A program made the translations under genes and the position numbers. Shown here piece by piece: positions 1-64,000 of a stretch of 64,000 bases of DNA. Under the pieces are notes generated by a model that was not told the origin of the DNA, did not search any database, and saw only the letters and a list, made by a program, of their open reading frames with translations. Location: assembly GCF_900143275.1 (NCBI RefSeq), contig NZ_FSRO01000001.1:1568116-1632115 (forward strand). Direction: 5' to 3'. Each line of letters opens with the position of its first letter. Position 1 is the first letter of the stretch. Source of the stretch: Nitrosomonas cryotolerans ATCC 49181. GTDB taxonomy: Bacteria; Pseudomonadota; Gammaproteobacteria; Burkholderiales; Nitrosomonadaceae.

Positions 1-3000
1 GCGCCATGCACATGATGACCAACGGATCAGTGCATAAATAATCAGTGAAAATAAACAAATGAGGCCGGGCCAGCCTTGTTCAAAAAATATATTTAAATAG
101 AAATTCTCAATATGCCATGGCCAATAGTTATCGACAGAAAAAAACCAGTGATGCATTGCTTCAGAAAAATCACCATTGCTGATTAGATTTTTACCAGTAA
201 GATCCCGTAAGGCGATATTATCAATGTCTACAATGGTATCGACATTGCTGTTTTTTAACGATAATTTAACTGGTCGCCGCATTTGGCTGCCAGGCGGGCC
301 AAAATGCCGAGTATAGATCTGGGTTTCATATCGGGCCCAATGTCCAGCGGATGATTTGAGATGCAGGGATACCGGAATGCAGGTATATGAGTACAATAAT
401 GATTTTTCACAAATAAAAATTGTTAAGGTCGCATTTTCAGTGTTAGCTCGTAAGTCCAGAGTGAGTTGATATCTTTGTTCTGGCAAAACGGCTACTGATT
501 GTTCGAAATATAGGGCATCTCCACTACCCAGTCGCAGAAATTGATTGTTACTTTCAGAAGAAAAAGTATAAGTAGCGGGACGAGTAGGGGAATCTGAACT
601 CCAGAAATAGGCCGCTGGAAATGAGCCCGGGCCGGCACCAAAGACTGAGGTATCTTGCAACCGAAGAATATCCAGTACTTTCGCCCAATGATTTGTGCGT
701 TTAATGATATCTTGCTCAATAGTAGCCCAGCGCGACTGACTATATTGCCCCCCAAAGATTGGCCAGGCTACAGCTATTATGATGCATATGAGTGAAATGG
801 TCGTGCCGATATTAATAAAACGCCGCATATGTGTTTGTAATATCAGTTTTATAAAGCCAAAAATAACAATAATAGTGGTCAGTATGAATGCAGCCTGCCC
901 GGTGCGTGAGAAGGTCACCATAATGCTATAAGTACCTAGACTAAATAAACAGGCGGCTGCTATTGAAGTACGCATACGCCGTTGTTGCCAGACCCACAGC
1001 GCTACAAATGGTAATGTAACTGCTAAATAAGTTTCGATATAGGCCCCGCCGACATGCATCCCCGGAAAAGGTCCAGTAATACGATAATGTGTTGTAAAAT
1101 TGAAGAGTCCAGAAAATGTTGCACGCTCCCAGAGTACGTACAAAACAACACCTAATAAACCAAGCGTCATACCCAAGGCCAGCTTCTGTATGGCCTGTTC
1201 AGGTTTATTCCATTCCTTAACCAATAGCGGAATAAAGGCGAGTGCAAAGAATAAGCCTTTCGCAACACGAAATGCGTTATAGGGGCTGTGATAATGACTA
1301 AAAGCATTAGAGTCGGGTGCGGTGAGCGGTAGTATGCTAATACCTAGGCTGATGACCGCAGACAATGTGAATAATGACAGTAAGAGCCCGGGTAGTCGAT
1401 TAAATGCGGGCTGGATATATCGATCTGGATGTAAACGTAAATAACCAATTCCGATGGTTACCAGAAGCAGCGTGTCATATGTGGTCCAGAACAGGCGCCC
1501 GCTCCAGGGGGTTAAATCGAGCAAAGGCAGTAAGGCCAATACCCATACTAACCACCAATCCGATCGCCACCAGAGTAATGCCGCATAAATGGTCAGTGCC
1601 ACTGGAATCCATATTGTGCTGAGCGGACTAGAGAGTGCGGCAGTAGTTGCAATACACAACGTTAGAATGCCGAGTATTTTAATCCCGGTAATTGATTGTG
1701 TGACCGAGGCTAACTCCTGATGCATCAATCCGGATGTAATGGGTATGTTTGTGGTTGGCGAAAACATGAGATTTAACAAGTGATAAGCTATCGCTGCGGC
1801 GGCTGCTGCGATCCAGATATCGGTTGGATCGGGATGTAAGCCTGATACGAAAAGCTTGCCGGTTTCAGCTAAACACGCCAAGGTGGCAGCGATCACAGCA
1901 GACCAGATAGGCCCATGTTGCCATTTATCTGCAGATTCGCTCCAATGCCATAGCCAGAATCCAATGCCAATAGGTAGATAGAGTCCGGTTTGGAATAACA
2001 GACTGATTAATGCGACTGTTTCGGTACTGTAATAATGATAATAGAATGGCAGGAAGTGTGTCTGTGTGAGTCGCAGCCATCCTTCAGATAAACTAAGCCA
2101 GTCGCCGGAAAACCAGCCACTTACCCAGGTTAATGCGGCAAGATAAGGGATAATGCCTAGCATTAACAGGCTCCGCGTTTTTTGACGAAGATTACGCCAG
2201 TCCTGATTACGCACTAATTGGATTAATTTTACTCCCAGCAGCATGCCGATTATTCGCGAGACTATTGATGCACCTTGGCTGATGCCAGATACAATGGTGA
2301 GTTGTAAAGTCTCGATCAATATACCCAATGCAGCTCCTACCATGGCTGCGAGGAAGAATGATGGGTGTTGCTTTGATCCGAAAATAAGTAATGCTATCGG
2401 TATGACAATCAATACTTCTGGGATTAACCGCCCTATGCAGGTTGTGCCGCAATGAGGTATAAATAGCCAACCTAGTGATTCTGATGCTAGTTTTATCTGC
2501 CATTCATCTGCCGATAGTAAAAAATCATAAGGAAACAGACTTAATCCAAGGTAGATGAGAGTATAGATAATTAATACAGTCTGGCGGGCCTTGATTCCAC
2601 CTCGGGAGATTGCCTGAGCGTGCGACACACACCATGGGCCAGCTATCAGCCATAGCCCGATACCGATAACGGATCCACTGAATTCGGCGAATATATCGTT
2701 TAGTGATACTGTGCGCGGCTGAAAAAATTGCTGAGTAAATTCAATACTCACTATAACCGCTGTTATGAATAAAAGTGATAATACAATGCGTATCAATATG
2801 ATCACGGGGTGGTCGTGTTGTTGAACTAACCATCCGCAAATCAGAAAACCAAAAGGAATATACAGCAATAAGTTAGCGACCAAGTCGGCACGATTATCGG
2901 TACCTAGCTTGAGCAATGGAATCTGCTGGAATTTTTCTAGTGCGGTGGCGAATGCCAGATTGTTCCACTGAAATGGTATTAAGCTGCCATATACGATAAC

Positions 3001-3096
3001 GAAGAGATAGAGTAAAGCTAGTTGGACGAGTATTGTTCTGTTGATGTGTTGGTGTTGCCACAATGCCTTCTCTGTTAGCGGTATATGTGTTTGCAT
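1..3096 (-). CDS. Large VanZ-domain polytopic membrane protein (C-terminus off the left edge)
   Basis: The frame is open from an ATG at 3096 down to position 1 (1032 codons, no stop), so the gene continues left of the window. The N-terminal ~170 residues look like a VanZ domain: a first helix ending YGSLIPFQW, then a NLLLYIPFGF segment, an EFTQQFFQPRT motif and a NDIFAEFSG motif. A second VanZ-like block follows (SKQHPSF, LGILIETLQLTIVSG). Many further hydrophobic helices follow. The part nearest the left edge (below about position 600) is more soluble and beta-rich, like a carbohydrate-binding or jelly-roll domain, and the frame ends in hydrophobic sequence again. VanZ-type proteins are often found beside exopolysaccharide and exosortase genes, and such genes lie downstream here. 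Substrate and role are unknown. A weak AGGG precedes the start. Confidence 0.75.
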   Translation of the reverse strand, partial: MQTHIPLTEKALWQHQHINRTILVQLALLYLFVIVYGSLIPFQWNNLAFATALEKFQQIPLLKLGTDNRADLVANLLLYIPFGFLICGWLVQQHDHPVIILIRIVLSLLFITAVIVSIEFTQQFFQPRTVSLNDIFAEFSGSVIGIGLWLIAGPWCVSHAQAISRGGIKARQTVLIIYTLIYLGLSLFPYDFLLSADEWQIKLASESLGWLFIPHCGTTCIGRLIPEVLIVIPIALLIFGSKQHPSFFLAAMVGAALGILIETLQLTIVSGISQGASIVSRIIGMLLGVKLIQLVRNQDWRNLRQKTRSLLMLGIIPYLAALTWVSGWFSGDWLSLSEGWLRLTQTHFLPFYYHYYSTETVALISLLFQTGLYLPIGIGFWLWHWSESADKWQHGPIWSAVIAATLACLAETGKLFVSGLHPDPTDIWIAAAAAAIAYHLLNLMFSPTTNIPITSGLMHQELASVTQSITGIKILGILTLCIATTAALSSPLSTIWIPVALTIYAALLWWRSDWWLVWVLALLPLLDLTPWSGRLFWTTYDTLLLVTIGIGYLRLHPDRYIQPAFNRLPGLLLSLFTLSAVISLGISILPLTAPDSNAFSHYHSPYNAFRVAKGLFFALAFIPLLVKEWNKPEQAIQKLALGMTLGLLGVVLYVLWERATFSGLFNFTTHYRITGPFPGMHVGGAYIETYLAVTLPFVALWVWQQRRMRTSIAAACLFSLGTYSIMVTFSRTGQAAFILTTIIVIFGFIKLILQTHMRRFINIGTTISLICIIIAVAWPIFGGQYSQSRWATIEQDIIKRTNHWAKVLDILRLQDTSVFGAGPGSFPAAYFWSSDSPTRPATYTFSSESNNQFLRLGSGDALYFEQSVAVLPEQRYQLTLDLRANTENATLTIFICEKSLLYSYTCIPVSLHLKSSAGHWARYETQIYTRHFGPPGSQMRRPVKLSLKNSNVDTIVDIDNIALRDLTGKNLISNGDFSEAMHHWFFSVDNYWPWHIENFYLNIFFEQGWPGLICLFSLIIYALIRWSSCAWR

Positions 3097-3463
3097 GTGA
3101 TACCCTATTATTCAATCAGGCTAAAGATAAGATGATCTATTGCTTAACCATAAGTATCTGGTACATAACGAACATAGTCACTGTGTTGCAAAGAACACGA
3201 CCAGGTAGCGGCGTCTTTGTCTTTTTGTGTGGTCGTATGTGTATCATATCATCAGCATGACTGATAAGTGATTATGTAAGATAAAACTATTTTTATTTTG
3301 AGTGGGAAATACATATGAATGTCGATAAACGGGATGATCGCCGATAAGAGAGTAATTTTGCCTTCTTTATATGATTCTAAATTTCTGGTTATGGCTAATC
3401 TGATTCTGAAAATGGTATGATTCTGCCTTTCGCTATTTAAATAGTGTCTACAGCTAAACAGTC
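3097..3463. other. Intergenic region between divergent VanZ gene and hemJ
   Basis: About 367 bases separating two divergent genes, so it should hold both promoters. I see an AT-rich stretch but no convincing sigma-70 pair and no small ORF with a ribosome binding site. Confidence 0.5.
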
Positions 3464-3883
3464 ATGCTCTGGATTAAATCTTTACATATTATTTTCATGG
3501 TTACCTGGTTTGCAGGTTTATTTTATTTGCCGCGCTTGTTTGTCTATCATGCGACGTGTGACGACCAATCGGGTAAGGAGCGTTTTAAGATAATGGAGCG
3601 AAAGCTTTATTACGGTATTATGACGCCGGGCGCAGTACTAACCATCATCTTTGGCATGTGGTTATGGCATGGCTATGGTTTTTCCGGTAGCTGGCTATAT
3701 GCCAAACTCATATTAGTTATATTACTGGTTATTTATCACTACTATTGTGGCAGATTTGTTGCTGCTTTCAAAAATGACCGTAATCAGCATAGCCATGTGT
3801 ATTACCGCTGGTTTAATGAATTTCCAGTGGTTATCCTGTTTGCCGTGGTGATACTGGTGGTTGTGAAGCCCGTGTTGTTCTGA
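3464..3883 (+). CDS. hemJ: HemJ-type protoporphyrinogen IX oxidase
   Basis: A 139-aa protein of four predicted membrane helices, the usual size of the HemJ (UPF0093) family, which oxidises protoporphyrinogen IX to protoporphyrin IX in heme synthesis at the inner membrane. Family hallmarks seen are the N-terminal LHIIFMVTWFAGLFYLPRL segment with its conserved His near residue 8, the basic KIMERKLYYGIMTPG loop and the C-terminal RWFNEFPV motif. It stands alone and converges on def. Nitrosomonads need much heme for hydroxylamine oxidoreductase and cytochromes, which fits, though that link is inference. Confidence 0.9.
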   Translation: MLWIKSLHIIFMVTWFAGLFYLPRLFVYHATCDDQSGKERFKIMERKLYYGIMTPGAVLTIIFGMWLWHGYGFSGSWLYAKLILVILLVIYHYYCGRFVAAFKNDRNQHSHVYYRWFNEFPVVILFAVVILVVVKPVLF

Positions 3884-3915
3884 TTCGTAGATGTGATGTA
3901 GCGCTTCACTCTTAT

Positions 3916-4449
3916 TTATTCAGTCATCATTATTTGATCTGGAAATAAGACATCAGTAAAACCAAAGGTACGAAAATCAGTTATTCGCATCGGATAAAGA
4001 ATGCCTTGCAGATGGTCGCATTCATGTTGCACAACGCGCGCATGAAATCCGTTCACGCAACGATCTATATGCTGGCCGTATTGGTCCATTCCCTGATAGC
4101 GTAATTCGGTAAAGCGAGGTACCTTGCCGCGCATTCCTGGTACACTTAAACAGCCTTCCCAATCTTCCTCCATTTTCTTTGTCAAGGGGGTGAGTATCGG
4201 ATTAATCAATACGGTAAAGGGAACTTCTTCTGCATCCGGATAGCGTGGGTTTTTCTCAATACCAAAAATAACTACCTGCAAACTAACACCTATCTGCGGT
4301 GCTGCGAGGCCCGCACCATTAAGAGACACCATAGTGTCAGACATATCCTGAAGTAGATTATTTAATTCCGGTGTATTAAATGTTTCGATCTTGTTTGCTA
4401 CTTGTAGCAAACAGGGATCGCCCATTTTTAAAACAGATTTAATTGCCAT
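3916..4449 (-). CDS. def: Peptide deformylase
   Basis: Removes the formyl group from the initiator Met of nascent proteins. With the ATG at 4449 the protein is 178 aa and begins [12 protein letters not shown], the normal family start; a longer open frame reaching 4581 runs through the upstream phosphorylase gene and is not needed. The three metal-enzyme motifs are complete: GAGLAAPQ (46-52), EGCLS with Cys100, and QHECDH with His142, Glu143 and His146. The start overlaps the end of the upstream phosphorylase gene by 11 bases, so the two are probably co-translated. Confidence 0.95.
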
Positions 4450-5185
4450 TATATTTTGCCGCTTGTTGAAGAATATTTCTAACATTGACCATTGCTTTCT
4501 CCAGAATAGCATAGACCTCCGCCAGTGGAATAGCCAGTACACTAGAACCCCTGCCCGCAGCATGATTGGCAACGACAGCAATGGTTGCGTAGCATAAACC
4601 CAACTCCTTGGCCAAAGCTACTTCAGGCATGCCGGTCATACCGACCATATCAGCACCATCACGCTCCAGACGATTAATTTCTGCGGCTGTTTCTAGCCGT
4701 GGCCCCTGTGTTGCGGCGTAAACGCCCCCATCAATAACTGCTTCGTTAGCCTGTTTCGCAGCTTCAAGAATATAGTCGCGCGTTATCTGACAATAGGGAT
4801 ATGTAAAATCGGTATATGTAATGGGCTGTTCAGTACCCTCAAAAAAAGTAAATTTACGGCCATAGGTATAATCGATAATCTGATCAGGAATAACCAGCAT
4901 ACCCGGCTTGAAATCAGCATGGATACCGCCCACTGCTGCTACTGCGATAACATGTTTTGGTTTAAGTGAGTTCAATGCCCAGATGTTGGCACGATAATTT
5001 ACCGCATGTGGCGGGATAATATGACCATGACCGTGTCGCGCCAGAAATACGATTTCATGATTATTGATTTTTCCGAAAGTCAAAGGCCCTGATGGTTCAC
5101 CATAGGGCGTACGTATAATCTGTCGATGCGATATTTCAAGACAGGGAAGTTGGGCCATACCACTACCACCGATCACTGCGAGCAT
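4439..5185 (-). CDS. S-methyl-5'-thioinosine / methylthioadenosine phosphorylase family
   Basis: A 248-aa purine nucleoside phosphorylase of the MTAP branch. The N-terminus MLAVIGGSG is the phosphate-binding start typical of the family. [27 protein letters not shown] and the [17 protein letters not shown] block form the active site. It splits methylthio-purine nucleosides with phosphate, recycling the polyamine/quorum by-product. The ~248-aa length and sequence suggest the bacterial methylthioinosine phosphorylase subgroup rather than the ~290-aa MTAPs, but base preference cannot be settled from sequence. It sits between hpt and def, a purine-salvage neighbourhood. Confidence 0.85.
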
Positions 5186-5197
5186 ATTTTCTCAAAA

Positions 5198-5743
5198 TTA
5201 TTGTTTGATGGCATAGATTGCCGGTAAGTTTCGCCATGCGCCCTGAATATCCATTCCAAAACCAAATAGATAGCGATCTGGCAGCGTAACACCGACAAAA
5301 TCAGCCTGGATCGGTTTAGGTTTACTTATTTCCTTATCAACAAAGACAGCGCTGTAAAATGCTGTTGCACCAGAACGCATGACCTGTTCACGGATTGTCG
5401 CAAGTGTCACTCCTTTGTCAAGAATATCATCTATTATCAGTACGACTCTCCCTTTCAGGTTTTCACGCGGTAATACTTTCCATTGTGTTTGACCGGGGTG
5501 TATTTCATTATTGTAACGTGTGATATGAAGATAATCGAAATTAAGCGGAAAATTCAATAGCGGTAATAACTGGCCGGTAAATACGACAGCGCCTCCCATC
5601 ACACATAAAACCAAGGGATACTGGTTTGATAGTGACGCTGTGATCTCCTGTGCCATACGGTTAACCGTTTCAGTGATAGCGGCCGCAGAATAAATCTGCT
5701 CTGCCGTATCCATTATTCGGTGGGCTTCTTGAAGAGAGAGCAT
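5198..5743 (-). CDS. hpt: Hypoxanthine-guanine phosphoribosyltransferase
   Basis: A 181-aa purine salvage enzyme that makes IMP or GMP from the free base and PRPP. The start is placed at the ATG at 5743; the longer open frame to 5884 lies entirely inside the end of ligA. Motifs seen are CVMGGAVVF near the N-terminus and the PRPP-binding loop VLIIDDILDKG. It follows ligA by only 13 bases and precedes the methylthio-nucleoside phosphorylase by 12, so the four genes ligA-hpt-phosphorylase-def look like one transcription unit. Confidence 0.9.
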   Translation of the reverse strand: MLSLQEAHRIMDTAEQIYSAAAITETVNRMAQEITASLSNQYPLVLCVMGGAVVFTGQLLPLLNFPLNFDYLHITRYNNEIHPGQTQWKVLPRENLKGRVVLIIDDILDKGVTLATIREQVMRSGATAFYSAVFVDKEISKPKPIQADFVGVTLPDRYLFGFGMDIQGAWRNLPAIYAIKQ

Positions 5744-5756
5744 ATGTATTATTGTG

Positions 5757-8397
<2,641 letters not shown>

Positions 8398-10386
8398 ATG
8401 CAAAATCATATTTCTCAAATAGATCTCACACCGATTAAAGAATATTATTCGTCATCCTCGCTGAATCGGAATCCATGGTTTAAATCACGTCGATTTATCA
8501 TTTTTATCATTATCTTGTTTCTCAGCGCGACACTTGCGCTAAGTTATGTTTATAGTCGTCCAGAAATTTACCAGAGTACAGCCACGCTATTGACCGTAGC
8601 TAAAACAAGTGTTGATCAGCAGAGCAGAGAAGCGGATATCCAGCACGTGGCGATACAGAAGCAGATTTTAATGGGCTCAGCCCTCCTGGCTGAAATATCA
8701 AAACGATTACGGTTAAATGCAGCCCTTGAGGAAGATGTGGATCTGACTGTTGCAGACATCCGTCAAATGTTGAATGTGCAGCCTGTGATGGATACAAACC
8801 TGGTTGAATTGATGGCTACAGGCTCTGATCCAGCAATCTTGCCGGTTCTAATTAATACCTGGATCGAAGTCTATTTGGCGGCAAGGGCAGCTGAAGTCTC
8901 TCAATCGACAGGAGAAACAACTCGGATTATTCAGGGCGAGCTGACTAATTTGAAAGATGAAATCAGCTCAAAAAGGACGGAATTAAATCACTTTAGGCAA
9001 AATAATGAAATTATTTCTACAGGGCGGGAAGAAAATGAAGCGCTAGCTCGTTTAAAAGGTCTACATGAATCGCTTAATCAGGCCAATGAAGAAGCAGTTA
9101 AAGCCAAAGCGAAATTGGATGCGATTCATAAAGCGATTGGTAGAGGTCAAACCGTTATACCGCAGGATGAAGGTCGAACCCTCAGCATATTGGAGAAGCG
9201 TGCACAGGAATTACGCGAAGAATTAGAGGAGTTGGACGGACGTTATACTCGTGAATACATGGCATTATCTCCCACTTTAAAGGTAATTCCAGAAAAATTA
9301 GCGGCGCTGACAGAGGAAATCAAGTATTTGCGTCAAAATGGGCAAGGAATTGTCGTTTCAGAGGCGCAACAAGAGTATGATGCGGCGACTCAGACTATTA
9401 AAGCGATACGCCGTCAGTTGGATGATCATAAGAGAAAAGCTGCTGAGTTTACAGCGCGATTCGCTGAACACGAAGCTTTGAAGACGGACCTTGAGGGGCT
9501 GGAATTATTATTTCGCGAGACGCAGGCAAGATTGATTCAGATTGAATCCAGATATACAGAAAAATACCCACAAGTTGAGGTAATTGATCGCGCATACCGA
9601 CCATATAACGCGATCGGACCAGACTATCAGCGAGATGCTCTTCTGGCTGTGATTGGTTCAGTTTTGTTGAGTTTGCTTTGTATCTGGATTATTGAATTCT
9701 TAACTCGGAAGGTGCAGCCAGAATTAACAATGAATCGATCTGATATTCACCTCCATCATGGTAATACGACGCGTGAAGTCTTAAATAATCCGCAACAACA
9801 GCAGACTGCACTGACTCAGCAACAGAATGCGGCATTGCAGAATCCGCTAGCCAGAGAACTTTCACTCCAGGAGGTCGCTGTTTTATTGCGCGTAGCCCGT
9901 GAAAAAGAAAAACTGTTGATCACATTGCTACTCAGTGGCATGACATTGGATGAAATTTCGGCGCTCTCAGCTGAACAGATCGATTTTGAACAAGAAAAAC
10001 TGACTATCGCAGGCGTATCGCCTAGAGTAATTCCACTGAATCATGTATTAAAATTATTGCTTTCAATGCCTGCGTGCCGTCTAATCGGGCCCTCAGACCA
10101 GCCACTCAGTTATGATGACTTGGCTGCCTTGCTTTCCTGTGTGGTGGCAGATGCGGGTTTGTCGGCGCCAGAAGAAATCAAGGCTGCAGCATTCAGGCAC
10201 ACTTATATTATTTACTTGGTCAGGCAAGGTGTGCGCCTTTCAGACCTTGCGTCCGTTATTGGTTATATAACCCCCATTGAGCTGGCTGGCTATCGCATTT
10301 ACTCGCCAGCGGGTCCGAGACGCACACTTAAAGAAATTGATTTGCTTTATCCTGGATTAGCTGATATCGACTGGACGTCATCATAA
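8398..10386 (+). CDS. Wzz-type polysaccharide chain-length protein fused to a degenerate tyrosine-recombinase-like domain
   Basis: A 662-aa protein. Residues ~1-440 are a typical Wzz/GumC chain-length determinant: first membrane helix ~27-48, a periplasmic region with long coiled coils (~170-400), and a second membrane helix ~414-436. It lacks the Walker kinase domain found in Wzc. Instead the cytoplasmic tail (~482-650) resembles the catalytic fold of phage integrases: LLLSGMTLDEISALSAEQIDF matches the box I region and FRHTYIIYLVRQGVRLSDLASVIGY matches box II, followed by YRIYSP. The box I Arg is Thr516 and the box II His is Ala, while Arg600 and Tyr635 remain, so recombinase activity is unlikely. 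The ATG at 8398 is preferred over the GTG at 8380 because GAGGAG lies ~10 bases before it. Confidence 0.8.
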   Translation: MQNHISQIDLTPIKEYYSSSSLNRNPWFKSRRFIIFIIILFLSATLALSYVYSRPEIYQSTATLLTVAKTSVDQQSREADIQHVAIQKQILMGSALLAEISKRLRLNAALEEDVDLTVADIRQMLNVQPVMDTNLVELMATGSDPAILPVLINTWIEVYLAARAAEVSQSTGETTRIIQGELTNLKDEISSKRTELNHFRQNNEIISTGREENEALARLKGLHESLNQANEEAVKAKAKLDAIHKAIGRGQTVIPQDEGRTLSILEKRAQELREELEELDGRYTREYMALSPTLKVIPEKLAALTEEIKYLRQNGQGIVVSEAQQEYDAATQTIKAIRRQLDDHKRKAAEFTARFAEHEALKTDLEGLELLFRETQARLIQIESRYTEKYPQVEVIDRAYRPYNAIGPDYQRDALLAVIGSVLLSLLCIWIIEFLTRKVQPELTMNRSDIHLHHGNTTREVLNNPQQQQTALTQQQNAALQNPLARELSLQEVAVLLRVAREKEKLLITLLLSGMTLDEISALSAEQIDFEQEKLTIAGVSPRVIPLNHVLKLLLSMPACRLIGPSDQPLSYDDLAALLSCVVADAGLSAPEEIKAAAFRHTYIIYLVRQGVRLSDLASVIGYITPIELAGYRIYSPAGPRRTLKEIDLLYPGLADIDWTSS

Positions 10387-10620
10387 GTTTGAATGAGGTT
10401 TGTAGTTTCAATTGTTTCGAATGTGCTAATTAGCAAGCTCTTCAAAGGGAATGATAGGAGCTTCATTACAATGAAAAGCATCCTTAGTTCAATGAATGAG
10501 CCTATTTGGGAATGAGTATGGAAGCTAAGAATTAAATTAAAAGATACACTTCTTTGAAAAAAAATAAAAAAATCGGATGAAGATAAATATTCGCAAGAGA
10601 TTGCATCGAGATGGCTATCT
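10387..10620. other. Spacer between chain-length gene and flippase
   Basis: 234 bases, AT-rich, with no ORF or clear terminator. The A-rich run near 10557-10571 is not preceded by a stable hairpin. Confidence 0.4.
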
Positions 10621-12048
10621 ATGACGATGCGTAAGCAAGTTCTGTCTGGTCTGAAATGGACCGCCGGCGCAAAATTTGGCGGCCAGATAGTAACCTGGGG
10701 TATTACGCTCATGGTGATGCGTTTGTTGTCACCAGAGGATTATGGTTTGCTTGCCATGGCAACCGTATTTATTGCATTTATGCTCATGTTGGCCGAAGCA
10801 GGATTAACCCCTGCATTGATACAAAAGAAGGAAATAGATGAGGCTTCATTACGCCAAGCCTTCGGTATTATTATTGTAATAAATTTAAGCTTGCTAGTCG
10901 TACTTAATCTGCTTACGTCATATATAGCCAGTTTTTTCGGTGATGAACGTCTTATCCCGATTTTGCAGGTTTTATCGCTTCAATTCCTACTTACAATGGT
11001 TGGTACAATTCCAGATGTACTGTTGCACCGTGAGTTGAAATTCAAGAAACTGTCACTTATTTATCTGACTGCCGCAGTTTCCAGTAGTGTTCTGACGCTT
11101 ATTCTAGCCCTTTCAGGTTATGGGATTTGGTCGCTTGTTTTTGGAACTATTTTTGCCTCAAGCTGGAGAGTGGTGGCGGTAAATCTGTTTGCGCCATTTT
11201 TCAAGCTGCCTAACTTTTCTTTGTTGGGTATGCGAAATTTTATAACTTTTGGCGGTACGGTCACGATATCTCGCCTGCTTTGGTTCTTTTTTAATCAGGC
11301 TGATATCATTATTGTTGGTAAATTACTCGGCCAAGAAATGCTTGGTTTTTACTCAGTGGCGATGCACCTTGCTTCGCTACCCGTGCAGCGGGTATCCGCT
11401 ATTGTGAAACAGGTTGCTTTTCCCGTGTTTTCACGTTATCAGCATGATCGTGAACAGTTGTGCCATTCTGTAATTAAAGCGGTGCGTATCCTCAGCCTTG
11501 TTGCTTTCCCTGTGCTGTGGGGTATTTCCAGTATCGCGCATGAAATTATTTTGATATTTCTAGGACAGAAATGGCAAAGTGCTATTTTACCTTTGCAACT
11601 ATTAACGTTAGTGATGCCATTACGTATGGTGGATAATTTCTTTTCGTCCGCGACCGATGCATTTGGACGGCCCGATATCAATATGAAGAATTTACTTTTT
11701 GCTTCATGCGTGATGTCGATTGCTTTTCTAGTGGGCAGTCAGTGGGGAATTATCGGTGTGGCAATCAGCTGGATTGCCGTATATCCAGTAGTCTTTCTTA
11801 ATTACTGTCATTCCTTGCGCGTGATGGGACTGCGATTACGTGATTTACTAATGGCTATTGTGCCAGCGTTGGCCGCAGCGGTTGGAATGTATGCGGCAGT
11901 CTGGAGTATTCGCTGGCTGCTTGTCGGTGATGTGAGTCAATTGATGCAGCTTATGGCTATGTTTGTAACTGGCGTATTGACGTATGGTGGGCTGACCTTA
12001 TTTCTTAACAGACAAGGCTATCGAGAAGTACTTAATATATTCAGATGA
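10621..12048 (+). CDS. Wzx-like oligosaccharide flippase (MOP superfamily)
   Basis: A 475-aa polytopic protein with about 12-14 predicted membrane helices and the N-terminal pattern of the MOP/WzxC group (VLSGLKWTAGAKFGGQIVTWGITLMVMRLLSPEDYGLLAMA). These proteins move lipid-linked sugar repeats from the cytoplasmic to the periplasmic face of the inner membrane for polymer assembly. It lies between the chain-length protein and the glycan-modification genes, so it is the likely translocase of this exopolysaccharide. Substrate cannot be read from sequence. The start ATG ACG ATG offers two closely spaced starts (10621 or 10627). Confidence 0.85.
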   Translation: MTMRKQVLSGLKWTAGAKFGGQIVTWGITLMVMRLLSPEDYGLLAMATVFIAFMLMLAEAGLTPALIQKKEIDEASLRQAFGIIIVINLSLLVVLNLLTSYIASFFGDERLIPILQVLSLQFLLTMVGTIPDVLLHRELKFKKLSLIYLTAAVSSSVLTLILALSGYGIWSLVFGTIFASSWRVVAVNLFAPFFKLPNFSLLGMRNFITFGGTVTISRLLWFFFNQADIIIVGKLLGQEMLGFYSVAMHLASLPVQRVSAIVKQVAFPVFSRYQHDREQLCHSVIKAVRILSLVAFPVLWGISSIAHEIILIFLGQKWQSAILPLQLLTLVMPLRMVDNFFSSATDAFGRPDINMKNLLFASCVMSIAFLVGSQWGIIGVAISWIAVYPVVFLNYCHSLRVMGLRLRDLLMAIVPALAAAVGMYAAVWSIRWLLVGDVSQLMQLMAMFVTGVLTYGGLTLFLNRQGYREVLNIFR

Positions 12049-12137
12049 AAATCGAGTGTAGCCGGTGATGACTGGAACTCGGAAAAACAGAGTATTATTA
12101 TCCTAGTGGTATCTGATTACTTGCACGAAATAATACA

Positions 12138-12851
12138 TTATTCAGACGGTGATGTGTATTGTGCTGCTGCCACTGCATTTGTCAATTCTTTTGATGAGCG
12201 GGCTTCTGCATGATTTTGAGCATATGCGAATAGAATGGGCATTTCAAAATTTTCATCTTTCATACTGTTAACGAAAACCGAACTAAAATGAACTGATAGT
12301 GTTTTTGTTAAGCTTTCTTTGGTGAATTTGGTGACATGACTTGGCTCATCTATGGGGCCTAGGCAATTATCAGGAACAAAGATTATAAGCGATCCTGTTG
12401 GTTTCAATAAGCGCTGTAATTTATGCAAAAATTTTCGCCGAGGGATAATATGCTCCAGAACCTGAGATGCGACAATCACATCGAACTGTTCTTCGGGTAG
12501 CGGTAGATCAGGAAGGCGCGCATGATGCATGGTAATACCGTATTCACCGAGTACTTCAACAGCACGACTTGAGATCTCGAGGCCTTCGAGATTTGTATAA
12601 TGGTATTCTTTTAAATATCGCAACATAGCGCCTGTACCACAACCGACATCTAGGATTCGATCAGTACTCGATGTCAGATTTTTTACTAATCGATTCTTGG
12701 TCGGCCAGTCGCGACTTCCGGCCTGCCAGCTGACATCGAATGCATAATTCCAGTATTCTTCCGATTCATGTCGAGTACGTAAATTTACAAGTAAGTGATA
12801 TCCAAGTGGAAAGTGTTCGGAGAAAAAAGCTTTTATGCGCCAAGGGATCAT
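12138..12851 (-). CDS. Class I SAM-dependent methyltransferase
   Basis: A 237-aa protein with the Rossmann SAM motif RILDVGCGTGAML, the acidic end of strand 2 (LEGLEIS) and a motif IV-like FDVIVASQVLEHI. The C-terminus carries a Methyltransf_11/23-type fold. The ATG at 12851 is chosen because AAGGAG lies about 7 bases before it; the longer frame to 12887 has no such site. It is the last gene of a minus-strand group with three acyltransferase-like genes and probably methylates a sugar or lipid-linked intermediate of the surface polymer, which is inference from position. Confidence 0.8.
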   Translation of the reverse strand: MIPWRIKAFFSEHFPLGYHLLVNLRTRHESEEYWNYAFDVSWQAGSRDWPTKNRLVKNLTSSTDRILDVGCGTGAMLRYLKEYHYTNLEGLEISSRAVEVLGEYGITMHHARLPDLPLPEEQFDVIVASQVLEHIIPRRKFLHKLQRLLKPTGSLIIFVPDNCLGPIDEPSHVTKFTKESLTKTLSVHFSSVFVNSMKDENFEMPILFAYAQNHAEARSSKELTNAVAAAQYTSPSE

Positions 12852-12971
12852 GTCATTACTCCTTAATTGAGTTATTTTCGGCCGCACCGAAAAGCTTATG
12901 CTGATTTTCTTTAGAAGAAAAAAGCTAACGGCACTCCTGTGTGTTAAGTTTAATAACCAGAATAGGCCTGT

Positions 12972-13610
12972 TTAATTCTGGTGCCGCCGATAATAAATAC
13001 TCCGGCTAGATGTTGCGGGAAAACGTATATAGGTGACTCGGCCTAATGGTTTTAACCCAGCTTTAATTATTCCACGCTGTGAAGCGTAGTTCTTATGATC
13101 AGCCATCATATAAACACGTTTCATTCCGTTTTGAAATTGAAGATTGGATAGGAATTGGATTGCATAGGGATAAATTCCAAAGCCGCGGCATTTTTCTAAT
13201 GTAAAGCAGTTAACGATTTCTGCTTCATGATTTTCAAGAGCGAGTCGCTGGAAAGGTTCTTTTGAATATTCGGCCGCAGTGTAAACCCAGCTTATATGAA
13301 CTAATTCCCCATCGATATAAGCGCCGTAGGCTGTTTCGATGCCGCGCTTCAGATAGTATCGCTTTGCTTGTTCTGAAAATCTCCCGCTATCACACATCAG
13401 AGCAGAAAAATCTTTCCGAGTTAATTTCCTGATTTCAAGGTCAGGTCTTGGTTTGAAAGGGGGCATTTCACTTGGCGTCCAGCTAAACAGCAGGAGTCTG
13501 TTCAGGTCAATAAGAGAATCGATGTGAATCCGATTTATAGGAATTATTCGTTTTAGGTTAATCTTGATAAAAGCAGTCAAGCTCTTATAGATTTTTTGTA
13601 TCGGCAACAT
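12972..13610 (-). CDS. GNAT-family N-acyltransferase
   Basis: A 212-aa protein with a GNAT-like core: EIRKLTRKDFSAL at the start of the fold, GAYIDGELVHISWVY (beta 2-3), EIVNCFTLEKCRGFGIYPYAIQFL as the acyl-CoA pyrophosphate loop region (R/Q-x-x-G-x-A equivalent RGFGIY) and a C-terminal YMMADHKNYAS helix. An AGGGAG ribosome binding site precedes the ATG at 13610. It lies in the minus-strand glycan-modification group, so N-acylation of an amino sugar is plausible. The acceptor is unknown. Confidence 0.7.
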   Translation of the reverse strand: MLPIQKIYKSLTAFIKINLKRIIPINRIHIDSLIDLNRLLLFSWTPSEMPPFKPRPDLEIRKLTRKDFSALMCDSGRFSEQAKRYYLKRGIETAYGAYIDGELVHISWVYTAAEYSKEPFQRLALENHEAEIVNCFTLEKCRGFGIYPYAIQFLSNLQFQNGMKRVYMMADHKNYASQRGIIKAGLKPLGRVTYIRFPATSSRSIYYRRHQN

Positions 13611-13719
13611 AGGGTCACTCCCTAAAAACAGGAATATCTATGGAAACAATCACGTCAATTAAGCTATGTATAATCAACAGAGTAATTGAAGTGAAATAAA
13701 GAGTGCTTGAATATCACGA

Positions 13720-14844
13720 TTATTGATTTATATCATGAGATTCGGCAAGATTAACCCACTCACAACCGAGATCAAGTTGTCGTTGGAACAAGGGTGGAAT
13801 TTTGGCATTCCACCCGATTGCTCTTAACTGACCCTTTTTGTATTCGAGTAATGGCGTTGATGTAAGAAAAGATTGTGTCGCAGATGATGTGAGATTCAGT
13901 TTCACACCGATGAATGATCGCGTACCTTCAAGTTTGCCATCGATAAAACTCGGTTCGGGTGCAGTAAGCGTTGCAGCCCATTTAAGCTTAAAATTAAGCG
14001 GCCCATCATTCGCGAAAGGATTACTAGAACCGAGGTTGGCCCATTTGAATCGATTCGTTTGTGCCCAGATAAAGGATTGATTAAAGAGGGCTGCCACGAT
14101 GCCTTTTTTACGCCATTGTTCATCCCCATTTCGCCAGCCCATGTTTGCGAATCGAATAGTTTCCGCATTTTCTCGTGCGAGTAATATTGCACCGACCCAT
14201 TGATTGTCCAGATGTGCAGAAATGAGAACTCCATTCTGATAAATACGTTTAATATTCTCCCACTGGGATAAAAATGCACGCTCTTCATGTCGAAGTTTTG
14301 CTGTCGGAATTAACATTTGGTGGAAAAATTCATGAATGGCTGCATCGTTTTTTGGAAAATCAAAATGATAACCCAGACGACGCGCTACACGTAAATCCTC
14401 CTTTGCTCCCTTGCTGCGAAGTAGTTCCTCAATTGGTTTGCTCAGATCGACATGACAATTGACATTCAAGGGTATAATGTGCCATCCAAAACGCGTAAAT
14501 AAAGACAGCGTCCATGGATTCAATGGACAAAGTATTATGTCGGCTGATAACGCTGAATTTCGTCCAGATAATATCTGAAATAAAGTAAATTGACCCACGA
14601 AAGTGGGCTCAACTGCCTGTCCGAAAAATTGATGTGTCCAGGATTTATACTGAAGTTGATCCCCAAGATAGAGAATCGTGCCTTGGGTATGACCATCAGG
14701 AAGTAAAGCGTGCACAACGTGGGCGGGCATATGCCAATTTTGCAGCGTATTTTGCAGACTTATTGCCGCAATATCTATTGGACGGCGAATGTTATCCGGC
14801 AATAAAGTGTGAATCCGTCGAAGTAAAGGTCTAAATGCGGACAA
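13720..14844 (-). CDS. FemAB/BioF2-like acyltransferase
   Basis: A 374-aa protein with the double-GNAT architecture of FemAB/FemX-like enzymes. Recognisable parts are the DLSKPIEELLRSKGAKEDLRVARRLGYHFDF helix (the K/R-rich segment common to this family), QWVGAILLAR, and the final ANLGSSNPFANDGPLNFKLKWAA block, which parallels the conserved G-S-x-P-x-x-x-D-G-x-x-x-F-K-x-K-W motif of the clan. It is two bases downstream of a second FemAB-like gene, so both are likely translated together. The donor and acceptor are unknown; aminoacyl or acyl transfer to a surface glycan is the best guess. Confidence 0.65.
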   Translation of the reverse strand: MSAFRPLLRRIHTLLPDNIRRPIDIAAISLQNTLQNWHMPAHVVHALLPDGHTQGTILYLGDQLQYKSWTHQFFGQAVEPTFVGQFTLFQILSGRNSALSADIILCPLNPWTLSLFTRFGWHIIPLNVNCHVDLSKPIEELLRSKGAKEDLRVARRLGYHFDFPKNDAAIHEFFHQMLIPTAKLRHEERAFLSQWENIKRIYQNGVLISAHLDNQWVGAILLARENAETIRFANMGWRNGDEQWRKKGIVAALFNQSFIWAQTNRFKWANLGSSNPFANDGPLNFKLKWAATLTAPEPSFIDGKLEGTRSFIGVKLNLTSSATQSFLTSTPLLEYKKGQLRAIGWNAKIPPLFQRQLDLGCEWVNLAESHDINQ

Positions 14845-14846
14845 GC

Positions 14847-15812
14847 TTATTTCCTTATTGACGATAAAAAGTGTTGTAAGAAACCGAATACAACGCTTCT
14901 CGGCATGAATCGCGCTGCTTCAAGCTGAATCCGTTCAGTGCCGAAACCAGCTTTAAATCTGACTAATCCAGATTTCGGATCCGGATCGTCAACACCTCCC
15001 AGGTTGAGTGTCTTTTTTCCTTCATCACGAAGCGCACCGGCAATTTCATAAATGAGAAAATGAGATGCACCGCAATCCATGCCTTCTGGGCTCGTTCCTC
15101 CAGAATGATTGTAGCCTGCTCTCGGTGCCCGCAGAATCAAGTTTGAGGATACGACCCGATCAGCTAGCACAGTTTGAAAAATCTCTCCTGTGCCGGTACT
15201 AACTAAATGCTGGATATTTTTTGTGGGAACTGAAATTGTAATGTTCTCTCCACGCGCTTTTCGCCGCTGCATGGAAAGGCTGATCAAACGCACATGTGCT
15301 TCAACTGCTTCCTGATGACATGTACGTTGCATTTTTACGCCGGCTTTTTGTGCCTGCTTAACTTTACGTACATGTTGTTTTGACATTTTTTTTAGGGCGT
15401 CAGGGTGGGTTAGATCCAATATGTATTCATATCGTTTCTTACGACTTCGTTCATGCTTCAATTGTGGAATTAGTCCACCTTGCGCACCAAAGCTATTTAT
15501 CGACAGATTGGAAATGCCTTTGTTGCGGCAGAAATCCATTAGCCCGTGCCAGAAAGGTTCATTTCCTGAAATATCCGGTATAGATGGTATTTCAAGGGAA
15601 TGTCTCAGTCGTCCAGATTTCATAAAAGCCAAACAGTATATTTCTGATTGAGTATGAATAGAGTTACTGGACAGGATCCAGGGTATATCGCCTTGAGAAC
15701 GCCGATAGGTAATATATTCTGGTGTATAAAATGGATTATGAAGATTTTGCATATGAGTCATGCAAATCTCGAGTATCGGTGTATTCAGTGCGGCAGCAGA
15801 AAAATTTGTCAT
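14847..15812 (-). CDS. FemAB-like / GNAT acyltransferase of exopolysaccharide clusters
   Basis: A 321-aa protein with two GNAT-like halves. The MSKQHVRKVKQAQKAGVKM helix is the signature basic helix of the FemAB-like family, followed by the second acyltransferase half with YNHSGGTSPEGMDCGASHFLIYEIAGALRDEGKKTLNLGG and FKAGFGTE. Related genes accompany exosortase-associated polysaccharide loci. It is the first gene of a four-gene minus-strand group (15812 to 12138). The broad class is fairly secure; the acceptor is not known. Confidence 0.7.
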   Translation of the reverse strand: MTNFSAAALNTPILEICMTHMQNLHNPFYTPEYITYRRSQGDIPWILSSNSIHTQSEIYCLAFMKSGRLRHSLEIPSIPDISGNEPFWHGLMDFCRNKGISNLSINSFGAQGGLIPQLKHERSRKKRYEYILDLTHPDALKKMSKQHVRKVKQAQKAGVKMQRTCHQEAVEAHVRLISLSMQRRKARGENITISVPTKNIQHLVSTGTGEIFQTVLADRVVSSNLILRAPRAGYNHSGGTSPEGMDCGASHFLIYEIAGALRDEGKKTLNLGGVDDPDPKSGLVRFKAGFGTERIQLEAARFMPRSVVFGFLQHFLSSIRK

Positions 15813-16575
15813 TTAAATTGAGCAGCGCTAAGTTTTGTGTATGGTAAGTATAGATATTCCGCACGAAAAGAACAGTTCATATTGGTAGCATGAATTCGTT
15901 CATGCGTTATATTCTAATCTAAAATGAAAAATAGATAAGAGTATCGGTTTATTTTTATTTGCCTACTTAAGTGGTTTATATAATGTTGTTTCACGATATA
16001 TCTTTTAGAAAATTAATGAATTTAACTTCTTATGCTATATTCAAGATATAAGCGATGCTTGTGTTGCTCTTTGATAATCTGTATTGATTTCAAACATATT
16101 GACTAAAAAGTAATTGTTATGCAATAGCGCTGATTGCGATTCCATTATTTTAAAAAATACTCAAGGTATTGAACCGCGATGCGATAAAAGCCTGTTATCC
16201 AGTTTTCTAATAGGCTAAGTTATGACGATTGATTTGCCAGTGATTGGATTTATGAGCTAAAAGAATATTGATATCCACAAATTTCGTGGTGGATTGATGC
16301 GGATTAGATGTCGAGTATATGTAATTACCGGGTCGACTTATTTAGGGTACGGAATGGGGAGGAGCCGGAGATCTGGTTATAGCCTGTGACGTGAATAAGT
16401 ATTCGCTTAGAATTTAAGGTTCGGTCATTTGTACCGATAAGGCACCCAGGAATAATCTGGAATATAATTCGATAATTGCCGGTCATTGAATAGCTGTCTT
16501 GCTGGTATCCATATTGCAGAAACTATTATGTTAATTATGGTTTGGTCTGATTTGGCTTAAAGATTTGGGGGTCAG
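15813..16575. other. Long AT-rich intergenic region between divergent glycan genes
   Basis: About 760 bases between the divergent FemAB-like gene and the alpha/alpha-toroid gene. The only signal I find is a sigma-54-type promoter candidate near its right end. No ORF with a ribosome binding site was found. Confidence 0.5.
16503..16518 (+). promoter_or_regulatory. Candidate sigma-54 (-24/-12) promoter
   Basis: TGGTATCCATATTGCA matches the sigma-54 layout TGGnnn-N5-TTGCA, with GG and GC separated by exactly 10 bases. A start site would fall near 16530, about 45 bases before the TTG of the alpha/alpha-toroid gene. Exosortase-A-type polysaccharide loci are known to be linked to the PrsK/PrsR sigma-54 regulatory system, which makes it plausible, but short matches arise by chance. 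Confidence 0.4.
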
Positions 16576-17859
16576 TTGAAATTTAGTACTTTTATACGAA
16601 TCATGCGGGATAGCTATGCTAATAGTGGATTGCGCCAACAGTATTGGGATATGAATGCACTGATTGGTGAGATTATGCGATTACCGAAACGACAGAATCG
16701 CGTATTTATGCGCCATGTTTTGAAAGATCAATGGCGTTATATAACCTGTGCGATCCAGCCGGAGACGGGTAAAACCTTATTCCATGCAAGTAAGGCGGTA
16801 GAGTGGTTACTCTATGCACAGCAAGTGACAGAAGATGATGGTGTATCAATCGGTTATTTTCCGTGTCGTCGCGAGGGAGTGGCGTGGTTGCCATCCTATC
16901 CGGAAACAAGCGGTTATATCGCAACGACACTGTTGACATATGCAAGGTGTTTTGATGATTCAGCTGCCAAGGATGCTGCACTCAAAATGCTGCAGTGGGA
17001 GATAGCAATCCAAATGCCAACGGGAGCAGTTCAGGGCGGGCCAGTCTGTTTGCCGGATAAGCAGACTGCGGCGGCATTCAATACTGGGATGGTGCTTGAT
17101 GGATGGTGTTCCGCATTTAGTGCAACGAGTGATGAAAGATTCCTGGAAGCAGGTCGTCGTGCTGCCGATTTCCTGGTGGCAGATATAGATCCAAACGGTT
17201 ATTTTCATACTAATGGTAGCTATGTTAGCGCAGATGAAATTAAGACATATACTTGTTTATGTGCCTGGGCAATGTATCGGTTTGGAACACTCGCCGGAGA
17301 GAGACATTATCAGGAAGCTGCGATCCGGACTGTTGAAGCAGCTTTGCGCCAGCAGCAGGCTAATGGTTGGTTTGCACACAATTGTTTGACCAGATCCACT
17401 GCACCACTTACGCATACAATTGGTTATACCTTGCAGGGGATATTGGAAGTTGGTGTGGCTGCAGAACGTCTTGATATTGTAACCGCAACGAGACTATCTG
17501 TGGATGCATTGATTACACGTATTAATCAGCAGGGGTTACTAGCAGGGCGTTTTTATGCAGACTGGGAGCCCGCAGCATTCTCATCTTGCCTCACAGGTAA
17601 CGCACAGATTGCGATTGTTTGCTATCGACTATTTGAGCTCACTGGTGAAATCAAATACAAACAGGCTGCCAATAGATTAGTTGATGCATTAAAAGTATTA
17701 CAGGTAGTGGATTCCACCAATCTGGCGCTGAATGGCGCTATTGCTGGATCTTTTCCTATATTTGGTGGATATATGCGAGCAGGCTATCCGAATTGGGCGA
17801 CTAAATATTTTGTCGATGCGCTATTGTTGCAACATCAAATAAACAATGGATCAGTATGA
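16576..17859 (+). CDS. Alpha/alpha-toroid (six-hairpin glycosidase-like) protein of the polysaccharide cluster
   Basis: A 427-aa soluble protein with repeated helical hairpins (for example GDVS-like YFPCRREGVAWLPSYPETSGYIATTLL, then GMVLDGWCSAFSAT, then YTLQGILEVGVAAERL), the pattern of six-hairpin glycosidases and other alpha/alpha toroids. I do not recognise a specific family. The start is a TTG at 16576 with GGGGG a few bases before it; the next ATG would be at 16603. It lies between the glycan acyltransferases and the O-antigen ligase, so a role in trimming or binding the polymer is reasonable but unproven. Confidence 0.65.
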   Translation: MKFSTFIRIMRDSYANSGLRQQYWDMNALIGEIMRLPKRQNRVFMRHVLKDQWRYITCAIQPETGKTLFHASKAVEWLLYAQQVTEDDGVSIGYFPCRREGVAWLPSYPETSGYIATTLLTYARCFDDSAAKDAALKMLQWEIAIQMPTGAVQGGPVCLPDKQTAAAFNTGMVLDGWCSAFSATSDERFLEAGRRAADFLVADIDPNGYFHTNGSYVSADEIKTYTCLCAWAMYRFGTLAGERHYQEAAIRTVEAALRQQQANGWFAHNCLTRSTAPLTHTIGYTLQGILEVGVAAERLDIVTATRLSVDALITRINQQGLLAGRFYADWEPAAFSSCLTGNAQIAIVCYRLFELTGEIKYKQAANRLVDALKVLQVVDSTNLALNGAIAGSFPIFGGYMRAGYPNWATKYFVDALLLQHQINNGSV

Positions 17860-18075
17860 TCGCGTGGTTAAGTGAACTGCTTTGTTTGAACAGATTTTGA
17901 GATTGTTTTTCGGATATTGCCAAGAAACTTATATGCCGAATACAATTAGATCTGGCTAATGACTATTCTGACTTTCAGGCAATAGAATGAAATTTATTAC
18001 TTATGCCTAAAATAGGCAGTATAAAACACTGTGGACCATTTTCAATTAACAAAATCTATTTAAGGAGCAGGTATC

Positions 18076-18183
18076 ATGTCATGTTCATGTAGCTCTGATG
18101 CGGAAATATTAATAAGCTCATGCTGACCATCTATTCCAGCTTGGTTTGTAGCTGGCTTCATTACTCATGCGTTAAATGAATAG
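18076..18183 (+). CDS. Mini-ORF with in-frame TGA, possible selenocysteine peptide or leader of the ligase gene
   Basis: A strong AAGGAG (18062-18067) sits 8 bases before an ATG at 18076. The frame reads MSCSCSSDAEILISSC, then TGA (18124-18126), and then continues for 18 sense codons (PSIPAWFVAGFITHALNE) to a TAG at 18181-18183. The ligase GTG start at 18187 lies three bases beyond that TAG and has no Shine-Dalgarno of its own. A perfect 6-bp hairpin with a GG-containing loop follows the TGA at the distance seen in bacterial SECIS elements. So either a 16-aa Cys-rich peptide ends at TGA, or the TGA is read (as Sec or by readthrough) giving a 35-aa product coupled to the ligase. Whether the organism has Sec machinery cannot be seen here. 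Confidence 0.4.
18136..18155 (+). promoter_or_regulatory. SECIS-like hairpin after in-frame TGA
   Basis: CCAGCT (18136-18141) pairs perfectly with AGCTGG (18150-18155) around the 8-base loop TGGTTTGT. The loop starts 15 bases after the TGA and has G at its second and third positions. This meets the general description of bacterial SECIS hairpins (apical loop within roughly 16-37 bases of UGA, a G at its start). It could also simply be a weak structure controlling translation of the next gene. Confidence 0.35.
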
Positions 18184-18186
18184 TCT

Positions 18187-19440
18187 GTGAGAGATGTGCT
18201 GGTTGCTATTATTGTGCTGGGAGGGCTGCCCTTCGTATTCACCAATCCTCAGATTGGTGTTTTGCTTTGGTCATGGTTAGGTTATATGAATCCACATAGA
18301 CTGGGGTGGGGCTTTGCTTATAATTTTCCATTTGCAGCAATAGTTGGAGCAATAACGATCGTTGCACTTTTTGTTTCTAGAAAGCAATTGGTTTTTTCTT
18401 GGCCGCCAATTATTCGCTGGCTTGTTTTTTTGAATATTTGGTTTTTAATCACCACTATTTTTTCCTTGCAGCCCGAGGATTCATGGCCTCAGTGGCAAAA
18501 AGTAGCTAAAATACAAATTGTTATATTTATAACCTTATGGGTTATGGGGACTAAGGAGCGAATCCATAGCCTTATATGGGTAATCGCATTATCTATCGGC
18601 TTTTATGGAATCAAGGGTGGAATCTTTACCTTAACGAGTGGGGGAGGTGATCATGTATTGGGACCGACCGGCAGTTTTATCGCGGGGAATACGGAGATTG
18701 GTTTAGCGCTTGTCATGGTTTTGCCATTAATCTGGTATTTATATCTCAATACTGCCCAGACATGGATTCGTGCTGGATTGATACTGGCCTTATTATTGAT
18801 ACCGGTTGCGATTTTTGGCACACAATCACGGGGTGCACTGCTTGCTATCGCAGCAATTAGTTTTTTTATATGGTTAAAAAGTCGGAAGAAGCTGGTGCCA
18901 CTGATTATCATACTGCTGATGATGCCTTTACTTCTTATATTTATGCCACAACAATGGCACGATAGAATGAGTACGATAGTGGATCATCAGGAAGATAGCT
19001 CTGCACAGGGACGTTTCCAGGCATGGAAATTTGCATATGAAATGGCGGTTGCGCGGCCATTAACAGGTGGAGGGTTTGAAAGCTTTAATGCTGAAAATTA
19101 TGAGCGTTTTTCACCGGGTTTAGTGGGGGCAGGAACGGGGAAATATCATGATGTTCATAGTATCTATTTTGAGATCTTGGGAGAACATGGTTTTGTCGGT
19201 CTTACGATTTTTCTGATTTTAGGTTTTCTTACCTGGAAAACTGCCACGAGAATTATGTTCTTAACCAAGACATCTCATCCGGATAAATGGGCATATGATC
19301 TGGCTGCAATGATACAGGTAAGTTTTGTGGGTTATGCCGTTGGTGGCGCATTTCTTGGGCTGGCATATTTTGATCTTGGCTATCATCTTCTAGTTATATT
19401 GGTTTTAACGTTAAGAATTCTAGAACAACCATCTCCTTAA
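18187..19440 (+). CDS. O-antigen ligase / polymerase-like protein, exosortase-A-associated type
   Basis: A 417-aa membrane protein with about 10-12 helices. The N-terminus (MRDVLVAIIVLGGLPFVFTNPQIGVLLWSWLGYMNPHRL followed by WGFAYNFPFAAIVG) is characteristic of the 'putative O-glycosylation ligase, exosortase A-associated' family in the Wzy/WaaL O-antigen ligase clan. The large periplasmic loop contains GGGFESFN and the HDVHSIYFEILGEHGFVGL motif of that clan. It would polymerise or attach the glycan repeats. Translation starts at GTG 18187, three bases after a TAG, apparently relying on coupling to the upstream mini-ORF. Confidence 0.88.
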   Translation: MRDVLVAIIVLGGLPFVFTNPQIGVLLWSWLGYMNPHRLGWGFAYNFPFAAIVGAITIVALFVSRKQLVFSWPPIIRWLVFLNIWFLITTIFSLQPEDSWPQWQKVAKIQIVIFITLWVMGTKERIHSLIWVIALSIGFYGIKGGIFTLTSGGGDHVLGPTGSFIAGNTEIGLALVMVLPLIWYLYLNTAQTWIRAGLILALLLIPVAIFGTQSRGALLAIAAISFFIWLKSRKKLVPLIIILLMMPLLLIFMPQQWHDRMSTIVDHQEDSSAQGRFQAWKFAYEMAVARPLTGGGFESFNAENYERFSPGLVGAGTGKYHDVHSIYFEILGEHGFVGLTIFLILGFLTWKTATRIMFLTKTSHPDKWAYDLAAMIQVSFVGYAVGGAFLGLAYFDLGYHLLVILVLTLRILEQPSP

Positions 19441-19470
19441 AATGATTAACTGAGACTATATTCTTGCCCG

Positions 19471-20283
19471 ATGATAAGCAATAATAAAAGTAAAGAAAAA
19501 GAGACGACAGGCGTATCAGGTCAATATCCACCTGATAAAAAGCTTTCTCAGAATAGTTTTGAAAAAAAATGGCGTAAGAGATTTGAAGGGTTTGCAGTTA
19601 ATTCTGAAGATGATGCCGCTATTGCTGGTTGGTCATCCACCGGATTGAAGGCCAGGTTGCGCCATTTTGTCCATCTGTGGAAGAGAATACCGTCTAATGA
19701 TGGGTTATGGTTGGATATCGGTTGCGGAGCGGGAACATATTCGGCATTTCTTGTGGAACAAAATAAGAGTGTCATTGGATTTGATTATTCTCTTCCGACC
19801 CTACAAAAGGCAAGGAAGAAGGGAACCGGTTTGGTTTGCTGGTGTGCTGCAGATGTCAATAAAATTCCTGTAAAGCGAAATAGTGTTGATGGTGTGATAT
19901 GTTTTGGTGTAACTCAGGCACTTGTGAACTCGGAAACGGTAGTTAGTGAACTTGCAAGGGTAGTTCGACCGGGTGGGCAGGTATGGATTGATGCATTAAA
20001 CGGTTGGTGCTTACCTCATTTATGGGAAGCGTTGTTACGCTGGGCTCGAGGGCGCCCCATGCACTTGCGCTACGAATCTCATCATCATATTCGGCGATTA
20101 ATGCAATCGAATGGGCTGGAGAATGTGGAATTATATTGGTTACCCATTTTTCCTTCTCGTTATCATCGATTTCAATGGATAGTCGAGACAAGTACCATGC
20201 AGTGGTTTTTTTGCTATATACCGCTGCTTGGAACACTTTTTAGTCATGCATTTATATTTCGGGGAGAGCGCCCCCTGAAATGA
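19471..20283 (+). CDS. Class I SAM-dependent methyltransferase
   Basis: A 270-aa protein with SAM motif I LWLDIGCGAGTYSAFL, motif II FDYS and a motif IV-like VDGVICFGVTQAL, then ARVVRPGGQVWIDALN, the usual post-IV block of Methyltransf_11 proteins. The 40-residue N-terminus is polar and probably flexible. Its stop overlaps the deacetylase start (ATGA at 20280-20283), so the two are co-translated, and a glycan-modifying role is inferred from this and from the ligase upstream. Confidence 0.8.
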   Translation: MISNNKSKEKETTGVSGQYPPDKKLSQNSFEKKWRKRFEGFAVNSEDDAAIAGWSSTGLKARLRHFVHLWKRIPSNDGLWLDIGCGAGTYSAFLVEQNKSVIGFDYSLPTLQKARKKGTGLVCWCAADVNKIPVKRNSVDGVICFGVTQALVNSETVVSELARVVRPGGQVWIDALNGWCLPHLWEALLRWARGRPMHLRYESHHHIRRLMQSNGLENVELYWLPIFPSRYHRFQWIVETSTMQWFFCYIPLLGTLFSHAFIFRGERPLK

Positions 20284-21278
20284 ATAATAAGCTACCGATA
20301 AGTAATAATATGGGGTATATGTTTCTGCGTAGACTGATTTCATTGCTGTCGCCTTCGGGTCATTCGGCGTGTTTATCCATCGTTATTTATCACCGGGTTT
20401 TGTTGGAGCCGGATCGTTTATTGGGCGGACGAGAAGATAAGGCGAGCTTTGAGCTACATTTGAGCTATCTGACCCGGTATTTCAATGTGCTTTCATTACC
20501 CGATGCTATTCTGGGATTGCGTAGAGGCACACTTCCTAGTAGGGCGCTCTGCATTACTTTTGATGATGGTTATGCTGATAACGCGGAAGTGGCATTACCG
20601 ATACTTAAGCAATATGGTGTTCCAGCAACATTCTTCATTGCAGCTGGCTGCATTAATGGCGGAAGAATGTGGAACGATAGTGTAATCGAGTTTGTTAGAC
20701 GTGTGCCGGGAGATTCACTGGATCTGACAAGTATCGGTCTTGGGAATTATGCGATCGGTTCGCTTATGCAGCGCAGGCAAACCCTATTCTCATTGCTCTC
20801 AACACTGAAATATTTACCACTTGAAGTAAGGCAATCTCAAGTTGACAAAATGTGTGCCTTATTACCAATCCACTTACCTGATGATTTGATGATGTCTTCT
20901 AGTCAAATAAGAGCATTGCATAGTGCCGGAATGGAAATAGGCGGACACACTATGAATCATCCTATACTAGCACGCATCAAAAATAATATGGCACGGAGTG
21001 AAATTGCGGAAGGGAAGGAGCGGCTAGAAGGCATCATTCGCGCTCCTGTTAAGTTCTTTGCTTACCCGAATGGAAAGCCAGGGCAAGATTATCAACTGGA
21101 TCATGTGAATATAGTAAAGGAATTAGGTTTCAGTGCAGCAGTATCGACCGCTTGGGGCGTTGCAAAACGTGGTGATGACCAGTATCAGCTACCTCGATTT
21201 ACGCCTTGGGATAGAAAGCAACATTATTTTTTGTTACGTATGGCACGAAATATGTTTAAGCCCGTGAAAACTGTTTAG
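20280..21278 (+). CDS. Polysaccharide deacetylase (NodB/CE4 family)
   Basis: A 332-aa carbohydrate esterase family 4 protein. Seen motifs are TFDDGYAD (93-100), which carries the catalytic and metal-binding Asp pair, and the metal-binding GGHTMNHP (His-x3-His), then FFAYPNGKPGQDYQ as motif 3. It removes acetyl groups from N-acetylated sugars. No signal peptide is obvious, so it may act on the cytoplasmic side or be membrane associated. It is the last gene of the exopolysaccharide run and is followed by IS debris. Confidence 0.88.
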   Translation: MNNKLPISNNMGYMFLRRLISLLSPSGHSACLSIVIYHRVLLEPDRLLGGREDKASFELHLSYLTRYFNVLSLPDAILGLRRGTLPSRALCITFDDGYADNAEVALPILKQYGVPATFFIAAGCINGGRMWNDSVIEFVRRVPGDSLDLTSIGLGNYAIGSLMQRRQTLFSLLSTLKYLPLEVRQSQVDKMCALLPIHLPDDLMMSSSQIRALHSAGMEIGGHTMNHPILARIKNNMARSEIAEGKERLEGIIRAPVKFFAYPNGKPGQDYQLDHVNIVKELGFSAAVSTAWGVAKRGDDQYQLPRFTPWDRKQHYFLLRMARNMFKPVKTV

Positions 21279-21328
21279 TTTGTTGGGTCGCAATTTCAAA
21301 CAGAATCTTTTCTAGAAATCGTAGTCAT

Positions 21329-22255
21329 GAGATGTTTGCCCAGAGAGTGATACATTTGATTTGCACAGCGGCAAGGAATGAAGCGGTATTTTTGGCGTAT
21401 TTTGTGGCAATACCGCGCCATCTCTTGAGATGGAGGAAAGCATTTTCAACCAGATGCCGTAATTTATAGCGTTGCTTGTCGTAAGATCTTCGTACTGTGC
21501 GATTCTTTTTTGAGAGGATTACGATTTCCATACTCTACCTCCTTGTCTGTTCAATAATCGCATTGCTGTCATAACCGCGATCTGCCAGTAAATAATCCGC
21601 ATCAAGTTCTTTGATTAAGCGATCAACCTGCGTGCAATCCGCTGTGGTACCTTGTGTAATAAACCCAAATTTTCCATTAGAAGAACCTATTGAATACATT
21701 TGGAATTCTCTAAATTATGGTTGCTTTAATTTGCAAGTTTTTCTTCCTGATTGTTTTGATGTAGGCTATTCATTCCATTAGTTTTTCGTTATTGGGAAAT
21801 TCCTAATGGAAAATCTGGGATAAAAACTCTGACTGGCTGCGCATCCACGGCAAGATATATCTTGGTATTGAACCCCCTTTTGTGCGGCTCATGTCCTGAT
21901 TTCCGCCCCTCACCCCAGCAGCATGGGGATGAACCTTGCAATGACTGGCATCAATCATAAGCCGTTCGTAATCCGGATCGCCAATCAAGAGATTCCCAGT
22001 AACTTTTTCCAAATACCCTTGTCGCGTCAGCGGATAAAACGGCGGTGCGGGTTGCTCCAGCCTCCATAATCCGGCAGCAAATCTCGCCACGGTGCGCCTG
22101 TGCGAATAATCCAGAAAATGGCATTAATGAACTGGCGGTTATCTCTAGCTATTCCTCCTTAGATGTCTTGGCGGCCAGGCAAATGAGTCTCAAACGGTGC
22201 CCATACCTTGTCTGATATATCATGCCTGCGATATGAACATACGATATCATTTATA
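21329..22255 (-). pseudogene. Decayed IS5-family transposase, split by a MITE
   Basis: Pieces of one IS5-type DDE transposase on the minus strand. The C-terminal piece (RYKLRHLVENAFLHLKRWRGIATKYAKNTASFLAAVQIK) is at 21325-21531, the middle (YERLMIDASHCKVHPHAAGVRGGNQDMS) at 21830-22090 and the N-terminal piece (FETHLPGRQ) at about 22160-22200. The frame is broken by stops (for example TAA within GRQDI) and by a 156-bp insertion at 21664-21819. The end at 21329 carries GAGATGTTTG, matching the end of the copy at 24986-25777. The other end is too diverged to place exactly. Confidence 0.8.
21664..21819. mobile_element. 156-bp MITE with 17-bp terminal inverted repeats and ATAAA target duplication
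   Basis: Begins CCCAAATTTTCCATTAG and ends with CTAATGGAAAATCTGGG; the two ends are inverted repeats with one mismatch. It is flanked on both sides by ATAAA (21659-21663 and 21820-21824), present once at the same point of the related IS5 copy (within 25434-25462). No coding capacity, so a non-autonomous element that inserted into an already related IS copy. The parental transposase is not in this window. Confidence 0.85.
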
Positions 22256-22336
22256 CCCCATATGATGTTCTTGGGTACAGTAGAGGGTGGTTTTTAAGTG
22301 TACATCCAAACGATGGAAAACTGAGAAAAGTCTGGG

Positions 22337-23668
22337 TTAGCGCCCCCGCCGATCAGGTCGATATAATGCAGGTGGGTGACTTGTTGTCGGTTGCGATGCG
22401 TGTCCTGCTGATTTTCGAATCGCTGGTTTACCCTTTGCTGGTTTTTTTGATTGATTACGTGCGGATGTGGTGTTGCGCGAATGGCTACTGCGCTTATTTA
22501 TTATAGGTTCAGCCTTGATGCGTGAGTCAGGCTCGAAACCGGTAATAATTTTACTGGGCAACTTGCACCTGATTACTGCTTCGATATCTGTTACTAGTTT
22601 ATGTTCATCGATGCATACTAGCGATACGGCATTACCTTCTGTACCGGCACGGCCAGTACGACCAATGCGATGGACATAGTCTTCCGCTACATTGGGCAGG
22701 TCAAAGTTAACTACGTGCGGTAGTTCACTGATATCGATACCACGGGCAGCAATATCTGTTGCTACGAGCACTCGGATGCTACCGGTTTTAAATTCTGCCA
22801 GCGCCCGGGTGCGAGCCGATTGACTTTTGTTGCCGTGAATGGCGAGAGCTGGAATATCATTCGCGGTCAGATATTCAGCCAGTTTGTTAGCACCGTGCTT
22901 GGTGCGGGTAAAGACGAGTATTTGTTGCCAGTGATCTTGTTTGATGAGATGGATTAACAGGTCACGTTTGCGTTCGCGGTCTACCGGATGTACCACGTGT
23001 GTCACCATATCGGCAGTCGCATTGCGACCTGCTGCCTCAATTATCGCCGGTTTAGCAAGTAATGTACTCGTTAGTGTTCGAATCTCGTCCGAGAAAGTGG
23101 CGGAAAATAATAGGTTTTGTCGTTGCCTGGGCAGTAATGCGAGTATTTTCTTGATATCGCGAATAAAACCCATATCGAGCATGCGATCAGCTTCATCCAG
23201 CACGAGAATTTCAATATGCGATAAGTCGAGGGTTTTTTGCTGTACATGATCCAGTAGGCGCCCGGGCGTGGCAACCAGAATATCTACAGGCTTTTTTAGG
23301 CGAGAGATTTGTGGGTTGATGTTAACGCCACCGATCATTATCATTGAACTCAATTTTAAATATTTGCCATAATCGCGCACGCTTTCTTCTACTTGTACTG
23401 CAAGTTCACGAGTGGGGACAAGAATCAGTGCACGTACTGGTGGCCGTTCGTTGAATGCTTCCTTAATATGCTTGTTGGATAATCGATGTAGAATTGGCAG
23501 GGTAAAGCTGGCGGTTTTGCCCGTACCGGTTTGCGCACCAGCTAATAAATCACCACCGGCTAGTACGGCAGGAATGGCTTGTAATTGAATGGGAGTTGGG
23601 ATGGCATAGCCACGTTCAGTAATAGCCTGAATAATTTTATCGGACAAACCGAGAGTAGTGAAAGACAT
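22337..23668 (-). CDS. rhlE: DEAD-box RNA helicase, RhlE type
   Basis: A 443-aa ATP-dependent RNA helicase. All core motifs are present: Q motif GYAIPTPIQ (20-28), Walker A AQTGTGKT (44-51), PTRELA, DEAD within VLDEADRML (~155), SAT (LFSATFS), and the C-terminal motif [11 protein letters not shown] basic, low-complexity tail from ~375 ([22 protein letters not shown]) is typical of RhlE-group proteins. Likely works in ribosome assembly and RNA turnover, often at low temperature. It is a single-gene unit with IS debris on its downstream side. Confidence 0.92.
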
Positions 23669-24396
23669 AAAATTCCAAAAAGAGTGGCATCGGTCTGTCG
23701 TTCCAGTTACAAAACGCTAGTTTTAAGCAAATGGGCGAAGATACATTTGGGCTTTGCGAATAGCTATCGCACGTCGTCTTGTCTAACTTAAGAGGTTGGA
23801 TTTGCAGAATTACTCTGAAGTGTGGGAAATAAAGCGAGTAGCGAGCAGACGTGAATGAAGCGAATACCGCAAACAAAGATTATAACAGATTGCATGTCGT
23901 TCTATCATTTTCTCGCTGTTTGGTGAAGATAATAAATTCCTGGGAGGTAAAAAGATATCGTTTCGGCAGGGAAAGTAAATTATATTAACAATCTTGTTTA
24001 TTCGATCTTTCGCTGGTTGATATATATCGAATGTGTGTAACGTGGCCTAGTTTGAATGCCATAAAAACCGGCAGAGAATATATTAGTATGGGGAATTAAA
24101 CTCGGTTGACGATTAATGTGCGTATTCGTTCCCCTTGAGATGAGAAGATATCCTTTGATTGAAGAGGTGAAAGATGATGTTTTGGAGAGTGATTATCAAA
24201 GCTTGTGATGTATGCAGTATGTAACCGGTTGAATCATTCTAGCTTGTTCTGAATTAAGATACTAATTTTAATTCAGTAAGTTATATTCTCAGATAAAAAA
24301 GTATATATAAAATTTAGACTAGTTGCTAATGGCGAGATCGGTAAGATCTCTGTTAAAATTGCAGATTCTCTAAGAACTACGCAAGGAATAGCTGTC
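23669..24396. other. Intergenic region between divergent rhlE and fdxA
   Basis: About 730 bases, AT-rich, and must contain both promoters. I see no ORF with a ribosome binding site, no repeat shared with the rest of the window and no clear structured RNA. Confidence 0.45.
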
Positions 24397-24720
24397 ATGA
24401 CTTATGTTGTAACCGAAAGTTGTATCAAGTGTAAATACACAGATTGTGTAGATGTATGTCCAGTCGATTGTTTTCGGGAAGGCCCCAATTTTCTGGTAAT
24501 TGATCCAGATGAATGTATTGATTGTACGTTATGTGTTGCTGAGTGTCCGGTCGAAGCTATTTGCGCCGAAGATGATGTGCCAGATGATCAGCAACAGTTT
24601 ATTGTGCTTAATGCTGAGTTATCCAAACAATGGCAGCCTATAATAGAAAGGAAGGACGCGTTACCTGATGCAGATGAATGGGCTAATGAAACAAACAAGC
24701 TGGATCATCTGCAACGCTAA
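24397..24720 (+). CDS. fdxA: Seven-iron ferredoxin FdxA
   Basis: A 107-aa [3Fe-4S][4Fe-4S] ferredoxin. The N-terminal cluster Cys residues are C9, C12, C17, C21 and C25 ([17 protein letters not shown]) and the second set is C40, C43, C46 and C50 ([12 protein letters not shown]), the pattern of the Azotobacter FdI-type family. The ~45-residue acidic C-terminal extension is normal for this group. It is a low-potential electron carrier. An AAGGA lies shortly before the ATG. Confidence 0.95.
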
Positions 24721-24985
24721 CTAGAAAGAAGCGGCATAATGTCTCGCCGCCTATTAATTTTCCTCGGTTTATACAATCCATTTTTGTTTTGTTGATTTGA
24801 AATTTTTAAGCGCTTTGGTGTTGATGTTATGGTCATTACGGCTAATCTTTGGTTTGCATTAGCGCTTAAAGGTAAGTTTGATCAAATTGAATTGATCAGT
24901 GGCGTAATTTAAGGCTAATGTTAGCTTGTTATTTTCTGTTCAGATTGAGAAGTATTAAATAATGTAGTCACGAAATGAGAAATAT
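24721..24985. other. Spacer after fdxA with a weak hairpin
   Basis: Directly after fdxA, GCGGC (24731-24735) pairs with GCCGC (24746-24750), followed by an AT-rich but not T-only run. It may be a weak terminator. Nothing else is recognisable before the IS relic. Confidence 0.35.
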
Positions 24986-25777
24986 GAGATGCTTGTAAAA
25001 AAAGAAAGAATTTCATATGACACATTCACATCGTAGGCATGATATACCAGACGAAGTATGGGCACTGTTTGAGACTCATTTGCCTGGCCGCCAAGGCGTT
25101 TGGGGAGGCTAGCTAGAGATAATCGCCAAGTTTATTAATGTTGTTTCTGGATTATTCGCACGGGCGCACTGTGGCGGGATTGGCCGCCGGATTATGGAGG
25201 CTGGAGCAACCCGCACCGCCGTTTTACCCGCTGGCGCGACAAGGGCATTTGGAAAAAGTTACTGGAGATCTCGATTGGCGATCCGGATTACGAACGGCTT
25301 ATGATTGATGCCAGTCATTGCAAGGTTCATCCCCATACCGCTGGGGCGAGGGGCGGAAATCAGGACATGAGTCGCACAAAAAGGGGGGCTCAATACCAAG
25401 ATGCATCTGGCCGTGGACGCGCATGGTATGTCGGTCAGAGTTTTTATTACACAAGGTACCACAGCGGATTGCACGCAGATTGATCGCTTAATCAAAGAAC
25501 TTGATGCGGATTATTTACTGGCAGATCGCGATTATGACAACAATGCAATTATTGAACAGGCAAGGAGGGAGGGTATGGAAATCGTAATCTCCTCAAAAAA
25601 GAATCGTACAGCATGAAGGCCTTACGACAAGGAACGCTATAAATTACGACACCTGGTTGAAAATATTTTCCTCTATCTCAAGAGATGGCGCGGTATTGCC
25701 ACAAGATATGCCAAAAATACCGCTTCATTTCTTGCCGTTGTGCAGATCAGGTGTATCGCTCTCCGGGCAAGCATCTC
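24986..25777 (+). pseudogene. Decayed IS5-family element, second copy
   Basis: A 792-bp element with ends GAGATGCTTG (24986-24995) and CAAGCATCTC (25768-25777), an exact 10-bp inverted pair. The transposase would start at ATG 25017 (MTHSHRRHDIPDEVWALFETHLPGR) but is broken by an early TAG after VWGG, a frameshift near the RTKRG segment and further changes. Recognisable stretches are LMIDASHCKVHPH, RGGNQDMSRTK, DYLLADRDYDNNAIIEQA and the C-terminal RHLVENIF-type helix. The element is related to the minus-strand copy at 21329-22255 and, like it, cannot encode a working transposase. Confidence 0.82.
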
Positions 25778-26041
25778 ATGATTACGCTATCTAAGACGTA
25801 TCTGATTTTCTATAGACGAGCGGGAGTATTGCGTAATTCTGAGGCTGTCGTTATAAGCAGCAAAATTGTTGGTGCGATGACAGTTGATTCTCTAGTGTTA
25901 GTGAAGTTTGTACGATTTTGGTTAGTGTCGACGTATTTGCCTTTAAGCGAGCACTGAATCAAGTAGATCAAATGTTATTTCTGATACATATCTGTAGCAA
26001 TCAGGACTGATGGCGACGTAATTTTATTTTGTTTATAGCCC

Positions 26042-26130
26042 GAGGCCTTTGCAAAAGCCCAATAGTTTAAAAATTAACTATTTGTAATCAATATCATAAA
26101 ACTTCTGGCGAGGACCTTTGCAAAGGTCTC
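26042..26130. mobile_element. 89-bp MITE (family A) upstream of amoC
   Basis: Left end GAGGCCTTTGCAAAAGCCC and right end GGACCTTTGCAAAGGTCTC are inverted repeats. It is flanked by the 5-bp direct repeat AGCCC (26037-26041 and 26131-26135). The internal sequence (CAATAGTTTAAAAAT ... ATAAAACTTCT) matches the copies at 31352-31411 (inverted) and 54509-54597. No coding capacity. It lies about 435 bases before amoC, within the likely promoter region. Confidence 0.85.
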
Positions 26131-26565
26131 AGCCCGATAATAGAGGTATAGGGTAATAGGAGAACAAAGTCCAAGTTTCTCCATTATGATCACATAATAG
26201 AGTGAAGCCCATTTTATCGAAAAAATAACTATCAGAAAATAGTTGTAGTCATATTTTCCATCAAAAATATTACAGATGAGTGAAATGTATTTAATCCATT
26301 ATGAAGCAAAGGAAATTTAAGATATATAGGGAGTGTCCTTATCTTTAAAGTGGAATTTTTATGACAAACCACTTGACTTCAATCCCCAAGGTCGACTAGC
26401 CTGCGGGCTATAGCTAACGGGTAGGCGAAACTTGCTTAATCAGGCGTAGTTATTAAATTGAAGCAATAAGTATCGATTATTTCTTACGACTCATTGATAT
26501 TAAAGCTAGAATAGTGATTGTTTGGTAATAGTTTTGATTAACAGAAAGAAACAGGAGAAACAAAC
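26131..26565. promoter_or_regulatory. Upstream region of the amo operon
   Basis: About 435 bases between the MITE and amoC. It should contain the amo promoter and leader. A short hairpin (AACTAT ... ATAGTT, near 26227-26244) is visible. Immediately before amoC there is CAGGAG at about 26551-26556, a good ribosome binding site. I could not assign -35/-10 boxes with confidence. Confidence 0.5.
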
Positions 26566-27378
26566 ATGGCAACAACAATGGGAACAAGTAGCGCAGCCAG
26601 CGCAAAAGTTGACTATGACATGACAGAATGGTACGACTCAAAGTACTATAAGATCGGTCTAGCGACAATGCTTGCTTTAGCGACTTTTTGGATTTGGTAT
26701 CAGCGTACATTTGCTTATTCACATGGTATGGATTCAATGGAACCGGAATTCGAACGCGTCTGGATGGGACTGTGGCGCGTGCATATGACCGTTATGCCAT
26801 TATTCGCATTAGTCACTTGGGGTTGGATTCTAAAGACTCGCGATACCAAAGAACAATTGGATAATCTGGATCCGAAACTGGAAGTCAAACGTTATTTCTA
26901 TTTTCTGATGTGGCTGGGTATCTACCTGTTTGGTGTTTACTGGGGTGGTAGTTTCTTTACTGAGCAAGATGCATCTTGGCACCAGGTTATTATCCGTGAC
27001 ACCAGCTTTACCCCAAGTCACGTTGTAGTGTTCTATGGTTCATTCCCGATGTATATCGTTTGTGGTGTTGCTTCATACCTATATTCAATGACCCGTCTGC
27101 CACTGTATAGCCGCGGTACATCATTTCCACTGGTTATGGCAATTGCAGGCCCACTCATGATTCTGCCAAACGTGGGTCTTAACGAATGGGGTCATGCTTT
27201 CTGGTTCATGGAAGAGCTGTTCAGTGCACCGTTACACTGGGGTTTTGTGATATTGGGCTGGGCTGGACTGTTCTCAGGTGGGATTGCAGCACAGATCATT
27301 ACGCGTTATTCCAACTTGACAGATGTGATCTGGAATAATCAGAGTAAAGAAATTCTCAATAACCGGATTGTTCCTTAA
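26566..27378 (+). CDS. amoC: Ammonia monooxygenase subunit C
   Basis: A 270-aa membrane subunit of ammonia monooxygenase, which oxidises NH3 to hydroxylamine with O2. About six membrane helices. By alignment with particulate methane monooxygenase, the copper-C ligands are Asp135, His139 and His152, in [22 protein letters not shown]. It is the first gene of the canonical amoCAB order. The 195-base gap to amoA contains no ORF. Nothing looks degenerate, so this should be a functional copy. Nitrosomonads usually carry several amoC copies; only this one is in view. Confidence 0.98.
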
Positions 27379-27516
27379 TCTCAGGTTATGATGGATATCC
27401 TCGTATCGTGCTTTATTGAAGTGGGGATGTCTGGAAATTGTAATGACGTTAGTTTGTATTTTAGGGAGAAGCCGATACAAACTAACGACGCAGTAAACCG
27501 CAGAAAAAAATAATAA

Positions 27517-28397
<881 letters not shown>

Positions 28398-28398
<1 letters not shown>

Positions 28399-29660
28399 TG
28401 AGTATAAAAAACATATTTAAGTTGGGCATCATTGGTCTCTATGGAGTGGCGTATGGTGTAGCAACACTGGCATTAACAGTAGTATTAGATGTTTCACCCG
28501 TAGCGGCACACGGCGAACGTTCGCAAGAACCTTTCTTACGGATGCGTACCATACAATGGTATGACCTGAAGTGGGGTCCTCAGACGACTAAAGTGAATGA
28601 TATCGCTACGATGACAGGTAAATTTCACTTGGCGGAAGATTGGCCACGTGCAGTTGGCAAGCCTGAACGTGCGTTCTTCAACGTAGGTAGCCCTAGCCCT
28701 GTGTTTGTACGTTTGAGCACTAAGCTGAATGGTGAACCTACCTTCATCGCTGGACCACTTGTCATTGGCCGTGACTATGAATTTGAAGTCAAGCTGAAAG
28801 CGAGAATTCCGGGACGTCACCATATGCACGCTATGGTGAACGTGAAAGACGCTGGTCCGATTGCGGGTCCTGCATCTTGGATGAACATCACCGGAAGCTG
28901 GGATGACTTTACCAACCCAATTAAAACACTGACAGGCAAGACCATTGACACAGAAACATTCAATCATGGCAATGGTGTATTCTGGCATGCATTGTGGATG
29001 GGTCTGGGTGTTTTCTGGATTGGTTACTTTGTAGCACGTCCGATGTTCCTGCCACGTAGCCGTGTATTGCTGGCTTATGGGGATGAGTTGTTGCTGGATC
29101 CGATGGACAGGAAAGTCGGTTTGGCAGTAGCAATACTGACTTGTGCAATCGTCTGGGGCGGTTATCGTTATACAGAAACCGTACATCCTTATACCGTACC
29201 GATTCAAGCGGGTGAGTCTAAAGTAGCACCGTTGCCAATCGCACCTAATCCGGTAGCGATTAAAGTGACCCACGCTAACTATGACGTGCCTGGTCGTGCA
29301 TTGCGTGTGACCATGAGCATCACCAATAACGGAGATACCGGTATTAACATCGGTGAATTCACCACAGCAGGTGTTCGCTTTGTTAATGCGCTGGGTCAAG
29401 AACATTTGGATCCAGCTTATCCGAGAGAATTGGTAGCGACTGGTTTATCGATGGATGATGATACAGCGATTGAACCAGGCGAAACCCGTGAGGTTAAAAT
29501 GGAAGCTAAAGATGCATTATGGGAAGTTCAGCGTCTGATGGCTCTGTTGGGCGATCCGGAAAGTCGTTTTGGTGGTTTGTTGATGACTTGGGACGAAGAA
29601 GGTAATCGTTACATTAATAGTATTGCTGGCGCAGTTATACCGGTATTCACTAAGCTTTAA
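28398..29660 (+). CDS. amoB: Ammonia monooxygenase subunit B
   Basis: A 420-aa subunit with two periplasmic cupredoxin-like domains and two membrane helices (~195-210 and ~233-250). The signal peptide ends at VAA, leaving His38 (AAHGE) as the mature N-terminus. His38 with His142 and His144 (RHHMHAM) correspond to the PmoB copper-B ligands His33, His137 and His139. The length equals N. europaea AmoB. Translation is coupled to amoA by TAATG. A strong terminator follows the stop. Confidence 0.98.
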
Positions 29661-29680
29661 TCTAAGTTCGGCATAAAACA

Positions 29681-29727
29681 CCGGCACGCCACTGTTGTAA
29701 GACAGACAGAGGTGTGCCGGTTTTTTT
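29681..29727 (+). terminator. Rho-independent terminator after amoB
   Basis: CCGGCACGCC (29681-29690) pairs with GGTGTGCCGG (29711-29720) and is followed by seven T. It should end most amoCAB transcripts and leave amoE/amoD expressed by partial readthrough or their own promoter. Confidence 0.88.
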
Positions 29728-29850
29728 ATAAATAACGTAATATCACGAATTCAGAGTGCCACACAAAATCCAGGAATGGAATAATAAAAACGGAAGGGCA
29801 TAAACAAGCCTTATTTGTTTGGAGGCGCTCACCAGACAGGAGGATTTGTC

Positions 29851-30438
29851 GTGGTTAGGCAAATAATACAGATAAGTATTGCAGCCTTTATTCTGGCTAC
29901 GACACTATATGCAGGCATGGCTTTGGCACATGGAAAGGTTGCCATAGAAGAGGATAGCTGTATGCGCCGGATCGGCGAGAATATGATACATTTCAGCGCC
30001 TACCAACCACAAAATGATATAGGTGCTCATTATTGTACTGATATTCCGCATACGGGAAATACGGTGCTTGTGGTGGACTTGATTGATCCAGCACTGCGGG
30101 ATATGCCGATAGGAATGAAAGTAATCAAAGGGAATAATGCAACTGATGGTGAAACAATAATCAATATACAGCCAGGTTATTTTAAAGATGGCGTAATCAA
30201 TACAGAGAGTACACTAGAACAGGGAGAGCATTTGGTTGTTGTGACGGCAGAAGGCGTACCTCCACTGAACTACCAATATCAGTTACGGGTTGAAATGATC
30301 AACTATGCAGCGGTGTTTCGTGCTGCGATCGGACCGGTAATCGGATTACTGTTGATGATTGTGCTTGGTTATAAGCTTATGAAATCAAAGCGGCTGAAAA
30401 GCTGGCTGGCTTCCCGCCGTTCAAAAATAAATGGGTAG
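29851..30438 (+). CDS. amoE: AmoE (orf4), membrane-anchored periplasmic protein of the amo operon
   Basis: A 195-aa protein starting at GTG 29851, chosen because AGGAGG (29838-29843) lies 7 bases upstream; an open frame to TTG 29815 exists but has no such site. There is an N-terminal signal or anchor (~5-27), a periplasmic domain beginning AHGKVAIEEDSC, and a C-terminal helix (~160-178) with a basic tail. The domain shares the pattern AHG-(x)4-ED-x-C ... HF-x2-YQP ... C-x-DIP-x2-G-x-T with the next gene, so the two are tandem paralogues. It belongs to the amoE/orf4 family that follows amoCAB in beta-ammonia oxidisers; copper handling has been proposed for this family. Confidence 0.88.
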   Translation: MVRQIIQISIAAFILATTLYAGMALAHGKVAIEEDSCMRRIGENMIHFSAYQPQNDIGAHYCTDIPHTGNTVLVVDLIDPALRDMPIGMKVIKGNNATDGETIINIQPGYFKDGVINTESTLEQGEHLVVVTAEGVPPLNYQYQLRVEMINYAAVFRAAIGPVIGLLLMIVLGYKLMKSKRLKSWLASRRSKING

Positions 30439-30465
30439 TCTGACGACTCATGAGGCAGTATTATT

Positions 30466-31077
30466 ATGCCCGTCATAATTTATACAGGAATACTCTCCAT
30501 GTTTTTTCAATTAAACTTAATAAAACAAACGCTAGTATCAGTATTACTCGCAGCAAGTGTGATATTTTCTGCACAAGTGCAGGCACATGGCGGATTAGCC
30601 CTGGCTGAGGATCTCTGTATCCTCACAGTTGGGCCATATACCATGCATTTCACTGGTTATCAGCCATTAACTCAAGAGGAAGAATTCTGTGAAGATATTC
30701 CGGAGATTGGTAAAACTGTCGTGGCACTGGATTACATCAATGATGAATTACGCCCATTGACTACGGAAGTACGTATTATTCGTGACACAGGTTCAGAGGA
30801 GAATTTGGATGATATTACCGTATATCATCTGCCGCCAAAGGTTTATCCTAGTGCATCCATTGCGGTGGAGCATGTTTTTCCAGAGAAAGGTAAATTTGTG
30901 GGCTTGGTTACGGTTACGGGTGGTGCGGAAGATTATGTGTCCCGTTTTCCATTTTCGGTTGGTGAAGGAAGACCAACAAGTTGGGTGACCATTATTCTGC
31001 CAGTTGTGATTATTGTGTCAGCTGGTGCTTTTTTCTTTTTACGACGACGCCAAACTGAAGTCACAAATGCCGCATAA
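30466..31077 (+). CDS. amoD: AmoD (orf5), membrane-anchored periplasmic protein of the amo operon
   Basis: A 203-aa protein from ATG 30466, or 192 aa if the ATG at 30499 is used; the ribosome binding site does not decide. It has a signal peptide ending in QAHG, a periplasmic domain with AEDLC, MHFTGYQP and CEDIPEIGKTV, and a C-terminal helix (VTIILPVVIIVSAGAFFFL) followed by RRRQ. It is the orf5/amoD family found with amo and pmo operons. The conserved His and Cys suggest metal binding but the function is not established. It is a paralogue of the preceding gene. Confidence 0.88.
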   Translation: MPVIIYTGILSMFFQLNLIKQTLVSVLLAASVIFSAQVQAHGGLALAEDLCILTVGPYTMHFTGYQPLTQEEEFCEDIPEIGKTVVALDYINDELRPLTTEVRIIRDTGSEENLDDITVYHLPPKVYPSASIAVEHVFPEKGKFVGLVTVTGGAEDYVSRFPFSVGEGRPTSWVTIILPVVIIVSAGAFFFLRRRQTEVTNAA

Positions 31078-31220
31078 CCAAGATCCGAAGTGTATAACAG
31101 GTTTTTATTTCGTCTACGTTGCTTCTAAGTAGAGAGTTTTTTATGTAGTAGGCTGAACAAGGCATAACGGTTTTGATTGACTGTTATGTCTTGTTGCTAT
31201 GTTATCGCCTTAGCCTCTTA

Positions 31221-31333
31221 AAGACCGCTGCATAACTCTGTGTTTTTGAGTTTTTCTGATTACTTGCAGCATTGATGAATCAAACACTTAAAAACCTTGC
31301 CCAGTCCGAGATAACCAGTTATGCAGCGGTCTT
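31221..31333. mobile_element. 113-bp MITE (family B) with TCTTA target duplication
   Basis: Ends AAGACCGCTGCATAACT and AGTTATGCAGCGGTCTT are perfect 17-bp inverted repeats. Flanked by TCTTA at 31216-31220 and 31334-31338. No coding capacity. It lies between amoD and dedA, directly beside a family A MITE. Confidence 0.85.
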
Positions 31334-31351
31334 TCTTAGACTATACAACTT

Positions 31352-31411
31352 GAGACTTTTACAACAGCCCTTGCCAGAAGTTTTCAATTATTGAGGTTTT
31401 GCAAAGGTCTC
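31352..31411. mobile_element. 60-bp MITE (family A), internally deleted copy
   Basis: Ends GAGACTTTTACAACAGCCC and the inverse of GAGACCTTTGCAAAACCTC, flanked by AACTT on both sides (31347-31351 and 31412-31416). Read on the minus strand it matches the 89-bp copies at 26042 and 54509 except for about 30 bases missing from the centre. It and the 26042 copy bracket the amo operon in opposite orientation. Confidence 0.8.
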
Positions 31412-31421
31412 AACTTGTTTA

Positions 31422-32021
31422 TTAATGGCCGCGACGTTGCTGTCGATACCAATAAAAGGCCAAGCATACTAAGCAGAAAATAAAAAGGCCGAGAATAATA
31501 TCTCGCAGATATTCCTTGATCAGCATTTCATTTTCACCGATGAAGTAGCCTAGCAGTGTCAGAATCATAACCCATATTCCAGCGCCTAAACCAGTATAAA
31601 GACTGAATACCGATAGCTTCATGCGCGCCAAACCGGCAGGAATTGAGATGTATTGACGCACCATTGGTAGCAATCTACCTGTGAAAGTGGAAATATGGCC
31701 ATGACGTACAAAAAAAGTTTCCATTTTTTTTAGATGCTCTTCATGGAAGAAGATATATTTCCCATAACGTAGCAATAAAGGGCGACCTAGTTTTGCAGCT
31801 AAATAATAGTTAAGCAATGCACCTAATAAACTGCCTAGAATACCGCATAGGATGACTGCTGACAGATCCATTTTACCTTTAAATGCAAGGTAGCCTGCTG
31901 GAATCATAATAACTTCGCTTGGGAAAGGAATAAAGCTGGATTCCACAAACATTAGGATAAAGATTCCAAAGTAACCGAGACTGCTTACGGTATCAACAAT
32001 CCAATTTATTATTTCAGACAA
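31422..32021 (-). CDS. DedA-family membrane protein
   Basis: A 199-aa polytopic protein of the DedA/Tvp38 superfamily (SNARE-associated fold), thought to be lipid carriers or transporters needed for envelope homeostasis. Typical features are [15 protein letters not shown] near the N-terminus, with the conserved acidic residues, [27 protein letters not shown], and [22 protein letters not shown], the conserved G-R-x-x-P-x-x-R motif. It is a single-gene unit near the MITE pair and upstream of secF on the opposite end. Confidence 0.9.
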
Positions 32022-32088
32022 GTCATCTCACTCTGATCAGGTTATGATGTATATAGTAAACAGGGACTTGCTTGCTGTCTGTTGTATT

Positions 32089-33021
32089 TTATAACACAGC
32101 TTCTTCTTGCGGTTTTTTATCTAATTTGACAAGGTCTTCACGCTTGACGCCTAGAAGCATGATAATAGGACTGGCTACTAGAATAGAAGAATAAATGCCA
32201 AATAAAATACCAATTGTTAGCGCCATTGCAAAATAATGTAGTGCTTCACCGCCAAATAATAACATTGCGATTACAACCATTTGAGTACTCCCATGAGTAA
32301 TGATGGTACGTGACATAGTGCGTGTAATGGCGTTGTTAATAATTTGTGGCACAGATGCTTTACGCAACTTGCGGAAATTTTCACGTATGCGATCGAAGAC
32401 AACAACTGACTCATTAACAGAGTAACCTAGTATCGCTAGAATCGCCGCCAGCACGGTTAATGAGAATTCCCATTGAAAGAATGCGAAGAAACCAAGGATT
32501 ATTACGACATCATGTAGATTAGCAATGATGCCCGCAATCCCAAATTTCCATTCAAAGCGTATTGCCAAATAAATCACAATACCGATGGATACAAATAATA
32601 GCGCCAGCGCGCCGCTTTCAAGCAATTCTTTTCCAACTTGTGGTCCGACAAACTCAACTCTGCGTATTTCTACGGTTTTATCCTCTTGCCGTAGTACGCT
32701 CATAACGGTTTCAGACAATTGAGCACTCGATAATTCAGCTTTGATGGGTAACCGTATCAATACATCACGCGAAGTACCAAAATTTTGAACGCTCGCATCC
32801 GACATTTCTAGGTCAGCCAGCATGTTTCTCACTTTATCAAGATCGGCTGGCTGGCTATAACTGACTTCTAAAACGGTTCCACCAGTGAAATCAACGCCAA
32901 GATTCAATCCCTTAGTAGTTAGAAAAAAAATGGCAAGAATAAATGATAGTAACGAAATGAAAGTAGTATATTTTCCCCAACTCATGAAGGGAATGTCACG
33001 GCTAAATCTAAAAAATTCCAT
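32089..33021 (-). CDS. secF: Protein translocase subunit SecF
   Basis: A 310-aa membrane subunit of the SecDF proton-driven complex that helps Sec-exported proteins leave the translocon. Six membrane helices with a periplasmic domain after the first. Family motifs include FTGGTVLEV, ILGYSVNESVVVFDRIREN and GSTQMVVIAMLLFGGE. It follows secD by 20 bases and ends the yajC-secD-secF run. Confidence 0.95.
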   Translation of the reverse strand: MEFFRFSRDIPFMSWGKYTTFISLLSFILAIFFLTTKGLNLGVDFTGGTVLEVSYSQPADLDKVRNMLADLEMSDASVQNFGTSRDVLIRLPIKAELSSAQLSETVMSVLRQEDKTVEIRRVEFVGPQVGKELLESGALALLFVSIGIVIYLAIRFEWKFGIAGIIANLHDVVIILGFFAFFQWEFSLTVLAAILAILGYSVNESVVVFDRIRENFRKLRKASVPQIINNAITRTMSRTIITHGSTQMVVIAMLLFGGEALHYFAMALTIGILFGIYSSILVASPIIMLLGVKREDLVKLDKKPQEEAVL

Positions 33022-33041
33022 ACTTGATCCTTGTTGATCTT

Positions 33042-34919
33042 TTATTTTCGTCTTATCTGTTGCGTTTTTATGAAATCATTGTTTACTTTTTTGGGTATCC
33101 AGATTTGACCGATTGGAACGCGCTCGAGCCTGCGTCGGCTGCCATATATCAGATTAACCATGCTACGTGAAACCATGACAGCGCTGAATACCGAGGTCAA
33201 GATGCCAAGACAAAGTACTACGGCAAAACCTTTAACTGGGCCTGAACCAAACGCAAACAATGCGACACCTGCGATTAAAGTTGTAATATTGGAGTCCAGA
33301 ATAGTTCCAATTGCACGTTCATATCCAGCATTAATAGCCAATTGAGATGGAATACCATTACGTAGTTCGTCTCGAATACGTTCATTGATGAGAACGTTTG
33401 CATCAATTGCCATGCCGACAGTCAATGCAATGGCTGCCATACCAGGGAGTGTGAGTGTGGCCTGCATAATTGAAAGTAAGCCAATTAACAATAGTAAATT
33501 TACACTGAGCGCAACGACTGAAATAGCGCCGAATGCTAAATAGTAAATTACCATAAAGATGGCTACAGCAAGAAATCCATACAGTGTTGAGTTAAAGCCC
33601 CTGGCAATATTATCGGCACCCAAGCTGGGTCCGACGGTACGTTCCTCGATAATGTCCATGGGTGCAGCTAATGCGCCAGCACGCAATAGCAATGCGACGT
33701 CCTTGGCTTCCATGCTTGTCATACGTCCACTTATTTGTACGCGTCCGCCACCTATTTCTTCGCGAATTACTGGTGCGGTAACGACTTCCGTCTGATTTTT
33801 TTCGATCAAGAGAATGGCCATTCTTCTGCCCACATTCTCTCGTGTTAACTGTTTGAAGATACGTGACCCATTATTATCCAGACTGATATGCACGGCAGGC
33901 TGATTATCTTTGTCGAAACCAGGTTGAGCATCCGTGATTTGATCGCCAGTTAATAAAACCTGCTTTCTTACCAATAATGGACCACCGCCCCGTTCTTCAT
34001 AGAGTTCGGTGCCGAATGGAATTTGGCCGCGTAGCGCAGAGTCGATGTCACGTTCATCATCGACCATGCGTATTTCGAGGGTAGCTGTCCGTCCCAAAAT
34101 ATCTTTCGCTTTCGCGGTATCCTGTACACCTGGTAATTGCACGATTACGCGATCCGCGCCCGCTTTCTGGATGATGGGCTCTGCTACACCTAACTCGTTG
34201 ATGCGATTACGCAAGGTAATAATATTTTGTTGTACAGTTGATTCCTGCATATGCGCCTGCGCCTCTGGCTTGATACTGGCCACGAGGTGGAATCTTTTAT
34301 CAGTATCTTCCTTACGCAGGTTTAAATCAGGATAAATATTTCTGAGTTCAGTTTCTGCGGTTAAGCGTGATTCGATATCACGGAATTTGAGTGTGAGATC
34401 TGTTTTCTGCTTCTCAAGTCCAGTATATGGAATTTTTAGCTCACGTAAGCTGCTACGTATATCAGTACTATAGCGATCGAGCGATTTGTCAAGCGCCCCA
34501 TCCATATCAACTTGTAGCATAAAATGTACGCCGCCTCGCAAATCAAGTCCCAGATACATTGGCAAAGCACCGATATTTGTTAACCATTGAGGAGAATTGG
34601 GTAACAGGTTTAATGCAACAATATATTGATCCCCGAGCTCTGCTTGTAGGATATCTTTAGCTTTAAGTTGTATGTCGGTATCAACAAAGCGTACCTTGAT
34701 AGTTTCTGTATCAAAGAAAATCCCATCGGTAGAGAGATTAGCTTTCTTTAATGCGTTTTCAACTCGGTCCAGTAATTTTGTATCAGCACTTAGGGTAATA
34801 CGTAATGGAGAAATTTGTACTGCTGGGGATTCTCCATAAAAATTTGGCAGGGTATAAAGCAGTCCGAGCAAAAGTGAAACCGCAATAATCAGATATTTCC
34901 AGAGTGGGTAGCGGTTCAT
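33042..34919 (-). CDS. secD: Protein translocase subunit SecD
   Basis: A 625-aa membrane subunit. It has an N-terminal helix, a long periplasmic region with the P1 domain, LGLDLRGGVHFMLQVD, and the C-terminal RND-like block with GMAIDANVLINERIRDELRNG (the conserved Asp for proton relay). Length matches E. coli SecD (~615 aa). It is co-transcribed with yajC upstream and secF downstream. Confidence 0.96.
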   Translation of the reverse strand: MNRYPLWKYLIIAVSLLLGLLYTLPNFYGESPAVQISPLRITLSADTKLLDRVENALKKANLSTDGIFFDTETIKVRFVDTDIQLKAKDILQAELGDQYIVALNLLPNSPQWLTNIGALPMYLGLDLRGGVHFMLQVDMDGALDKSLDRYSTDIRSSLRELKIPYTGLEKQKTDLTLKFRDIESRLTAETELRNIYPDLNLRKEDTDKRFHLVASIKPEAQAHMQESTVQQNIITLRNRINELGVAEPIIQKAGADRVIVQLPGVQDTAKAKDILGRTATLEIRMVDDERDIDSALRGQIPFGTELYEERGGGPLLVRKQVLLTGDQITDAQPGFDKDNQPAVHISLDNNGSRIFKQLTRENVGRRMAILLIEKNQTEVVTAPVIREEIGGGRVQISGRMTSMEAKDVALLLRAGALAAPMDIIEERTVGPSLGADNIARGFNSTLYGFLAVAIFMVIYYLAFGAISVVALSVNLLLLIGLLSIMQATLTLPGMAAIALTVGMAIDANVLINERIRDELRNGIPSQLAINAGYERAIGTILDSNITTLIAGVALFAFGSGPVKGFAVVLCLGILTSVFSAVMVSRSMVNLIYGSRRRLERVPIGQIWIPKKVNNDFIKTQQIRRK

Positions 34920-34992
34920 GGTTTTTAGTTAGATAATAGGTAAAAAAATACAAAGGTTGATACCAAGCTAACGATATCTACCTTTGCAACTG

Positions 34993-35463
34993 TTAATTAG
35001 TTTTTTCGCTGTTTTTTGAAGTATCGTCATCACTGGCCTCAGCTATGTTCTTGGTCTCCTGAGGTTTATCAATTTCTGGTGATTCATTGGTTTTTGATAA
35101 TTTGTTATTTTTTTGTGTCTTTCCACCTTTGGATGGTTCGATACTTTTTAGTGTACCTTTGGGTAATAAAGTTTGAACAGCTGATTTGAGCACGGTTACT
35201 TCCACATTGGGTGCTATCTCCATGATTATGTAGCTTTCACTGACATTATTAACTCGTCCCAGTGCTCCGCCGCTGGTTATGATTTCATCACCCCTTTGTA
35301 GTGCTTCCGTCATTTGTTTATGCTCTTTTGCACGTTTGGATTGTGGACGAATGAGCAGGAAATAAAAGAGGATTAGTATTCCAAATAACGGCAATAGACT
35401 TAATAAGCTTCCCTCCGCCTGAGCAGGCGCGGCAGCTTGAGCGAAGGCTTCACTAATCAGCAT
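34993..35463 (-). CDS. yajC: Preprotein translocase accessory subunit YajC
   Basis: A 156-aa protein with one membrane helix (~20-40, LLSLLPLFGILILFYFLLIRPQ) and the conserved RPQSKRAKEHKQM and GDEIITSGGALGRV segments, joining SecDF. It has a polar, Lys/Glu-rich tail of ~50 residues, longer than in E. coli YajC (110 aa), which probably is disordered. It sits between tgt and secD as in most proteobacteria. Confidence 0.93.
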   Translation of the reverse strand: MLISEAFAQAAAPAQAEGSLLSLLPLFGILILFYFLLIRPQSKRAKEHKQMTEALQRGDEIITSGGALGRVNNVSESYIIMEIAPNVEVTVLKSAVQTLLPKGTLKSIEPSKGGKTQKNNKLSKTNESPEIDKPQETKNIAEASDDDTSKNSEKTN

Positions 35464-35515
35464 GATATCTCTCCAAGAATAATTTATAAAAGCAATATAT
35501 TAGCATGATGCGCGC

Positions 35516-37632
<2,117 letters not shown>

Positions 37633-37748
37633 CGTGTGTATTATAACCGGTGTGTTGAGTATTTTCTTAAGTAGGTTGCTGTACTTCGTGTTTTCGGTAA
37701 TAATTACATATTCCAGCTAAGTATAGAAAATATAGCTAAGCAGAATAT

Positions 37749-37835
37749 GCCGGGATGGCGGAATTGGTAGACGCACGGGATTCAAAATCCCGCGATGGTA
37801 ACATCATGGGGGTTCGATTCCCCCTCCCGGCACCA
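37749..37835 (+). tRNA. tRNA-Leu (anticodon CAA)
   Basis: An 87-base cloverleaf including an encoded CCA. Acceptor stem GCCGGGA pairs with TCCCGGC, the anticodon stem-loop CGGGATTCAAAATCCCG carries CAA, a long variable arm of class II type follows (GATGGTAACATC), and the T arm is GGGGGTTCGATTCCCCC. Reads UUG codons. An IS605-type element lies about 60 bases further on. Confidence 0.95.
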
Positions 37836-37958
37836 CACAGAGTTTATAACAGGCTTCAATCGAATCGGATCGTTGATATTTATAAGAGATTTTTTATCAA
37901 ATAGCGCGTAAAACTTCGTCCTTCAGGGCGGAGATATAAGCGCACAGGCGAAGCCTGT

Positions 37959-38375
37959 TTAATGCGATCTTTGCTGTTGTTCAATATATTGCTTAATAAT
38001 CGAGAGTGGTGCTCCACCACAACTACCCGCAAAATAGCTTGGACTCCAAAGCATATTACCCCAAAGCTTATTTTTAATTTCGGGATAATTCTTTTTGCGA
38101 ATAAGTCGGCTTGAAACGCCTTTCAAACTATTTACCAAGTTAGAAATAGCAATTTTTGGTGGATAGTTAACTAAAAGGTGAATATGATCATGCTCATCGT
38201 TAAATTCCACCAATTCTGCTTCAAAATCCAAACACACGTTTTTAAATATTTCTTCCAAATCAATTAATACCCTTCCGGAGAAAACATTTCTACGGTATTT
38301 TGTTACAAAGACCAAATGAACATTAAGATTAAAAACGAAATGTCTTACTGTTATTACATCGTTATTAACTTGCAT
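37959..38375 (-). CDS. tnpA: IS200/IS605 Y1 transposase TnpA
   Basis: A 138-aa HUH single-strand transposase. The HUH pair is His64 and His66 (HDHIHLL) and the catalytic Tyr is Tyr130 (IIKQYIEQ). The ATG at 38375 is chosen; the longer frame to 38462 runs into tnpB. Full family length and no stop, so probably active. It cuts and rejoins the hairpin-marked ends of the element. Confidence 0.92.
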   Translation of the reverse strand: MQVNNDVITVRHFVFNLNVHLVFVTKYRRNVFSGRVLIDLEEIFKNVCLDFEAELVEFNDEHDHIHLLVNYPPKIAISNLVNSLKGVSSRLIRKKNYPEIKNKLWGNMLWSPSYFAGSCGGAPLSIIKQYIEQQQRSH

Positions 38376-38405
38376 AGACCAATTCCTTTTTGTATAATTA
38401 TAACC

Positions 38406-39638
38406 ATGAAGCAGATTATACGCAAAGCCTTTAAATCTCGACTCAATCCAAATTCTGACCAAGTACAGAAGATGGTTGAGTTTGCAGGTGCTAATCGGTT
38501 TGTTTGGAATAAAGCCTTAGCAATGAATCTGTTCAGATTAGAGCAGAAACAGCCATTGCTTTGGTACAACGAGTTGTCATTTTGGCTAAAGCTATGGAAA
38601 TCCTCAGAAGATTATGGATTTCTAAAAACCGTTCATTCTCAACCGTTGCAACAAGCCTTAAAAAACTTAGAAAAAGCGTTCAAAGACGGTTTTGATAAAA
38701 AACAGCCTTTAAAACGGATTCCAAAATTCAAGAAAAAAGGTTTGAGTGACAGCTTTCGTTATCCACAAGGATTTAAGCTGGAGCAAGAGTCTAGCAAAGT
38801 GTTCTTGCCTAAAATCGGTTGGGTGAAATATCGTAATTCACGCCAAGTCATTGGTGACGTTAAAAATATGACGATTTCCCGTAAAGGCGGTTATTGGTAC
38901 GTGTCGATTCAGACTGAGTACGAGACCGAGCTAAAGCGTCATAGCTCAACCAGTATGATTGGTGTTGATATGGGCGTTACCCGCTTTGCAACCTTGTCAG
39001 ACGGCTCATACGTAGAACCTTTAAACAGTTTCAGAAAGTTATCAAAGAAACTGGCTTTTGAACAGCGTAAGCTGTCTAAAAAAGTCCGTTTCTCTGCTAA
39101 CTGGAAAAAGCAGAAACAAATCATTACCCGACTGCATGAGCGTATTGCCAATGCTCGTTTAGACTTCTTACACAAAACCTCAACCGAAATCAGCAAAAAT
39201 CACGCAATGGTCGTAGTTGAGAATTTAAAGATAGGAAACATGTCTAAGAGTGCCAAGGGCAGTGTTGAAAAGCATGGTAAAAACGTCAAAGCGAAATCGG
39301 GTCTAAACAAATCCATTCTTGACCAAGGATGGGGAATGTTCGTTTCGTTTTTGGAGTATAAACAGGCTTGTTCAGGCGGGGATGTATTGAAGGTAAACCC
39401 TCAATACACCTCTCAAACCTGCCCTAGATGTCAACATGTTAGTCGTGACAATCGCAAAAGCCAAAGTGCTTTTGAATGTACAGAATGTGGATTTAAAGCC
39501 AATGCCGACTTGGTAGGTGCCTTGAATGTACTTGAGCGAGGACATCGCTTGTTAGCCTGTGGAGTTGAAACGTTAGTTTCGTCTAAGAAGCAGGAACCAG
39601 TAGGCAGTAGCAATACAAACCTACTCTTAACGGCTTAA
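38406..39638 (+). CDS. tnpB: TnpB RNA-guided nuclease of the IS605-type element
   Basis: A 410-aa OrfB/TnpB protein. The RuvC residues are all present: Asp188 (IGVDMGVTRF), Glu272 (VVVENLKIGNM) and Asp368 (NADLVGALNVL). The zinc finger is C339, C342, C358 and C361. TnpB uses an omega-RNA from the right end to cut at sites next to the element's target motif, which keeps the element in place. The start at 38406 follows the family MKQIIRKAF pattern rather than the longer frame from 38316, which overlaps tnpA. Confidence 0.92.
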   Translation: MKQIIRKAFKSRLNPNSDQVQKMVEFAGANRFVWNKALAMNLFRLEQKQPLLWYNELSFWLKLWKSSEDYGFLKTVHSQPLQQALKNLEKAFKDGFDKKQPLKRIPKFKKKGLSDSFRYPQGFKLEQESSKVFLPKIGWVKYRNSRQVIGDVKNMTISRKGGYWYVSIQTEYETELKRHSSTSMIGVDMGVTRFATLSDGSYVEPLNSFRKLSKKLAFEQRKLSKKVRFSANWKKQKQIITRLHERIANARLDFLHKTSTEISKNHAMVVVENLKIGNMSKSAKGSVEKHGKNVKAKSGLNKSILDQGWGMFVSFLEYKQACSGGDVLKVNPQYTSQTCPRCQHVSRDNRKSQSAFECTECGFKANADLVGALNVLERGHRLLACGVETLVSSKKQEPVGSSNTNLLLTA

Positions 39639-39653
39639 TAAGTCGCTAGGAAT

Positions 39654-39703
39654 CCCCTTCGTTTAGGAAGGGGAGGATGTCAAGATATAGCGAGGAATCA
39701 TAG
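39654..39703 (+). ncRNA. Predicted 3' part of the omega-RNA and guide of the first TnpB
   Basis: The right-end hairpin (39654-39673) and TCAA (39680-39683) are the expected scaffold end. The following ~20 bases from 39684 would be the guide by established TnpB rules. The 5' end would lie inside tnpB. This is inference from family knowledge and has not been tested. Confidence 0.45.
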
Positions 39704-40910
39704 CATAGCGCTGTTTGACCATCAGTAAAAACTAATGATAAGCGCACTGTATTCCAGAAGATCTCTTCAGAATCTTGACTTCTGGATAACACGTCAATGA
39801 GATTGAGATCTGTGTTGGGCCGACAGCATAATATAATATCAGGTGATTTCTTGAAGAAAATAGATTTTTTAGCTGAGTAATCGTATCCAAAGACATCGCG
39901 TATCCAAAGACATCGGCACGACAGTGTTTGGCAGTATTACGAAAGTAGGAGCTATGGGGTATATGAAAAGTCGCAATGGGGCTTTGAAATATGTCGAACG
40001 AAACTCTGATACTGTAAACCGATTGAATGTAGTGAATGTGATCTCAGCGGCAATTTGAATAATGATGTATTGACATCCCCTTCAGAAACATCATCATATC
40101 AGCTTACCATCGTTTGAAACGATGGTTGTATTATTTTAATGAGTAGCTCGAGTGGCTCATATCTTCGAAGTAGGTACTACAGCTAGCCGTTATGGTATTC
40201 GTGATGTTGTCGTTGCCCTGTATCTGTATTCCCATAGCTACAAGTATCAAACGAATTGGTATGAGTAATCCTTTGTTTAAATAGAAAAATCTTATTTGTC
40301 AAGCAGAAATCATTCTGTTTGCTGCATATTTTAAAGAAAATGTCATTTATCCACCGATTGTGGAAGACATCTTTTTTGCGGCAATAGCTACGCTCGGGAG
40401 GCGAACGCGGCAGAAAATATCCTCAAGGTGGAGAGAGCATTCAAAATGCAATTTAATGAATGCGTTTGTTGCGGGATATAAAAAATGAAGAGCCTTTTTT
40501 ATCCACAATTCCTGTGGATAAGTTTGTGGATAATTTGTAAATTAAAGGATTAACCTGTCCTCTTATAACGGTATTTTTTAATTCGACTAATTTTTGTGCA
40601 CCCGATTATTCTATATAAAACATATGGTTATTATATTCCCTAGTGTTCATGCGGGTTTGGTCAGACTCACTTGGTTATCTCGCTATAAAAATGTGGATTA
40701 TTTCAAATGTCAAGCTTAATTTTTAAATTGGTGAGTAGCGTTATAATAAATGGTTGCTAACCTAATAATACAATTTATGTAATATAAATTTGCCTCCATA
40801 GATTACAAGAAGACACCTTATTTTTAACTACAAAGACCAGGCAGAATAAAGTCACCTGAATGAGCATGATAACCATGCTGTGAATCAAGGTAATTCTGCT
40901 ATCATGTTTT
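39704..40910. other. Gene-poor stretch with TnpB relic, DnaA boxes and palindrome
   Basis: About 1.2 kb with no gene. Contents: a 21-base palindromic sequence ACCATCGTTT-G-AAACGATGGT (40106-40126) and a short TnpB-like relic near 40390-40460 (reads EANAAENILK, similar to the DxNAAxNIL end of TnpB). Three DnaA boxes lie at 40499-40533, and the last ~200 bases before the ABC-F gene are AT-rich. Confidence 0.5.
40499..40533. promoter_or_regulatory. Cluster of three exact DnaA boxes
   Basis: TTATCCACA at 40499-40507, and TGTGGATAA (the same box inverted) at 40513-40521 and 40525-40533. All three match the strict 9-bp DnaA consensus. The last two start 12 bases apart, and an AT-rich tract follows. 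It could be a DnaA-titration site, a control region or part of a replication origin; dnaA itself is not nearby. Confidence 0.6.
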
Positions 40911-42764
40911 ATGCTGAATATTCAACGTCTAACTTATCTGCAAAGCGGCATCCCGCTATTGCAAGATGCGAACCTGCAAGTCTTTGCTAATCAGCGTGTT
41001 GGCTTGGTTGGCACGAATGGCTGTGGAAAATCGACACTATTTCGTTTGATACGTGGAGAAATTAAGCCGGATAACGGTGAAATTAACTTGCAATCGGGCA
41101 AAACGATCACTTTTGTCGAGCAGGAAATCATTAACTCAAGTCAGCCTGCACTTGAGTTTGTACTCGACGGTGACGTGGAATTGCGTCAATTAGAAAAAAT
41201 ATTGGCGCGCGCTGAGCATGATATTGCCTGGTTCGAGGCACAACAACGCTATGAGACAACGAATGGTTATGTTGCCCGTGCGCGGGCTGCACAATTACTG
41301 AATGGACTCGGTTTTAGCAATAATATATTGGAGCGCCCCGTCAATCAATTTTCTGGTGGCTGGCGCATGCGGTTGAATTTGGCGCGTGCATTAATGCATC
41401 GAGCTGATTTGTTACTGCTGGATGAGCCAACTAATCATCTGGATCTGGAAGCCATTCTTTGGCTTGAACAATATTTAGCGTGTTATCCCGGCAGCCTGAT
41501 AGTCGTTTCGCATGACCGAGAGTTTCTTAACGCCTGCATTAACCGTATTGCACATATCCATAACCAGCAAATTGATAGTTATACTGGTAATTATGATGAT
41601 TTTGAGCATATTCGCGCTGAGCGCCATCTACAACAAACTCAGGCTTTTCAGCAACAGCAAAAAAAGATCGCACATATGGAAGATTTTGTGCGTCGTTTTC
41701 GTGCGAAAGCAACTAAGGCGAAGCAGGCGCAAAGCCGGTTGAAGGCATTGGAGCGATTAACGCGTATTGTGCCGGTACAGACGGAAGATGGCTATTTTCA
41801 ATTGCGGATTGAAGCACCACAGTATAGTCCTGATGTATTATTGCGTGTTAAGGAGATGAGTTTTGGTTATAACGAGAATCCTTTGTTTCAACACGTTCAT
41901 CTAACCTTACAGGCAGGTGCACGTATCGCTTTACTGGGGCCTAATGGCGCAGGAAAGTCAACGTTGATCAAATTGCTTATGAATGAGATCAAACCGACTT
42001 CTGGCAGTGTAGAGATGGCGCCGGATATTCGTATAGGTTACTTTGCCCAGCATCAGTTAGAAAATTTAGATGCTGCTGCGACACCATTGCAACACATGAT
42101 ACGGCTGGCACCCAAGCAAACGGAATTGGAGCTAAGGAATTTCCTGGGGCAATTTGGGTTGGGTGGAAATAGTGAGGATCGCCCAGTCGTAAGTTTCTCA
42201 GGTGGAGAAAAGAGTCGTTTGGCACTTGCGTTACTTGCATGGCAGAAACCACATATATTGCTGTTAGATGAGCCAACGAATCATTTGGATCTGGATATGC
42301 GTGATGCGCTTACATTGGCCCTGGAAGCTTATACGGGCGCAGTGGTGCTGGTATCACATGATCGTAGCCTGGTTCGTTCTGTAGCTGATGAGTTATGGTT
42401 AGTTGCTGATGGTGAAGCTCGATTATTTGATGGTGATCTGGAAGATTATAAAAATTGGATCGAGAAAGGTCGTTCCGGTGAATCATCTCAATCTCAATCT
42501 AAATCACAGAAATTAAAACCGAAAGTAGTATCGGGTCAAAATAAAAGAGCGCTTTTATCCAAACAGGCAAAGCTTGAAGCTGCTTTGACAATAGCTCAGA
42601 CGGAATTGGCTGCCGTCAGTCGTCAGTTATCTGATCCGAAGACTTATACTCATTGTACGCGTGATGAGGTTAATCGACTGACTGATGTACATAAGGATCT
42701 CGAGAGAAAAATTGCTGAATTGGAAGAAAACTGGCTGGAGTTGGAGGCTGTAATAGGAGAGTGA
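40911..42764 (+). CDS. yheS: ABC-F ATPase, YheS type
   Basis: A 617-aa soluble protein with two ABC domains and no membrane segment. First domain: Walker A GTNGCGKS (34-41), signature FSGGWRMR, Walker B LLLLDEPTNHLD. Then the linker with charged helices (HLQQTQAFQQQQKKIAHMEDFVRRFRAKA). Second domain: GPNGAGKST, FSGGEKSR, ILLLDEPTNHLD. A C-terminal coiled-coil extension (~550-617) is present. ABC-F proteins act on the ribosome E site to help translation of difficult sequences. The domain pattern and length suit YheS better than Uup. Confidence 0.88.
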   Translation: MLNIQRLTYLQSGIPLLQDANLQVFANQRVGLVGTNGCGKSTLFRLIRGEIKPDNGEINLQSGKTITFVEQEIINSSQPALEFVLDGDVELRQLEKILARAEHDIAWFEAQQRYETTNGYVARARAAQLLNGLGFSNNILERPVNQFSGGWRMRLNLARALMHRADLLLLDEPTNHLDLEAILWLEQYLACYPGSLIVVSHDREFLNACINRIAHIHNQQIDSYTGNYDDFEHIRAERHLQQTQAFQQQQKKIAHMEDFVRRFRAKATKAKQAQSRLKALERLTRIVPVQTEDGYFQLRIEAPQYSPDVLLRVKEMSFGYNENPLFQHVHLTLQAGARIALLGPNGAGKSTLIKLLMNEIKPTSGSVEMAPDIRIGYFAQHQLENLDAAATPLQHMIRLAPKQTELELRNFLGQFGLGGNSEDRPVVSFSGGEKSRLALALLAWQKPHILLLDEPTNHLDLDMRDALTLALEAYTGAVVLVSHDRSLVRSVADELWLVADGEARLFDGDLEDYKNWIEKGRSGESSQSQSKSQKLKPKVVSGQNKRALLSKQAKLEAALTIAQTELAAVSRQLSDPKTYTHCTRDEVNRLTDVHKDLERKIAELEENWLELEAVIGE

Positions 42765-42790
42765 AGCGAACGAACGATATTAATTAACGC

Positions 42791-42814
42791 TTTTATAAAA
42801 TTAATTTTATAAAA
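42791..42814. repeat. 24-bp perfect A/T-only palindrome between convergent genes
   Basis: TTTTATAAAATT followed by its exact inverse, AATTTTATAAAA, between the ABC-F gene and the convergent DUF4139 gene. It may act as a weak bidirectional end signal, although with no G/C the hairpin would be unstable. Confidence 0.5.
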
Positions 42815-42865
42815 ATCGTAATCTATAAAGGTCAATATACCGGGATTTCAGGTTACAGAATCGAA

Positions 42866-44326
42866 TTACAGTTTAGTGCGTACGCGATAAGTCAAAGTAA
42901 TTGCTTTGTCAGCAGGTAGTAATAGTTTCCATTCAGCCAGATTAGATGATATTTTTGTATGTGGTTGAGACTCGGATATTATTGTCCAGTCGCCGGGTAT
43001 CGGTTCATGTACTGTTACAGCTACTTCCTCTTTTTTGGCATTTCTCAGTGTGATCTGATAGGCTGTTTCAAATATACTATTTTGGTGCATTGTTCCCGTT
43101 AACGCCTGAAAATCGCTCTGTTTCTTGTCAGCGGTTAAATCAAATGCGCTTCCTAGTTTCAAGCGGATAAATTCTTTGTCGGGTGTGTGGTCGATTTGAT
43201 CTTCACCCACAAATTGTGCATTGCCCATCTGGTCTTTCTTATAAACTCGAATAACCCCCTTGGGTAATGGGATACCTAAGCCTTTACCTTTGTTCTGGAA
43301 CTTGATGAATACCGTAATCTTTAATTTGTCTCCAATATCTTTATATTGCCCGGAGTAATAATAGTTATCACCTGTTAATACAAATTCCTTATTAACGGGC
43401 ACATGAACAGCTGACATGAGCGCGACTTGTTTAGTCTGGTTATCTGCCAGGGTTGTGCGGTGTTTGAGTGTGTAGAGGTGATATTCGAATAATGCCTCAT
43501 TCTGCATATCAGAAATATTGGCTAATTCTGCGGTCATCCCTCTCGTTTTTCTAGCAATTGATCTTGGGTGGTGTATTCGATTGAGGTCACCGGCAACAAG
43601 TTGCAATGTGGCATTGGGATAAGTCGTACCACTTTCATTAGTTAATGTAACCAGGCCGTTGAGATCAAGATGATGATCATGCACATCTAATTCAGCTACA
43701 TAGTCAGCCTGCCAGGATAAACCTGTTGTTAAATAGGAAAGTTCAAGATTCTGTTTACCTGCTGTGGAATTAATAAACGAGGTAACCAGGGTAGGTTTAT
43801 CACGTAAATTTTCTGGTACGCTAGGAAATGCCAGGCGACCTGGGATACCGGTTTCAATTCGATCGGAGAACTTGAGAACAACGCCATCATTAGCTGCAAG
43901 AACGGTTGCTATTTCACTGGTCTCATGACCCGTAGCCGGATTTCGACGAATGACGGTTATGTTACTGCCAATATGTTTTTCCAGCAATTGCTGTGGTGTT
44001 AGTAGATCAAAATCAAAATTCTGTTCTTGCAAATAAAAACCGCTGGGATGAGTTAGATTGCGTAACAAGGCTGTTTCTGGCTGCATTTTTGCAGATACCT
44101 CACGCCAGGCTAGCTGGTTAGAATTAATATCCAGTTCGATGCTGCGAGAGTCTTTTATTAATGCAAGATTTTGATTATAGATCGTCACCGCCATTTCATT
44201 TTGGTCAAGCATTGTGGTGGTTTTTTCATCGAGGGGTGCGGCAATCCCATTGGATAAAATTACCATTAAACCTATTATGATCGATATTCTTACTATTCTA
44301 TCTTTTGAATACAGATAATTTTTCAT
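42866..44326 (-). CDS. DUF4139 domain protein with signal peptide
   Basis: A 486-aa exported protein. Residues ~12-30 form a signal peptide (RISIIIGLMVILSNGIAAP). The body carries the DUF4139 pattern: AVTIYNQNLALIKDSR, SYLTTGLSWQADYVAELD, LNGLVTLTNESGTTYPNATLQLVAGD, and a C-terminal YQITLRNAKKEEVAVTVHEPIPGDWTI. These proteins fold as beta-rich periplasmic or surface proteins. The function of the family is not known. It is a single gene on the minus strand next to the coiled-coil gene. Confidence 0.8.
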   Translation of the reverse strand: MKNYLYSKDRIVRISIIIGLMVILSNGIAAPLDEKTTTMLDQNEMAVTIYNQNLALIKDSRSIELDINSNQLAWREVSAKMQPETALLRNLTHPSGFYLQEQNFDFDLLTPQQLLEKHIGSNITVIRRNPATGHETSEIATVLAANDGVVLKFSDRIETGIPGRLAFPSVPENLRDKPTLVTSFINSTAGKQNLELSYLTTGLSWQADYVAELDVHDHHLDLNGLVTLTNESGTTYPNATLQLVAGDLNRIHHPRSIARKTRGMTAELANISDMQNEALFEYHLYTLKHRTTLADNQTKQVALMSAVHVPVNKEFVLTGDNYYYSGQYKDIGDKLKITVFIKFQNKGKGLGIPLPKGVIRVYKKDQMGNAQFVGEDQIDHTPDKEFIRLKLGSAFDLTADKKQSDFQALTGTMHQNSIFETAYQITLRNAKKEEVAVTVHEPIPGDWTIISESQPHTKISSNLAEWKLLLPADKAITLTYRVRTKL

Positions 44327-44500
44327 GAGTGGTATTGAGTTTACCGTTGAATTCTATATCTGAAAAAACTTCTATCTTGATTTTTGTTTCGTGTGAGTTT
44401 CATGCAATGACACCATACTCTTGGTATTATATCTGTCAAGGATTCTTAATCTTCCTGTGATAAGGATGAACGGCACGCTAGTTATATCAAGACAAGAATT

Positions 44501-46354
44501 TTAAGCCGTTTCTTGTGTTTTTATTCCGCCGGTAACTTTGTTTCGGATGCATTCTGCCGCCGCAATTTCTTTTCGTATTCTTGATGTGGCCGCTGTAGTT
44601 GCTTCCTTGTCAGTTTGGGCACGGGCTAATGATGCTTCTTTAGCCATTCTCTCGACTGCTTCGCGAGAAATAGCTTGTTCCAGAGCTCTTTCATCGCTAT
44701 CAATACGTTCTTGAATTGCAGCTAAGGCGGCAGATTCAGCCTTTTTCTTGGCGACTGCAATTGCTATAGCTGCTTCTTCTGCCTGTAGCCGGGTTTTTGC
44801 TTTATCTGCGGCAGTAATCTTTTCTTGAACTCCAATGATTACCAATCTGGTAATCTTTTGTTCTGTTTCGAGACGTTCAATCGCTGCTTTCTCTGCTTGG
44901 TTAATTGCCTCCACACGAATCTTAGCATCCTCCAATAAACGCTCTTCTGCTTCTGTAAGCGCATTGTTTTTTTCAGTAACGAGTGCCTCAGCTTTGATTC
45001 TCTCTTCAAAAACAGCTTTGGCTTTAGTTTCGGCTTTTGTTTTATTTTCCGCCGCTGTCTGTGTGGCAATACTAGCCAGAGCACGTGCACGTGCTGCTTC
45101 GGTGGCTTTTTTCTCAGCTGTGATTTGTGAATGAATAGCTTCTGTTGCAGCTATCTCAGCTTCCATTTTTTCTTTTATTATGAGTGTTTTTTGTTGTTCG
45201 GCATGCAGGCGCGCTTCTGCAGCTGTTTTTGCATGGGTTTCGGCCATCATGCGATTGTTAGGTTCTTCAAGTAATTGCTTTTCAGCTTTTATTCTTGCTT
45301 TTATTGCTTGTTCTGCAGCCCTTTCTTTGGTGACAATGGATTCAGCAATGGCTGCCGCCGCTTTTTCTGCATCTACTCTGTTTTGAGCCGCTGTAGTCGC
45401 ACGGGTATCAGCCGTTGTACGCTTCTGGGCCTCATGTGCAGCGATTGTCTCAGCTTCTACTCTGGCTTGAGCTGCTTGCGTTGCAATAATTTCGGTTTGA
45501 GCTCTTTCTTCCGCAGCTTTACGCGCTTTAGTTTCGATTGCCAAACGATTATGCGCTTGTTCTAGTATTTCCGCTTCTGTACGCATGCGTACTTGAATTT
45601 CTTCTATGGCTTGTCTTTCAGCTTCGCTACTTGCTGTGGCTAATGCAAGCACTCGCTCTCCTGCTTGGATTCTGGCAGATGCTATAGCCGCCGCATTTGT
45701 TTCTGTTTCGATAATGGCTAGCGCGAGGAGACGCGCCTCTTCTTCAATTTTGCCTTTGGCAATGATCGCTTCTGTTGCTTTTTTTTCTGCTGCTATGCGG
45801 GCATTTGCCTGATCTAATGTCTGTGCTTCTTGTTGGGTACGTTGCTGTGTTTCTTTGATGATGAGCTCATCTGCTTTTATTTTGTCCTGCAGCAGCACCA
45901 TTTTTTCTTTTTCAGCTCTGATTTTCTCCTCAGCGAGTTGCTTTGCTTTGATTTCGAGTTCTTTGCGAGCATGTGCTTCATCGGTAGCCAGTGTTTCAGC
46001 TTTGGCTCTGGCTCTGGCTTGTTCTGTTGCCGTTGTTTCAGCCTTGATTCTAGCCTCTGCGGACATTCGGGCATTCGCTTCTGCCCTGGCTCTGGCTTCC
46101 GCCGCGACGCGGGCCTTAGTGTCCAATTCGATGCGATTTTTAGCTTCCTTAATTGCTTGATCTTCTGCAGCTAATCGCGCCTGTCTAGCTATCTTTCTTT
46201 GTGTGTCCATATCTATTGCAGGCGAGGATTCCTGCTCATGAAGTACTATATTAGCCAGCTTACTATCAGGTGGAACAGTGGTTATGTCTCTTCTGGATTC
46301 TGAGGGCGGATAGGGTTTAAATAGTGATTTTATTAAGCGAGACTTGAAGGTCAT
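44501..46354 (-). CDS. Long Ala/Glu/Lys-rich coiled-coil protein of unknown function
   Basis: A 617-aa protein, almost entirely built from degenerate short units such as AEARARAEANAR, AKAETLATDEAHAR and TAAEARLHAEQQ. Residues ~50-600 should form one very long alpha-helical coiled coil. No signal peptide or membrane helix is visible; the N-terminus (MTFKSRLIKSLFKPYPPSESRRDI) is basic and Pro-rich. It sits between a DUF4139 gene and fliR, on the same strand as the flagellar genes, with a 158-base gap to fliR. I do not recognise a family. A structural or polar-scaffold role is only a guess. Confidence 0.7.
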   Translation of the reverse strand: MTFKSRLIKSLFKPYPPSESRRDITTVPPDSKLANIVLHEQESSPAIDMDTQRKIARQARLAAEDQAIKEAKNRIELDTKARVAAEARARAEANARMSAEARIKAETTATEQARARAKAETLATDEAHARKELEIKAKQLAEEKIRAEKEKMVLLQDKIKADELIIKETQQRTQQEAQTLDQANARIAAEKKATEAIIAKGKIEEEARLLALAIIETETNAAAIASARIQAGERVLALATASSEAERQAIEEIQVRMRTEAEILEQAHNRLAIETKARKAAEERAQTEIIATQAAQARVEAETIAAHEAQKRTTADTRATTAAQNRVDAEKAAAAIAESIVTKERAAEQAIKARIKAEKQLLEEPNNRMMAETHAKTAAEARLHAEQQKTLIIKEKMEAEIAATEAIHSQITAEKKATEAARARALASIATQTAAENKTKAETKAKAVFEERIKAEALVTEKNNALTEAEERLLEDAKIRVEAINQAEKAAIERLETEQKITRLVIIGVQEKITAADKAKTRLQAEEAAIAIAVAKKKAESAALAAIQERIDSDERALEQAISREAVERMAKEASLARAQTDKEATTAATSRIRKEIAAAECIRNKVTGGIKTQETA

Positions 46355-46512
46355 GATTATTTGTCATACGGATAACTAATGGGTATTAAGCGTTATGAGT
46401 ATCCTGCATATAGGGGTTTCTAATTTAGCAGCTTCGGACAAAAATCGAGTATTGAAACAGAAGGTAAATATTGCTTGTTTACGCGTTTGGTCAGAATGGA
46501 TGCCAGAAGGAC

Positions 46513-47307
46513 TCATGGTGCGTTGATATGAGATGAATTGGTCATTTCTGTTACTATATTCAACCCATCTTGAATTGAGCGTTCCAGGATTGGTGTGAAA
46601 AAGGGGATGCTGAGTGCCAGTACAAGAAATCCAATGGATAATGTCAGTGGGAAACCCACTGCAAAAATGTTTAACTGAGGTGCGACGCGCGTTAATATGC
46701 CTAAGGCAAGGTTGGTAATTAATAACGCTGTCAGTACGGGAAGTGATAACTGTAGGCCGGTTAGAAAAATCTCTCCTCCCCATTTAGTCAGCGTGACAAA
46801 CATGGGTGTTGTGATTCCGGTGGAACCGATTGGTAACGTGTCAAAGCTTTTTGAAATAAAGGTAATTATCTGGAGATGACCATTCATTGCAATAAATGCC
46901 AGACTTGCGATTATTCCCAAGAACCGGCTGATAAGCGGAGTTTGACTAGTATTTTGCGGATCAAAGAAAGTTGCAAATCCCAGGCCCATTTGTAGACCGA
47001 TGACTTCTCCTGCCATTTCTACTGCCATGAATATAATCCGCATGGTAAGTCCGATAGCAAGTCCGATGATTACTTGTTGTATGATAATAAGCAAGCCAAT
47101 TCCGGAACCCGGGTCTATCGCTGGCAATGATTTTAGTGTGGGTGCTATGAGAATTGTAATGACTGTAGCGAATCCAAGTTTTACCCGTATCGGAATGCTC
47201 GGACTGCTGAAAATGGGTGCACTTGTGATGAGCGCTAAAATTCTGCTGAATGGCCAAAGAAATGTTGCTAATAGTGCATCAAGCTCTATAGTAGTAATAC
47301 TAAGCAT
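46513..47307 (-). CDS. fliR: Flagellar export gate protein FliR
   Basis: A 264-aa membrane protein of the flagellar type III secretion gate, with FliP and FliQ. Sequence LLATFLWPFSRILALITSAPIFSSPSIPIRVKLG at the N-terminus and GLQLSLPVLTALLITNLALGILTRVAPQLNIFAVGFP in the centre are the family pattern. Last gene of fliLMNOPQR. Confidence 0.95.
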   Translation of the reverse strand: MLSITTIELDALLATFLWPFSRILALITSAPIFSSPSIPIRVKLGFATVITILIAPTLKSLPAIDPGSGIGLLIIIQQVIIGLAIGLTMRIIFMAVEMAGEVIGLQMGLGFATFFDPQNTSQTPLISRFLGIIASLAFIAMNGHLQIITFISKSFDTLPIGSTGITTPMFVTLTKWGGEIFLTGLQLSLPVLTALLITNLALGILTRVAPQLNIFAVGFPLTLSIGFLVLALSIPFFTPILERSIQDGLNIVTEMTNSSHINAP

Positions 47308-47407
47308 TTTAGTATATCAATTAATCGACTATCGGCAATGGTTGTAAATCAGAAAAGTGGAGATCCCGGTATCGAAATCTTGATGAAACGAAAACCTATA
47401 ATACAAG

Positions 47408-47680
47408 TTAGCCGACTCCCAACCAGGGAATGTCGGTAAAGAGCCGTCGCATGTAGTCGATCATGATGTTAAGCATCCAGGGACCCGCTAAAACCATCAC
47501 GATAAACATAACGAGTAACTTGGGTATGAACGATAAAGTCATTTCATTAATCTGTGTGGCCGCTTGAAAAATACTGACTATGAGGCCGGTAGCCAATGCC
47601 GCTAGAAGTAGAGGTGCAGAAATCATAAAAGTAACCTCAAGTGCTTGCCGTCCGATAGTCATTACATTTTCTGGACTCAT
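47408..47680 (-). CDS. fliQ: Flagellar export gate protein FliQ
   Basis: A 90-aa protein with two membrane helices: MSPENVMTIGRQALEVTFMISAPLLLAALATGLIVSIFQAATQINEMTLSFIPK is the complete FliQ N-terminal pattern. Four copies assemble with FliP and FliR in the export gate. It lies 14 bases after fliP and about 100 bases before fliR. Confidence 0.95.
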   Translation of the reverse strand: MSPENVMTIGRQALEVTFMISAPLLLAALATGLIVSIFQAATQINEMTLSFIPKLLVMFIVMVLAGPWMLNIMIDYMRRLFTDIPWLGVG

Positions 47681-47694
47681 GAATCTTCTTCCTG

Positions 47695-48471
47695 TCAGGT
47701 AAAAAAACTTTGTGTCAATGAACCAATGAGTAAATGCCAGCCGTCTACCAAAACAAACAGCATTAATTTGAAAGGCAACGAGATAATCATGGGCGATAAC
47801 ATCATCATACCCATAGACATCAATACACTGGCCACAACCATATCTATGATAAGAAAGGGAATAAAAATGAGAAATCCAATCTGGAATGCTGTTTTTAGTT
47901 CACTGGTAACATAAGCGGGGACGAGTATTTTTAATGGAATTTGTTCTGGATTTTGTATTTCATGGCTATTAGATATTTGAATAAACAGTGCCAGATCTGT
48001 TTCACGGGTCTGGTGCAACATGAAAGATTTTAGGGGAACACTGGCTTTATCTGCAGCTTTAATAATGTCTATTTTATCTTCGGAAAAAGGTAGATAGGCC
48101 TCATGATAAATGCGATCAATTACAGGTGACATAACAAAAAAAGTCAAAAATAATGCCAGTCCAATTAATACCTGGTTGGGCGGTGAAGATTGTGTTCCTA
48201 ATGCCAGTCGCAATAGTGATAGCACGATGATAATACGCGTGAAACTAGACATCATTAATACGACCGCTGGCAAAAATGTCAGCGAAGTAAAAAATAGCAG
48301 TGTTTGCAGGCTCAATGTATAGAGTGCTCCGCCACCTGAGAGAGGCGTACTGGAGAATGCAGGAAATCCTGTTTGTTGTGAAAATACAGGTAACGTAAAA
48401 CAACAACCTGCTAGTAAAAACAGTACTTGGAGTAGACGCCGCAATTGCAAACAAGCCCGAAGAAAGTGCAT
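47695..48471 (-). CDS. fliP: Flagellar export gate protein FliP
   Basis: A 258-aa membrane protein with an N-terminal signal peptide, as usual for FliP. Family motifs are [47 protein letters not shown] and [19 protein letters not shown]. Five copies form the core of the export gate. Confidence 0.95.
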
Positions 48472-48527
48472 ACTCAGTCCATATTAGGCATAAATAGATA
48501 CAATAAAATCAATGGACTGCCATTGAA

Positions 48528-48971
48528 CTATGATTGGTTATATTTCTTTCCTATTTGTTGGTTTAGATGTTCCGAGAATTTATCGTTACCTGATTTATTG
48601 GATATATCATCAGATGGTTTCATTGAAATTTTTTCCATACTGTGCAAAGTGCTAACTCGACCAGGAGCAACGCCTAGAACCAGCCAGGTGTCACCTACTT
48701 CAAGTATCACGATGCGCTCCCGTTGACCAATGCTTGTCGTTGAAATTATTTTTATGGCGTTTGAAGTAGTCGTTGGGATGATAGCGAAACGTTTGAGTAA
48801 CCAAGTAGCCGCTCCAATGACTATCAACACCAGTAATAATCCGGCAGCCATCTGTAACATATTTTCTATAGATATGACTGGTGGGGGAGGCGTATAGCCC
48901 GGCTGTGATACCTCGGCATAGATTCGAGATGGAATTGCGAGTATCAATAATGTTAGATAGCGGATTAGCAT
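48528..48971 (-). CDS. fliO: Flagellar assembly protein FliO
   Basis: A 147-aa protein with a signal-like N-terminus and one membrane helix (~40-63, MLQMAAGLLLVLIVIGAATWLLKRF). The cytoplasmic domain (RERIVILEVGDTWLVLGVAPGRVSTLHSM) is the FliO pattern. It is a helper for FliP folding. It starts 8 bases after fliN. Confidence 0.9.
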   Translation of the reverse strand: MLIRYLTLLILAIPSRIYAEVSQPGYTPPPPVISIENMLQMAAGLLLVLIVIGAATWLLKRFAIIPTTTSNAIKIISTTSIGQRERIVILEVGDTWLVLGVAPGRVSTLHSMEKISMKPSDDISNKSGNDKFSEHLNQQIGKKYNQS

Positions 48972-48979
48972 TCAAGGCT

Positions 48980-49510
48980 TTAATGATTGAGTTTTCGGAT
49001 GCGTTCACTCGGTGTAATAATATTGGTCAGTCTGATACCAAATTTATCATTGACTACAACCACCTCACCCTGCGCAATTAGACAGCCATTAACCAGTACA
49101 TCCATTGGTCCGCCCGCCGTACCCTCAAGTTCAATGACAGAGCCTTGTGCTAGTTGTAATAAGTTTTTGATCGTAATTTTTGTTCGCCCAAGTTCAACAG
49201 TGAGCTGAACAGGAATATCCAGAATCATATCGATATCATTTTGGGCGCTAGTCAATAATTCATCCTTTGAAAATTCTTCAAAAACAGAAGCAGTTTGTGC
49301 GTTAGGCATCGTATTATTTTTTGTTTCGGTTTCGGTTTCGGTTTCGGTTTCGGTTTCGGTTTCGGTTCCAGTTCCAGTTCCAGCATTGATATTAGTATCA
49401 GTCGGGGCAGTAGTCGATTCAGGCTTATCCGATGTCGATAACGTTTGTTCTGTCATTGTGGTTGCCGAATCATTACTATCTGATTGTTTCGTAGTCGTAG
49501 TTTCAGGCAT
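48980..49510 (-). CDS. fliN: Flagellar motor switch protein FliN with Thr-Glu repeat
   Basis: A 176-aa C-ring protein. The C-terminal ~75 residues are the FliN/SpoA domain (DIPVQLTVELGRTKITIKNLLQLAQGSVIEL ... GEVVVVNDKFGIRLTNI). The ~95-residue N-terminus is low complexity and contains about seven Thr-Glu repeats from a hexanucleotide tract. The ATG at 49510 is chosen because GGAG lies about 6 bases upstream; the ATG at 49522 contains that site. Most FliN proteins are shorter (~110-140 aa). Confidence 0.92.
   Translation of the reverse strand: MPETTTTKQSDSNDSATTMTEQTLSTSDKPESTTAPTDTNINAGTGTGTETETETETETETETKNNTMPNAQTASVFEEFSKDELLTSAQNDIDMILDIPVQLTVELGRTKITIKNLLQLAQGSVIELEGTAGGPMDVLVNGCLIAQGEVVVVNDKFGIRLTNIITPSERIRKLNH
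49322..49372. repeat. Hexanucleotide tandem repeat in fliN
   Basis: Six perfect GGTTTC units, flanked by a degenerate unit on one side and GGTTCC/AGTTCC units on the other. On the coding strand this is (GAAACC)n, encoding Thr-Glu. The 6-base unit preserves the frame, so copy-number change alters linker length, not reading. Confidence 0.9.
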
Positions 49511-49526
49511 ATTTATCTCCATTAAG

Positions 49527-50504
49527 TTAAATAGACTCTGCTTGGCAAAGCATTGTATTTACTCTTAAGGCATATCGTCTGTTTATGATGCCATAGCGAC
49601 ATTCCATTACTGGCATTCCATCTACAGATGCTGTAATAGTTTCGGGGATATCTAATGGGATGATATCGCCTTCTTGCATACTCAAGATCTGGTCAAAGGT
49701 AACTTTTGTATGTCCAAGGTTGGCAACGAGTTCTACTTCAGCATTTTGTACTTGTTGTGATAGCAGGCGTACCCAACGTTTGTCAGTTTCCGAATGATTG
49801 CACTGTAAAGTGCTGTAGAGAATATTGCGTATCGGTTCAATCATTGCATAAGGCATACAAATATGTAACTCACCACCTTTATCACCCAGATCGATATCAA
49901 AAGTAACAGCAATCACAATTTCGTTAGCGGTAGCAATATTTGCAAATTGGGGATTTATTTCGGATCTGATATATTCAAATTTCACCGGATAGACAGATTC
50001 CCATGATTTTTCATAACCCTCAAATACAACATCGAGCAAGCGCTGGATGATACGCAGCTCAGTCTGGGTGAGATCTTTTCCCTTTATACGCGAATGAAAT
50101 CTGCCATCGCCACCAAATAAATGGTCTACGATTAGGAATATCAAACTAGGGTCAAAAATGAATAAGGCAGTGCCACGTAATGGTTTGATATGAACGATAT
50201 TGAAATTAGTAGGCACGATTAGATCGCGTACAAACTCACTGTACTTGATTATTTTGAGCGGTCTAGCCGAAACATCAACCGTTCGACGCATAAAATTGAA
50301 TAGCCCAGTTTGTAGAAGGCGCGCAAACCGTTCATTAATAATTTCATAGGTAGGCATGCGTTCGCCCACGATTCGTTCTTGTGTCGCAATATTATAGGAT
50401 TGAATGCCAGATGCTCTTTGTTTATTTGATATATTATTATTTTCATCCGCTGTGCCTTTGAGTAGGGCATCAACTTCTTCCTGGGAGAGGAAATCTTCAG
50501 TCAT
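49527..50504 (-). CDS. fliM: Flagellar motor switch protein FliM
   Basis: A 325-aa C-ring protein. N-terminal CheY-binding peptide EDFLSQEEVDALLKG, the middle CheC-like domain, and the C-terminal SpoA domain (VELVANLGHTKVTFDQILSMQEGDIIPLD). Follows fliL by 5 bases and precedes fliN. Confidence 0.96.
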   Translation of the reverse strand: MTEDFLSQEEVDALLKGTADENNNISNKQRASGIQSYNIATQERIVGERMPTYEIINERFARLLQTGLFNFMRRTVDVSARPLKIIKYSEFVRDLIVPTNFNIVHIKPLRGTALFIFDPSLIFLIVDHLFGGDGRFHSRIKGKDLTQTELRIIQRLLDVVFEGYEKSWESVYPVKFEYIRSEINPQFANIATANEIVIAVTFDIDLGDKGGELHICMPYAMIEPIRNILYSTLQCNHSETDKRWVRLLSQQVQNAEVELVANLGHTKVTFDQILSMQEGDIIPLDIPETITASVDGMPVMECRYGIINRRYALRVNTMLCQAESI

Positions 50505-50509
50505 CAGTA

Positions 50510-50983
50510 TTATTGGATAACAAATGATGTGAATAATACGTCAAGAATCTCTTCTTGCATGATCTCTGAATCAATTGTTTGCCTAATCTCATCAGTAATC
50601 TCTGCACTTAATTGCTGTTTACCAGCTATGGAAAGAATTTCTGTTGGCTTTTTGCTGGATAGTAATAATAGGATACGATTACGTATCTCAGGCATTTGTT
50701 TTTTAATAACATTGACTACGTCAGTTTCTTGAGTTTTGACAGTGAGTCCTACTTGCAGGTACTGGCTATCTTCTTCTGGTTGAAGGTTGACAGTGAAGGT
50801 CTCTATGTCAATGAATTTCACTGGTTTTTTATGGGATTGTGTGGTTTCTCCTGTTGTATCCAGGTTCTGTATAACATACCACGCGCCGCCTGCACCACTT
50901 CCAATGGCTATTATCGCAATCAGAATTATCGGCAATAAGTTCTTCTTATTTTTGGTGTTTTCCATGCTAGTAGTTGTTGACAT
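50510..50983 (-). CDS. fliL: Flagellar basal body protein FliL
   Basis: A 157-aa inner-membrane protein with one helix (~17-38, LLPIILIAIIAIGSGAGGAWYVI) and a periplasmic FliL domain (FIDIETFTVNLQPEEDSQYLQVGLTVK ... MPEIRNRILLLLSSKK). It interacts with stators around the motor. An AAGGAA precedes the ATG. This is the first gene on the left side of the IS insertion that separates it from fliK. Confidence 0.92.
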   Translation of the reverse strand: MSTTTSMENTKNKKNLLPIILIAIIAIGSGAGGAWYVIQNLDTTGETTQSHKKPVKFIDIETFTVNLQPEEDSQYLQVGLTVKTQETDVVNVIKKQMPEIRNRILLLLSSKKPTEILSIAGKQQLSAEITDEIRQTIDSEIMQEEILDVLFTSFVIQ

Positions 50984-51109
50984 TTTTATTCCTTATGCGA
51001 CAGGTCAATTATGTAAGAATAAGAAAGGGGGGAATATAACAAACAGCAGCCGAATTCATGGCTATTTCCAGATACGGAAAATGAGCCTAAATCTTTAGTC
51101 TTATGTTCA

Positions 51110-51129
51110 GAGACTTTTGCAAAAGTCTC
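51110..51129. repeat. 20-bp palindrome made of two joined MITE A ends
   Basis: GAGACTTTTGCAAAAGTCTC is a perfect palindrome and equals the terminal repeat of MITE family A joined to its inverse, with the core missing. No flanking direct repeat is visible. Confidence 0.6.
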
Positions 51130-51371
51130 CATGTGCCTGCCGAGAATCACACAACGCAATCCAATTTCGCGTGTGCCGAATGTGGGTACGCAGCAGAAAA
51201 TGCAGACCTCAACGCGGCCATCAATATTCTAAGGGCAGGGCATGCCCAGCTCGCCTGTCAAGTGAACGATACAGTCATGTCGTCAGCAATAAGAATTCAC
51301 CGAAGTCATCTACCCCATTCCGGGGTAGATACAGCAGGAATCGCCTGTCTTTAGACGGGGGACGATGTCAA
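51130..51371 (+). pseudogene. 3' relic of a TnpB gene with right-end hairpin
   Basis: The C-terminal zinc finger and RuvC end of a TnpB, reading HVPAENHTTQSNFACAEC, then NADLNAAINILRAGHAQLA. After the stop at 51354, GTCTTTAGACGGGGG and a TCAA at 51368-51371 look like a right end. The N-terminal three-quarters of the gene are missing. It is a different lineage from the two complete TnpBs here. Confidence 0.8.
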
Positions 51372-51439
51372 TAAACGAGCGGTTATTATAGCGTATAGGG
51401 CCCAATACGATATGGGTGGGCCAGTAGCTTCGCTTTATC

Positions 51440-52740
51440 ATCTCAACTTCCGGAAAACCCCGGTCTTAAGGCCGAGGATGGATAGGGAGTCAGCTTCGTT
51501 GATACTAAAGCCTGTTTTTCACCTATTTCTGTTAAAGTGTGTGAGTGGAAATGAAGCGCGCATACAAATTCAGGTTTTACCCAACTTTTGAGCAAGAAAC
51601 TATTCTGGCTCAAACATTCGGGTGTGCTCGGTTTGTCTATAATCGCATGTTGCACGTTCGTTCTGATGCTTGGTATACCGAGAAAAAAAGAATCGGGTAT
51701 CATGCTACCTCCTCTTTGTTGACCGAGTTAAAAAAAGAGCCTGAATTTGAATGGCTGAACAAAGTTTCCAGTGTTCCTGTGCAGCAATCTCTCCGCCACC
51801 TGCAAACGGCATTTGGTAATTTCTTTGCCAAACGAGCCAAATACCCGTCATTCAAAAGCAAGCATGAGAAGCAATCGGCTGAATACACGTCCAGCGCCTT
51901 CAAGTGGGACGGTAAGTCTCTGAAACTGGCGAAGATGAAAGATCCACTGAATATCAGATGGTCGCGCACCCTTCCTAAGGCGACAAAACTAACGATTGCA
52001 ACAGTCTCTAAAGACTCAGCGAGTCGATACCATGTTTCTATGCTTTGCGACGACTCTGTTGCGCGAAAGCCAAGGGTTAGCGGCAAAGTCGGCATTGACT
52101 TAGGATTAACGCACTTCGCTATTCTTTCTACGGGCGAGAAGATTGCGTCTCCTAACACGCTACGAAAGAATGAAACCAGGCTTGCTAAGCTGCAACGCAA
52201 GCTATCTAAAAAGCGCAAAGGGTCGGCCAATAGACAAAAAGCCAGACTGAAAGTAGCGCGACTACATGCAGGAATTGCTGATGCTCGTAAAGACTTTCTA
52301 CATAAACTCTCAACACGGCTAGTGAACGAAAACCAAGTGATAGCTGTAGCGTCTTTAGCTGTTAGCAATATGAAGAAAAATCGTTGCCTCGCAAAATCAA
52401 TTTCCGATGTAGGATGGGGTGAATTTGTGCGGCAATTAGAATACAAGTCGCTGTGGTACGGGCGAGAGCTTGTAGGTATTGACCGATGGTATCCAAGCAG
52501 CAAACGCTGCTCGGGATGTGGGCATACCGTAAACAAGATGCCTTTGAATGTGCGTGAATGGACTTGTCCGGAATGCGGATCAATCCATGATCGAGACATC
52601 AACGCAGCGCGTAATGTTTTGGCCGCTGGACTGGCGGTGTCAGCCCTTGGAGAATCTATAAGTCCTGTTTGCATTTAGGTGCGTCCGGGTTGGATTCGTT
52701 GAATTGGGAATCCCCTTCGTTTACGGAGGGGAGCAGTCAA
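51440..52740 (+). mobile_element. tnpB-only IS200/IS605-type element inserted in the fli operon
   Basis: A stand-alone element (IS1341 arrangement) without tnpA. A left hairpin (CGGTC-TTAA-GGCCG, near 51461-51476) is present. The right end carries CCCCTTCG-TTTA-CGGAGGGG (52712-52731) and TCAA (52737-52740). It lies between fliK and fliL, opposite in direction to them. The left ~130 bases are repeated at 60476-60605. Confidence 0.8.
51551..52678 (+). CDS. tnpB: TnpB with Glu-to-Ala change in the RuvC active site
   Basis: A 375-aa TnpB with a complete frame and start at ATG 51551 (GTG 51545 is also in frame). Asp183 (GIDLGLTHF), Asp349 (HDRDINAARNVL) and the zinc finger (C320, C323, C339, C342) are intact. 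The second RuvC residue, normally Glu in the VxVExLxVxNM motif, is Ala267 (VIAVASLAVSNM; codon GCG at 52349-52351). This should abolish DNA cleavage but need not prevent RNA-guided binding. The gene is antisense to the flagellar operon in which it lies. Confidence 0.88.
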   Translation: MKRAYKFRFYPTFEQETILAQTFGCARFVYNRMLHVRSDAWYTEKKRIGYHATSSLLTELKKEPEFEWLNKVSSVPVQQSLRHLQTAFGNFFAKRAKYPSFKSKHEKQSAEYTSSAFKWDGKSLKLAKMKDPLNIRWSRTLPKATKLTIATVSKDSASRYHVSMLCDDSVARKPRVSGKVGIDLGLTHFAILSTGEKIASPNTLRKNETRLAKLQRKLSKKRKGSANRQKARLKVARLHAGIADARKDFLHKLSTRLVNENQVIAVASLAVSNMKKNRCLAKSISDVGWGEFVRQLEYKSLWYGRELVGIDRWYPSSKRCSGCGHTVNKMPLNVREWTCPECGSIHDRDINAARNVLAAGLAVSALGESISPVCI

Positions 52741-52760
52741 AACGGCTTTGTCTTGCTTGA
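52712..52760 (+). ncRNA. Predicted 3' part of the omega-RNA and guide of the second TnpB
   Basis: Right-end hairpin (52712-52731) and TCAA (52737-52740), after which the ~20 bases from 52741 would be the guide. These bases lie just outside the fliK stop. Prediction only, from known TnpB architecture. Confidence 0.4.
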
Positions 52761-52774
52761 GACCTGGTTGTTGA

Positions 52775-53866
52775 TCAAGCAAAAGTATTGACAATCCCCT
52801 GATGCTGATTAGATTGAATATGTGTCTCAATCTGACTAGCAGGCGCATCATGCGTACTTATTCTGCCAATAGGCAATCTTGATGGTGTATGTTGACGGTG
52901 CCCGGTATTGGCTTGCTGTTGAAATGAGTCTGCACCAATCAGGACATTCCCGAGCTCAATTCCGCTTTCTGACATCATTTCTTTTAACCTGGGTAGAGCT
53001 GCTTCAATTGCTTCACGTACAGCTAAATGAGGTGATGCGAACTGGGCTGTGGCTTGAGCACCCTGTTCATTTGTGATATTTAGTAAGACTTCGATCGGGC
53101 CAAGATGAGCTGGGTTTAAACGAATCTCAGCTGTTTGACCTTGCTGGTTCGACAGCCATACTATTTTTTGGGCAAATTCGTTATTCCATTTTGGTTGTCC
53201 AGCATGGGTATCAAGGTTGATACTGTCTATATCGAGTGTGAGGGGAGAAGTGATAGATGTCGTACTACTCGTTATACCTATTTGATGTGCAGAATCTGGT
53301 AGTAGCAAAGTCGTGAGTTCTCCTGTGTTAGAGAAAATGGTTTGGCTGCTTTCTGTAGAGAGCGGTGGTGTTCTGCTGGAAGCAGCAAAATCTGCCGAGC
53401 TAAAGAACTGTTTGTTGATTTGATTCAGTGTGCCGCTTCCTGACAGGTCTGGCTGTAGCACCTGATGAGTCGTTAGTGATGAGGCGTTGGGACCTGGTGT
53501 CTGCTGGTGGCTACCGGCATATTGATATGGCTTGCTGATCAATAGTGCTGGTAGTAAGAGAAATGGCGTTATTTCGGTATTGATCGTGTTTTCAACGCTG
53601 GTATCGGGTGTCGTACTATTTCTTTCATCTGTTTGTATTGGTTCCGATGAATTTATGATGATCCCTGAAGACGATGTCTTATCATAGATTTCATGAGGAG
53701 CTGGGATGTGGTTCTTTGGTTCATGCACAGCGGTTTCTTTCGAAATTTCTCGCATCATTACTTTTTCGAATGGTTCATTGACGTCAGTGTCTGAGTTAAC
53801 TAACGTTATCGGATTATCGGGTAAAACGTGTGTCTGTGGCGAAATCAATATATTGGATATCGGCAT
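52775..53866 (-). CDS. fliK: Flagellar hook-length control protein FliK
   Basis: A 363-aa protein. The N-terminal ~230 residues are polar and low complexity, and the C-terminal Flg_hook domain holds QGQTAEIRLNPAHLGPIEVLLNITNEQGAQATAQFASPHLAVREAIEAALPRLKEMMSESGIEL, the diagnostic part that switches the export specificity from hook to filament. The reading frame is complete although the IS element lies only ~34 bases after its stop. Confidence 0.92.
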   Translation of the reverse strand: MPISNILISPQTHVLPDNPITLVNSDTDVNEPFEKVMMREISKETAVHEPKNHIPAPHEIYDKTSSSGIIINSSEPIQTDERNSTTPDTSVENTINTEITPFLLLPALLISKPYQYAGSHQQTPGPNASSLTTHQVLQPDLSGSGTLNQINKQFFSSADFAASSRTPPLSTESSQTIFSNTGELTTLLLPDSAHQIGITSSTTSITSPLTLDIDSINLDTHAGQPKWNNEFAQKIVWLSNQQGQTAEIRLNPAHLGPIEVLLNITNEQGAQATAQFASPHLAVREAIEAALPRLKEMMSESGIELGNVLIGADSFQQQANTGHRQHTPSRLPIGRISTHDAPASQIETHIQSNQHQGIVNTFA

Positions 53867-53935
53867 TTTTGTATGAAACTAATTTCATTAGAATATCAAT
53901 AAGCCTAATTATTGCAGCATTAAATAGATTTTTAT

Positions 53936-54379
53936 TTATTTATAATGGTGAATGGATGGGGTGGCGGCATATTCATCCTGTTCCGTTTGCTCGCGCTTTG
54001 TCAGCTGCTGTGTTTTAATCCTGTCGTGACGTTGTGATAATGTATCGTAGGACTTGAGTTTGCGTTGATAGGATTGGAATTCACTTCCACCGATTTCTCT
54101 GTTGCTATTGGTAATCGTAACGGTTTTGCGTTGTTCAGTTATAGCCGCATCCAGTTTATTCATAAATGCAATGAAATTCAGCCATTCAATTTGGTCGATA
54201 CCCTTTTTTGCGGAATCTTGAAAATGTGATTGATAATTATGTTGGTATTGTAGAAGTAAAAGCAATTTCTTCTCTGCCTCTTGTTGCTGGGAATTTAACT
54301 GTCCCAGTTTTCTTGCGGAGGTGTTACTTTGTTGCTGAGCGTGATCAAGTAGTATTTTGAGGGATGAGCTTTTAGACAT
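53936..54379 (-). CDS. fliJ: Flagellar export chaperone FliJ
   Basis: A 147-aa protein predicted to be an antiparallel coiled coil (LKILLDHAQQQSNTSARKLGQLNSQQQEAEKKLLLLLQYQ ... AAITEQRKTVTITNSNR), as is FliJ, the central stalk-like partner of the FliI ATPase. Position between fliI and fliK fits. The 282-base gap to fliI is caused by a MITE. Confidence 0.85.
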   Translation of the reverse strand: MSKSSSLKILLDHAQQQSNTSARKLGQLNSQQQEAEKKLLLLLQYQHNYQSHFQDSAKKGIDQIEWLNFIAFMNKLDAAITEQRKTVTITNSNREIGGSEFQSYQRKLKSYDTLSQRHDRIKTQQLTKREQTEQDEYAATPSIHHYK

Positions 54380-54508
54380 TACAATATCCTTATCATATTG
54401 TTGTATTTCCTAATATTTCCCCGATTCCAGGTAATTGTGGTGAGTAAGGTTAAGTCAGGATTGTATAATCACCTCAGCTCTAAGAGACGATCTCGTGTTA
54501 TACAAATA

Positions 54509-54597
54509 GAGATCTTTGCGAAACCCCAATAGTTGAAAAATCAATTCTTTATAATCAATAGTCTAAAACTTCTTATAAGAACTTTTGCAAAAGCTTC
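54509..54597. mobile_element. 89-bp MITE (family A) between fliI and fliJ
   Basis: Ends GAGATCTTTGCGAAACCCC and GAACTTTTGCAAAAGCTTC are inverted repeats with mismatches. Flanked by AAATA (54504-54508 and 54598-54602). The interior (CAATAGTTGAAAAATCAAT ... CTAAAACTTCT) matches the copy at 26042. It interrupts an operon that is normally compact at this point. Confidence 0.85.
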
Positions 54598-54661
54598 AAA
54601 TAATGAATGTTGCAAGGATTATTTTTTATACACTAGATGAATCTTAAGATTCATAGATTAC

Positions 54662-56065
54662 TTAGCCCTGCTTGTTATCGAACAGTATCATTAGTTTCTT
54701 TAGACTATCGTGGTAGTTCTCCTGCTGAAACATGCCTTGTTGTAAAAAAGATTCAAGAGCAGGGTAAAGTTTAATAGCTTTATCTAGCTCTGGATGGGTG
54801 CCCGCAACATAGGCACCGACACTGATCAAGTCATGACTGCGCTGATAGCGAGAATATAGACTTTTAAAATGCCGTGCTAATTCGATTTGTTCACGTGAAA
54901 CCAGGCTGGTCATGACACGACTGATGGAGGCTTCAATATCAATAGCGGGGTAATGCCCAGCTTCAGCTAATCGGCGTGAAAGCACTATATGCCCATCGAG
55001 AATCGCACGTGCATTATCGGCTATTGGATCATTTTGATCATCACCTTCGGTCAATACCGTATAAAAGGCAGTAATCGAACCGCTGGCTTTATTACCATTG
55101 CCGGCCCGCTCCACAAGTTGAGGCAATTTGGCAAATACAGATGGCGGATAACCTTTGGTTGCCGGTGGTTCGCCAATAGCCAGCGCAATTTCTCGTTGTG
55201 CCATGGCAAAACGTGTGAGTGAATCCATAATTAATAGCACGTGTTTACCCTGATCACGGAAGAATTCAGCAATTGCTGTCGCGTAAGCGGCTCCTTGCAA
55301 CCGCAGCAATGGCGAGGTATCAGCGGGAGCCGCAATAACCACAGCACGTGCGAGTCCCTCTTTTCCCAGGATATTCTCTATAAATTCCTTAACCTCACGT
55401 CCTCGCTCGCCGATTAAGGCAACAACAATTACATCAGCGCTGGTATAACGTGCCATCATGCCGAGTAATACGCTTTTGCCGACACCACTTCCAGCAAACA
55501 AGCCCATACGTTGACCTCTTCCAACAGTCAATAAGGTATTAATGACGCGTACACCAACATCTAGTGGCTCACTGACCGGGACACGTTCCAGTGGATTATA
55601 AGGCCGACTATACAATGGCATGCTATTCTCGACGCGTAGCGGGCCTAGTTGATCCAGTGGTTCCCCCGCTCCACTTAATACGCGTCCCAGTAATTCATAA
55701 CCAACCATGACATGTTTGGCACGATCTGCGGCGCGTCTTTTTGGGTGTTGAAGGCAGCCGATTTTAGGTAGTTCTCCAATGAATTCTGTTGAAACCACTC
55801 TGGCGCCAGGCACTAATCCATAGGTATCGCCAGATGGCATTAGGAATAAGCGATCTTCTGAAAAACCAACTACTTCTGCCGAAACATTGTTTCCATTGGG
55901 AAGGAATATAGTGCAGCTGCTACCGACAGCAAGTTTCAATCCAATAGCTTCCATCACAAGTCCTGCGACACGCGTTAGCGTACCACTCTGTAATAATGGA
56001 TCTGAAGCTGTGATAAGTTGGTTACAGTTATGTAAAAAACTGCACCAATGATCATTGCGAGTCAT
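54662..56065 (-). CDS. fliI: Flagellum-specific ATPase FliI
   Basis: A 467-aa ATPase that powers and organises export with FliH and FliJ. Walker A is at 191-198 (AGSGVGKS). Other family motifs: [38 protein letters not shown] and [19 protein letters not shown]. It starts one base after fliH ends. Confidence 0.97.
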
Positions 56066-56066
56066 G

Positions 56067-56777
56067 CTATTCTTTTGAGTCTATCCAGTTATCTTTTTGG
56101 CCGATGGCGGCCAGTATTCTTTGCCACCGCGTTGCCAGACTGGCATCAACCTCACTTCCGTTGGCTTTTAGCAGACAGCCTCCTTGTGATATTCGTTTAT
56201 CTTCATGAATTTCCCAGTTAGCATGTGATAATTGATCATCCATGTGGCGACGTACCAGTGCCGCATCTGTTGGATGCAGGATAAGGCAGGGATGCTGCAT
56301 GGAATTGGGTAAATGACGTATTGCCTCTTGTACGATGGGAAGGATTAATTCCGGATGGATCTGTAGTGACTGAGTAATCATTTTTTTCGCAAGGTCGAGC
56401 GCTAAGGTTAATAGATCCTGTGCAACTTGTTGGTCTATCCTCTGTAGGTCCTGACTGAGGCTGGATAGTAGTGTGTGTATGCGTTCCATTTCGCTTTTTA
56501 TTTCTATCTCTGCATTTTGCTTGCCTTCTTGATAGCCAGTTGCAAGTCCTTCCTGATAGCCGGCTGTCTGTCCTTCGTGTTTTGCTTGTTGATAAATACG
56601 CGCTATTTGTTCCTCAGTGGGTAACATAGCCGCTGCTTTTTTATTATTATCAGGTTCTGGGTTATCAACAGTTTTTGTTTTCTGCGGTTTGTTTTTATTA
56701 GGGGCATCAAAAGAATCTAGCTCCCAAGGTTGATAAGCAGCGAGTTCTTCTTTAGGTATCAAATGAGTCGTTATCAT
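56067..56777 (-). CDS. fliH: Flagellar assembly protein FliH
   Basis: A 236-aa regulator of FliI. The N-terminal [19 protein letters not shown] motif, a Gly-rich region with [20 protein letters not shown] (the G-x-x-x-G repeats), and the C-terminal DLAKKMI...[17 protein letters not shown] are all typical. The start is 48 bases after fliG ends. A frame shadow exists at 56774-57043 but is not a gene. Confidence 0.92.
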
Positions 56778-56825
56778 GTCAGGATCCTTGCCGAGGTTTT
56801 CAGGATTGCATCGTTCGATCGAGTA

Positions 56826-57821
56826 TTAAACAAGGTTATCATCACCTTTGCCACTGAGAATGATCTGTCCGCTTTCGGCGAGTTGACGTAATGTTTTAAG
56901 AATTTCTTTCTGTGCTGCTTCAACTTCGGATAGGCGTACCGGACCTTTAACTTCGAGATCTTCCTGTAATGCATCAGCGGCACGTTGTGACATATTCTTG
57001 AAGATTTTGTTGCGTAACTCTTCCTGTGCACCCTTGAGTGCAATCACTAATGATTCAGATTCAATTTCCCGGAGTAGTAATTGGATGCCGCGCTCATCGA
57101 TATCGATCAGATCGTCAAAAATAAACATTTCATCCATAATCTGTTGTGCAAAATCTTCATCATATTGTTTGATATGCTCGATTACGTTACTTTCTTGAGA
57201 GGCTGGCATGAAGTTAAGAATTTCTACCGCAGTCCGTACGCCGCCCATAGGAGCTTTTCGGATATTATTGCTGCCCGATAGCAGTTTGCTTAGTACATCA
57301 TTGAGTTCGCGTAATGCGTGAGGCTGAACGCTATCGAGTGTTGCGATTCGCAATAATGTATCATTTCGCAAGCGTTCCGGGAGTAGGCTCAGGATTTCGC
57401 TGGCTTGTTCACGTTCAAGATGTACGAGGATAGTGGCAATGATCTGAGGATGTTCATATTTAATTAATTCTGCTACTGATGGTGGATCCATCCACTTTAG
57501 ATCTTCGATGCCTCTTGTGTCATTATTCTGCAGAATGCGATCGATCAGGCCTGCTGCCTTTTGATCACCGAGTGCATTAATGAGTACTGTTCGAATATAC
57601 TCAGCTGAATCCTGGCCTAATGCCGTTTTTCCTTGCGCTTGAGTACTAAATTCTTCCAGTACACTCTCTATCTCATCCCGCGTTATATTATTTAAATGAG
57701 ACATGGCTGTACCTAATTTTTCTACTTCTTTGGGTGATAAACACTTAAATACCGCTGCTGCTTCCATTTCTCCCAGAGACATCAGTAAAATCGCACTTTT
57801 TTTAAGGCCGTGATCAGTCAT
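56826..57821 (-). CDS. fliG: Flagellar motor switch protein FliG
   Basis: A 331-aa rotor protein. All three domains are visible: the FliF-binding N-terminus (GLKKSAILLMSLGEMEAAAVFKCLSPKEVEKLGTAMS), the EHPQ motif in YEHPQIIATILVHLE, and the C-terminal torque domain with FDDLIDIDERGIQLLLREIESESLVIALKGA. The start overlaps fliF by 8 bases. Confidence 0.97.
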   Translation of the reverse strand: MTDHGLKKSAILLMSLGEMEAAAVFKCLSPKEVEKLGTAMSHLNNITRDEIESVLEEFSTQAQGKTALGQDSAEYIRTVLINALGDQKAAGLIDRILQNNDTRGIEDLKWMDPPSVAELIKYEHPQIIATILVHLEREQASEILSLLPERLRNDTLLRIATLDSVQPHALRELNDVLSKLLSGSNNIRKAPMGGVRTAVEILNFMPASQESNVIEHIKQYDEDFAQQIMDEMFIFDDLIDIDERGIQLLLREIESESLVIALKGAQEELRNKIFKNMSQRAADALQEDLEVKGPVRLSEVEAAQKEILKTLRQLAESGQIILSGKGDDNLV

Positions 57822-59499
57822 TGCTAGATACCCAATTCTTAATTACGTTGGCAACAACCGCCGGTTCATTGGTTGCTAATTGTTTAGCCATTTGAAGATT
57901 CTGTTCATAATTCGACTTATCCTCCAGCTTATTTTCTGATTTATCTAAAGATTGTTCCAAGGCGAGCACTTCTTCATTGTCAGGAATCTCTGGAGGTAGC
58001 GCTGGAATGGCTGGCTGGGGCTGGATGACATTTCTTAGGAAAGGCCGTAATACCTTCAATAAAAAATATAAAACAATGGCGGCAATTAATAATTGCTTAC
58101 TAATTTCTTTTGCCAACAGGAGCATATCTGGATCCTTCCAGAATGGGATCTCATCGACATTCTCACTATCAGCGATCGTAAATAGATTATTTGTCACAGT
58201 GAGTGTATCGCCCCGACTTTCTTTATAGCCCATCGCTTCTTTCACTAGATTATTAATCTTTGTGATTTCTTCGGAGCTGAGCGGCTCGTGATGTGCATTG
58301 CCTGTGTCATCAATTCTCTTACGATAATTGATGACCACCGCTACAGATAGCCGTCTAATGCTTCCAATGGATTGGCTGGTGTGTTGAATAGTCTTGTCCA
58401 CCTCGTAATTGATGGTAGATTCCATGCGTTGGTCGGTTGGTGGAGTTACCGGTGTATTCTGAGCAGCTTCCTCTGCCTCTCCAGGCACTTCAATGGGTGC
58501 ATTTGCGGGTTCAGGCGGCCGATTTGTCAGTGCACCCGGTATCCCTCCGTCAAACTTTGATCCGGTTGATTTAGACTCTACCGTTTGTTGGCTACGGATT
58601 GAAGCAGATTCAGGCTCCTTGTTATTGGGTCTGTAGATTTCTTCTGCTCGTTCAATACGTGAGAAATCGATATCAGCAGTGACTTGAGCACGTACATTGG
58701 CTGCGCCCGTAATAGGTGTAAGAATTGCCTCAATGCGTTTCGTATAATTATCTTCAAGATCCTGTATGTATTGAAGTTGTTTGGCATCAAATCCACCATC
58801 AGATTTGTTTTCATTTTGGGCGCTGAGAAGATTGCCATGCTGATCTACGACCGTCACATTTTTGACAGGAAGATTGGGTACGCTACTTGATACCAGATGA
58901 ACGATGGCGCTGACCTGCTCGGGACCTAATACTCTCCCCGGGTATAGATTGAGCAATACTGAGACACTGGGTGATTGCTTATCTCTGGCAAATACCGATG
59001 GCTTGGAAATAGCAAGGTGCACGCGCGCACTTTGTACTGCTGATAATGACTGAACTGAGCGTGCTAGTTCACCTTCTAGCGCACGCTGATAATTAACTTG
59101 TTCTAAAAACTGGCTGGATCCAAATTTTTGGTTTTCCATCAATTCGAAGCCAGCGAGTCCTCCCTTTGGCAACCCCTGGCTAGCAAGCCGTAGACGCACT
59201 TCATGCACCTGATTGCCAGGTGCCAGAATAGTGCTGCCGCCTTCGGAAAATTTATAAGGCACATTCATTTTCTGTAGGGCGCTGATAATGGCGCCACCAT
59301 CATGATCCGATATATTGGAGTAAAGAACCCGATAATCGGGCGTTTGACTCCACATCCATGCACCTGTCATTAGTGCAATAACGGCCGCTATAGAGAGAAT
59401 GAGACCCAATTTCTTTTGGCTGGATAGCTGGTTAAATTGGTCAAACCGAATTGTTGTGTTGGATGCTATCGCATTAGATTCATTGGGCGTTGTTGCCAT
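57814..59499 (-). CDS. fliF: Flagellar MS-ring protein FliF
   Basis: A 561-aa MS-ring protein with membrane helices at ~35-50 and ~455-475. Family segments: PDYRVLYSNISDHDGGAIISALQKMNVPYKF, the RBM ring-building motifs, and the C-terminal FliG-binding tail ending ANVIKNWVSSND. An AGGAG precedes the ATG. It is the first gene of the minus-strand fliFGHIJK unit. Confidence 0.97.
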   Translation of the reverse strand: MATTPNESNAIASNTTIRFDQFNQLSSQKKLGLILSIAAVIALMTGAWMWSQTPDYRVLYSNISDHDGGAIISALQKMNVPYKFSEGGSTILAPGNQVHEVRLRLASQGLPKGGLAGFELMENQKFGSSQFLEQVNYQRALEGELARSVQSLSAVQSARVHLAISKPSVFARDKQSPSVSVLLNLYPGRVLGPEQVSAIVHLVSSSVPNLPVKNVTVVDQHGNLLSAQNENKSDGGFDAKQLQYIQDLEDNYTKRIEAILTPITGAANVRAQVTADIDFSRIERAEEIYRPNNKEPESASIRSQQTVESKSTGSKFDGGIPGALTNRPPEPANAPIEVPGEAEEAAQNTPVTPPTDQRMESTINYEVDKTIQHTSQSIGSIRRLSVAVVINYRKRIDDTGNAHHEPLSSEEITKINNLVKEAMGYKESRGDTLTVTNNLFTIADSENVDEIPFWKDPDMLLLAKEISKQLLIAAIVLYFLLKVLRPFLRNVIQPQPAIPALPPEIPDNEEVLALEQSLDKSENKLEDKSNYEQNLQMAKQLATNEPAVVANVIKNWVSSND

Positions 59500-60000
59500 G
59501 CATTTTCTCCTGCCTAAATTCTGAGTTGTTAATTACAGTATGTATGAGTAGCTAGAATTTAAGGATCCAAGCAAGTGATGATTCAGATAAGCAATAGATA
59601 TGAATCTCCGGTTAATCAGTAATACATGAGCTTAAGCAATCAAAATGTCAAATAAGGGCACATGCTATAGCAGTTGTTATATTTAGATATCAGCTAAAAA
59701 AATGGATAGCTATGGTGCCAATAAATATGCCTATTCCTTAGTTGTTATATTGGATTGGATTACTGTGATTATGTGAATTATCAGGAAATTTATAAACTTT
59801 GAATCATCAAACAGAACAAATTTGTTTGTCTTATTCTGATCATGATCAGAATTGAGAGTAATGCTATGCTGCAGACCGTGGTTTAACTGTACAGGCAACA
59901 GCAAGCAACAGTGTGATAGTTATTATGAGCGCGGATTGCAAAATTCCCGCCGGATAATTTCTAGAGACGATATGGATCCAGCCAATTTTTGAGGAAAAGC
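59500..60000. promoter_or_regulatory. Divergent fliF/fliE control region
   Basis: About 500 bases that must drive fliF leftward and fliE rightward. AT-rich. It contains the 20-bp palindrome at 59833-59852. I see no clear sigma-28 or sigma-54 promoter. Confidence 0.5.
59833..59852. promoter_or_regulatory. 20-bp perfect palindrome, candidate operator
   Basis: ATTCTGATCATGATCAGAAT is its own reverse complement and lies 149 bases before the fliE start. Its form is that of a dimeric regulator site. The regulator is unknown. Confidence 0.55.
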
Positions 60001-60327
60001 ATGGATAAACTGGGAATAAATAATGTATTGGAACAATTACGTACAGCATCGGTGCTGGCATCGGGGGGTAAGACCCTCGCATCGGCTGCCGATGCGGAAA
60101 ATAGCGTTGATTTTAGCCGGGCATTGAAAGGTGCGATAGATCAGGTGAATCATGTCCAACAGACAGCAGGAAAGTTAAGTCGGAGTTTTGCGAGTGATGA
60201 ATCCGAAACAAACCTGCATGAAGTTATGATATCGCTGCAAAAAGCAGAGGTGTCGTTTCAATCAATGGTACAGACACGGAATAAACTGGTTGCGGCATAT
60301 CAGACGATAATGAATATGCAAGTTTAA
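60001..60327 (+). CDS. fliE: Flagellar hook-basal body protein FliE
   Basis: A 108-aa rod-adaptor protein joining the MS ring and the rod. The C-terminal SFASDESETNLHEVMISLQKAEVSFQSMVQTRNKLVAAYQTIMNMQV is the diagnostic segment. The ATG at 60001 is chosen because GAGG lies 6 bases before it; the longer frame from TTG 59989 overlaps that site. In most proteobacteria fliE heads fliEFGHIJK on the same strand; here it is divergent from fliF. Confidence 0.93.
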   Translation: MDKLGINNVLEQLRTASVLASGGKTLASAADAENSVDFSRALKGAIDQVNHVQQTAGKLSRSFASDESETNLHEVMISLQKAEVSFQSMVQTRNKLVAAYQTIMNMQV

Positions 60328-60966
60328 TCCGGTTATGCTGTGTTTCTCGATATGATGGTTAATTTATGTCATTAAGAGAGTTATTCTTTTTATTCCGGGT
60401 CAAAAACCACTGCCTTGACCTGAACGGATAACTCTCTCCGAAACGGATGGGCGCACCAGCTGCTTATCTACCTGTGGATAGGGAGTCAGCTTCGTTGATG
60501 CTAAAGCCTGTGTTTTCACCTATTTCTGTTAAAGTATGTGAATGGAAATTAAGCGTGCATACAAATTCAGATTTTACCCAATTCTTGAGCAAGAAACTAC
60601 TATAATATGATGATTTGTCTGATATTATCTGAATTAGATCGAATCGTGTCTGGAGCGTTGTTTGTGCCCTGACCAGGGAATTATGTTGGTAAGTGATGGT
60701 TTTTGCGGGGCATGGCAGATTCCGAAACGATAAGGTAATCAATTTTTCTACAATAAGCCGCGCTGAAAGTGGGCTGTAGCGGTTGAAATTATACTGAATA
60801 ATAATGTGATAATCCGTAAACATCATTAAAGATGATTAAGTTGGATATATAGATTTCGTTAATTTCTTAGCTGTTGTTGGAATTAATTAAATAGAATGAA
60901 TGCCGTATTTCATTTATCCGGAAGATTGTATCTATTGAATTAACCTGGAGATTTTGGGGGGTTCGT
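60328..60966. other. Intergenic region with a TnpB 5' relic
   Basis: About 640 bases between fliE and the convergent ycgR gene. The stretch 60476-60605 is a relic of a tnpB element. Elsewhere I see nothing. Confidence 0.5.
60476..60605 (+). pseudogene. 5' relic of the tnpB-only element
   Basis: Closely matches 51476-51602, from GGATAGGGAGTCAGC through the start of tnpB (MEIKRAYKFRFYP...). It then ends in a stop after about 22 codons. Homology stops there, so it is a truncated second copy of the element now in the fli operon. It shows where the 5' edge of that repeat lies. Confidence 0.75.
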
Positions 60967-61788
60967 TCAGGCTGGTTTGTGAAAGTTGGAATTTCTAGCT
61001 GATTGCTCGGTTGCTCTTTGTATTTGCTCCTGTTTGATGATATAGCGCTGGATCATTGCCTGCATGCTGGTGGATAGCGCTATGAACTGACAACCGGCAC
61101 GTTTGCAAGTCAGCCCGTTGAGCAAGGTGATCTGATAAGTATTTTTTACCTGGATAGCGACATTGATGGTGCCAATTCCAGGTAATGTGATTTGGCAATT
61201 TTTGTATATTTTTCCTGGGTCAAAGCTGATAATAGGATGGTGATCGATAACGGCTATGCCGCCACAGCTGATATCGAGCAAGGTGATTTCAGCTATGTTG
61301 GTACTGCCTCCAGATGGAAGCGGAATAGTACATCTTAATGGTTTGATCGTTGGGGTGGAAATACGAAAATGATTCCTTCTTTGCATACGCACTAGAAATT
61401 CAGGTATCTTGACGGCAAAAGCTTCAAGGCTCTCAAATTGTATTTTTCTAATGGTATTACAGACGAATTCAATTTTGATTCTATTTTGAGATGTTATGAA
61501 GGTCAGTTTTTTTGTGCACAATACGTCTTGATTCAGCTTCTCGTCAACACCATAGTCTATTATGATCTCTTTATTATCCGCATTGATTGCGAGAATGGAT
61601 GTGAGAATAAAGTTTTTGGCATTATCAAAGTAAAGTGTAATCAGTGTGTTTGCCTGCATGATTGTGCTTAGGATAAAAAAGATTTCAACTTCTGAATGAA
61701 TACGGAAATCCTGTTCGCCCTCTTTCTGAGGCGATTCAAAAGTATGAGCAATTCCTGGCATTATGAGTTTTTGATCAGATTTTGACAT
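60967..61788 (-). CDS. YcgR-like flagellar brake with PilZ domain
   Basis: A 273-aa protein with an N-terminal YcgR domain (~25-125) and a C-terminal PilZ domain (~135-250). The cyclic-di-GMP motifs are RRNHFR (Arg138 and Arg142, RxxxR) and DISCGG (172-177, DxSxxG). These proteins bind cyclic-di-GMP and then slow or bias the motor. The gene overlaps the next by one base and lies beside flagellar genes, which supports the assignment. Confidence 0.88.
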   Translation of the reverse strand: MSKSDQKLIMPGIAHTFESPQKEGEQDFRIHSEVEIFFILSTIMQANTLITLYFDNAKNFILTSILAINADNKEIIIDYGVDEKLNQDVLCTKKLTFITSQNRIKIEFVCNTIRKIQFESLEAFAVKIPEFLVRMQRRNHFRISTPTIKPLRCTIPLPSGGSTNIAEITLLDISCGGIAVIDHHPIISFDPGKIYKNCQITLPGIGTINVAIQVKNTYQITLLNGLTCKRAGCQFIALSTSMQAMIQRYIIKQEQIQRATEQSARNSNFHKPA

Positions 61789-62120
61789 TATTCAGGGGTT
61801 CTGCTTTGTGTAGTATATTGATTACCCGGTCCGCTAGAGGGATTCACGGAATTTTTTTCTTGTTCCAGATAATAAAGCCAGGCCAGCAATTCGGCTACGG
61901 CGATGTAGAGTTGGGAAGGAATGCGTTCATCCAGGTTTACTTGCATTAATAGTGCGACTAATTCTACGGATTCATGCACGTAAATGCCCGATTCTCTGGC
62001 GCGTCGAATAATCTCTTGTGCGGTAACCCCTCGTCCTTTTGCAACTACTTTAGGTATGGCTGTTTCAGCATGATGATAAGCCAGTGCTACGGCTGTTACA
62101 TGGGTTTTATTCTCTGACAT
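61788..62120 (-). CDS. FlhB C-terminal-domain paralogue (FlhB2-like)
   Basis: A 110-aa protein matching only the cytoplasmic domain of FlhB/YscU (VTAVALAYHHAETAIPKVVAKGRGVTAQEIIRRARESGIYVHESVELVALLMQ) without the membrane part. The autocleavage motif NPTH of FlhB appears as NKTH near the N-terminus, so self-cleavage is doubtful. Such small paralogues can substitute for the FlhB C-terminal fragment. It overlaps the FliK-like gene by 14 bases. Confidence 0.88.
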   Translation of the reverse strand: MSENKTHVTAVALAYHHAETAIPKVVAKGRGVTAQEIIRRARESGIYVHESVELVALLMQVNLDERIPSQLYIAVAELLAWLYYLEQEKNSVNPSSGPGNQYTTQSRTPE

Positions 62121-63102
62121 GGTGTTGTACCTCCACCGCTTGAATCTTTAAGCCCGCTGATGTCATGGCCGCTGCCAGTGGTGATTGATTCTTTTTTAAT
62201 AAGCAGGCGGTCTCTGTTATGGTGGTATCCAGTTTGATATGCACCTCCCTTTGTGCATCGAATGCAATTGTAGCGATAATATCGCCTAGCTGGGGTAGCG
62301 TCAGCCGTAGCTGCGTCTGCCACGGAATGAACTTGTCTGTATCGCTTTTTCCGTCAGACTTGTGTTCCAGGATGTCCCATTCCATGGCCTGCTCACACCA
62401 GACTTCTCCACGCCAGGTTATATGTCCCGTTTCTAGTGCAGCCAGTTGTTGCTGCACCAAATAGATGCTTTGTATGTCAGCGGGTATGATTGAATGAGAT
62501 GCGGTTGGCATATCGATAGTTGTGAACGTTAGTTTACCTTGCGGTTCCTGTTGTAACTGTGCCAGTGTCTTTTTTCCTGCTATCCATTGCGCTTGATGAG
62601 ATTCGTAGAATAATCCACTTTGAGAGAGCGCTATCTGCAATAACCCGGGTAATATCTGGCTATTTGATGGTGGACTGGGCAGTATAGGTGTGGTAAGCGT
62701 TGATGATTGCGGTATGCTTGGTTTTATCGCGCCTTGGGTTAAGGCACTCAAAAAGCGCCCAGTAGTACTAATCGATGCGTTATGCTTTAATCCATCAGAT
62801 AGTCCCTTGCTTTGTAATAAAAACTGAAGCCTGGGCTCTCGCGAGATGAATACGAGTTCTATCTGATCCCCTGGCCGTATATTTTCAGGGAGATGCATGT
62901 GTAACGATTGGTTTGCTATGACAACTTTGACATGGTTGTTGGGCAAACGGGATTCGATCAGGGCCTGATATTTTTGTCCGGGTATGAGGTGCGATAATGC
63001 GTTTTTTACATTGGAAGCTGCGGCAACAGGGGTAACGGGTGCAACCGAATCTGAAGGTGAGGGCTGCGATATCGAATCAGTTTTGATGATGGTTGGAATC
63101 AC
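62107..63102 (-). CDS. FliK-like flagellar hook-length control protein (second copy)
   Basis: A 331-aa protein. The N-terminal half is polar (LIPGQKYQALIESRLPNNHVKVVIANQSLHMHLPENIRPGDQIELVFI is an OB-like segment). The C-terminal part has EVWCEQAMEWDILEHKSDGKSD followed by LRLTLPQLGDIIATIAFDAQREVHIKLDTTITETACLLKKNQSPLAAAMTSAGL, a diverged FliK C-terminal pattern. It is distinct from FliK at 52775. Paired with the FlhB2-like gene, which suggests a joint export-switch role. Confidence 0.75.
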   Translation of the reverse strand: MIPTIIKTDSISQPSPSDSVAPVTPVAAASNVKNALSHLIPGQKYQALIESRLPNNHVKVVIANQSLHMHLPENIRPGDQIELVFISREPRLQFLLQSKGLSDGLKHNASISTTGRFLSALTQGAIKPSIPQSSTLTTPILPSPPSNSQILPGLLQIALSQSGLFYESHQAQWIAGKKTLAQLQQEPQGKLTFTTIDMPTASHSIIPADIQSIYLVQQQLAALETGHITWRGEVWCEQAMEWDILEHKSDGKSDTDKFIPWQTQLRLTLPQLGDIIATIAFDAQREVHIKLDTTITETACLLKKNQSPLAAAMTSAGLKIQAVEVQHHVRE

Positions 63103-63171
63103 AACAGATTATCTTTATGTTGTTTGTATGGATTCAGATGTGATATGACAGGGTGTTCTCTGATTGGGCGA

Positions 63172-63510
63172 TTACGTGTTGTGATCAGGTTGGTATGCCT
63201 GCTGTAAATTGCGTTTATGTTCAGCCGTATTGAGTATGCTCCGAAGTTTTTCCATCCATGGTTCGGTGATCATTCTGATTTGAGCATCATCGGCTAATAC
63301 TTGATGGATAATCCGGATTTTTCTTTGCTGCAATTCATGACTGAGAATATTCTGGGAGCTGTGTTGCACCAGTTTGTCTGTGAGCGCCTTGCATTCTTGT
63401 TCTAAGATAACTAACTTATCCCATTCACTATTCTGAGCAGCGGCTAACATCTGATTGGTGATAACTAACATTGCTTCATAGGTCGTAATTTCCTGTGCGT
63501 CATCCAGCAT
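63172..63510 (-). CDS. fliT: Flagellar chaperone FliT-like protein
   Basis: A 112-aa helical protein with the FliT pattern (ITTYEAMLVITNQMLAAAQNSEWDKLVILEQECKALTDKL). FliT is the chaperone of FliD and often a regulator. It lies about 50 bases after fliS, as in most flagellar clusters. Confidence 0.8.
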   Translation of the reverse strand: MLDDAQEITTYEAMLVITNQMLAAAQNSEWDKLVILEQECKALTDKLVQHSSQNILSHELQQRKIRIIHQVLADDAQIRMITEPWMEKLRSILNTAEHKRNLQQAYQPDHNT

Positions 63511-63561
63511 GATTTACTTCCTTTTTAATGTAATTACTTGGCTGCTTGATCCCGAGATTAC

Positions 63562-63981
63562 TTATTTGCCTGATATTGATTTTGCTGCATCTGATTCACC
63601 AATGATTCTCCATGCATCACATAGCACTGACAATAATTCATTGACCTCATTGATGATTGCGGGATCATTCCGGAGATTCGCAGTTAATAAGCGATGAATC
63701 ATATAGTCATACAGTGCTTGTAGTTGGAGTGCGATATCACCTTCGGCATTCATATCCAGGCTCGCCTTGAGGCCCTGATCGATGATCATGATGGCTTTTG
63801 AAAGCATTTCACCCTTGGCGGCGATCTCGTTATACTGCAGGTGCATTTTGGCCTTTGCCAGTGCTTCCTGCGCACCTTCAAATAACATCAGTATCAGTTT
63901 GTGGGGATTAGCCGATTCAACACCTGTTTCGATGCCAATGCGTTGATAGGTAGAGATGGGATTGTTCATTGCGGCATACAT
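63562..63981 (-). CDS. fliS: Flagellin chaperone FliS
   Basis: A 139-aa helical-bundle chaperone of flagellin. Motifs: ISTYQRIGIETGVESANPHKLILMLFEGAQEALAKAKMHL, and KGEMLSKAIMIIDQGLKASLDMNAEGDIALQLQALYDYMIHRLL. AAGGAG precedes the ATG at 63981. It is the first gene of this minus-strand run in the window. Confidence 0.93.
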   Translation of the reverse strand: MYAAMNNPISTYQRIGIETGVESANPHKLILMLFEGAQEALAKAKMHLQYNEIAAKGEMLSKAIMIIDQGLKASLDMNAEGDIALQLQALYDYMIHRLLTANLRNDPAIINEVNELLSVLCDAWRIIGESDAAKSISGK

Positions 63982-64000
63982 CTTTTACTCCTTGTGTTTT

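What the first reader, a model, noticed from the sequence alone, without database searches (positions are those of the whole stretch)
51551..52760. TnpB with Glu-to-Ala RuvC mutation lying antisense in the flagellar operon
Two TnpBs here allow a direct comparison: the IS605 copy has Glu272 in VVVENL, this one has Ala267 in VIAVASL (codon GCG, one base from GAG). Both Asp residues, the zinc finger and the right-end hairpin are intact. Known: nuclease-dead TnpB homologues (TldR) have been exapted as RNA-guided repressors, several associated with flagellar genes. The location between fliK and fliL is therefore striking, although a neutral inactivating mutation after insertion is the simpler reading.
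Basis: partly seen in the sequence, partly recalled or inferred. Interest (0 to 1): 0.75.

Follow-up and report, generated by a model that had tools for sequence, protein, structure and literature searches.

The report
One dead copy of multicopy transposon
A jumping-gene nuclease between two flagellar genes of a Nitrosomonas-like bacterium has lost a catalytic residue, but it is one of about twenty scattered copies of the same element, two non-flagellar copies carry the same change, and nothing found here shows that it was recruited to control flagella.

Summary
A TnpB-only IS200/IS605-type element (51434-52740) has Ala (GCG) where ISDra2 TnpB has catalytic E278; both Asp residues, the zinc-ribbon cysteines and the right-end hairpin are kept. 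It lies between fliK and fliL on the opposite strand.

The TldR (nuclease-dead repressor) lead is not supported. The genome (a Nitrosomonas relative) holds 19 near full-length copies: 16 with Glu, 3 with Ala. The other two Ala copies lie beside non-flagellar genes and carry a stop codon. The window copy's five polarisable coding changes all alter the protein. None of 52 fliL loci from related genomes (at most 42 distinct contigs) has a TnpB nearby. Its guide-RNA region is identical to the majority of the sister copies, so Glu-bearing sisters should share the guide. The target TTTAT and right end resemble those of a Y1-transposase element in the same genome, so spread in trans is likely.

Best reading: an ordinary, recently spread insertion sequence with an inactivated copy in a spacer between flagellar genes. 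Two loose ends: TTTAT plus an 11-nt guide match inside phoR (about 0.003 expected, before allowing for several looks), and a diverged Ala copy whose branch shows purifying selection before it broke.

The parts
51434..51438 (+). TTTAT, target motif (presumed TAM) at the left end
   Evidence: Aligned left edge begins TTTAT in 19 of 19 copies with different outer flanks; TTTAT at the left of 13 of 14 IS605-type copies read. No empty site was found, so target and element edge are not separated by proof
51439..52740 (+). TnpB-only IS200/IS605-type (IS1341-like, name recalled) element
   Evidence: Left edge in 19 of 19 copies, right edge AGCAGTCAA in 18 of 19; the copy L040/L026 has a different right end
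51551..52678 (+). tnpB, 375 aa from ATG; GTG at 51545 stands where the majority of sister copies have ATG
52349..52351 (+). codon 267 GCG (Ala) in place of GAG (Glu) of RuvC-II
52097..52099 (+). codon 183, RuvC-I Asp, kept
   Evidence: alignment with ISDra2 TnpB
52595..52597 (+). codon 349, RuvC-III Asp, kept
   Evidence: alignment with ISDra2 TnpB
52711..52732 (+). right-end hairpin, 9 pairs; presumed 3' part of the omega-RNA
   Evidence: no difference from the majority of sister copies after 52410
52741..52760 (+). presumed guide: first 20 bases outside the right end
51103..51371 (+). 3' remnant of another TnpB element between this element and fliL
   Evidence: Cas12f1-like_TNB 24.8 bits, just under its cut-off of 26.3; right-end-like ...GATGTCAA read by eye
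52775..53866 (-). fliK (Flg_hook domain)
50510..50983 (-). fliL

Best explanation
It is one copy of a TnpB-only IS200/IS605-type insertion sequence that has spread recently through this genome. Shown: 19 near full-length copies with the same left edge at different sites, 3 of them with Ala at the catalytic Glu. Inferred: the element has no transposase of its own and is moved in trans by the Y1 TnpA of the co-resident IS605-type element, which has the same TTTAT at its left and a similar right-end hairpin; this copy inserted 3' of TTTAT in the spacer between fliK and the region upstream of fliL; its TnpB cannot cut; the mutation is tolerated because tnpB is dispensable for transposition and because intact sister TnpBs should be able to process and use the same omega-RNA. 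The location next to flagellar genes is coincidence.
For: 19 near full-length copies; Glu in 16 of 19, Ala in 3 of 19. Ala copies L010 and L027 each have a stop in frame and lie beside a GH100 invertase gene and a short-chain dehydrogenase gene, and beside an ABC-ATPase gene and a GNAT/autoinducer-synthase-like gene. Stop or frameshift in 2 of 3 Ala copies against 2 of 16 Glu copies (chance 0.10). L009: 5 of 5 outgroup-polarised coding changes alter the protein, 2 more unresolved. TTTAT and similar right end in IS605-type copies with Y1 domain. Omega-RNA region without difference from the majority. No TnpB of either family in 52 of 52 loci with FliL. tnpB dispensable for transposition (PMC8612924 abstract, seen).
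Against: The window frame is still open. 5 to 0 is compatible with neutrality but too few to prove it (chance of no synonymous change 0.27, or 0.18 with transitions weighted fourfold). The diverged Ala copy L027 has 20 synonymous to 20 non-synonymous derived changes (P 0.0002; 0.004 with transitions weighted fourfold), so its lineage was long under purifying selection, and whether it already had Ala then is unknown. TTTAT plus an 11-nt exact guide match in phoR has 0.0034 expected. Broken frames in Ala against Glu copies do not differ significantly (0.10).
Confidence: 0.9

Rival explanations
1. The copy is a young TldR: a nuclease-dead TnpB that uses the omega-RNA of its own right end to bind DNA and repress a host gene, flagellar or other.
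For: Catalytic Glu replaced, rest of the protein and the omega-RNA region kept. Flagellin-linked TldRs are known (PMC13418256, passages seen). TTTAT plus 11 exact guide bases in phoR codons 16-21. Guides as short as 6 nt suffice for one TldR (PMC13418256, passage).
Against: TTTAT plus 15 guide bases with up to 3 mismatches finds only the element's own flank in the window. Longest TTTAT-adjacent guide prefix in the window is 5 nt, within the 3-6 of the 19 copies. 16-nt guide with up to 3 mismatches: 31 sites against 29 for the reversed control. TTTAT plus 6 nt: 5 sites against 3 for the control; the ORFs around the 5 do not look flagellar (apart from phoR, read by eye, not searched). Element ends intact. 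Glu sisters should load the same RNA. Other Ala copies are broken and not flagellar.
Confidence: 0.04
2. Ala variants are a subfamily that spreads because a dead nuclease costs less, moved and kept by the other elements in trans.
For: The three Ala copies share seven differences from the majority; three of these (51499, 51514, 51553) are in none of the 8 fragments that cover them.
Against: Only 3 of 19 copies, 2 of them broken. The history is mosaic: at 20 coding sites L027 has the outgroup state and L009 does not, so descent, recombination and repeated mutation cannot be separated.
Confidence: 0.05
3. Assembly or sequencing error at codon 267.
For: The change is a single base.
Against: Same base in 3 loci with different flanks.
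Confidence: 0.01

Closest known systems
TnpB-only IS200/IS605 elements (IS1341 group; name recalled)
   Same: Single tnpB, no transposase between the ends, hairpin at the right end, T-rich motif at the left, many copies beside a Y1-bearing IS605-type element
   Different: This copy lacks the catalytic Glu
ISDra2 TnpB (8bf8, 8h1j)
   Same: Aligned over residues 3-370; D191 and D361 positions kept
   Different: E278 position is Ala; E278A compromises plasmid interference (PMC8612924, passage)
TldR, TnpB-like nuclease-dead repressors (Wiegand 2024: not held; PMC13418256: passages seen)
   Same: RuvC site mutated, RNA-binding parts apparently kept, near flagellar genes
   Different: No conserved gene association, element ends intact, near-identical sister copies with Glu, no flagellar target found

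Membership tests
TnpB-only IS200/IS605 element | TnpB domains | tested here: met
TnpB-only IS200/IS605 element | fixed ends at many sites, target motif at the left, no transposase inside | tested here: met
   right end fixed in 18 of 19
TnpB-only IS200/IS605 element | moved in trans by a Y1 TnpA | tested here: inconclusive
   Y1-bearing copies with TTTAT (13 of 14 read) and a similar right end are present; movement itself not testable
TldR | inactivated RuvC site | tested here: met
   one residue of three replaced
TldR | conserved association with a non-transposon gene | tested here: not met
   0 of 52 fliL loci with TnpB, at most 42 distinct contigs; other Ala copies beside other genes
TldR | loss of the transposon context (feature recalled) | tested here: not met
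   both element ends as in sister copies
TldR | guide matches a host target next to a TAM | tested here: inconclusive
   no flagellar match; 11-nt match inside phoR coding sequence
TldR | RNA-guided repression | not testable with these tools
   needs experiment

The most novel reading that the evidence does not exclude
The Ala copy, loaded with its own omega-RNA, acts as a newborn RNA-guided repressor of phoR (phosphate sensor kinase) through TTTAT plus an 11-nt seed at codons 16-21 of that gene, about 64 kb from the element: an exaptation caught at its start, still inside a mobile element with Glu-bearing sisters.
Probability: 0.03. Interest if true: 0.75.

Novelty: new member of a known kind. 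Interest (0 to 1): 0.15.

Why it matters
It shows how a lone RuvC substitution beside a suggestive gene can look like a TldR, and that comparing the sister copies in the same genome is the quickest test. If the phoR lead held, it would be a view of TldR birth inside a transposon family that is still mobile.

Tried and rejected
Rejected: TldR at the flagellar locus (above); sequencing error (three loci with the same base). Without result: the search for related loci with this TnpB in genome contigs gave no relative; Rfam gave two sub-threshold hits, one of them RAGATH-18 at 52644-52710 with 24.2 bits against a cut-off of 44.9; an empty site for the copy that seems inserted in another TnpB (L042) was not found in the 5 loci compared; the guides of the two other Ala copies have no TTTAT plus 7-nt site in the genome; the promoter and terminator scan found 1 against 3.2 and 3 against 2.4 in shuffles. 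The tree groups the three Ala copies, but the outgroup test shows mosaic sequences, so I do not lean on that tree. Papers: one search listed 10 of 195 papers that hold two of the words Nitrosomonas, TnpB and insertion sequence, and none of the 10 holds Nitrosomonas; this is no claim that nothing is in print. Wiegand 2024, the main TldR paper, is not held; what I say of it is recalled or second-hand.

The odds did not change.

Full report
OBSERVATION. The tnpB frame is at 51545-52678 on the + strand (GTG; ATG at 51551). Its three Pfam domains are those of TnpB. In the alignment with ISDra2 TnpB D183, A267 and D349 stand at D191, E278 and D361 by my count of the columns. PMC8612924 calls D191A and E278A catalytically dead (passages). 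The neighbours are fliK and fliL on the - strand.

THE GENOME. The window is 64 kb of a 2.93-Mb genome in two contigs with 85 matches to the TnpB zinc-ribbon family and 55 to the Y1 transposase family. Of the 80 loci kept for FliM (543 of the 594 matched stretches encoded a relative), the 33 best (65-74 percent identity) include 28 titled Nitrosomonas; the other 5 have broader titles, and the following rows are Duganella, Massilia and other genera at 61-64 percent. A genome that the tool counts as the same genus (G007) has a contig of the same length and fliM position as Nitrosomonas ureae Nm13. I take the host as a Nitrosomonas by this; no name was given.

SPREAD OF THE FAMILY. 4 of 61 genomes of the genus, the own one included, match this TnpB at E 0.001 or better, and the best other match is 44 percent identical. 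Of 399 genomes drawn from the order, 5 match at 1e-70 or better, the own one included; the best other is one copy at 75 percent identity. The 10 related TnpB loci that I read all have Glu at this place.

SISTER COPIES. The own genome has 19 near full-length copies (where 40 of 95 candidates were scored; the family search, with all 103 candidates scored, also shows 19 at 83.8-94.2 bits). All 19 begin TTTAT, and 18 of 19 end AGCAGTCAA; L040/L026 has a right end like that of the IS605-type copies. At the RuvC-II position Glu stands in 16 of 19 and Ala in 3 of 19: the window copy L009, L010 (C1:1229708, TGA in frame) and L027 (C1:1333660, 93 percent identical, TAG at codon 300 of the consensus). 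L010 lies beside GH100 invertase and short-chain dehydrogenase genes, L027 beside an ABC-ATPase gene and an acetyltransferase/autoinducer-synthase-like gene. Of the 16 Glu copies, one has a stop (L026) and one a frameshift (L022). Two of 3 against 2 of 16 broken has chance 0.10, so this difference alone proves nothing.

HISTORY OF THE ALA. L009 and L010 share two differences (51982, 52022) that L027 lacks, and both share seven differences from the majority with L027. At three of the seven (51499, 51514, 51553) none of the 8 fragment copies that cover them has the Ala-copy state; at 51475, 51535 and 51543 that state is in 3, 8 and 5 of 8 fragments; 52350 is covered by none. Against common descent, at 20 coding sites the 75-percent outgroup agrees with L027 and not with the majority, and L009 has none of these states. 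The copies are therefore mosaic, and descent, recombination or repeated mutation cannot be told apart. L009's polarised coding changes are 5 non-synonymous and 0 synonymous, 2 unresolved. L027's are 20 and 20 on its own side, 20 on the majority's side and 26 unresolved; 20 of 40 synonymous has P 0.0002, or 0.004 with transitions weighted fourfold. That goes against a simple 'dead and drifting' story for L027, though not for the window copy.

ELEMENT AND MOBILITY. Fourteen IS605-type copies, chosen from those with both a Y1 match and a TnpB match, were read: 13 of 14 show TTTATC at the left, and their right end resembles the right end here with few differences. From this I infer mobilisation in trans. 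The right-end hairpin folds with z -1.4, and 17 of 200 shuffles fold as well; its presence in two families is the better evidence.

LOCATION. Of 53 loci from relatives, 36 had fliK and fliL both readable, 16 had no FliK match and 1 no FliL. No TnpB of either family was found in any of the 52 with FliL. Ten contigs were met twice through the two collections, judged by equal length, six of them among the 36; so at most 42 distinct contigs of 52 and 30 of 36. Two of the 36 (L098, L130) are not titled or ranked as Nitrosomonas. The fliK-fliL gap, with starts set by rule, is 110-470 bp in the 36 and 1791 bp here. In 15 aligned sequences before fliL (own and 14 that I chose from the 36), AAATAG is kept in 14 of 15 (not in L130), own included, followed by a TATTTG-like stretch that reads TGTTTG in the own sequence and TATTTA in two relatives. 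This stretch lies on the fliL side of the insertion, so the element probably sits between two transcription units. A 3' remnant of another TnpB lies in the same spacer: the spacer has taken an insertion before.

GUIDE. The 16 bases after the right end match 31 places in the genome with up to 3 mismatches, the site itself included, against 29 for the reversed control. TTTAT plus 6 guide bases occurs 5 times against 3 for the control, 2.4 expected. One of the 5, C1:1555519, extends to 11 guide bases, inside a gene with PhoR, HisKA and HATPase domains, at codons 16-21. About 0.0034 such sites are expected, but I looked at several lengths and mismatch levels, so the true surprise is less. The ORFs around the other four sites do not look flagellar (read by eye, not searched). 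Within the window the longest TTTAT-adjacent match is 5 bases; all 19 guides range from 3 to 6. The guides of the two other Ala copies have no TTTAT plus 7-base site in the genome; guides of Glu copies were not searched genome-wide.

CONCLUSION. An ordinary multicopy insertion sequence with one catalytically damaged copy beside flagellar genes. By the tests that could be made it is not a TldR. The phoR match and the purifying selection on L027's branch are loose ends.

Noticed in passing
G000:C1:1555519 (L269:1501-1516): TTTAT plus 11 exact bases of this copy's guide at codons 16-21 of a phoR-like gene; about 0.0034 expected by chance before allowing for several looks.
   Followed up: partly
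L029-L034: Six of nine fragment loci examined share one internal tnpB deletion at a 10-bp repeat, with different flanks: a MITE-like set that spread without an intact TnpB, or a deletion that recurs at the repeat.
   Followed up: partly
L027 (C1:1333660): Diverged Ala copy with 20 synonymous to 20 non-synonymous derived changes and one stop: its lineage was under purifying selection before it broke.
   Followed up: partly
L040/L026 (C1:88115-89426): A Glu copy whose right end reads like that of the IS605-type elements, perhaps a recombinant between the two families.
   Followed up: no
window 50984-51110: Stretch AAATAG...TATTTG upstream of fliL kept in Nitrosomonas relatives, perhaps a flagellar regulator site (resemblance to FlhDC boxes recalled, not tested).
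   Followed up: partly
window 52644-52710: Sub-threshold Rfam match to RAGATH-18 (E 0.1) over the presumed omega-RNA; that family might include TnpB omega-RNAs.
   Followed up: no
whole genome G000: 85 TnpB-family and 55 Y1-transposase matches in 2.93 Mb: a heavy IS200/IS605 load.
   Followed up: no
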